From Planctomyces sp. (GTDB lineage Bacteria; Planctomycetota; Planctomycetia; Planctomycetales; Planctomycetaceae), in NCBI GenBank assembly GCA_005778115.1, contig SXKJ01000405.1, positions 1 through 38,735 of the forward strand: a DNA stretch of 38,735 nt. The letters run 5' to 3'. The notes beneath the pieces were generated by a model. That model had not been told where the DNA came from. It searched no databases and was given only the letters and a program-made list of their open reading frames with translations. Positions 1 to 38,735 of the stretch are shown in pieces (the stretch's first letter is position 1; every line of letters starts with the position of its first letter). Made by a program: the position numbers and the translations under genes.

Positions 1-1
1 A

Positions 2-352
2 CTGCAAAACTACATCGAGCGGGCCATCGTCCTGGCTCCCGGCGACACGTTGACCGCCGACCTGCTCCCGTCGCATGTGCGTGGTCTGGCTCAAGTCCGC
101 ATGGGCCGCCCGCAGGCCAGCGATTTGCAAAAGATGGCCACCGAACTCGTCTCCACCAGCATCGTGCAGGCCGGAGCCGACGCCGTTGATCTCCACGAAC
201 GAGCGGTCGCACTCGTCGAACGCGAAGTCATTCTGCAAGTACTGCGCTCCTGCCAAGGGACGCAGACCAAAACGGCCGAGCGACTCGGCATCAACCGCAA
301 CACGCTGCACAAGAAAATCAGCGACTACAAATTGGAGTCGGAGGCACGCTGA
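2..352 (+). CDS. C-terminus of an NtrC/Fis-family sigma54-dependent regulator (5' truncated by window)
   Basis: Frame open from the window start (LQNYIERAIVLAPGDTLTADLLP...), ending in Fis-type HTH QVLRSCQGTQTKTAERLGINRNTLHKKISDYKLE. Confidence 0.8.
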   Translation: MQNYIERAIVLAPGDTLTADLLPSHVRGLAQVRMGRPQASDLQKMATELVSTSIVQAGADAVDLHERAVALVEREVILQVLRSCQGTQTKTAERLGINRNTLHKKISDYKLESEAR

Positions 353-362
353 CCTCGCCTTT

Positions 363-442
363 AGGCGAGCGGGGCGGCGCCAGCCCCCCGGTGCATTCGA
401 ATTGGCCACAGAACCGGGGGGCTGTCGCCACCCCGCTCGCCT
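363..442. repeat. Dispersed palindromic element, family A (GGCGAGCGGGGCGGCGYCAGCCCCCCGGT...)
   Basis: Arms aggcgagcggggcggcgccagccccccggt / aaccggggggctgtcgccaccccgctcgcct; related copies at 36364 and 38704. Confidence 0.85.
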
Positions 443-463
443 GTTTCGTTCATAGGTGATGCG

Positions 464-1285
464 ATGCTGAACTCCTTGCTGATTGCTTCGGTGCTCTTCG
501 CGGCGGACGCCCCGTCCATTTCAGAATCCGTCACCGATGAGCAGGGCTTCCGCGTCCATCGCGTGACATCGGAGCTTCAACGTGGCGAAACGCTGATCCG
601 CGTGCTCTTGCCGGATCGCATGGAATCGGGCAGCAGTCTCAAAGTGCTCTACGTGCTGCCGGTCGAAGCCGGCACCGAGCGGCGCTACGGGGACGGTTTG
701 ATCGAGGCCAAGCGGTTGGATCTCGCGAACCGTCATCGGTTGATCTGCGTCGCGCCGACATTCTCGCATCTGCCGTGGTATGCCGATCACCCGACCGACA
801 AAGCCATCCAGCAAGAAAGCTACTTCGTCAAAGTGGTCGTCCCGGCTGTCGAGAAACGATATCCCGCGATGCCGGAACGGAACGGCCGATTGTTGGTCGG
901 TTTCAGCAAATCGGGATACGGTGCGTGGAGTCTGTTGCTACGACATTCGGCGACCTTCGCGAAAGCCGCGGCGTGGGACACTCCACTGATGCAGGCGGCT
1001 CCAAACCAGTTCGGTATGGGACCAATCTACGGCACTCCCGAAAACTTCGAGCACTATCGGCTCGACCGCTTGCTGCGCGACCGCGCTGCGGACGTTCGAT
1101 TGGAACGAGGGCGATTGATACATCTCGGTTATGGCAACTTCCGCGACCACCACCAGCGGGCTGAAACCCTACTCAACGAACTGCAAATTCCGCACGTCTA
1201 TACCGATGGCCCAAAACGCGAGCACACCTGGCAAAGCGGCTGGCTGGATGAGGCGGTGCGAGCGTTGTTGGCGACCAACGAGTAA
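464..1285 (+). CDS. Secreted alpha/beta-hydrolase / esterase-like protein
   Basis: ATG start, signal-peptide-like N-terminus (MLNSLLIASVLFAADA), LLVGFSKSGYGAWSLLLRH nucleophile-elbow-like motif. Confidence 0.6.
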   Translation: MLNSLLIASVLFAADAPSISESVTDEQGFRVHRVTSELQRGETLIRVLLPDRMESGSSLKVLYVLPVEAGTERRYGDGLIEAKRLDLANRHRLICVAPTFSHLPWYADHPTDKAIQQESYFVKVVVPAVEKRYPAMPERNGRLLVGFSKSGYGAWSLLLRHSATFAKAAAWDTPLMQAAPNQFGMGPIYGTPENFEHYRLDRLLRDRAADVRLERGRLIHLGYGNFRDHHQRAETLLNELQIPHVYTDGPKREHTWQSGWLDEAVRALLATNE

Positions 1286-1414
1286 CCGGTCTGGGGTTGC
1301 CTGACGAACGGAAAACCGGGGTAGAGGCATTTTGCGGCGATACCTAACATCCCGCCCCAGTTGTCCAGCGAGTAAGCCGATGGATCGGCCTCAACGCTGG
1401 GCGGGGTGACAAGG

Positions 1415-2713
1415 ATGTCTTCTCTCCACAGGACGATCATGCCGCGATCCAGATTCGGAAGGATGCCGATGCGAGGACTCGTGTGGACGGCCACGGTGGC
1501 CGTAGGTTTGTGTTGGCTGGCGAATGCCATCGCTCAAGAACAAGTCGCGGGCGACCAGAAACTGCGTCCCGCCGGAGAGCCGTTGCGAGTCAACAATGTG
1601 CCTCCCGACTTGATGAAGATCCTCAAAGACTGGGAGGTCTCGTCTTCCAAGATCAAAAAGCTGGAAGGTAAGCACCGTCGCTGGGAGTACGACTACGTCT
1701 TCAAAGTTTTGAAGCGGAACACAGGCGTGTTCTATTACGAGGCTCCCGACAAAGGACGCATTGATCTGGAGCCGGTTCCGAATCCCGATCCCCCCAAGGG
1801 GGTGAAGAACCCTCCGCCGCCGATGGAGAAAGACAAGAAGCATTGGCTGACCGGTAAGGAGATGGATTTCGAATTGTCTCCCGGTCCCGCCGAACGGTGG
1901 TACTGCACCGGCCAACTCATCACACAGGTTGATGATCAATCCAAGACGGCGACGCAGATGGTTATTCCGCCGCAGGCTCAGGGGGAACACATCTCCGATG
2001 GCCCGCTGCCGTTCTTGTTCGGAATGCCTGCGGCCAAGGCGATCCAACGGTACGACATGAAACTGATCAACGAAGACAAAAAGACCAACAAGGCTTGGAT
2101 CGAAGCGCGCCCGCGCTGGCAGACCGATCGGTCCAACTATCAGCTTGCGACGATCATCCTGGACTTGAAGACATTCCTACCCGATGCCGTTCGATTGATC
2201 GACCCGGCAGGGACCAAAGAGACCGCCTTCAAGTTCGGCGAACTGGAAGTCAATTCGAAGAGCATCACGAAGCTGTTCCGAGGCGACCCATTCAAGTTCA
2301 GCGACCGCAACTACAAGATCGTCACAAAGGCTCCGATTGACGAGCGGGCCGAGCAAGCGGATGGCGCTGGCCAAGACCGCAAAGTGACGCCTGCCTCAGC
2401 GACCAAACCGGCAACGAAATCCGTGGGCAATGGTTCTACCAAGCCGGCTTCGAATCCTGCTGGAACAAAAGCCGCGCCAAAAGCCGCCGCGACTCCGCGA
2501 GTCCCGTCGGTTGTTGGACTCGATGGCAAGAAGGCCAAAGAGATCCTCGTTCAACTTGGTTACGAGGTCGTTGGCGAATGGGGCTCAGAAGCGAATCGCG
2601 ACGAGGAAATCCGCCGAGTCGAACGCCAGGAACCGGATGCGAAAACAGCTCTCGCTCCCGGTGAGACAGTCACACTGTGGCTGTACAAGAAGCCGAGCGA
2701 CCCTGCGAAGTAG
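1415..2713 (+). CDS. TIGR03009-like secreted protein with C-terminal PASTA-like domain
   Basis: Signal peptide, WEYDYVFKVLKRNTGVFYYEAPDKGRIDLEP core, C-terminal VPSVVGLDGKKAKEILVQLGYEVVGEWG...PGETVTLWLYK; GTG 1406 is an alternative start. Confidence 0.65.
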   Translation: MSSLHRTIMPRSRFGRMPMRGLVWTATVAVGLCWLANAIAQEQVAGDQKLRPAGEPLRVNNVPPDLMKILKDWEVSSSKIKKLEGKHRRWEYDYVFKVLKRNTGVFYYEAPDKGRIDLEPVPNPDPPKGVKNPPPPMEKDKKHWLTGKEMDFELSPGPAERWYCTGQLITQVDDQSKTATQMVIPPQAQGEHISDGPLPFLFGMPAAKAIQRYDMKLINEDKKTNKAWIEARPRWQTDRSNYQLATIILDLKTFLPDAVRLIDPAGTKETAFKFGELEVNSKSITKLFRGDPFKFSDRNYKIVTKAPIDERAEQADGAGQDRKVTPASATKPATKSVGNGSTKPASNPAGTKAAPKAAATPRVPSVVGLDGKKAKEILVQLGYEVVGEWGSEANRDEEIRRVERQEPDAKTALAPGETVTLWLYKKPSDPAK

Positions 2714-2757
2714 CTCAGTTTCTTTGCGGTTCTGTTTGAACGGACGCGAAAGACTAA

Positions 2758-2855
2758 GGGGTCGGGTCTACGATTTTTCGGAATTGGCCGGTTACAGTCT
2801 GTTGGACACCACAACGGGGCATCGGCCAATTCCGAAAAATCGTAGACCCGACCCC
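2758..2855. repeat. 33-bp perfect inverted repeat (GGGGTCGGGTCTACGATTTTTCGGAATTGGCCG)
   Basis: 2758-2790 is the exact reverse complement of 2823-2855, with a 32-nt spacer. Confidence 0.95.
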
Positions 2856-2878
2856 GCTTTCTTTCTCGGAGCCCCGCC

Positions 2879-4276
2879 ATGCAACTCACGTTTTTCGGAG
2901 CCGCCGGCGAAGTCACTGGCAGCCAGCATCTGCTTGAAACGGATCAGCGGCGGATTCTGTTCGACTGCGGTTTCTTTCAAGGACACCGCGCGGAAGCTCG
3001 TGCGAAGAACGAACGCTTTCATTGCGAGCCGAAGAAGCTCGATGCGGTGATTCTCTCGCACGCGCACATCGACCACTGCGGCAACCTGCCGGGACTGTTC
3101 AAGGCGGGCTTTCGTGGTCCGGTCTTCTGCACCCCCGCGACGGCGGACATCGCCGAGATCATGCTGCTGGACAGCGCGAAGATTGCGGGCGAGGACGCCA
3201 AGTACCTGCGCGGCCGACTGCGGCCGGGGCATCCTTCGGTGGAACCGTTGTACGTCGAGCGTGACGTCCACGAGTTGTGCAAGCGGTTTGAGACGATCTC
3301 TTACGGCGAGTGGCATGAACTCGCGAAGGATTCCCGCTTGCGCTTTCACGAAGCGGGGCACATTCTCGGTTCGGCCATCACCGAATTGGAAATCACCGAT
3401 CAGGGTGAACTGAAGCGAGTCATCTTCACCGGCGACTTGGGGCGGCGCAGCCTGCCACTGCTGGGCGATCCGGTGCTGATCGACAACGGGTGCGACGTGC
3501 TGATCACCGAAGCAACCTACGGCAATCGCGTGCATCAACCGGCCGAGAATCTTAAAACGGAATTGCTCCGCATTTTGAAGGAGGCCTGCGCGATCGGAGG
3601 CAAAGTCGTGATCCCAGCGTTCAGCCTTGGCCGAACCCAGGTGCTGGTTTACTTCCTGAATGAGTTGTTCAATGAAGGCCGGCTCCCGCAAATTCCCATG
3701 TTTGTCGATAGCCCGTTGTCGCGCAAACTGACCCAGGTTCATCGCGACCATCAAGGTTCGCTCGATCCAGAAGCTCAGGAGCAGCGCGATTCCGATACCG
3801 ATCTGTTTGGCTTCCGCGGGCTGACTTACATCGCCACTCCGCAAGAAAGCCGCGCGCTCAACGACCGCAAAGGTCCGTTCTTAGTCATCTCCGCCAGCGG
3901 CATGTGCGAAAGCGGCCGAGTCGTTCATCATCTGCGGCACGCGGTCGGAAGCGAGAAGAACACCATCGTCATGATCGGCTATCAGGCGGAATACACGCTC
4001 GGCCGACGGCTGGTGGAGCGTCAGCCGCGAGTCCGCATCTTCGACCGCGAGATTGATCTGCGAGCGAAAGTCGAAGTCCTTAACGGACTCTCGGCCCACG
4101 CTGATGCCGAGGACTTCCAATGGTGGTTCGGCCATCTCGCAAAGCACGGCGGCATCGGCAAAGCCTTCATCGTGCATGGCGAAGCCCAGTCTGCTCAGGC
4201 GGTCGCCAAGCTGCTTCATGACCAGTGCAACGAAGATCCGGTGATCCCGCAGTTCAAGCAATCGTTTACGGTTTGA
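2879..4276 (+). CDS. MBL-fold metallo-hydrolase with RNA-specificity domain (CPSF73/Ysh1-like)
   Basis: SHAHIDHCGNLP metal motif, GAAGEVTGSQHLLE start, ISASGMCESGRVVHHLRH, GLSAHAD motif. Confidence 0.92.
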   Translation: MQLTFFGAAGEVTGSQHLLETDQRRILFDCGFFQGHRAEARAKNERFHCEPKKLDAVILSHAHIDHCGNLPGLFKAGFRGPVFCTPATADIAEIMLLDSAKIAGEDAKYLRGRLRPGHPSVEPLYVERDVHELCKRFETISYGEWHELAKDSRLRFHEAGHILGSAITELEITDQGELKRVIFTGDLGRRSLPLLGDPVLIDNGCDVLITEATYGNRVHQPAENLKTELLRILKEACAIGGKVVIPAFSLGRTQVLVYFLNELFNEGRLPQIPMFVDSPLSRKLTQVHRDHQGSLDPEAQEQRDSDTDLFGFRGLTYIATPQESRALNDRKGPFLVISASGMCESGRVVHHLRHAVGSEKNTIVMIGYQAEYTLGRRLVERQPRVRIFDREIDLRAKVEVLNGLSAHADAEDFQWWFGHLAKHGGIGKAFIVHGEAQSAQAVAKLLHDQCNEDPVIPQFKQSFTV

Positions 4277-4278
4277 TG

Positions 4279-4341
4279 GAGGGACTAGGGACTAGGGGCT
4301 AGGAAGCAGCTTCGTTCATATTTCCTAGCCCCCAGCCCCTC
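4279..4341. repeat. Imperfect inverted repeat (gggactagggactaggggctaggaa / ttcctagcccccagcccct)
   Basis: Complementary arms directly after the stop codon of the MBL gene. Confidence 0.7.
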
Positions 4342-4415
4342 TTCCGCCACGCCCGCTGTTTCTGACCTAGAGTGGATATGGACGATTTCCATTCCACCTG
4401 TGTCGGAACGGCAAC

Positions 4416-5540
4416 ATGCGGACCAGTTGGCTGCCTTACGTGTTGGCGGCGCTTTCGGCTTTGACTTGCCAGGCGGCCGAGAACGATTCGCTCATCGAAG
4501 TTCGCGACGGAAAAACCGTCACGACCGGCAAGTTGCTCGCCCAGGACAAAGAGCGGGCGGTGCTGCTCGACCGTGTGGGCGGACTACATGATTTGAAGTT
4601 GGACTCAGTCACGTTGAAGCCGACGACGAGCCGCTTTCAGTCGCTGCCGATGACGGAACTTCGCAATCAATTGTCTCGCGAGTTTGGCAAGGACTACGAG
4701 CTTGGAACCACGCGGCACTACGTTGTCGTCGCTCCCTCCGGCCGAGCCGCTGAATACGCGGCGGTCTTTGAAGAGCATTACACAACGCTGCAACGCTACT
4801 TCAAGACACGCAGCTTCACGCTGACCGATCCGCAATTCCCGATGATCGCACTTGTGTTCGCCACGCAGAAGCAGTTCATCGAATATGCGAATCGAGACGG
4901 TTCGAAAGTGATGGCCAACATGCAGGGGTACTACTCTCCGCGCACCAATCGCGTGGCGCTGTTCGAGACGGCCGGCAAGTCGGTCGCGGTCTCGGCGATT
5001 GATCCGCTCTCGGCGTCCCGGTCTCCCGTGTTCGGCGCGATCAAGACCGATTTGAAGGAGACGATGATTCATGAGGCGACGCATCAGGTGGCCTACAACA
5101 TCGGCCTGCACTCGCGAGTTGGCGAGACTCCGCGCTGGGTCGTGGAGGGCATGGCGACCGTCTTCGAGCCGGAAGCCATGCGTACGGTGACGGCTGGCAA
5201 CTTGCCCAAGCAACGGCTGAATTGGGAACGCCACCTCGTGTTTCAGAACTTTGTGCAGACCAAGCGCCGTCCGTCAAAGTCGCTGCGTTCATTCATCGAG
5301 TCGGAGGATTTGTACGAAACCTCGGTGCTCGACTTTTACGCGCAGTCGTGGGCGCTGACGTTCTTCCTGGTCGAGACTCGGCCGCGGAATTACTCGGCCT
5401 ATCTAAAACGCATCGCTGCTCGCGATCCGTTTGCCGAGTATCCGGCGAAAGAACGGCTCACCGATTTCAAAGAGACGATTCACGCCGACATCGATTGGCT
5501 CGATGTGCAATTCGTGAAGTACATCGACGGCATTAAGTAG
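4416..5540 (+). CDS. DUF1570-family putative metallopeptidase
   Basis: HExxH motif in ETMIHEATHQVAYNIGLHSR; signal peptide. Confidence 0.8.
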   Translation: MRTSWLPYVLAALSALTCQAAENDSLIEVRDGKTVTTGKLLAQDKERAVLLDRVGGLHDLKLDSVTLKPTTSRFQSLPMTELRNQLSREFGKDYELGTTRHYVVVAPSGRAAEYAAVFEEHYTTLQRYFKTRSFTLTDPQFPMIALVFATQKQFIEYANRDGSKVMANMQGYYSPRTNRVALFETAGKSVAVSAIDPLSASRSPVFGAIKTDLKETMIHEATHQVAYNIGLHSRVGETPRWVVEGMATVFEPEAMRTVTAGNLPKQRLNWERHLVFQNFVQTKRRPSKSLRSFIESEDLYETSVLDFYAQSWALTFFLVETRPRNYSAYLKRIAARDPFAEYPAKERLTDFKETIHADIDWLDVQFVKYIDGIK

Positions 5541-5618
5541 GTCAGGCTTTCCAACCTGACCTGAATGCTTCACCGAGCGTCGATGGCCAATTCGGGTCAG
5601 GCTGGAAAGTCTGACCTA
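5538..5618. repeat. Palindromic element family B (TAGGTCAGGCTTTCCAACCTGACC...), probable bidirectional terminator
   Basis: Arms taggtcaggctttccaacctgacc / gggtcaggctggaaagtctgaccta between convergent genes. Confidence 0.85.
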
Positions 5619-6833
5619 CGAGACTGGGCTATTCGAGAATCCGCCGGACCACTCGGCTCGCTTCTCTTTCGGGCGAGCGGATTCATAAGCGGGAATCTTG
5701 TACTCCGGCAGCATCGTGTCGATGCGGAGTTCGATGTTCGTCAGTTGCTCGCCTTGATCGCGCGTGACGAACGTGAAGGCGTAGCCTTTTTCATCCGACG
5801 ACAACCGGCCGGTGCGGCCGACGCGGTGGACGTAGTCGTCGCAGTACTCCGGAACGTCGTAGTTGATGATGTGCGAGATGCCGCTGATGTCGATGCCTCG
5901 GCCGACAACGTCGGTGGCGATCAACATGCGAACCTCACCGGCGCGGAAGGCTTTCATCACGCGATCGCGGTGCGTTTGAGGCAAGTCGCCGTGCAGGATC
6001 GCGACGTCCGGCAGCTTCCGCGCGAACTTCGCGTGCAATTTGTCGGCTCCCCGTTTTGTACGCAGGAAGACCAGCACTTGCTGCGGTCGCTGATCGAGCA
6101 ACAGCTTGGCCAGCGTCTCCATCTTTCGGTCTTCATCGACCGTCAGGTAATACTGCTCGACGGTTTTGACCGCGATGCCGTTCGTCGAGCAGTCCACTTT
6201 CTGCGGCGACTTCATGTAACGATTGGCCAACCGTTCGACCGGCTCGGGCAACGTGGCGGAGAGCAGCAAGGTTTGTCGCTCGGTCGGGCAGCGGCGCAGG
6301 ATCTTTTCGATGTCGGGACGGAAGCCGATGTCGAGCATCCGATCCGCCTCATCCAAGACTACGACTTTGAGCTGATCCAATCGGAGACAGCCTCGTTCGA
6401 TCAGGTCGATGATTCGGCCAGGAGTGCCAATCGCGACTTGCACGCCCTTTTCGAGTTCGTTGATCTGCGATCGGATCGGCCGGCCGCCGACGATGCAGAC
6501 GCTGCGGCACATGGAGGAATAGCTTAGCCGTTTGCATTCCGCAGCGATTTGTTCGCTGAGCTCGCGAGTCGGTGCGAGCACAAGGGCTTGGACGGCGCGG
6601 TTTTCGAAGTCGAGTCGTTCGAGCAGCGGCAGGACGAACGCGGCGGTCTTGCCGGTTCCGGTGTGGGCTTGTCCGATGCAATCGATGCCGGTCATCGCCA
6701 GGGGGATGAACCCGGCTTGAATCGGGCTGGGGTTTTCAAATTGAACGTTGCGGAGGGCGTTCAGCGTTGGTTCGCTCAAGCCAAGATCGGCGAACGAAAC
6801 CGAAGGGCTGGGGGCGGAAGTCGTCAAACTCAA
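5616..6833 (-). CDS. DEAD-box RNA helicase (RhlE-like)
   Basis: Q motif, AHTGTGKTAAFVLPLL, VLDEADRMLD, SATLP, HRVGRTGR. Confidence 0.95.
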   Translation of the reverse strand: MSLTTSAPSPSVSFADLGLSEPTLNALRNVQFENPSPIQAGFIPLAMTGIDCIGQAHTGTGKTAAFVLPLLERLDFENRAVQALVLAPTRELSEQIAAECKRLSYSSMCRSVCIVGGRPIRSQINELEKGVQVAIGTPGRIIDLIERGCLRLDQLKVVVLDEADRMLDIGFRPDIEKILRRCPTERQTLLLSATLPEPVERLANRYMKSPQKVDCSTNGIAVKTVEQYYLTVDEDRKMETLAKLLLDQRPQQVLVFLRTKRGADKLHAKFARKLPDVAILHGDLPQTHRDRVMKAFRAGEVRMLIATDVVGRGIDISGISHIINYDVPEYCDDYVHRVGRTGRLSSDEKGYAFTFVTRDQGEQLTNIELRIDTMLPEYKIPAYESARPKEKRAEWSGGFSNSPVS

Positions 6834-6931
6834 ACTCCTGAAATTGCTGTCTTTTGTTCGTGTCGGGCGAAGATAGCCACGTGGGCAGCAAGCGTCAATT
6901 TGCGGGTCGCACAGGCACGTCGGCAGTTGCT

Positions 6932-7039
6932 ATCGGGTCGGGAGACTTTTTCAGGTCGGAGGAATGATGATTGACAGTCTGATTCCGTTCGATGTTGAAC
7001 GGCCAGTTGCCGACCTGAAAAGGACTCCCGGCCCCGTCC
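6932..7039. repeat. Inverted repeat family C (GGGTCGGGAGNCTTTTTCAGGTCGG)
   Basis: Left gggtcgggagactttttcaggtcgg; right ccgacctgaaaaggactcccggcccc. Confidence 0.8.
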
Positions 7040-7151
7040 TATTCCGCCACGTCGTCAAGCCGATTGGATTCCGCAGGCGGTTCGACTATCACATTCGGGA
7101 ACGCTGGCTCCATTCACGCGAGCCGCGCGAACTACGAAGCGGAGATAACTT

Positions 7152-7820
7152 GTGAGCACAGCGCCGGCGGAGATCACGATCGAGTTGATGCGGCAGTCGC
7201 TGACGGCGGCGGTCGTGTCGGATGCGTTGGATGGATTGGGGCATCGGCGGCATACGCCAACGGTGCCCTTGCGGCCGCTGACGGTCAGCGACGGAGTGCT
7301 GGTGGGCCGATGTCGGACAACTTTGTGGGCCGATATGGCGCATCCCGATCCGAAGCCCTATGAACTGGAGTTGCGGGCGGTCGATGCGTGTCAGCCGGAC
7401 GACGTCTTGATCTGTGCGGCGAACGGCTCCAACCGATCGGGAATCTGGGGCGAATTGCTGAGTACGGCAGCAAGCAATCGGGGCTGCGTTGGAGCGATCG
7501 TGGATGGCATGGTTCGCGATGTTCGGCAAATGACGAAGATGGGTTTCGCCGTCTGGGCTCTGGGAACGAATCTGCTCGACAGCCTGCACCGGCAGCGGGT
7601 GATTGACGTGGATGTGCCCGTCGAAGTCGGCGGGATTGAGTTTCGTACGGGCGACTTGGTGATCGCGGATGTGGACGGCGTAGTCGTCGTGCCGCGCGAA
7701 TTGGAGACGGAAGCGATTCGCCGAGCTTGGGAAAAGGTGTACGCGGAGGATGTCACTCGCGATGCGATTCGCGGAGGAATGCTGGCCAGCGAGGCATACC
7801 GCAAGTACGGTGTGCTGTGA
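7152..7820 (+). CDS. RraA-family protein (HMG aldolase / RraA-like)
   Basis: GIWGELLSTAASNRGCVGAIVDGMVRDVRQM signature; GTG start. Confidence 0.88.
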   Translation: MSTAPAEITIELMRQSLTAAVVSDALDGLGHRRHTPTVPLRPLTVSDGVLVGRCRTTLWADMAHPDPKPYELELRAVDACQPDDVLICAANGSNRSGIWGELLSTAASNRGCVGAIVDGMVRDVRQMTKMGFAVWALGTNLLDSLHRQRVIDVDVPVEVGGIEFRTGDLVIADVDGVVVVPRELETEAIRRAWEKVYAEDVTRDAIRGGMLASEAYRKYGVL

Positions 7821-7863
7821 ATGAGCGGTTCGGGCTTAGTGGCTTGGGATTGGGGAACACAAC

Positions 7864-8676
7864 ATGGCGTGGCGAGTGGGATTTATCGGCGCGGGTCAGA
7901 TGGCGACGGCGTTGGCTCGTGGGTTGATCGCGGCGGGGTTCACCTCGTCCGATCTGATTGTGGCCAGTGATGTGGTCCCGGCGGCGCGTGAGCACTTTGT
8001 GCAACAAACGAAAGCCAGCACTGCCGGATCGAATGCGGAGGTTGTGGCTGCCTCGCAGATCGTGGTGTTGGCGGTCAAGCCGCAACAGATGAGCAGTGTG
8101 TTGGCGGAGTTGAAGGGGAAGGTCACCTCGCAGCATCTGGTGATTTCGATCGCGGCAGGAATTCTGTTGAAGACGCTGGTTGCTGGCTTGGGAGAACAGG
8201 CCCGATTGGTGCGCGTGATGCCGAACACGCCCTGCCTGGTGGGAGCCTTGGCCAGTGGCTTCGCGATTGGTGGCGCGGCGACGAAGGATGATGCGGTGCT
8301 CGTCGAGCAATTGTTGTCGGCGGTGGGAGTGGCGGTTTCGGTCGATGAAAAGTTGCTGGATGCGGTGACGGGGTTATCGGGGAGCGGACCGGCTTACGTG
8401 TATCAAATCATTGAAGCGTTGAGCGACGGCGGAGTGCGTGTCGGGTTGCCGCGCGCGGTGGCGACGAAGCTGGCGGCACAAACGTTGTTCGGCGCGGCGA
8501 AGATGGTGCTCGAAACGGGACAGCATCCGGGAGTTCTCAAGGATGCTGTGACCTCGCCCGGCGGGACCACGATTGCCGGCCTGCACGCGCTCGAACGGGG
8601 CGGACTGCGTGCGGCGTTGATGAACGCAGTCGAAGCGGCAACGATTCGATCGAAGGAATTGGGGCAGTCGTCGTAA
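7864..8676 (+). CDS. proC: Pyrroline-5-carboxylate reductase
   Basis: GFIGAGQMATALARGL Rossmann start, VRVMPNTPCLVG, LSGSGPAYVYQIIEALSDGGVRVGLPR, DAVTSPGGTTIAGLHALE. Confidence 0.95.
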   Translation: MAWRVGFIGAGQMATALARGLIAAGFTSSDLIVASDVVPAAREHFVQQTKASTAGSNAEVVAASQIVVLAVKPQQMSSVLAELKGKVTSQHLVISIAAGILLKTLVAGLGEQARLVRVMPNTPCLVGALASGFAIGGAATKDDAVLVEQLLSAVGVAVSVDEKLLDAVTGLSGSGPAYVYQIIEALSDGGVRVGLPRAVATKLAAQTLFGAAKMVLETGQHPGVLKDAVTSPGGTTIAGLHALERGGLRAALMNAVEAATIRSKELGQSS

Positions 8677-8685
8677 TAGGGGTCG

Positions 8686-8857
8686 CAGAAATCAGCCGCG
8701 CGGCGCTAGTGTCCTGAGTTGTTAATTCGTTGACAAACTTTGCCCGCGATTTGTCGGGATTTCGATGCGTTTTCAATGCAACGAACTTACAACTCAGGAC
8801 ACTAGCCCCGGTTATACGGCATGAACCGGGGCTAGCGCCGCGCGGCTAATTTTCGGA
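8686..8857. repeat. Palindromic element family D (GAAATCAGCCGCGCGGCGCTAGCCCCGGTT), carrying a nested insertion
   Basis: Outer arms cagaaatcagccgcgcggcgctag and ctagcgccgcgcggctaattttcgg; inner copy ccccggtt...aaccgggg. Confidence 0.9.
8709..8802. mobile_element. 94-bp MITE-like element with terminal inverted repeats GTGTCCTGAGTTGT, flanked by TA/CTAG
   Basis: gtgtcctgagttgttaattcgt ... acgaacttacaactcaggacac; CTAG on both sides (8706-8709 and 8802-8805). Confidence 0.75.
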
Positions 8858-8877
8858 GTGCGGATAAGGTGGCTCGG

Positions 8878-10503
8878 ATGACGGAACGCTCCGCAGAAAA
8901 TACGCCTTCTGATGCTGACATTGGCGGGACGTCCTCGTCGCCGATGCACGCGGTCTCACAGAGTCAGATGATCGGCAGCGCACCGGTCAGCGGGTTTCTG
9001 CGTGTCGCGGACTTGCAGGACAAGATGCTTGGCGAATTCCGGCTGCTGCGACGTGTCGGCGGTGGCGGGATGGCGGAGGTCTGGCTGGCGGAGCAGACGT
9101 CGCTCAAGCGGCAAGTCGCCGTGAAAGTCATGAAGCCGGCGGTCCAAGCGGATGAAACCTGTCGCAAGCGATTCGAGCAAGAAGCGTTCGCAACGGCCGG
9201 GCTGAATCATCCGGGGATCGCTCAGGTTTACGCGATCGGCGAAGTGGATGGCGTGCGGTACATCGCTCAGGAGTACGTCGCCGGTATGAACATGCGGGAC
9301 TACATCCTTAAGAAAGGTCCGCCGCCGGTCCACATCGCGGTGCATCTGATGAAGCAAGTCGCCGCCGCGCTGCAAGCGGCGGCCGAGAAGGGGATCGTGC
9401 ATCGCGACATCAAGCCGGAGAACATCTTGTTGACTCGCAAAGGGGTCGCGAAGGTGGTCGATTTCGGGTTGGCTCAGCTCACGCAAGGGGGCGACCTGCG
9501 ACTGACTCAGGTGGGCATGACGATGGGGACGCCGCTCTACATGAGCCCGGAGCAAGTGCAGGGAATGAAGGTCGATCAACGCAGCGATCTGTATTCGCTG
9601 GGTGCGACGTTCTTTCATCTCCTGGCTGGCCGGCCGCCATTTCGTGGGGAGACGGCGATTGCGGTCGCGTATCACCAAGTTCATACGCCCCCGCCGTCAC
9701 TGACAGACTCGCGGCCTGATGTTTCGATGGCCCTCACCCGGCTGATTCAGCGACTGCTGGCGAAGCAACCCGACGACCGATTCTCATCGGCGCAGGCGTT
9801 GTTGCAAGAGTTGCGGGAGCTCGACAAGCGCGGCGATCACGAAAGCGATTTCGCGATGCCGATCGAACCGGCGGCAGAGAATACGGACCAGCCTGCTATC
9901 AGTCGCTGGACCGCGTGGATTGCTTGGTTGAATCCCGCGTCGCATCCGTGGGGAGCGTTCGTCATCTGGGGAATGTTGTTGGCCACGGCCTTTGCCGCCG
10001 TCGGCCGGTGGTCGGTGCGGGGATCGTCCACGATGGCGAACCTGCCGGGAGGAAAGCTGGCTTACGTCGCACGTCTGCCGACCATCGCGCAGCAATTGGA
10101 GTTGGCTCGCAAGGTTGGCACCGATGACGCCTGGTGGGCGGTGTTGTTGTACTTCGAGGGGCCTGATCCAGAGCTCCATTTCGCGCGGCAGGAGTTGATC
10201 CCGCGACTCTTTCAGCAGCAACGATTGGCTGAGGCGGAACGGCTGTGTGATGACATTCTGAAGGCCACCAACGCTCCGGAGTCTGCCGTCGTCACCGCAT
10301 GGGCGGGCCTGGCGTTTCATCGGACACTGCAAGGCCGCATCGCCGATGCGGAACTGATCGAGTCACAACACCTGCGAGCTCACGGGTACGAGATCCAGCG
10401 GCCGTTGGGAGCGTGGCTGGATGAGTCGCTGCGCCGCCGACGAAGTTTGCCACCCCCTTCACGCGGTTCGGATGCGCTCGAACGAAACCGGAGTCGCTTG
10501 TGA
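8878..10503 (+). CDS. Membrane-anchored Ser/Thr protein kinase (PknB-like)
   Basis: GIVHRDIKPENILL, VVDFGLAQ, GTPLYMSPEQVQG, TM segment WGAFVIWGMLLATAFAAVG; GTG 8869 alternative start. Confidence 0.95.
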   Translation: MTERSAENTPSDADIGGTSSSPMHAVSQSQMIGSAPVSGFLRVADLQDKMLGEFRLLRRVGGGGMAEVWLAEQTSLKRQVAVKVMKPAVQADETCRKRFEQEAFATAGLNHPGIAQVYAIGEVDGVRYIAQEYVAGMNMRDYILKKGPPPVHIAVHLMKQVAAALQAAAEKGIVHRDIKPENILLTRKGVAKVVDFGLAQLTQGGDLRLTQVGMTMGTPLYMSPEQVQGMKVDQRSDLYSLGATFFHLLAGRPPFRGETAIAVAYHQVHTPPPSLTDSRPDVSMALTRLIQRLLAKQPDDRFSSAQALLQELRELDKRGDHESDFAMPIEPAAENTDQPAISRWTAWIAWLNPASHPWGAFVIWGMLLATAFAAVGRWSVRGSSTMANLPGGKLAYVARLPTIAQQLELARKVGTDDAWWAVLLYFEGPDPELHFARQELIPRLFQQQRLAEAERLCDDILKATNAPESAVVTAWAGLAFHRTLQGRIADAELIESQHLRAHGYEIQRPLGAWLDESLRRRRSLPPPSRGSDALERNRSRL

Positions 10504-10568
10504 CGGAGTCGGGAGTCTCGTTCATTCCGCACCACACGAATCAAACAATTGACGAGCTCGGCGGCGGC

Positions 10569-10590
10569 ATGAAAAAGACTTCCGACCCCT
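10569..10590. repeat. Solo half-site of inverted-repeat family C
   Basis: atgaaaaagacttccgacccct resembles ctgaaaaggactcccggcccc at 7014-7035. Confidence 0.55.
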
Positions 10591-10615
10591 TCGCGATCTC
10601 TCATAAGCAGCTTGA

Positions 10616-12493
10616 GTGACTTCTTCGAACACGACTAGAATCCGCCCCCGTCCCAAATTCCGCCGAAAGCGATTCGGTCCATCGGCGTCGCCAGTCACCG
10701 CTCATCGAGGAGCCGTTTACATCGTGGTAGTCTTGGAAGTGCTCAAAGGAATGACGCCTGGGCAAGTGATTGAGGTGCAGGCCGACCGTACGGTTTTCGG
10801 GCGGCATCCGCATTGTCAAGTGGTGCTCGATAACGCCGCGGTCAGCCGTTATCACGCGCAGATTGTGGATGTTCACGGCGATTACTTCATCGAAGATTTG
10901 CGCAGCCGCAACGGCACTCACGTGAACGAGGAACTGGTCGAGGGACGTCGCCAGCTTCAGGACAAGGATCTCATCCGTGTTTGCGATTTCGCGTTTCGCT
11001 TCCTGTATGCGGCTCCCGGCGCCAGCAAACTGCTGAAGCCGGGTCAGGTGATCGGCGACGATGGTTTGGCCGTTGGTCCCAGTTCCATTCTCGACAGCGC
11101 GCATCGCAAAACGATGAACGTGAATGACGATGAAGGGGAGGGAGACTCCCGTGCCATCACAGTAGAAGACGACGATGATCGCTCTTCGATCATCAGCACG
11201 CTCGATGTAGGCAGTTCCTCGTCCGACTTGCGGCTGAGCGTCAAACCGGAAACAAAACTCAAAGCGATCCTGGAGATCAGCAAATCGCTCTCGCGCGCGG
11301 CCAACCTCGAACAAGTGTTGGACAAGACGCTGGATGGCCTGTTCCGCATCTTCTCGCAGGCGGACGAAGGCTTCATCATGCTCCGCGACCAAGAGAAGAA
11401 TAAGCTGATCGTCAAAGCCACCAAGACGCGCCGTAAGGCCGAAGGGGACGACCAGGTCCACATCAGCATGACGATCGTTCGCAAGGCGCTCGACACCAGC
11501 GAGGGCATCCTGAGCGCGAACGCGCTGGAAGACAGCCGCTTCAAAGCCAGCGAGAGCCTGTCGTCGTTGCGGATTCGCTCGATGATTTGCGCGCCTATGC
11601 TCTCCAAGGAACTGGGAACGCTGGGAGTCATTCAGATCACGACGAATGATGTCGGCATGCAACTCCGGCACGAAGACTTGGATTTACTGATCAGCGTCGC
11701 GATGCAAGTCGGCCTGGCGGTTGAGAACGCTTATCTCTACCGCCAGACATTGCTGCAGCGCGATCTGGAACGGGATCTGGAATTCGCCACGCAGGTGCAG
11801 CTCGGCTTTCTGCCGAAGTCGCGGCCTAAGCTGCCGGGCTATTCATTTTCGGATTACTATGAACCGGCGCAGCGCGTCGGCGGCGATTACTTCGACTACA
11901 TCCAGTTGCCGGATGGCCGCATGGCGGTGGCTCTGGCGGATGTGGCGGGAAAGGGCGTGCCCGCGGCTCTGTTGATGGCGCGGTTGTACTCGTCGGTGCG
12001 ATATCACCTGCTGAGTCACTCGGAGGTGAACTTGGCGATGGCGGGATTGAACGCGGAGGTTTCGGTCAGCGGTTTGGGGCATCGCTTCATTACCTGCGTG
12101 CTGATGGTCATTGATCCCGCGAGGAACCAACTGACGGTCGTCAATGCCGGACACTTGCCGCCACTGCGCCGCAATACCGCCGGAGTCGTCAAAGCGATCG
12201 GGGCCTCCGAGTCCGGCTTACCGCTCGGTATTCTGCCAAGCCAGACCTTCCAGCAAACCGTGTTCGAGCTGGCTCCGGGGGAATCCTGGCTGGTCTTCAC
12301 GGACGGTGTGACCGAGGCGATGCGGATGCCTCAAGAAATCTACGGCAACAAGCGTCTGATGAAATTCCTGGAGACCGGTCCGACCAAGATCGACGAGATC
12401 ATCAAAGCGGTCGTTGACGACGTCGAAAAGTACGTCGAGGGCCACCCCCAGAGCGACGATATCTGCTTGGTCGGATTCCAGAGGTTGCCGTGA
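10616..12493 (+). CDS. FHA-GAF-SpoIIE/PP2C-type phosphatase (RsbU-like)
   Basis: FHA core FGRHPHCQVVLDNAAVSRYHAQI...RNGTHVN; GAF; SpoIIE domain GGDYFDYIQLPDGRMAVALADVAGKGVPAALLMA. True start may be further downstream. Confidence 0.93.
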   Translation: MTSSNTTRIRPRPKFRRKRFGPSASPVTAHRGAVYIVVVLEVLKGMTPGQVIEVQADRTVFGRHPHCQVVLDNAAVSRYHAQIVDVHGDYFIEDLRSRNGTHVNEELVEGRRQLQDKDLIRVCDFAFRFLYAAPGASKLLKPGQVIGDDGLAVGPSSILDSAHRKTMNVNDDEGEGDSRAITVEDDDDRSSIISTLDVGSSSSDLRLSVKPETKLKAILEISKSLSRAANLEQVLDKTLDGLFRIFSQADEGFIMLRDQEKNKLIVKATKTRRKAEGDDQVHISMTIVRKALDTSEGILSANALEDSRFKASESLSSLRIRSMICAPMLSKELGTLGVIQITTNDVGMQLRHEDLDLLISVAMQVGLAVENAYLYRQTLLQRDLERDLEFATQVQLGFLPKSRPKLPGYSFSDYYEPAQRVGGDYFDYIQLPDGRMAVALADVAGKGVPAALLMARLYSSVRYHLLSHSEVNLAMAGLNAEVSVSGLGHRFITCVLMVIDPARNQLTVVNAGHLPPLRRNTAGVVKAIGASESGLPLGILPSQTFQQTVFELAPGESWLVFTDGVTEAMRMPQEIYGNKRLMKFLETGPTKIDEIIKAVVDDVEKYVEGHPQSDDICLVGFQRLP

Positions 12494-14571
12494 ACCTCGA
12501 TGTCCGCTCGATTCTTGGCGACGGCGGCCATATCGCGCAACGGCTGCCGACCTACGAATCTCGGCCGCAGCAGTTGGAGATGGCTCAGGCGGTTGAACGC
12601 GCGATCCGCACGCAGTCGCACTTGATCGTCGAAGCCGGAACCGGCGTCGGGAAAAGTTTTGCGTATCTTGTGCCGGCGATCGTGGCCATCGCTGAGGCTC
12701 AGGCCCGCGATGATGCGGAAGCCGACGCCGCGCGACAAGCGGCAGATGACGATGACGACAATTGGGAACCGGACGCGGTCCCGTTCGGCGCAGCCGCCGC
12801 GAAGAAGAAGCGTCGCCGAGTCGTCATCTCGACGCACACAATCGCGCTGCAAGAGCAGATCTTCACGCGCGACATCCCGTTCCTCAAAGCAATCCTGCCG
12901 ATCGAGTTCTCGACCGTGATGGTTAAAGGTCGCTCGAATTACATCAGCCTGCGGCGAATGAAGCTGGCGCTGGAACGGGGCCCTGTTCTGTTCGGCGATC
13001 CACAAGAGGCCGAGCAACTCGGCCAGCTCGCCGAATGGGCTCCCAAGACGACCGAGGGGAGCTTGCAAGACTTGTCGTTCAAACCGCTCGGCCCTGTGTG
13101 GGACGAAGTCGTCAGCGACGGCGACAACTGCCTTGGCAAGAAGTGCCCGACGTTTGAGGACTGTCACTATTTCCGTGCACGCCGCCGAGTCTGGAATGCC
13201 GATGTGCTGGTGGTGAATCACGCACTGTTCTTCTCGGACCTGGCGGTGCGGCGTGAGGGTGGCAGCATCCTGCCTGATTACGATATCGCGGTGCTCGATG
13301 AAGCGCACACCGTCGAGTCGGTCGCGGGGGACCACATCGGGATGACAGTGACCAGCGGGCAGATCGGTTATCAGCTCAACAAACTGTGGAACGACAAGCA
13401 AATGAAAGGGCTGCTCGCGCCGCGAGCGTTGCTGAAATCGCAAATGGCCGTGCATGAACTGCGGCATACGAGCAACGAATTCTTTACCGAGCTGGAATAC
13501 TTCCAATCGCAGTTCAGCGGCAGCAACGGTCGGCTCCGCACTCCGCCACAGATCGTCAACAATGTCTCGCCCAAAGTTTTCGACTTGGCAAAGCAGCTCA
13601 AGGACTATTCGGCCAGCCTCAACAAAGAAGCGGACAAGCTCGAATTCACCGCCGCATCCACACGCTGTACGCAACTCGGCATTAGTCTGCAAAGCTGGGT
13701 GAGGCAAGAAGTCGAGGGCTCCGTCTATTGGGCCGAGCGCAGCGGCAATGAACGTTCCGGTGGACGGTTCAAGAACACCAAGCTCGTCAGTTGCCCGATC
13801 GACGTTGGGCCGATTCTGCGCGACGAACTCTTCGCCAAAGTGCCAACTGTGATCCTCACCAGCGCGACCCTCTCGACCGGCCGCGAGAATTTTGAATACG
13901 CCAAAGCACGCATCGGCCTGACGAAGTCGCTGGAGAAGAAACTCGGCAGCCCGTTTGACTATCGCCGGCAAGCGAAGTTGATTCTGCATGGCCGCATGCC
14001 CGACCCCAATGAACAGGCCGCCGCGTTCGAGACGGAACTCTGCGAGAAGATCAAATACCACGTCACCGCCACCGCCGGCCGAGCCTTCGTGCTCTTCACC
14101 AGCTACAAGCTGCTGCAGGCCTGCGCGAACCGATTGATGCCCTGGTTCGCGTCGCAGAACTACACGCTTCTCTGCCAGGGGGCCGGCCTGCAACGCACGA
14201 TGCTGCTCGACCGCTTTCGCGCCGATCCACGCGCTGTGCTCTTCGGTGCCGACAGCTTCTGGCAGGGAGTCGATGTCCCCGGCGACGCTTTGCAAAACGT
14301 GATCATCACCAAGCTACCGTTCGCCGTCCCCGACCAACCTCTGCAAGAGGCCCGCATGGAAGCGATCGAGGCTCGCGGAGGCAAACCGTTCTTTGAATAC
14401 TCGCTGCCCGAAGCGATCATCAAGTTGAAACAAGGCTTCGGCCGCTTGATCCGCAGCAGCACGGACACCGGCCAAGTCGTGATCCTCGATCCCCGCATCC
14501 GCACCAAACGTTACGGCCAACTGTTTCTCGACAGCCTGCCAAACTGCCAAGTCATCATCGATCCTGTGTGA
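12490..14571 (+). CDS. dinG: ATP-dependent helicase, DinG/XPD-like
   Basis: VEAGTGVGKSFAYLVPA Walker A, VLDEAHTVE, Fe-S-type cysteines (CLGKKCPTFEDCHYFRAR), FGADSFWQGVDVPGDAL, GRLIRS. Confidence 0.92.
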   Translation: MNLDVRSILGDGGHIAQRLPTYESRPQQLEMAQAVERAIRTQSHLIVEAGTGVGKSFAYLVPAIVAIAEAQARDDAEADAARQAADDDDDNWEPDAVPFGAAAAKKKRRRVVISTHTIALQEQIFTRDIPFLKAILPIEFSTVMVKGRSNYISLRRMKLALERGPVLFGDPQEAEQLGQLAEWAPKTTEGSLQDLSFKPLGPVWDEVVSDGDNCLGKKCPTFEDCHYFRARRRVWNADVLVVNHALFFSDLAVRREGGSILPDYDIAVLDEAHTVESVAGDHIGMTVTSGQIGYQLNKLWNDKQMKGLLAPRALLKSQMAVHELRHTSNEFFTELEYFQSQFSGSNGRLRTPPQIVNNVSPKVFDLAKQLKDYSASLNKEADKLEFTAASTRCTQLGISLQSWVRQEVEGSVYWAERSGNERSGGRFKNTKLVSCPIDVGPILRDELFAKVPTVILTSATLSTGRENFEYAKARIGLTKSLEKKLGSPFDYRRQAKLILHGRMPDPNEQAAAFETELCEKIKYHVTATAGRAFVLFTSYKLLQACANRLMPWFASQNYTLLCQGAGLQRTMLLDRFRADPRAVLFGADSFWQGVDVPGDALQNVIITKLPFAVPDQPLQEARMEAIEARGGKPFFEYSLPEAIIKLKQGFGRLIRSSTDTGQVVILDPRIRTKRYGQLFLDSLPNCQVIIDPV

Positions 14572-15194
14572 AACCAATGATGCCCACTCGCCCTTCATTG
14601 ATCGTCGCCAGCCGCAACGCGAAGAAGCGTCGCGAAATTGAAGAACTGCTCGCACCGCACAACATCGAAGTGCTCAGTGTCACCGACTTCCTGGATGTGC
14701 CCGAAGTCATCGAAGACGGCGAAACATTCGCCGACAACGCCGCCAAGAAGGCGACGCAAACCGCTCGGCATCTCAACCGCTGGGTGCTCGGCGAGGACAG
14801 CGGGTTGATGGTCGATGCCTTGAACGGTGCGCCCGGCGTTTACTCGGCACGCTTCAGCGGTGACGGGGCGACCGATGAGAAGAACAACCTCAAACTCATG
14901 GCAGAACTCGCCGACGTCCCGGAGGAACGCCGTGGCGCGCAGTATCTCTGCCACGCGGCAATCTCTGATCCCACCGGCGCGATTCGGCTGAATGTCGAGG
15001 CGACCTGTCGAGGCCGCATCATTCGCGAACCGCGCGGTTCGAACGGATTCGGATACGACCCGTACTTTCTGATTCCGGAGTATCACCTCACGTTCGGCGA
15101 ACTCAGCTCAACAGTGAAGCAACACCTCAGCCACCGCGCCCGAGCTTTCGAGCGGCTCATCATCCCACTCGTCCGACTGCTGGCCGGGGAATGA
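14568..15194 (+). CDS. rdgB: RdgB/HAM1-type non-canonical purine NTP pyrophosphatase
   Basis: IVASRNAKKRREIEELL, GETFADNAAKKA, VLGEDSGLMVDALNGAPGVYSARFSG, GFGYDPYFLIP. Confidence 0.95.
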   Translation: MKPMMPTRPSLIVASRNAKKRREIEELLAPHNIEVLSVTDFLDVPEVIEDGETFADNAAKKATQTARHLNRWVLGEDSGLMVDALNGAPGVYSARFSGDGATDEKNNLKLMAELADVPEERRGAQYLCHAAISDPTGAIRLNVEATCRGRIIREPRGSNGFGYDPYFLIPEYHLTFGELSSTVKQHLSHRARAFERLIIPLVRLLAGE

Positions 15195-15205
15195 CCCCTG
15201 CTTCC

Positions 15206-15266
15206 ATTCCTCTGGCCCCATTCGTCTGCCAGACAACAGTTGGCAGACGAATAAGGCCAGAGGAAT
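15206..15266. terminator. Inverted repeat between convergent genes, probable bidirectional terminator
   Basis: attcctctggccccattcgtctgcca / tggcagacgaataaggccagaggaat. Confidence 0.75.
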
Positions 15267-15269
15267 TCT

Positions 15270-16700
15270 TCATTCGTCGTTCATGCCCAGTGTCGCGATA
15301 CGGCGCAGCAGTGCGTTTCGGTTGAGTTGAAGCAACTTCGCGGCCAGCGTTTTGTTGCCCTTGGCTTTCTTCAGGGCGCGGCGAATCAGGTCGCGTTCGA
15401 TCTCCTCCAGATGCTCTTCCAGAGGCGGGATGGGTGGCTCGTCGAGCGGGCGTTGCTGCGGGCCGACTGACTGCGATTCCAAACCGGCGCGGAACCGCAG
15501 CGGCAAGTCCTCCAACGCAATGACCGGCGCGGTGCAGCGTTCGCGAGCTTCCTGCACCATCAGCGACAGTTCATCGAGATTGCCCGGCCAGGCGTACTCT
15601 CGCAGTTGTGGCCAGACGGAATCCGCGAAACCACCGATCTGCCGATCGGCTCCGCGATTCGAAGATTCGAGAAACGCTTGAGCCAGCGGGATCAAATCGT
15701 CGTGCCGTTCCTGCAGCGTTGGGACGGCGATCGTCAGCGTCGTCAGCAGCAGGCCGAGCTCGGGGAGCAACCGTTCGTCCTCCACGGCGTCCGGCAAGTG
15801 TTCGGTGCTCGACGAGATCAATCGCGGCAGCGGCATACGGCGATTCACGTTGGGGCCGTCCGTCTGGTATTCCTTAAGCAGTTGTTCTTGGACGTCGCGC
15901 GGCAACTGTTCGACGTCGATCAAGAACAACGTGCGCGGCCGCAAGGCTCCGGCCGACACGTCATCCGCTTCCGGATGCAGCAACCGTTTGAGCGTTTGTT
16001 GAAGTGAGAACGGCGAGTGCCGGCAATCGAGCGGCACGAACGAACCGACGGGCGTTTCCGACTCCTGATGAATGGCCCGTGCAAGATGCTCTTTGCCGAC
16101 ACCGCGCGATCCGAAGAAATGCACCGGTACTTGCGAGGCTCGCGCGAGTTCGACTTGTTCGAGCACACGTCGCATCAGTGGACTCCGCGCGATCACCGTC
16201 TTCAAGCCATAGCGTTGCCGGAGCGACCACCGCAACGCCGACAGTTCCGCGTGATAACGCAACGACAGCGATTGCGGCTGGTCTATGGGCGGGGTTGGCA
16301 ACGGTGAGATCAACCCAAGCACGCTCGTCACATCGTCTTGGATGTTTCGAATCGGAATGAACCGGATCAATTTCGCGGCATGACCTCCCGTCTTGTTCGG
16401 CACGAACACCGCCACGTCGAAGTCGCGTCCCGCCAGCGCTTCCGGTGGTGGGCACAAGGCAGTGATCAGCGCTCGTAGTGTCTGCGGTTCCGCATCAGAT
16501 CCGAACTCGACCAATTCACCTACGACCTCATCCGCTGTCCAGCCGGTAAGCTGCTGGCATCCGGAGTTGAAGAACAGCACTCGCCGAGTCGCGGAAATCA
16601 AAAACACCGGCGTCATGGCCGACTTCAGCCAGGTCTCCAACCGAGTTTTCTTCTTTCCGGTGCGTTCGCGCATCGGTGTGTCCTCTAAAGTGAGCGGCAT
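15270..16700 (-). CDS. PAS + AAA+ (degenerate sigma54-activator-like) + Fis HTH regulator
   Basis: PAS FLISATRRVLFFNSGCQQLTGWTADEVVGE; Walker-A-like HFFGSRGVGKEHLARAIHQ; Fis HTH RALKKAKGNKTLAAKLLQLNRNALLRRIATLG. Confidence 0.82.
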   Translation of the reverse strand: MPLTLEDTPMRERTGKKKTRLETWLKSAMTPVFLISATRRVLFFNSGCQQLTGWTADEVVGELVEFGSDAEPQTLRALITALCPPPEALAGRDFDVAVFVPNKTGGHAAKLIRFIPIRNIQDDVTSVLGLISPLPTPPIDQPQSLSLRYHAELSALRWSLRQRYGLKTVIARSPLMRRVLEQVELARASQVPVHFFGSRGVGKEHLARAIHQESETPVGSFVPLDCRHSPFSLQQTLKRLLHPEADDVSAGALRPRTLFLIDVEQLPRDVQEQLLKEYQTDGPNVNRRMPLPRLISSSTEHLPDAVEDERLLPELGLLLTTLTIAVPTLQERHDDLIPLAQAFLESSNRGADRQIGGFADSVWPQLREYAWPGNLDELSLMVQEARERCTAPVIALEDLPLRFRAGLESQSVGPQQRPLDEPPIPPLEEHLEEIERDLIRRALKKAKGNKTLAAKLLQLNRNALLRRIATLGMNDE

Positions 16701-16776
16701 GGCGCTAGCCGCCGGTTTCGTCCAAAGAAAATCGATATCTCAACACCGGTGGCTAGCGCCATTTCGCTCAAAGTCA
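16687..16776. repeat. Palindromic element family E (ATGGCGCTAGCCRCCGGT)
   Basis: Left tgagcggcatggcgctagccgccggt; right accggtggctagcgccatttcgctca. Confidence 0.8.
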
Positions 16777-16916
16777 GCAATATTGCGCTGACACCGACTC
16801 GCTCAATTCGCCGCCGCGAGAGTGTCCGCGTAGCATAGCGAACCACGGGCAAATGACTCGCACAGACGGAACGGTGGGATAGAATCCCGCCCAACCATTT
16901 CCGACCGGAGGCTGTC

Positions 16917-17981
16917 ATGCCGGAATTTGATCGTTGGGTGAGACGATATGTGCGACGCATCAGCGTCGGCGAATTCCTGCGCGACGCGGCCGAATGGCTG
17001 GCGGGATTCTGTTTTGTCTTCGGTGCGGCGGTGCTGGCGGTGAAACTCCGCTGGCCGAGTCTGTGGCCGCAGGTGTTATGGATCGTCGCGGCGAGCTTGC
17101 CGGTGACAGGCGTGGCTTGGTGGCTGTCGCGTCGGCGACGGTTCAGCCGGCAAGACGCGGTCGCGATGCTCGATCAAAAACTGGAAGCGGGTGGACTGCT
17201 GATGACGCTCAGCGAGTTGCCTGGCGCGGCATGGAAGGCACGACTGCCACAGCTTGAATCGCTGTGGCGGCGAGCATTGCCGACGTTTCGGCCGGTGCGA
17301 TTCGCCAAGGTTGTAATTCTGCCGATCGTCTTCGCGGTGGCGACCTGTTTCGTCCCGCTCCGCGACGTCAACGAGCCGGTCGCGAAGGGGGAGGTCGCCC
17401 AGCAGGCGATGCAGCGACTGGAAGAGTTGATGCAGCAGCTTGAAGAAGCCGAGGTTATCAAGCCCGAAGAAAAGGAAAGCGAGCAGCTCAAAGAAGAGAT
17501 GCAGAAGCTCTCGCAGGAAACCAAAGAGCGGCCGCTGACTCACGAAAAGTGGGAGACGTTTGATGCGCTGCAAGAACGTCTGAAGGCGAAGCTCGAACAT
17601 CAGGCGAACCTGATGTCGCAGGCGGCGGACTCGCTGGCCGCGCTCAGCGAGGCGCTCGATCAATTGGGAAAGACCGGCGAGACGAAACTTTCCGACGACC
17701 AGTTGCAGCAGTTGGAGAATGAAGTCGCGAAGGCGATGCAGGAACTCGCCAAGAGTGGCTCGCTCGGCAAGTTGTCGCCGGCATTGCAGCAGAAGCTCGG
17801 ACAGATGGCGAAGTCGGGGCAGTTCCAGCTCCCCAAGGATGCGGCCGAACGAGAAGCACTCGCGGCGGAGTTGCAGAAGTTTCTCGACAAGGAATCTCAG
17901 AAGCTGTCTGAGCTGCGTACACAGTGCGAGAAGTGCAACAACCCGGATTGCGAAGAATGCAAGAAGCCAGGCGGCACCTGA
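16917..17981 (+). CDS. Membrane-anchored coiled-coil protein; ORF ends at a TGA followed by an in-frame continuation
   Basis: N-terminal TM segments, long Glu/Lys/Gln-rich coiled coil, Cys motif CEKCNNPDCEECKKPG. Confidence 0.75.
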   Translation: MPEFDRWVRRYVRRISVGEFLRDAAEWLAGFCFVFGAAVLAVKLRWPSLWPQVLWIVAASLPVTGVAWWLSRRRRFSRQDAVAMLDQKLEAGGLLMTLSELPGAAWKARLPQLESLWRRALPTFRPVRFAKVVILPIVFAVATCFVPLRDVNEPVAKGEVAQQAMQRLEELMQQLEEAEVIKPEEKESEQLKEEMQKLSQETKERPLTHEKWETFDALQERLKAKLEHQANLMSQAADSLAALSEALDQLGKTGETKLSDDQLQQLENEVAKAMQELAKSGSLGKLSPALQQKLGQMAKSGQFQLPKDAAEREALAAELQKFLDKESQKLSELRTQCEKCNNPDCEECKKPGGT

Positions 17982-18314
17982 CTGGCAACTGGCAAACGTC
18001 CCGGTCGGGACACCAATCTCCCAGGCAGAGGTGGCGTGAATGAAGGACGCGGCGACGCGGAACTCGAATTTGGAGACATGTCGGACGGGAAGGGGACGAG
18101 ATTCAAAGAGTCGGTGTTGCCTCCGGGGTATCTCGACAAGCCGCGCGACGAGATCTTGTCGATCACCGGAACGGCTCCGAAGGTTCAGCCGTCCGAGTCG
18201 GCCCCACGCAACGCGGCCCGCCCGAACGAAGCCGCCTCCGGCAACGAAGCGTGGAATCGCAGCGTTCGCCCACGACATCGCAACGCGGTGAAGAGTTATT
18301 TTTCAGAGAAGTGA
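17982..18314 (+). pseudogene. Probable C-terminal part of the coiled-coil gene, same reading frame beyond TGA 17979-17981
   Basis: Same frame reads LATGKRPGRDTNLPGRGGVNEGRGDAELEFGDMSDGKGTRFKESVLPPG...RSVRPRHRNAVKSYFSEK with no further stop until 18314. Confidence 0.6.
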
Positions 18315-18331
18315 TCCATGATGTTTTGGAG

Positions 18332-18390
18332 CCGCGCCCGTCAGGAAGCGGTTGTTGATTCTTAAAAACACCGCTTCCTGACGGGCGCGG
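18332..18390. repeat. 21-bp perfect inverted repeat CCGCGCCCGTCAGGAAGCGGT
   Basis: 18332-18352 is the reverse complement of 18370-18390; 17-nt loop. Confidence 0.9.
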
Positions 18391-18430
18391 TTCCGTCTTT
18401 CAGAGACATTCAGAGAAACACCCCTCGCTC

Positions 18431-19465
18431 ATGGACGCACCTGCTAAAGACCCGTTGTTGACTCCGTCTGAAGTGGCGGAGGCTCAGCAGTTATTGATGC
18501 GGCTGACCGACGGACTTGGTTCCGCGATCTTGGGACAATGGCGATTGATCGAGCAGGTCGTGATCTGTTTGCTCGCGCGCGGTCACATCTTGCTGGAAGG
18601 CCTTCCGGGTTTGGGAAAGACCGAGTTGGTGAAGTCGCTCTCGGCATTGCTCGGCCTGTCATCGAAGCGCGTGCAGTTCACGCCGGACTTGCTGCCCGGC
18701 GACATCGTCGGCGCGCCGATTCTCGAAGAGCACAACGGCAGCCGCAAACTCGTGTTTCATCCGGGGCCGATCTTCGCCAACTTAGTGCTGGCCGACGAAA
18801 TCAATCGCGCGACGCCGAAAACACAATCCGCGCTGCTGGAGGCGATGCAGGAAAATCGCGTCACGGTTTTGGGTGAGACACGCCTGTTGCCGCAGCCGTT
18901 CTTTGTGCTCGCCACGCAGAACCCGATCGAGTTGGAAGGGACATACCCGCTCCCCGAAGCGCAGATCGACCGCTTTACGTTCAAGATCAACGTGCATGGA
19001 GTCGGCAGCGAGACACTGCAGCAGATCATCAGCACTCGGAAGCGCGGTCAGGTGCCTCCGCTGGCCGAAGTGATGACCGGCACCAATCTCTCGCGTCTGT
19101 TCGATCTGACCGATCGAATCCACTTGCCCGAAGCGGTTGCGAACTACATCGCGCGGCTGGTGACGGCGACGCATCCGCAACGGGAAGACTCGCCCGACGA
19201 GGTCAAGAAGTTCGTGAAGTACGGAGCCTCGCCGCGTGCCGCGATTGCTCTGGCGGGGACCAGCCGAGCGGCCGCGCTGCTGGCAGGCAAACCGAACGTC
19301 GGCTTTCAGGAGGTGAAAAAGGTTGCGCCGTGCGTGCTCGGTCATCGTTTGATTTTGGATTACTCCGCACGGCTCGAAGGTTGGACGACCGCCAAGATGG
19401 TCGATCTGCTGCTCACCCGCGTGGCCGAGGTCGCTCATCAGTTGCCGGCCGATGTGAAGGCGTGA
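18431..19465 (+). CDS. MoxR-family AAA+ ATPase
   Basis: LLEGLPGLGKTELVKSL, LLPGDIVGAPI, LADEINRATPKTQSALLEAMQE, FVLATQNPIELEGTYPLPEAQIDRF. Confidence 0.96.
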   Translation: MDAPAKDPLLTPSEVAEAQQLLMRLTDGLGSAILGQWRLIEQVVICLLARGHILLEGLPGLGKTELVKSLSALLGLSSKRVQFTPDLLPGDIVGAPILEEHNGSRKLVFHPGPIFANLVLADEINRATPKTQSALLEAMQENRVTVLGETRLLPQPFFVLATQNPIELEGTYPLPEAQIDRFTFKINVHGVGSETLQQIISTRKRGQVPPLAEVMTGTNLSRLFDLTDRIHLPEAVANYIARLVTATHPQREDSPDEVKKFVKYGASPRAAIALAGTSRAAALLAGKPNVGFQEVKKVAPCVLGHRLILDYSARLEGWTTAKMVDLLLTRVAEVAHQLPADVKA

Positions 19466-19470
19466 CGTTT

Positions 19471-19631
19471 GGGAATGACGAAGTCCGAATGACGAAAGAA
19501 GTCCGAATGACGAAGTCTGAAATGAGAACATGCCAGTCACGATCGCGAAGCAGGAAGCCGTCCTTCGAGCTTCGTCATTCATTCGTCATTCGTCATTCGT
19601 CATTCATTCGTCATTCGTCATTTGTCATTCT
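19471..19631. repeat. Iterated short repeats (aatgacgaagtccg)n and (ttcgtcattcg)n in inverted orientation
   Basis: aatgacgaagtccgaatgacgaaagaagtccgaatgacgaagtc on the left; ttcgtcattcattcgtcattcgtcattcgtcattcattcgtcattcgtcatt on the right. Confidence 0.85.
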
Positions 19632-21711
19632 TGTTCTGTTGCTGACGTCGTGCTTTTCATCTCCGTCCGCTTTTGCGTCCGGCGAAACATTCTCGCTGGT
19701 CGGTCACGATCTCCAAGTCGATGTCGATTCGCGGTGGGTCGGATGCGGGCAGGGAGGCTACTGTCCGGTGCGGGTGCGCGTGGTGAATCGCGGGCCGGCG
19801 CGGCGATTGACGTTTCGCATTGTGAAGTCGCCCTATCAAATCGTGGTTGTGCGGCAGACAGTTGATGTGCCGCAGAACGCGTCGCTGGCTTTGACGATGT
19901 CGATGCCGATGGTCAATGCCACCAGCAACGGCGAGTTTTGCGTTGCGGATGCCGGCGGCGATTTGGAGAACATGCGACGCAGCGTGTCGTTTCCAGAAAT
20001 CAACAATTGGGAAATGGGACGTCCGGGATTAGTCGTGGTTTCATCAGGAACGGTGGACCTGCAACCGTTCGAAGATGGAGCGACCACCTTTCGGCATACG
20101 AACGGCGGCCTCTCCAGCAGCAGTGGCGCTGGCGGTTCGCCGGCGTATGGCGGGTCTCGAAATTCCAATTGCGTCTGGTTGCCGAAAAACACGTTGCCCG
20201 CGTCGTGGGTGGATTACAGCGGCCTGGATCTGTTGGCGATGCCGCTCGACACGTTGGCGCAGCTCCCCAAAGAAACGCGAGCCGCACTCTCGCAGTGGAC
20301 TCGATGCGGTGGGACGTTGCTGGTCACGTCGGCCGGTGCGTCCGCAACCTCCAATGAGACGCTCGCCAAGATTCTTGTTGATGACTCGGCCTTGGCCAGC
20401 ATGTGGACTTGGTCCGAGCCAATTCTGAGCGACCGTCACACGCCGCAGATCGTGCATCAAGATCCCGGTGGTGCTATCTCGGCAAGCTCGCCGGCTCCGG
20501 CCAATGTGCCGGGCGAATGGCCGCGCGAAACGGCACCATTTCGCATGACGAACGTCGGCTTCGGCAAACTGGTCGCGTTCACTGGCGAGCCGTTTCCCGG
20601 CACGACGCAGGATTGGTTCTGGCTGCTGAAATCAACGGGAGGACTTCATCGCTGGGATTGGGGCAAGCGGCATGGCTTGTCGGCTCGGCAAGGGAACAGC
20701 GACTTTCTGATGTTCCTGATTCCCGGGATCGGCGGAGTTCCCGTCGTCATGTTTTTGGTTCTCGTCACCATCTTTTCGATTGTGATCGGGCCGCTGAACT
20801 ACTTCGTGCTGGCTCGACGCAATCAATTGCATTTGCTGCTGCTGACGATTCCTGCGCTGGCGTTCGTGACCAGTCTGTTGTTGTTCGGCTACACGGTCTT
20901 GGCACACGGCTTCAGCGTGAAGGCTCGCTGTCGCAGCCTGACGCTCATTGATCAAGCGGCAAAGTCGGCGGTGACGTTCAATCGACTGAGCTTGTACGCC
21001 GGACAAGCCCCCTCGGCAGGGATGCAGTTCTCGCGCGACACCGCCGTCTATCCGATCTGGCCAGAGAGCGAAGAATTTGAATCCGGCCAACTCGATTGGA
21101 CCAACACGCAGGCTCTGACGTCCGGCTGGCTGCGTTCGCGGACGCGCACGCAATTTCTGACCGTCGGCCATCGCACCGAACGGGGACGCTTGGAAGTGAC
21201 CGCCTCCACCCCGGGCAAACTGACCGTTGCGAACGGCTTTGAGTGGGGCTTCGCACCGCTGGTGGTCGCCAACGATCAAGGCCAGTTGTTTTTCGGCAAA
21301 AGTGTCGCCGCCGGTGCAAGCATCGAATTGCAAGCCGCAACTGACGAAGAACTGCGCGAGGTCGCCTCCACGCTTAAACGTCACCCGATGGAACTGCCCG
21401 TCGGACTCACCAGTGGCAGCCCTACGGGGCCGTTCTTGGGACCGTCGCGTCGCTCTTATCGTTCATACCCGTATTCGGCCGTAGGGGCCGTGAGCTGGCA
21501 CCTAAACGAGAGTCAGATGGAGCAAGCCTGGCTGCGATTACGAATGGGATCGGTCGCTGTGGAAAATGGGGCTCCGGGAAGCGTGACGCCACAAAGCTCA
21601 CGCGAGCCGCGTACGTTCTACGGCTTGGCGACACAATCCCCGCACATCGAACTGGGAGTCCCCAAAGCCACCGAGATCAACAGCATGCACCTGGTCATGG
21701 GCCGTTGGTGA
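19522..21711 (+). CDS. Large secreted/membrane protein of unknown function downstream of MoxR
   Basis: Signal-peptide-like VILVLLLTSCFSSPSAFASG, two central TM helices (GGVPVVMFLVLVTIFSIVIGPLNYFVLA, LLLLTIPALAFVTSLLLFGYTVLA); alternative ATGs 19489/19507. Confidence 0.75.
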   Translation: MRTCQSRSRSRKPSFELRHSFVIRHSSFIRHSSFVILVLLLTSCFSSPSAFASGETFSLVGHDLQVDVDSRWVGCGQGGYCPVRVRVVNRGPARRLTFRIVKSPYQIVVVRQTVDVPQNASLALTMSMPMVNATSNGEFCVADAGGDLENMRRSVSFPEINNWEMGRPGLVVVSSGTVDLQPFEDGATTFRHTNGGLSSSSGAGGSPAYGGSRNSNCVWLPKNTLPASWVDYSGLDLLAMPLDTLAQLPKETRAALSQWTRCGGTLLVTSAGASATSNETLAKILVDDSALASMWTWSEPILSDRHTPQIVHQDPGGAISASSPAPANVPGEWPRETAPFRMTNVGFGKLVAFTGEPFPGTTQDWFWLLKSTGGLHRWDWGKRHGLSARQGNSDFLMFLIPGIGGVPVVMFLVLVTIFSIVIGPLNYFVLARRNQLHLLLLTIPALAFVTSLLLFGYTVLAHGFSVKARCRSLTLIDQAAKSAVTFNRLSLYAGQAPSAGMQFSRDTAVYPIWPESEEFESGQLDWTNTQALTSGWLRSRTRTQFLTVGHRTERGRLEVTASTPGKLTVANGFEWGFAPLVVANDQGQLFFGKSVAAGASIELQAATDEELREVASTLKRHPMELPVGLTSGSPTGPFLGPSRRSYRSYPYSAVGAVSWHLNESQMEQAWLRLRMGSVAVENGAPGSVTPQSSREPRTFYGLATQSPHIELGVPKATEINSMHLVMGRW

Positions 21712-21724
21712 GTTGCCATCCGCA

Positions 21725-21791
21725 GTAGCCACGCTCGCCAGAGCGTGGGATTTCCGTTGGACTCAGCCCGCGCTCTGGCGAGCGTGGCTAC
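21725..21791. repeat. 21-bp perfect inverted repeat GTAGCCACGCTCGCCAGAGCG (family F)
   Basis: 21725-21745 is the reverse complement of 21771-21791. Confidence 0.92.
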
Positions 21792-21804
21792 AGAGGGGGT
21801 CGAC

Positions 21805-22836
21805 ATGAATGTCATCCGCGAGAGACTCAAGCAGCGACTATCGTTGTCGTTGATCATGCTCATGATTGTTACCGCGTTGCCGGTAGCTCGCGGCGAAGAC
21901 GCTCCGCCCAAAGATCAGGCGCGAGTCATCGCGTTTCATGGTTACACGCAAGCGATCGAGTTGAAACGCGGCAACGCGCGAGCGGTCCTGACTCCGCAAG
22001 CCGGCGGGCGCGTGCTGGAGTTCTCGGTCGCGGGGCAAGACGCGATGTATCTCGACGAGCAGGAGAAGAACTGGCAGCCCGGCAAGCCGGGCTCGATCTC
22101 CGCAGGAAGGTTTGATTACGGCCCCGAACTGACGGTGATCCCGCATCCGAAAATCTGGTCCGGCGAATGGACCGGCGAAATCACTGGTCCGTATTCGGCC
22201 AAGCTCAGCAGCCCGCGCGAGGAAGCGGCTGGCATGCAACTCGTGCGCGAGTTCAGTCTTGTCGAGCGAAACAAAACGGTGCGGCTGACGTGCCAGCAGA
22301 CGATGATCAACATCTCCAAAGAAATTCGCGAGGTCTGTCATTGGGGCCGCTCGTTCTCGCCGGGAGGCGGCATCTGTCTGATTCCGCTGGGTGATCGCCC
22401 CAGCCGGTTTCCCAGCAAGTACGCGATGTATGAGGAGGGTGCCGTCATCAACGTCCGCAACTCCGATGAAAAGATTCGTGAGCGAGACGGCTTCCTGGAG
22501 ATTCTCTCGCCGCCGCGCAAGCCGAAGCTCGGCTTCGATTCGCAGGCCGGGTGGTTGGGATACTTGATGCCCAATGGTTCGCTGTTCGTGAAACGCTTCA
22601 CAACGTATCCCGACCGCGTTTACAGCGAAGCGGCCGGACTGACGCTATCCGTGTGGTATCCGACCGGCCCGCGCATCGAACTGGAACCGATCGGCCCGCG
22701 CGAACGCCTGCGACCCGGCGAGTCCGCCGCATTCACCGAAGAATGGTGGTTGCTGAAGTTCCCGTTCCCCAAGGAGGGGGAGCAGATCGACCTCAAGGAA
22801 CTCGGCGAACGAGTGACGCAGTACACGGCTCAATGA
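21805..22836 (+). CDS. Secreted DUF4380-like protein
   Basis: MNVIRERLKQRLSLSLIMLMIVTALPVARGEDA signal; AIELKRGNARAVLTPQAGGRVLEFSVAGQDAMYLDE. Confidence 0.65.
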   Translation: MNVIRERLKQRLSLSLIMLMIVTALPVARGEDAPPKDQARVIAFHGYTQAIELKRGNARAVLTPQAGGRVLEFSVAGQDAMYLDEQEKNWQPGKPGSISAGRFDYGPELTVIPHPKIWSGEWTGEITGPYSAKLSSPREEAAGMQLVREFSLVERNKTVRLTCQQTMINISKEIREVCHWGRSFSPGGGICLIPLGDRPSRFPSKYAMYEEGAVINVRNSDEKIRERDGFLEILSPPRKPKLGFDSQAGWLGYLMPNGSLFVKRFTTYPDRVYSEAAGLTLSVWYPTGPRIELEPIGPRERLRPGESAAFTEEWWLLKFPFPKEGEQIDLKELGERVTQYTAQ

Positions 22837-22998
22837 CGCGGCCGCACCGGACCCGAACAACTGATACGACCCGACAGGCGTGGACCGGCGGCGAAGATTC
22901 CTCTCTGAATGTGGCTGGCGAGCGTTAGTACGCCGAGGACATCATACGCCCCCCGATCAGCGGATTACTGCGAATGATGAGCATTCCGCCTCCCGTGA

Positions 22999-24228
22999 TT
23001 GCCTCGCCTTGAGCTCAACGTGTCCAGTCTCCCCTTCAAACTTCCCGCGCGATTGTCGTCGAGTCAGCACCGCATCAGCGTGTTGCTGATCGACGATCAG
23101 GCGATCAGCGCAGAGGCAGTCCGCCGCTGGCTGGCGACCGAGAAGGACATCGACTTTCAGTACTGCGGCGATCCGGCCCAAGCGGTCGAAGTGGCCAATG
23201 AAGTCCGGCCCACCGTCATTCTGCAAGACTTGGTGATGCCGGAGATTGATGGCTTGCTGCTGGTCAAATTCTTTCGCGTCAATCCGACCACGCGCGACAC
23301 GCCGATGATCGTCCTCTCCAGCCGCGAGGAACCGCTCATCAAGGCCGAAGCGTTTTCGCTGGGCGCGAATGACTACCTCGTGAAGTGGCCCGATAAAGTC
23401 GAGCTGATTGCTCGCATCCGGTATCACTCGCGCGGCTACATCAATCTGCTGCAACGCAACGAAGCGTATTCCGCGCTCTCCGACAGCCAGCGTGAGTTGC
23501 AGAAAGAGATCGACGCAGGTGCCAAGTATGTGATGTCGCTGCTCCCGGACAAGATGACCGATCGGGTGCAGATCGACTGGCGCTACGAGCCTTGCGTCGC
23601 GCTGGCGGGAGATTCGCTGGGCTATCACTGGATCGACGAAGACCGCCTAGTGATTTACGTGCTGGATGTGACCGGCCACGGCATCGCGTCCGCGCTGTTG
23701 AGCGTGTCAGTGATGAATGTGATTCGCTCGAAATCGCTGCCGAATGTGGACTTCTCCGTGCCGGGCGAAGTGCTCGCGGGATTGAATGAAGCGTTCGACA
23801 TGGAAAGCCACGGCGACAAGTGCTTCACGATTTGGTACGCCGTGTACGATGCCAAGCACCGCACGCTCGCGTGGGCGGGGGGCGGTCATCCGCCGGCGTT
23901 GCTCTATAATCCGAACGCCGAGCATCCGCTGCAGCCGCAACTGCTGGACTCCGAATGCCCGATCATCGGCATGATGCCTTGGACTGATTGGCCAACGTCG
24001 CAGCGCGACATCGCCCCCGGCAGCCGTTTGTTTCTTTACACCGACGGCGCTCACGAAATTCAATTGGCCGACGGCGGAGTCTGGACTCACGCCGAATTCG
24101 TGCAGTTCCTGTCGCAGCCGCCGGAACCGGGCGAGTCGATCATGGACCGCCTGTTTGCCCACGTCAAAGTGCTCAAGGGGAACGACACGCTCGACGATGA
24201 TTTTTCGGTCGTGGAGATGGTGTTCTGA
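22999..24228 (+). CDS. Response regulator receiver + SpoIIE/PP2C phosphatase (RsbU/RssB-like)
   Basis: VLLIDDQAISAEAVRRWL...VILQDLVMPEIDGLLLVKFFR receiver; LAGDSLGYHWIDEDRLVIYVLDVTGHGIASALLSV phosphatase; start codon uncertain. Confidence 0.92.
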   Translation: MPRLELNVSSLPFKLPARLSSSQHRISVLLIDDQAISAEAVRRWLATEKDIDFQYCGDPAQAVEVANEVRPTVILQDLVMPEIDGLLLVKFFRVNPTTRDTPMIVLSSREEPLIKAEAFSLGANDYLVKWPDKVELIARIRYHSRGYINLLQRNEAYSALSDSQRELQKEIDAGAKYVMSLLPDKMTDRVQIDWRYEPCVALAGDSLGYHWIDEDRLVIYVLDVTGHGIASALLSVSVMNVIRSKSLPNVDFSVPGEVLAGLNEAFDMESHGDKCFTIWYAVYDAKHRTLAWAGGGHPPALLYNPNAEHPLQPQLLDSECPIIGMMPWTDWPTSQRDIAPGSRLFLYTDGAHEIQLADGGVWTHAEFVQFLSQPPEPGESIMDRLFAHVKVLKGNDTLDDDFSVVEMVF

Positions 24229-24230
24229 GA

Positions 24231-24310
24231 TGTTTAGCCGCAACGCCATCGGCGTGCGCGGGAGTTTTGTGTGCCCCACTCGCCCACGCCGATGGCGTAG
24301 GGGTTAAACA
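24231..24310. terminator. Inverted repeat between convergent genes
   Basis: tgtttagccgcaacgccatcggcgtg / cacgccgatggcgtaggggttaaaca. Confidence 0.8.
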
Positions 24311-24326
24311 GCCCATTAGGAATGTC

Positions 24327-26015
24327 TCACTGCACGGTGAAGTTCAGCGCGGTCACGGCGAGCTTCTTGCCGAGCTGGTCTTCCACTCGCAATCGCAGCG
24401 TGTGTGGGCCGGGATTGCAGCTCTGTGGGACGGCGAACTCGTAGCTGTGGTAGTAGTCGCGGCGTTGATTGCGACAGCGATCCTCGGAGGGCGCAAGCGG
24501 TAGAGTCTCGACCACGCGGCCGGTCGGTCCCCCTTCGACGATCTCCAGAGTGGACTTCAACAGCGTGCGAAACTGCCCCTCGGAAACCAACTCGCTCTTG
24601 AAGTTGCCGACCTCGGCGTACAGCAACACCGGTTGGCCGGGAGTGAATTCATCCCGCTTAAACCGCTGATAATTTCCGAAGCCGGAAATCTTGTAACAGA
24701 ACGCGACGTTGTGCAGTTCCAGTCGCGCCTTTTCCTGCAAGCGAGCGGCGGCGGACTTCAGTTGCGCAATCGTCTGCGTCGCGCGTTCGGAGCTGTCGGG
24801 CATCCCTTGCGTGTCGAAGTAATTGGCCATGCCCCAGAACATCTGCTGCCAGAATTCTTGATCGGCGGGGTCGATCCCCGGCACCGGTTGCAGTGCGCGG
24901 TCCATCTGGCCGGACATCAGGTGCAGCAGCCGCAATTGCACATGTTTCCGCAGATAGAGTTGCCGAGCGGTGTCATTGTCTCCTGGAATCAGTGCGGCGG
25001 CCTCAACTGTGGTTTGCGTGATAAGCCGCTCTAGTTCGGCGGACGATGCAAAGGGCACGACTACTACCGGCGCTCCGACTGGCTGCCCTATGTTGAGCGG
25101 CCCGTTCGAGGCGGGTACGAACAGGGACGAGTTGGGTTGCGATGGAACGGCGAGCCCTGGATTGACCTGATTGTTGATCGCGGGTTGTTCGAGATTGACC
25201 CATTGCACGTTCTGAGGCGCGGAGGCGGAGTTGGCTCCGGGGGCTCGTGGCCAAAGATCAGGCGAGTTGGGATTGTTGGCCGTAGCGTCGGTCGCCATCG
25301 CGGGCGCGACGTTCTGCGACCACGACGGGCTCCGATTAACGGTTGGCGGATTTGTCGCACTGGGCCGCTCGGAGGCAAGCGGTTGTTCCGGGCGAATCGC
25401 CTTGGGTTCGAGATTATTCGTCAGATCGCGGAACTGATCCCACGGATTGCCCGCGCCGTTGGCAGTGTTGCTGGCTCGTCGCTGACCGGCTGCCAATTCA
25501 ATACCGGTCGTGTTTCCGCTGGCCGGGTTCTGCGCATACTCGGCCGTCACCACACCACCGCCAGCTTCGAGCCTTCCGGAAGGCGAGGAACCGCTGGCAA
25601 GTTCGATGGATCTCTGCGGCAGCTCCGGCCGTAATTCGCGCGCGTTGCCGGCTGGAGTGAACACGTTTGGCGGCCGAGGCTCCGCACTTAGCGCGGCTGT
25701 TGCCGAGCGGTGCTGTGGTGGAGGGGCTTCGACCGTGATCGAGCGATTGCTCGCCGGGCCGTCACTCGACGTACCCACGAGTCCGTCGCTCGAATCCGTG
25801 GAGTATGCGTCGCGTGTGAAACTCTGCGAGTCTTCAGGCAACCCCAGCGCGTCGTCTTCACGAACGCTGTCACCAGGCTCATCCGTGAGAGTGTCGTCCG
25901 TTGCTGCCGGCTGCGGCTGTCGCGTGAACAAGCCACGGGTCGGCATTTGCACGCAACCGACAGTGCCGCACACGCACAACAGCCCGACGACAGCCCACCG
26001 GCTACGGCGCTTCAT
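24327..26015 (-). CDS. Putative lipoprotein of unknown function with low-complexity linker
   Basis: MKRRSRWAVVGLLCVCGTVGCVQMP lipobox-like N-terminus; C-terminal beta-rich domain ...RVEDQLGKKLAVTALNFTVQ. Confidence 0.75.
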   Translation of the reverse strand: MKRRSRWAVVGLLCVCGTVGCVQMPTRGLFTRQPQPAATDDTLTDEPGDSVREDDALGLPEDSQSFTRDAYSTDSSDGLVGTSSDGPASNRSITVEAPPPQHRSATAALSAEPRPPNVFTPAGNARELRPELPQRSIELASGSSPSGRLEAGGGVVTAEYAQNPASGNTTGIELAAGQRRASNTANGAGNPWDQFRDLTNNLEPKAIRPEQPLASERPSATNPPTVNRSPSWSQNVAPAMATDATANNPNSPDLWPRAPGANSASAPQNVQWVNLEQPAINNQVNPGLAVPSQPNSSLFVPASNGPLNIGQPVGAPVVVVPFASSAELERLITQTTVEAAALIPGDNDTARQLYLRKHVQLRLLHLMSGQMDRALQPVPGIDPADQEFWQQMFWGMANYFDTQGMPDSSERATQTIAQLKSAAARLQEKARLELHNVAFCYKISGFGNYQRFKRDEFTPGQPVLLYAEVGNFKSELVSEGQFRTLLKSTLEIVEGGPTGRVVETLPLAPSEDRCRNQRRDYYHSYEFAVPQSCNPGPHTLRLRVEDQLGKKLAVTALNFTVQ

Positions 26016-26179
26016 GGGTGATCCCTTGCCCCCCAACACGATTTCGCGCGACACGCTCGGCGCGAGGGGGCGGGACGGTATCGGCTTCCATCAAATCGCC
26101 TCAAGACCAGCTTGCACGAGTCAGGAAGTCCGGGTGCAGAACGGCAATTTCATCGAAAGAGGCGTCTGATCCTCATTCC

Positions 26180-26204
26180 GAAAATTAGCCGCGCGGCTGA
26201 TTTC
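26180..26204. repeat. Collapsed copy of palindromic family D
   Basis: gaaaattagccgcgcggctgatttc equals both outer arms of the 8.7-kb element joined with the central hairpin missing. Confidence 0.75.
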
Positions 26205-26523
26205 TGTGATCCGAATGACTCCGCGCTTGCTGTTCAAGAAATGAGAGTCGGGGGAATCAAAACGATGCTTTCTGGCAACGGAGAACCTGCAGGACGTGCG
26301 TAGTCGAATTCGAGGGGGTGGTCGCTGCTGCGTGATGGCATGCCTGCCGACAATTCCGTTTGACCAAGCGAAATCGCGCCCTAGCTTTCAGCGGCAGAAT
26401 TCTGGATTGGCCTTTCCGAAGGATTTCTCCCGACGACTCTCGGCCGATCGTGGTTCTCTAAAGTTCGTTGGCGGTTCGCTGTCTTGAAAAGAACGCTTGG
26501 TCTCCGGGCAAGAAAACAACAAC

Positions 26524-28266
26524 ATGCAACGATTTGCGACACGGCTTTTGCGGGCGAATGATCGTCGTGGAGCGATTTTGGTGCTGGCTGCAGTGCTGAT
26601 GGTCGTGCTGTTGGGGTTTGTCGCGATGACCGTAGACCACGGATTCATCCAACTGACCCGGACGCAATTGCAATGTGCGGCGGATGCCGCAGCCTTGTCC
26701 GGCGCGATGGAACTGAGCGGCACGGAAGATCCTGCCGTGGTTCGCACGAATGCCAACCGTGAAATCGTGAAAACCGCCGCCATGTTCCGGGCCGGCGACC
26801 GGGCTTCGGTGACGATTGATCCGGCGGCGGATGTCACGTTCGGCAAGCTGGTTTGGAACGGCAACTCACAGAACTACTCGATTCAGTGGGGCGAAAACGC
26901 GACGCCTTACAACGTCGTGAGAGTGCGAACGATGCGAACGATAGGGGCGGGGGGCGACAACCGATTGCCGTTGTTCTTCGCTCCAGCCGTCGGCACGGAG
27001 AACGCCAACGTCGGGGCCGAGGCGATTGCGACCTTTCAGCCGCGCGACATCATGGTGGTGCTCGACTTCTCCAGCTCCATGAACGACGACAGTTGCTTGG
27101 GAGCGATCAGCCGACTGGGCCGCGCCGCCGTCGAATCGAACCTGCAGACGATGTGGACTCAGCTTGGTTCGCCGGTCTACGGCAACCTGGTCTTCACGCC
27201 AACTTACGCGACTCTCAAAGGCCGAGCCGCCTCCGGAACGATTCCGCACATCGACGTGACCTACAAGCGGTCGTCCGTGGTCGTCGCCTCGACGCTCGCG
27301 CTGAAAACGGTGAAGCTCAAGTTTTCCAACGGTGCGACACAGACATTCTCAAGTCTGTCCGGATTGCTCGGCACTTTTGCGGGCACGGGTGGCAACGCCA
27401 ACAAGGACATCACGAATTGCTGGGTCATCTCGGGCACAAACGCCAACCTGTCTTCCGGCAACTCCGGTGAGCAATTCGATTTCACGCTGGCCAACATCAA
27501 GGCGGCACTGGGACTGACGAAGCCGTACCCGTACCCCGGAGGCAGTTGGGACGAATACATCCAGGAAGTGCAAAAATCGAGCAGCAGCATCAAGACCGCC
27601 GGCTATCGGGACATGTACGGCTACCTGACCTGGCTCGAGTACCTCCAGATGAAGCGATACAGCGTGGCGGACACGCCCGACCTGTGGAAAACCAGCGAGC
27701 AGCCCGTCGGTGTGATGAAAGACGCCGTCGGCGAGTTCACGGATTATCTCACGGAAATGGAAGCTGAAGACAACGTCGGCTTGTCGATCTACACACACAC
27801 GAACTCCACCGGAGCCATTCTGGAGCACGGACTCAGCCGGAACCTCGACCAAGTGAAGACGACGACCCAGCGTCGTCAGGCGGGACATTACAAGTCGGGA
27901 ACGAACATCTCGGCTGGCATGACCATTGGACGGAACGAACTCGTCCAGCACGCACGTCCCCGTTCGTCACGGCTCATGGTCTTGATGACCGACGGTGAGG
28001 CAAACGAACCGGGTGATGCGGCCACGGCCAAAGCGGCGGTCATCACTGAGGCCAACTTGGCCAAGGCGGAGAAGATTAAAATCCTGACCATCAGCCTGGG
28101 TGCCGGAGCCGACACGTCCCTGATGCAACAGGTCGCCGACATCACGGGGGGCGTCCATTTCAACGTGCCGGGCGGGAGTTCCATCTCCGCCGTCGAGTCG
28201 CAGTTGCACACGGTCTTTCGTGAGATCGCCAACAGCCGCACGCTGAAGCTCATCTCGGACCGATGA
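26524..28266 (+). CDS. TadG-like pilus-assembly protein with vWA domain
   Basis: RRGAILVLAAVLMVVLLGFVAMTVDHGFIQLTRTQLQCAADAAALSGA; MIDAS VVLDFSSSMND; RLMVLMTDGEAN. Confidence 0.9.
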   Translation: MQRFATRLLRANDRRGAILVLAAVLMVVLLGFVAMTVDHGFIQLTRTQLQCAADAAALSGAMELSGTEDPAVVRTNANREIVKTAAMFRAGDRASVTIDPAADVTFGKLVWNGNSQNYSIQWGENATPYNVVRVRTMRTIGAGGDNRLPLFFAPAVGTENANVGAEAIATFQPRDIMVVLDFSSSMNDDSCLGAISRLGRAAVESNLQTMWTQLGSPVYGNLVFTPTYATLKGRAASGTIPHIDVTYKRSSVVVASTLALKTVKLKFSNGATQTFSSLSGLLGTFAGTGGNANKDITNCWVISGTNANLSSGNSGEQFDFTLANIKAALGLTKPYPYPGGSWDEYIQEVQKSSSSIKTAGYRDMYGYLTWLEYLQMKRYSVADTPDLWKTSEQPVGVMKDAVGEFTDYLTEMEAEDNVGLSIYTHTNSTGAILEHGLSRNLDQVKTTTQRRQAGHYKSGTNISAGMTIGRNELVQHARPRSSRLMVLMTDGEANEPGDAATAKAAVITEANLAKAEKIKILTISLGAGADTSLMQQVADITGGVHFNVPGGSSISAVESQLHTVFREIANSRTLKLISDR

Positions 28267-28454
28267 CGCTTCAACCTTTGCTCTTGTCACTGTTTGCCGA
28301 CTGCCAATACAAACCGACGCGCGCGGGATGGAGCCGTGGTCATCGGGTTTTGGATGGCGTTTTCTCGGCCGTTTCGCGAGGTTCGAGTGGAATTTGGCAC
28401 TTCGCCCAGTCCGCTCGTTCGCCTGGTATTCGCCTACCCTCGACGAGACGCCTC

Positions 28455-30638
28455 ATGTCCACGACCGAATCTGATAGTGTCAAGAACGTCCGCGAAAAGA
28501 TCATTCAGCTTGCCAAAGAGATCGAAGAGCACTCTCGGTCCAATATGCCGCCGGATGCTTTCTTCAGCGAGTTCCTGCGCCGCGTTGTCGGCGCGGTCGG
28601 GGCGAGGGCCGGAGCCGTCTGGCTCCGCAACGGCACCAACAAGCTGAACCTGTTCACCGATCTGAATCTCAAGACGACCGGCTACTTCGAAAAGACCGAT
28701 GCGGCGGGACTCAACCAAAAATTGTTGGACGAAGTCATGTCCAACGGCCAAGCCTGCACGCACAGCCCCAACGACGGCAGCGGCGTGCAAGTCCCAACCA
28801 ACGACTTGATCGTGCTCGCGTCCTTGCAGCAGCAGAAGCAGTGCGTCGGCGTCGTCGAGATCTTTCAGCGAGTCGATACGCCACATCAGGCACGCCCCGG
28901 CTTCCTGCAATTCGTTGAGCAGATGTGCGGCTACGCCTGCCGCTATCTCGACCGACAATCCACACCGAAGCCGGCCGAGAACAAGCCGAAGCTGACCGAA
29001 CAATTCGAGCAGTTCTTGTTGCAACTCCACCGCAGCCTCAACGTCGGCGAAGTCGCCGCGACGGCTGCCAACGATGGCCGGCTGTTGCTCGGTTGCGACC
29101 GCCTGAGCGTCGCCGTGCAGTACGGCAAGAAGACGGTCATCAAGGCGATCAGCGGACAGGACTCGGTCCATCAGCGAGCCAACCTCGTCAAACGCATGAG
29201 GGACATCGCCAACAAAGTCATCCTGATGCGCGAGCCACTGACTTACTCCGGCAAGCTCGATCACCTGCCCCCCCAAATCACGACTCCTCTCGCCGATTAC
29301 ATCCAAGAGAGCGGCTCGCGAATGGTCATGGTCTTTCCGCTCTTTGAGAGCGAAGCGGTCATCAAGGCGGATGAGAAAGGGGTCAAGCGGCTCGATAAAC
29401 AGAAGAAACCGATTGGCGGACTGATCATCGAACAGATCTCCGAAAGCCAGCCACGACCCGGCTTGCAAGAGAAGGTCGATTCGCTGTCCGATCACATTTC
29501 CGAGGCGATGCACAACAGCCTCAAGCACAACCGACTGTTCCTCTTGCCGCTGTGGGATTTTCTCGGAGAGACGTTCCGCTTCCTGGAAGGTCGCGGCAAG
29601 TTGAAAGCGGCAGCCGTCGTTGTCGCGACCTCCGCCGCCATCGCCGCGCTCTGTCTCGTCCCTTGGGACTACCGCGTTGAAGGCAAAGGTCGCTTGATGC
29701 CGTCGAGTCAGAAAGACGTCTTCGCTCCCGCCGATTCCAACGTTGTGGAGATTGCCGTCAAAGGTGGCGATCGAGTCGAAGCCGGCGACGTCTTGATGCG
29801 GCTGCAAAGCCCGGACTTGTTCCAGGCCCAGGTCACTGCTGAAACCACGCTGCAAGAAAAGCAGTCCACGCGATATAGCCTGTTGGGCGAATTGGACGTC
29901 GCCAAGAAGACCGGCAACAACCTGGATGTCACCCGATTGGAAGGAAAGATTGCGGCCACGGACGTGGAAATCGCCGGAGCTCAACGGCTCCTCAAGATCT
30001 TGGAACGTCGTGTCGCCGATCTGACAGTCATTGCTCCGCGAGCCGGCACGATCGCCACGTTCGAGGTCGAGCGCCAACTCCTGAATCGTCCTGTGCGACG
30101 TGGCGAGCTTTTGCTGGAAATCAAAGACGAAGCAGGCGCGTGGTGGCTGCAACTGGAAGTCGCCGAAGGCCGCATGGGACACATGCTCCGAGCGATCGAA
30201 GCGAAGCTCGATCAGACCGTCGCGGACTTAACCGCCACCAAGCCGGCTGAAGGTCGCCATCTGCGCGGCATCCTGGAAACCCATCGCAAGGGCCTACCAC
30301 CGGCGGCGGAAGAGGACGGTCGGAAATTGGAGGAGTTGTTCAAGGCCGCCAAGCTCGATGTCGAGTTCCAGCTCGCGACGAACGTTGAAGACCGCTTCGG
30401 CGGAAAGTTGAGCAAAGCCAACATCGAAACCCGCTCGAATGCCTCAACAGACAAAGACAAGGCCATCGTCAACGTCCGCGTAGACATCAACAAAGACGAC
30501 CTCGAGAAGAATCAAGACAACACACGACTCCGTATCGGGGCCGAGGTCCGCGCGAAGATCAACTGCGGCCAACGCAGCCTGGGCTACGTCCTCTTCGGCG
30601 ACGTCGTCGAGTTCATCCAGAAATACCTCTGGCTGTAA
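28455..30638 (+). CDS. GAF-domain / HlyD-type membrane-fusion (biotinyl-lipoyl) protein
   Basis: GAF-like N-terminal regions, TM AAAVVVATSAAIAALCLVPWDYRVEGKGRLMPSSQKDVFAPADSNVVEIAVKGGDRVEAGDVLMRLQSPDL. Confidence 0.85.
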   Translation: MSTTESDSVKNVREKIIQLAKEIEEHSRSNMPPDAFFSEFLRRVVGAVGARAGAVWLRNGTNKLNLFTDLNLKTTGYFEKTDAAGLNQKLLDEVMSNGQACTHSPNDGSGVQVPTNDLIVLASLQQQKQCVGVVEIFQRVDTPHQARPGFLQFVEQMCGYACRYLDRQSTPKPAENKPKLTEQFEQFLLQLHRSLNVGEVAATAANDGRLLLGCDRLSVAVQYGKKTVIKAISGQDSVHQRANLVKRMRDIANKVILMREPLTYSGKLDHLPPQITTPLADYIQESGSRMVMVFPLFESEAVIKADEKGVKRLDKQKKPIGGLIIEQISESQPRPGLQEKVDSLSDHISEAMHNSLKHNRLFLLPLWDFLGETFRFLEGRGKLKAAAVVVATSAAIAALCLVPWDYRVEGKGRLMPSSQKDVFAPADSNVVEIAVKGGDRVEAGDVLMRLQSPDLFQAQVTAETTLQEKQSTRYSLLGELDVAKKTGNNLDVTRLEGKIAATDVEIAGAQRLLKILERRVADLTVIAPRAGTIATFEVERQLLNRPVRRGELLLEIKDEAGAWWLQLEVAEGRMGHMLRAIEAKLDQTVADLTATKPAEGRHLRGILETHRKGLPPAAEEDGRKLEELFKAAKLDVEFQLATNVEDRFGGKLSKANIETRSNASTDKDKAIVNVRVDINKDDLEKNQDNTRLRIGAEVRAKINCGQRSLGYVLFGDVVEFIQKYLWL

Positions 30639-30641
30639 TCC

Positions 30642-31766
30642 CTACGTAATCGCATCGCGAATCGCTTGCATGTCACCCGCCGTTCCCAGCAGTACCGGGT
30701 GATGCAGCACTAAGATCGACTCATCCGCACGAGTTGCATTCGGCAGATCATTTACCGCTCGGAACCGCCCGCGAGCGTGAGTCCGATGCAACGCGCGAAA
30801 GCCCGGATCGAGCGCGATTCCTTTTACTCGCATCGCGCACGCGAAGTCATCGCGCGAGCAGCCAAACGCAGCGGCATCGAACCAGAAGCCCAACTTGTAG
30901 AACCCCGGCTGTGTTTCGCGAGACGGATCTCCCGGCGCTCGGCGCGGGTCTCCCGACCCCGCCCCTTCGACAAAACACCGCAGCCCGGCAACATCGCTCA
31001 GCAGCGTCAGCAACCGCGACACGTTTTCCGTTCGCAACTGATTCCGTTCCGACAACCGATCCAACTGCGGCACGAGCACTGCTGCTTGCAACTCCGACAG
31101 CGGATAAGCGTCGTTGCCACGCTGGGTATGCACACGGATTCGCTGAGCAATCGCAGCATCGCGAGTCACTAGCGCGCCGCCTCGTCCCGCAGTCAGTAGT
31201 TTGCTGCCGCCGAAGCTCAACGCGCCGACATCGCCCCACGACCCGGCGACTCGGCCCTGCACCATCGCGCCGGGCATCTGGCAAGCATCCTCGATTACGG
31301 CGATCCCATGCTGATCAGCAAAGGCTCGCGCGTCCGGCATCGAGACGACTCCGCCATGCAAGTGTGACGCAATGATCGCCTTTGTCCGCGGCGAGCGTGC
31401 GGCTTCAAGCTGGCTGACATCGAGTTGCCCGGTCCACGCATCGACATCAACGAGTACCGGCTTCGCGCCGACCGTGAGCACGTTCTTGAAGTTCCCCTCA
31501 AAGTCGTAGGCCGAGAGGATCACCTCGTCGTCGTCGCCGATGTTTAGACCGTGAAGCGCTAACTCAATCGCGGCTGTTCCACTGCAAGTCAGCACGACAT
31601 GTTCGCAGCCATGCAGAGCCGCCAATCGTTCGGTGAGTTGGTGGCAGTTGGGACCGTGATACTTGCCCCACGATCCGTCCGCGAAAGCGCGTCGCAACGC
31701 CGCCTCGACCGCTTCATCGAGAAGCGGCCACGCCGGCGGCTGAGGTTGATCGCGATGATTGCTCAT
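30642..31766 (-). CDS. DegT/DnrJ/EryC1/StrS-family aminotransferase
   Basis: [61 protein letters not shown]. Confidence 0.92.
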
Positions 31767-31841
31767 GTTGGCTCACGGAGTTGTGGGCAGGGATTCTCGC
31801 GATACGATGTCTGCCACTCAGCGGGATCGCAAGCGACCCAT

Positions 31842-31897
31842 GTGGGGCAGGTTTTCAACCTGCCCGTCAGCACTGGCAGGATGAAAACCTGCCCCAC
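31842..31897. repeat. Palindromic element GTGGGGCAGGTTTTCAACCTGCCC / GGCAGGATGAAAACCTGCCCCAC (family G)
   Basis: Complementary arms immediately upstream of the CobW start codon. Confidence 0.88.
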
Positions 31898-31909
31898 GAA
31901 GGAAACACC

Positions 31910-33016
31910 ATGCACTCGATTCGCTACATCATGGTCGGCGGCTTTCTCGGAGCCGGCAAAACCACTTCTCTCGGTCGATTGGCCAAGCACTACCAAGATC
32001 AAGGCTTGCGAGTCGGCATCGTTACCAACGATCAAGCGGCTAACCTGGTCGATACCAATTCATTGCGATCGCAGGGCTTTCAGGTCAACGAAGTCGCTGG
32101 AGCTTGCTTCTGCTGCCGCTTCAACGATCTGATGAGCACCATCGACACGCTGGGTCTGAAGCAGCTTCCCGACGTGATCCTCGCTGAGCCGGTCGGCAGT
32201 TGCACTGACCTCGTGGCGACGGTCCTGCAACCGATCAAGCAGTTGTACGACGCCAAGTTTTCGCTCGCGCCGTTTCCAGTGATCCTCAAGCCCAGTCACG
32301 GCCGCAAAGTTTTGCGCGGCGAGAAGGGGAGCGGCTTCTCCCCCAAAGCCGAATACATCCTCCGCAAGCAATTGGAAGAAGCGGACGCGATCCTCATCAA
32401 CCGCATCGACGAACTGACGCCGGCCGAGTTAAAGGATTTGATTGACCTCGTCGAAGAACAATTCCCCGGCACGCCCGTGTTGCGCGTCTCTGCTCGCACC
32501 GGAGCCGGCTTCGACGCACTGACCGAGCTACTCGACCAGCGCGGGGACTTCGGCCGCAAAGTGCTCGACATCGACTACGACACCTACGCGGAGGGGGAAG
32601 CCGAGCTCGGCTGGCTCAACAGCAGCATGTCGGTCAAGGCTCCACAATCCTTCGCGTTGGATGAGCTGTTGCTGAACATCGTCGAACGCCTCAGTGAGCG
32701 ACTGAAGCTCGCGGGCTTCGAGGCAGCGCATCTCAAAACCATCGGCCTCTGGGAAGGATTCTTTGGAGTCGCCAATCTCATCAGCAGCGAATCTGCTCCG
32801 GAACTTTCATTGCCATCGAGTTGCCAAGTCCAAGAGGTAGACGTGATCGTCAACGCTCGCGTCGCCTGCGATCCGCAAGAACTGCAAACGTTCGTGACGG
32901 CGGTCGTTTCCGAAGCCTGCCAAGAACGAAACGCGACGGTCGAGTTCCAGCAGACTCAAAGTTTCCGCCCCGGCCGCCCGCAACCAACTCACCGCTTCGC
33001 GTTGGCAGTCACGTAG
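31910..33016 (+). CDS. CobW/P47K-family G3E GTPase (putative metallochaperone)
   Basis: [22 protein letters not shown] motif in [21 protein letters not shown]. Confidence 0.93.
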
Positions 33017-33042
33017 CGACACGCGTAGCGATCGTTTGAGGA

Positions 33043-34165
33043 TCATGAGCAATTGCCTGATCCGGTTCCGGTTTGAGTTGTTGCTGGGGCGGTGGGTTGG
33101 ATCAAGAAGTCGAGCCGGGCGTGAGACGTGCGCAGGGCGAGTTCGACGGCCTCGGACGTTGCGGCCCGGACAAAGAGGAAGCCCAGATAACGAGCGCCTT
33201 CCGGCAGTGGGATCAGCTCCTGGCCCAAGTGCGTGGAAATGGTCAACTGCTCGATGCCGTCAACGGCTTGGGCCTCATCCAATCCGCGCACCTCGGTCAG
33301 CACACCTGCACGAGGAGTTGGGATCATCATGACGCCAGCGGATTGGTTTTCACAGGTGGGAGGAACATAGTCGCTGTCGAGAGCATGGCGAATGATCAAT
33401 TCCTCCAGAGATAGCCCGGTGCCGAATCGCAGTAGTCGCGAGCAGAAGCCGCCGATGGATCGCGGGTTGATCTCAATGATCCACGGACCGTCCGCATTGG
33501 TCCGCAGTTCGGCATGCACCGGTCCCTCGCTTAGTCCCATCGCCCGACAGGCGTCGGCCGCATTCTGGAAGCGAAGGGATTGCCGGACTACAGGCCGCCG
33601 CGGTGGAAAGCGACTGGCTGAATTCTGAGCGAAGAATTTGATCGAGTCACGCGACGGCTCGAACAAACTCCGTGGTGGAGTTGGCGCGGATCACTCCCCG
33701 GCTTCCGGAAAGGGTGAGTGGCTTCACAACGCAGGGGTATTCCACTTGTTCGGCGATTAAGACGCGGTCGTCATCCAGCGAACAAAGTTTGTGGCGCGGC
33801 TGCGGAACTCCGGCCTGCCCGAGCCGTTCGCGCATGCGGTGCTTGTTCCGCGCCGCTGTGACCGACTCGACTGCGTTATTTCGCAGCCCCAGAGCCTGAC
33901 AAATACTCGCGCCACAGATGGTCACCTGGTCGTCCACGGGAACCTCCGCGTCGATCGGATACTGGCCAGCGAACTGGACCACTTGGCGTGTGGCCTCTGG
34001 CGGATCGTCAAAGTCGAGTCGCAGCAGGCCACTGGGATTCAGCCGGACGAACGTGTTCGCCTCTTCTGAGCCCACGGTGAGTTCGACGCCCAGCCGTTGC
34101 GCGGCCTCCATGCAGTCGTGAGCCCGATAAGTGGTCTTGGGGAGCAACAACAAAACCCGTGGCAT
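33043..34165 (-). pseudogene. ATP-grasp enzyme gene, split and internally deleted
   Basis: ORF 33647..34165 (N-domain ... YPCVVKPLTLSGSRGVIRANSTTEFVRAVA*) and ORF 33043..33666 (...ACRAMGLSEGPVHAELRTNADGPWIIEINPRSIGGFCSRLL) are two halves in different frames; central ATP-grasp segment absent. Confidence 0.78.
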
Positions 34166-34762
34166 CTACTTTCCCGATGGCTGGTAGTATGGGTTGCGAC
34201 CGGCGGCGTGGTCGGTCGTGTCCAGGATGTCGCCGACCTCGGGCACAGCGGCACGGATCTCGACCTCAACTCCCTGCTTCAGCGTCACGTTGGCTTGGCC
34301 ACAGCCCTGACAGCCGCCTCCCATCTGGATGAAGATCGTGTTCCCCTCCACGCCGATCAGTGCCACTCGGCCGCCGTGCGATGCGACCGACGGATTGATC
34401 CGCGTGTCGAGCACCACTTGCACTCGATTACGGATCACGTCAGCAGGCGGAATGCTTTGCCGCAGCTCTTCTGCGACGGCGGGCAGCCCTGTTGCCAGGT
34501 GAGCCCGAATGGCCGCTCCGATCTGCCGACCCGTCATCGGCCATTCTTCGCGGCCGGTTTTGTCCACAATCACTCGATCGTGCGAGATTAGTACGCTTCT
34601 GACGGTCGGGATCTCGAACAAACGCTCCGCCAAAGGGGATCCGCACGCACGCTCTTTGTTGGCGAAGTAGAACGAACTGTCGGCGTAGACCGGCCGGTCC
34701 ACAGTAAATTTGCAGGAAGTGTTGGACGTGGGGTCGGCCATGATCTTGATGTCAGCGGTCAT
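34166..34762 (-). CDS. NfuA/NifU-like Fe-S scaffold protein
   Basis: N-terminal Nfu_N-like domain; C-terminal VALIGVEGNTIFIQMGGGCQGCGQANVTLKQGVE with CxxC. Confidence 0.88.
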   Translation of the reverse strand: MTADIKIMADPTSNTSCKFTVDRPVYADSSFYFANKERACGSPLAERLFEIPTVRSVLISHDRVIVDKTGREEWPMTGRQIGAAIRAHLATGLPAVAEELRQSIPPADVIRNRVQVVLDTRINPSVASHGGRVALIGVEGNTIFIQMGGGCQGCGQANVTLKQGVEVEIRAAVPEVGDILDTTDHAAGRNPYYQPSGK

Positions 34763-34820
34763 CGGAATCTTTCCAATTGATAGAGTCGTTGTCTGAAGTT
34801 TGTCTGTTTCTCTCGCGAGT

Positions 34821-34960
34821 CTAGTGCGTTGTCAGAGCAAACAATTTGGGTTGAGAAAATCAGCCGCAGGGCGCGAGCCCCGGTTCGAGCGAGATTAACC
34901 GGGGCTCGCGCCCTGCGGCTGATTTCGGGAACCCCAATTCTTAGTCGTGACACACACTAG
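34821..34960. mobile_element. 140-bp CTAG-bounded inverted-repeat element with a family D palindrome at its centre (34855-34926)
   Basis: ctagtgcgttgtca...aatttgggtt / aaccccaattcttagtcgtgacacacactag; inner gaaaatcagccgcagggcgcgagccccggtt / aaccggggctcgcgccctgcggctgatttc. Confidence 0.72.
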
Positions 34961-35139
34961 CCGGGGTGCCGAAGCCGAATCCTCGCCCCCTCTCTCGCTC
35001 CTTCTAGCAAGGCTGAGGCCGGCTCGTACAGCCGGTCCCGGCCGGGATCGGGATGCATTGGTCATTGGACAGTCGTCGTTGGTCCGTTTTCAATGACGAA
35101 AGTTGGGCTGCCTTCCTTCGTGATTTGGGAGTTGCCACT

Positions 35140-36351
35140 ATGCCTGCGAACCGTCAAACCTTCCTGGCGACCGGTTTGGGAATCGGCCTGCTGACGAATT
35201 TGGAGAACACCTTGACCGCTTACGAACCGACTGTTGGCTTCGATCCGACCAACCTCACCAAAGCCAACGTGCCGACCCCGGCGTTGCTGTTGGATCTCGA
35301 TCTGTTCGAGTCCAACGTGCAGAAAATGGCCGAGCACTGTCGGCGTTCCAACCGTGGCTTTCGGCCGCACGCCAAAACGCACAAGTGCCCGGAGATCGCC
35401 AAGCGGCAGATGGCGGCAGGAGCGCTCGGGATCTGCGCGGCCACGGTCCCTGAAGCCGAAGCACTGGTCGCGGCCGGCATCACGGGCGTCTTACTGACGT
35501 CTCCGATCGTTGAGCCAACTAAGATCGCCCGCATGGTGTCGCTCATCCAGCAGGGCAGGGGAGTGATGCTGTCGGTCGGTCATCCGCGCGAAGTCGAATT
35601 ACTCTCCGCTGCCGCGAGTACGGCGGGGATCAACGTGGATGTGCTGGTCGATGTGGACATCGGAGACCGCCGCACCGGCATCATGCCCGGCCAGCCCGCT
35701 GTGGAGTTGGCTCAGTTCATCGCGAAACACAAGCGCCTGCACATTCGCGGAGTGCAGTCTTACGCCGGTCACGCTTCACACGTCGTCGGCTTCGAGGCTC
35801 GTGACAAAGTCTCGCGAGAAGTGATGGGGAAGTCGGCCGCGACGCGCGATCTGCTCAACAAAGCCGGCTTCGATGCCGGCATCCTCTCTGGAGGCAGCAC
35901 CGGCACTTACAACATCGACAGCACCGTTCAGGGCGTGACCGAGTTGCAGGTTGGCTCGTACGTTTTCATGGACATCGACTACCGCCGCATCGGCGGGCAG
36001 ACAAGCGGCGAAAACTATGCGGACTTCCAGCACAGCCTGACGGTACTCGCGACCGTCGTGAACGCCACACATGCCGATCGTGTTTCCGTCGATGCTGGCA
36101 CGAAAGCGCTCGACACAACAACGGCGTGGAAACCGGAAGCGAAGGGGTGGCCGGGCCTGACCTACAACCGTGGCGGCGACGAGTTCGGCATGTTGACGCT
36201 CGAACCCGGCGCGAAGCTGCCGCAGATCGGGGATCGAATCGAGTTCCTCGTTCCGCACTGCGACCCGAACGTGAATTTGTACGACCGCATCTATGCGACG
36301 CGCGGTGAAAAGGTCGAAGCGATCTGGCCGATCGCCGCGCGCCGTGGATGA
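35140..36351 (+). CDS. DSD1-type PLP-dependent enzyme (D-threonine aldolase/D-serine dehydratase-like, alanine racemase N-fold)
   Basis: VPTPALLLDLDLFESNVQKMAEHCR...FRPHAKTHKCPEIAKRQ; LSGGSTGTYN; GSYVFMDIDYRRIGG; C-terminal VPHCDPNVNLYD. Confidence 0.92.
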   Translation: MPANRQTFLATGLGIGLLTNLENTLTAYEPTVGFDPTNLTKANVPTPALLLDLDLFESNVQKMAEHCRRSNRGFRPHAKTHKCPEIAKRQMAAGALGICAATVPEAEALVAAGITGVLLTSPIVEPTKIARMVSLIQQGRGVMLSVGHPREVELLSAAASTAGINVDVLVDVDIGDRRTGIMPGQPAVELAQFIAKHKRLHIRGVQSYAGHASHVVGFEARDKVSREVMGKSAATRDLLNKAGFDAGILSGGSTGTYNIDSTVQGVTELQVGSYVFMDIDYRRIGGQTSGENYADFQHSLTVLATVVNATHADRVSVDAGTKALDTTTAWKPEAKGWPGLTYNRGGDEFGMLTLEPGAKLPQIGDRIEFLVPHCDPNVNLYDRIYATRGEKVEAIWPIAARRG

Positions 36352-36363
36352 AAAAAACTTTTT

Positions 36364-36564
36364 GGCGAGCGGGGCGGCGTCAGCCCCCCGGTGCATTCGG
36401 CACTCGGCCAAGAACCGGGGGTCTGACGCCCAATAGCACTCACTTTAGAAAGTAGCAGGCACATTCCATGTGCCGTCAGCCTGAGAATTGCGGACGTCAC
36501 ATGGAATGTGCCTGCTACATTGCCACAAAGTGAGTGCCATTGGGCTGACGCCGCCCCGCTCGCC
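36364..36564. repeat. Palindromic element family A interrupted by a nested element
   Basis: ggcgagcggggcggcgtcagccccccggtgcattcgg...gaaccgggggtctgacgcc [insert] ctgacgccgccccgctcgcc. Confidence 0.9.
36429..36544. mobile_element. 116-bp MITE-like element, TIR CCCAATRGCACTCACTTT, flanked by CTGACG direct repeats
   Basis: cccaatagcactcacttt...aaagtgagtgccattggg; inner arms gtagcaggcacattccatgtg / cacatggaatgtgcctgctac; CTGACG at 36423-36428 and 36545-36550. Confidence 0.82.
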
Positions 36565-36587
36565 TGGTTCATTGTGTGGAGTCCCTC

Positions 36588-37385
36588 ATGCTTTCCCGCC
36601 GTCTGATGTTTTTGACCGTAGCGATGTCATTGCTGAGTCAGTCGTTGAACGCCGAATCTCCGCCAGCGGCGAAACCGGAGATCACCGCCACGTTCTCCAT
36701 CATCGCCGTCGATCCGGAGAATCACGTCTGCGGCGCGGCCGTCGCCAGCAAGTATCCCGCGGTGGGGAAAGTGGTCCCTTACGTTCGTGCCGATGTCGGA
36801 GCGTTCTGCACTCAGCATCATCATGTGCCGAAATGGGGCGAGCCGGCGCTCGATCTGCTGCAACAGGGAAAGCGGCCGGAGGCGGTCCTGTTTGAGTTGC
36901 TCAAAGAGGACAAGGATTCCGAACTCCGGCAGTTGGCGATCATCGACATGCAAGGTCGAGCGGCCGTTCACAATCCCACGAACGCGCCGGAGGGGAGTCG
37001 CTATTGGGGGGCGATGACTGGCCGTTTCTATTGCTGCCAAGGGAACACGTTGACGGGTCGCGATGTCGTGGTTGCGATGTCGCGAGCCTATGAAGAGACC
37101 TCCGGTAGCCTTGCCGACCGATTGCTGGCTGCTCTGATCGCCGCCGATTGCGCGGGGGGCGATCATCGCGGACGGCTCGCGGCGGGGATGCGCGTCGCGA
37201 AGAAAGGAGTCGAGGGAGATTGGCTGTCGCTGCACGTCGACAGGAGCGACGACGCGGTCGTGGACCTCGCGCGAAAATATGCCGAGCTGAAGCATGATGC
37301 CAAAGGGAGTTGGTCCGGCGGGAAGCTTCCGTTTCAGCATCCGTGTCCGGATCGGCCGAAGCTGACCGTTCCTCAGAAAAACTGA
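36588..37385 (+). CDS. DUF1028-family (Ntn-hydrolase-like) secreted protein
   Basis: TATFSIIAVDPENHVCGAAVASKYPAVGKVVPYVRADVGAFCTQ; GRFYCCQGNTLTG; GGDHRGRLAAGM. Confidence 0.88.
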   Translation: MLSRRLMFLTVAMSLLSQSLNAESPPAAKPEITATFSIIAVDPENHVCGAAVASKYPAVGKVVPYVRADVGAFCTQHHHVPKWGEPALDLLQQGKRPEAVLFELLKEDKDSELRQLAIIDMQGRAAVHNPTNAPEGSRYWGAMTGRFYCCQGNTLTGRDVVVAMSRAYEETSGSLADRLLAALIAADCAGGDHRGRLAAGMRVAKKGVEGDWLSLHVDRSDDAVVDLARKYAELKHDAKGSWSGGKLPFQHPCPDRPKLTVPQKN

Positions 37386-37400
37386 CAGGAGTTCCCCATC

Positions 37401-37760
37401 ATGTCGCCCGACAAGTTCTTCGCCATCAACACGCTCGAACAACCTTGGGAAGAACGCTTCAACGAGAAGATCGGCAAAGCGTTGTTCCGCAAGAATCTCT
37501 ACACCGACCCAACCACCGGCGCGGAGATTCGGCTGGTGCGTTACCCGGCCGGCATCATCAATCCGCTGCACACGCACCCGTGCGGGCATGGCATGTATGT
37601 GCTCGAAGGGACGCTGGTGACACACAACGGGATCTTCGGACCGGGCACGTTCGTCTGGTTCCCGGAAGGGGAAGCCATGGAACACGGAGCCAGCGCGGAG
37701 GGGGACGTCACCGTCCTGTTCATTACCAACAAGAGCTTTCGAATTGATTACGTCGCTTGA
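37401..37760 (+). CDS. Small cupin-domain protein (ChrR-like cupin)
   Basis: VRYPAGIINPLHTHPCGHGMYVLEGTLVTHNGIFGPGTFVWFPEGEAMEHGA. Confidence 0.88.
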   Translation: MSPDKFFAINTLEQPWEERFNEKIGKALFRKNLYTDPTTGAEIRLVRYPAGIINPLHTHPCGHGMYVLEGTLVTHNGIFGPGTFVWFPEGEAMEHGASAEGDVTVLFITNKSFRIDYVA

Positions 37761-37781
37761 TTCTTATTGCTGGAGATCTCC

Positions 37782-38675
37782 ATGAAACCTTTTTCGATCT
37801 TGGCATGTCTGGTTGCGCTGTCAGCTTCCATCACCATTGCCGCGGAACCGCTCACGATCAACGTCTGGCCCGGTAAGCCGCCGGGGGATACCAAGGAACT
37901 GCCGCCGGAAGCTGATCTCACCAAGCCCGAAGATCGACTGATTGCCGGACGCCGCATCATCAAGCTTGGCAACGTCTCGACGCCGCAGTTGGCCGTGTAT
38001 CGCCCAGCGAAGAGCAAAGACACCGGCGCGGCGGTCGTGATCTGCCCCGGCGGCGGTCATAGCATTCTGGCTTACGATCTGGAGGGGACCGAAGTCGCCG
38101 AATGGCTGAATGAGATTGGCATCACCGGGATCGTCTTGAAGTATCGTGTGCCGGGGCGCGACCCGGAGAAACGCTGGTTTGCAGCGGTGAAGGATGGGCA
38201 GCGTGCGATGAGCCTTGTCCGCAGCAAAGCCTCGGAGTGGGGATTCGATCCGAAGCGGATCGGTCTGCTGGGCTTTTCGGCTGGCGGACAGGTCGCGGGA
38301 ATGGTCTCGATTCTCGGTCAGCGTCAGTACGAACCGTTGGATGAGATCGACAAGGTCTCCAGCCGACCGGATTTTTCGGTGCTGATCTATCCGGGCCTCA
38401 TGGACGAGCGGGGCCAGGCGAAGCTGCGCGAGGAAGTGAAGATCACGAAGGACTCACCGCCGATGTTCTTCGTCCATGCGTTCGATGACGGCGTGAGCGT
38501 CTTCAATACGCTGTTGTTCGCCACCGAATTGAAGAAGGTGGGCGTTACTGCCGAGGTCCATGTGTATGCGACCGGCGGCCACGGCTATGGCCTGCGGCAT
38601 GTCGATGGCCAACCAGTGACCGATTGGCCGAAGCCCTGCGAGGCATGGCTGAAGACGATGAAGGTCATCAAGTAA
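37782..38675 (+). CDS. Secreted alpha/beta hydrolase (esterase/xylanase-like)
   Basis: Signal peptide; AVVICPGGGHSILAYDLEG; GLLGFSAGGQVAG nucleophile elbow; FFVHAFDDGVSVFNTLLFATELKK. Confidence 0.92.
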   Translation: MKPFSILACLVALSASITIAAEPLTINVWPGKPPGDTKELPPEADLTKPEDRLIAGRRIIKLGNVSTPQLAVYRPAKSKDTGAAVVICPGGGHSILAYDLEGTEVAEWLNEIGITGIVLKYRVPGRDPEKRWFAAVKDGQRAMSLVRSKASEWGFDPKRIGLLGFSAGGQVAGMVSILGQRQYEPLDEIDKVSSRPDFSVLIYPGLMDERGQAKLREEVKITKDSPPMFFVHAFDDGVSVFNTLLFATELKKVGVTAEVHVYATGGHGYGLRHVDGQPVTDWPKPCEAWLKTMKVIK

Positions 38676-38703
38676 TTGCCAACAGCCCGGCCGGAAAAGT
38701 GAT

Positions 38704-38735
38704 AGGCGAGCGGGGCGGCGCCAGCCCCCCGGTCC
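38704..38735. repeat. Left arm of a family A palindromic element, cut by window end
   Basis: aggcgagcggggcggcgccagccccccggt matches 363-392 exactly over this length. Confidence 0.88.

Follow-up and report, generated by a model that had tools for sequence, protein, structure and literature searches.

A predicted selenocysteine codon in a coiled-coil gene upstream of MoxR in Planctomyces sp.

The window, the 38,735-nucleotide stretch of Planctomyces sp. DNA analyzed here, carries a gene at 16917..18314 that is divided by one TGA; the parts of this gene and the MoxR gene described below lie on the forward strand. The upstream open reading frame (ORF; 16917-17981) encodes 354 amino acids and terminates at TGA 17979-17981, the sole internal in-frame stop of 16917-18314. 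From 17982 onward, the reading frame continues without interruption up to a stop that ends at 18314. An earlier note on this DNA had given the position of the stop, the open frame downstream, the coordinates, and the translation, and these were all correct when checked on the sequence. With selenocysteine (Sec) at position 355, the gene would encode 465 residues, in the order three N-terminal hydrophobic helices, coiled coil, Cys/Sec linker, and C-terminal module. The linker contains the cluster C337-x2-C340-x4-C345-x2-C348-x6-U355 (17925..17981), which ends at the candidate Sec codon (17979..17981) in the context PGGT-TGA-C. A predicted SECIS hairpin, GTCCC-GGTC-GGGAC, lies at 17998..18011, with its loop starting 21 nt after the TGA, and a module with the pattern GRGD...FKExxLPPG...RPRHRxxVxxYF, identified as conserved by orthologue comparison and dN/dS, occupies 18036..18311.

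The next gene encodes a MoxR-type AAA+ ATPase (18431..19465), in agreement with the claim that the divided gene lies directly upstream of MoxR. MoxR adjoins downstream in 27 of the 39 loci with enough flanking sequence but not in the others, e.g., G017, and a functional link to MoxR is only suggested by this arrangement. Between the coiled-coil gene and MoxR there is a near-perfect long inverted repeat at 18327-18394 around CCGCTTCCTGACGGGCGCGG. The repeat unit was seen in only one other of the loci retrieved for comparison (L194) and is probably a dispersed palindromic repeat.

Searches of Pfam, NCBIfam, PDB sequences, and PDB folds assigned the protein to no family and returned chance coiled-coil matches only. 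The AlphaFold2 model built with 35 sequences (mean pLDDT, 73; pTM, 0.46) consists of long N-terminal helices, more helices to residue 339, and a short final helix, with low confidence across the Cys/Sec linker and for the greater part of the tail. According to the positive-inside rule, everything past hydrophobic helix 3 would be predicted to be extracytoplasmic.

Each half of the gene was used separately as a query against 99 related genomes, and the whole protein, with the stop written as X, against 171 genomes of the family. Adjacent orthologues of both halves were present in about one-third of the 99 relatives. The orthologue check proposed in the note showed the halves joined in one uninterrupted ORF in 36 of the orthologues compared, and a TGA interrupts the gene in 16 others. 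Most genera have the fused form, and outside a few lineages the gene is a single ORF of approximately 440 to 560 amino acids. The proposal that both parts are one gene is strongly supported. The dN/dS ratio of the tail is 0.03 to 0.18, compared to 0.03 to 0.08 upstream of the TGA, indicating that the tail is under purifying selection in the frame read through the TGA and is not decaying.

The TGA at residue 355 occurs in 10 of the 12 genomes of the window's genus, and the two genomes without it (G001 and G008) are deeper-branching members. The 10 genus carriers were assembled separately, from different lakes and projects, and the spacing between the halves within the genus changes by multiples of three only. 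Beyond the genus there are six further carriers, with one TGA each in G017 and G046 and two each in G020, G130, G206, and G207, all within the corresponding linker, giving a total of 20 in-frame stops in 16 genomes of six genera. Every one of the 20 is a TGA with C as the next base, the frame is kept throughout, and no TAA or TAG was found among these interruptions. Codons for PGGT precede 18 of the 20 TGAs. Three loci titled Candidatus Kuenenia stuttgartiensis (L186, L187, and L188) contain a gene 83 to 84% identical to that of the window's genus, and these titles look misassigned.

We additionally aligned 52 sequences, entering the stop as X so that it was scored neutrally. The linker is of low complexity and variable, as is the cluster spacing, and its alignment is uncertain, so single columns should not be overread. 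With this limit, 16 of the 20 TGA codons fall on Cys-rich columns: six carriers have a TGA at a column where 35 of the 52 sequences show Cys, and the 10 genus members have theirs at a column where 16 of the 52 do. As for the second TGA, in G020, G206, and G207 it coincides with a sparse column containing four Cys residues, and in G130 with a column lacking Cys. Within the genus, the Cys form CKACEGCKPCDKEGEC corresponds to CEKCNNPDCEECKKPGGT-U, and the first site in the double-TGA lineages reads PGGT-U-x-x-C.

The region after the TGA was compared with the bacterial SECIS (bSECIS) model, which specifies an apical loop of 3 to 9 nt with G in the first two positions, a stem of 4 to 16 bp, a distance of 16 to 37 nt from the UGA, and a free energy of -7.5 kcal/mol or lower (PMC13188914). 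The hairpin in the window, with a GGUC loop and a 5-bp stem 21 nt from the UGA, fits the loop, stem, and spacing limits. The bare hairpin has a free energy of -7.1 kcal/mol, slightly short of the -7.5 of the model, a shortfall that concerns the window's own sub-clade, and the other measured GGUC carriers range from -7.4 to -13.8 kcal/mol. The GGUC loop starts 21 or 24 nt past the last TGA in 14 of the 16 carriers. Counting G017, in which a different hairpin of 18 nt comes first and the distance is 42 nt, the GGUC hairpin is present in 15 of 16; it was not found in G046, which has the TGA. None of the 36 noncarriers has it in the linker (P = 4e-12 for carriers versus noncarriers, uncorrected for kinship). 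The search for a SECIS-like hairpin that the note had suggested was decisive for the interpretation.

Compensatory two-sided changes were observed in four of the seven hairpin pairs, with a covariation score of 0.567 versus at most 0.159 in slid controls; G017 was left out of the pair counts because MAFFT misplaced it in the hairpin alignment. Synonymous randomization reproduced such a hairpin in 0.3 to 2.4% of trials per gene. Third positions are variable in 1 of the 12 codons right after the TGA versus 114 of 354 upstream in the window's sub-clade, and in 1 of 11 versus 163 of 354 in the other sub-clade. Taken alone, the thermodynamic z-scores do not reach significance for the hairpin region of most carriers, given its composition (the 45-nt window region has -13.2 kcal/mol and a z-score of -0.67), and 8% of all codon positions have a generic bSECIS-like hairpin of -7.5 kcal/mol or lower. 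The case therefore rests on the invariant loop, the fixed spacing, the covariation, and the pairing with Cys. A search of six carrier genomes for further GGNACNTGAC...GGTC sites gave one other match in the window's genome. Similar sites at G020:C3:71880-71916 and G206:C145:5280-5316 both match the pattern GGT-UGAC...GGUC.

In the orthologues of G020, G206, G207, and G130 (L029, L154, L155, and L153, respectively), the two in-frame UGAs are 12 to 13 codons apart. A hairpin conforming to the model follows the second UGA only, and the first UGA has none of its own. One GGUC SECIS might serve both UGAs, with a folded spacer hairpin cutting the effective distance of the first UGA from 57 to 63 nt to approximately 18 to 26 nt. 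The same arrangement would explain G017, but we regard this as a tentative and rather doubtful proposal. The analysis is least certain about how the double-UGA relatives decode their first UGA and about G046, whose TGA is not followed by a GGUC hairpin.

The window's genome encodes SelB (350 bits; cutoff, 242), SelD (288 bits), and a tRNA-Sec with anticodon TCA. Every one of the six carrier genera includes at least one genome with a tRNA-Sec; it was not found in G002, G004, G006, G010, and G207. SelB was detected in 15 of the 16 carriers versus 18 of 40 Cys-form genomes (P = 0.0008 uncorrected, with no power after correction for kinship), and the genome in which it was not found, G130, is 80% complete. 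In G130, G020, G206, and G207, the SelD gene itself has an in-frame TGA, read directly in G130 as GGG-U-ACKI, and this independently supports UGA as a Sec codon in those genomes. The SelD of the window's genome (G000:C424:3087-4013, L174) is a Cys form within an 879-codon open frame and is apparently fused behind an NAD/FAD-type oxidoreductase domain.

The gene has an in-frame UGA with conserved coding on either side, homologues with UGA in other organisms, and, as far as the uncertain linker alignment allows, homologues with Cys at the Sec position, in a genome with SelB, SelD, and tRNA-Sec. From these computational observations, together with the GGUC hairpin, we infer, with a probability of about 0.9, that it is a selenoprotein gene with Sec inserted at UGA 17979. 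In that case it belongs to a bacterial selenium-protein family that has apparently not yet been described. The GGUC-loop hairpin 21 nt downstream would recruit the complex of SelB and Sec-tRNA-Sec to the UGA, and with Sec inserted, translation would continue to the end of the 465-residue protein. Under a shortage of selenium or SelB, termination at the UGA would leave a 354-residue membrane/coiled-coil fragment without the C-terminal module. For E. coli, a recoding level of 30 to 40% is reported (PMC4513850). The N-terminal hydrophobic helices would anchor the protein, with the Cys4-Sec cluster on a flexible linker; in other lineages the predicted cluster would consist of Cys only or of Sec-x-x-Cys and a second Sec. 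Known selenoproteins are mostly redox proteins (PMC9312934), and on this basis the cluster most likely serves a partner, perhaps the neighboring MoxR complex, as a selenol/thiol redox switch or relay.

Among the explanations that the note had offered, a nonsense mutation, reinitiation, and plain readthrough are each a poorer fit than selenocysteine. Seen in a single genome, one stop in an open frame could be a recent nonsense mutation, a pseudogene, or a sequencing error. However, the TGA is common to 10 genomes of the genus and recurs, always as TGA, in other genera, with low dN/dS on either side of the stop at dS up to approximately 1. The origin of the carriers in different lakes and projects rules out sequencing error, and we reject this group of explanations as extremely improbable. 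Near-cognate tRNA readthrough of a leaky UGA-C without selenium would agree with the UGA-C context and the conserved PGGT upstream, but it predicts neither the Cys correspondence, nor a SECIS-like hairpin at fixed spacing, nor a tRNA-Sec in each carrier genus. Programmed UGA readthrough was thus the right form of explanation, with selenocysteine insertion favored over near-cognate suppression, which is very unlikely.

Gene fission with translational coupling, in which translation stops at the TGA and reinitiates at GTG 18036 to give two proteins, draws on the GTG and a purine-rich stretch upstream of it in all 10 genus carriers, where the Cys-form genomes G001 and G008 have GTC. This start is not conserved, however, as the codon at 18036 is GTA, GTC, ATC, or ACC in the other carriers, and the Val at this position is conserved in fused orthologues too. 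The reading frame is preserved in every case, and the stretch between the TGA and 18036 keeps its residues while third positions change, indicating in-frame constraint on the linker. Fission also leaves the invariable TGA-C, the Cys alignment, and the covarying GGUC hairpin unexplained, and we consider it very unlikely. Frameshifting or bypass is needless, since the frame is always zero.

Like known bacterial bSECIS selenoprotein genes such as fdhF and selD, the gene has an in-frame UGA-C followed 16 to 37 nt downstream by a hairpin with a G-rich apical loop, and it occurs with SelB, SelD, tRNA-Sec, and Cys-containing homologues. In contrast to those genes, the predicted Sec is situated not in a recognizable catalytic domain but in the disordered, Cys-rich linker of a coiled-coil protein anchored in the membrane. 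The putative regulatory protein FmdB family, listed with U/CxxU (CxxC_CxxC zinc-ribbon type) in PMC9312934, is similar in having Sec for Cys in a CxxC...CxxC arrangement; the protein described here differs in being a membrane coiled-coil protein with variable cluster spacing and no match to that sequence family. Planctomycetes from the Porphyra genomes likewise have a full Sec-decoding set, and the main text of that report names FdhA and FmdB and mentions no MoxR-linked coiled-coil protein (PMC4807772). We found nothing recognizably alike in the 2022 list of 87 selenoprotein families (PMC9312934) or among the nine new deep-Sep families (PMC12013277).

Gene callers that treat TGA solely as a stop split this gene and lose its conserved C-terminal module. 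As a selenoprotein, it would add an apparently unlisted family to a phylum sparsely covered by selenoprotein surveys. Its Sec would sit not in a thioredoxin-like active site but in the disordered, Cys-rich linker of a membrane protein. The predicted Sec and Cys forms within one genus, with double-Sec forms elsewhere, would allow direct tests of selenium dependence and of SECIS spacing.
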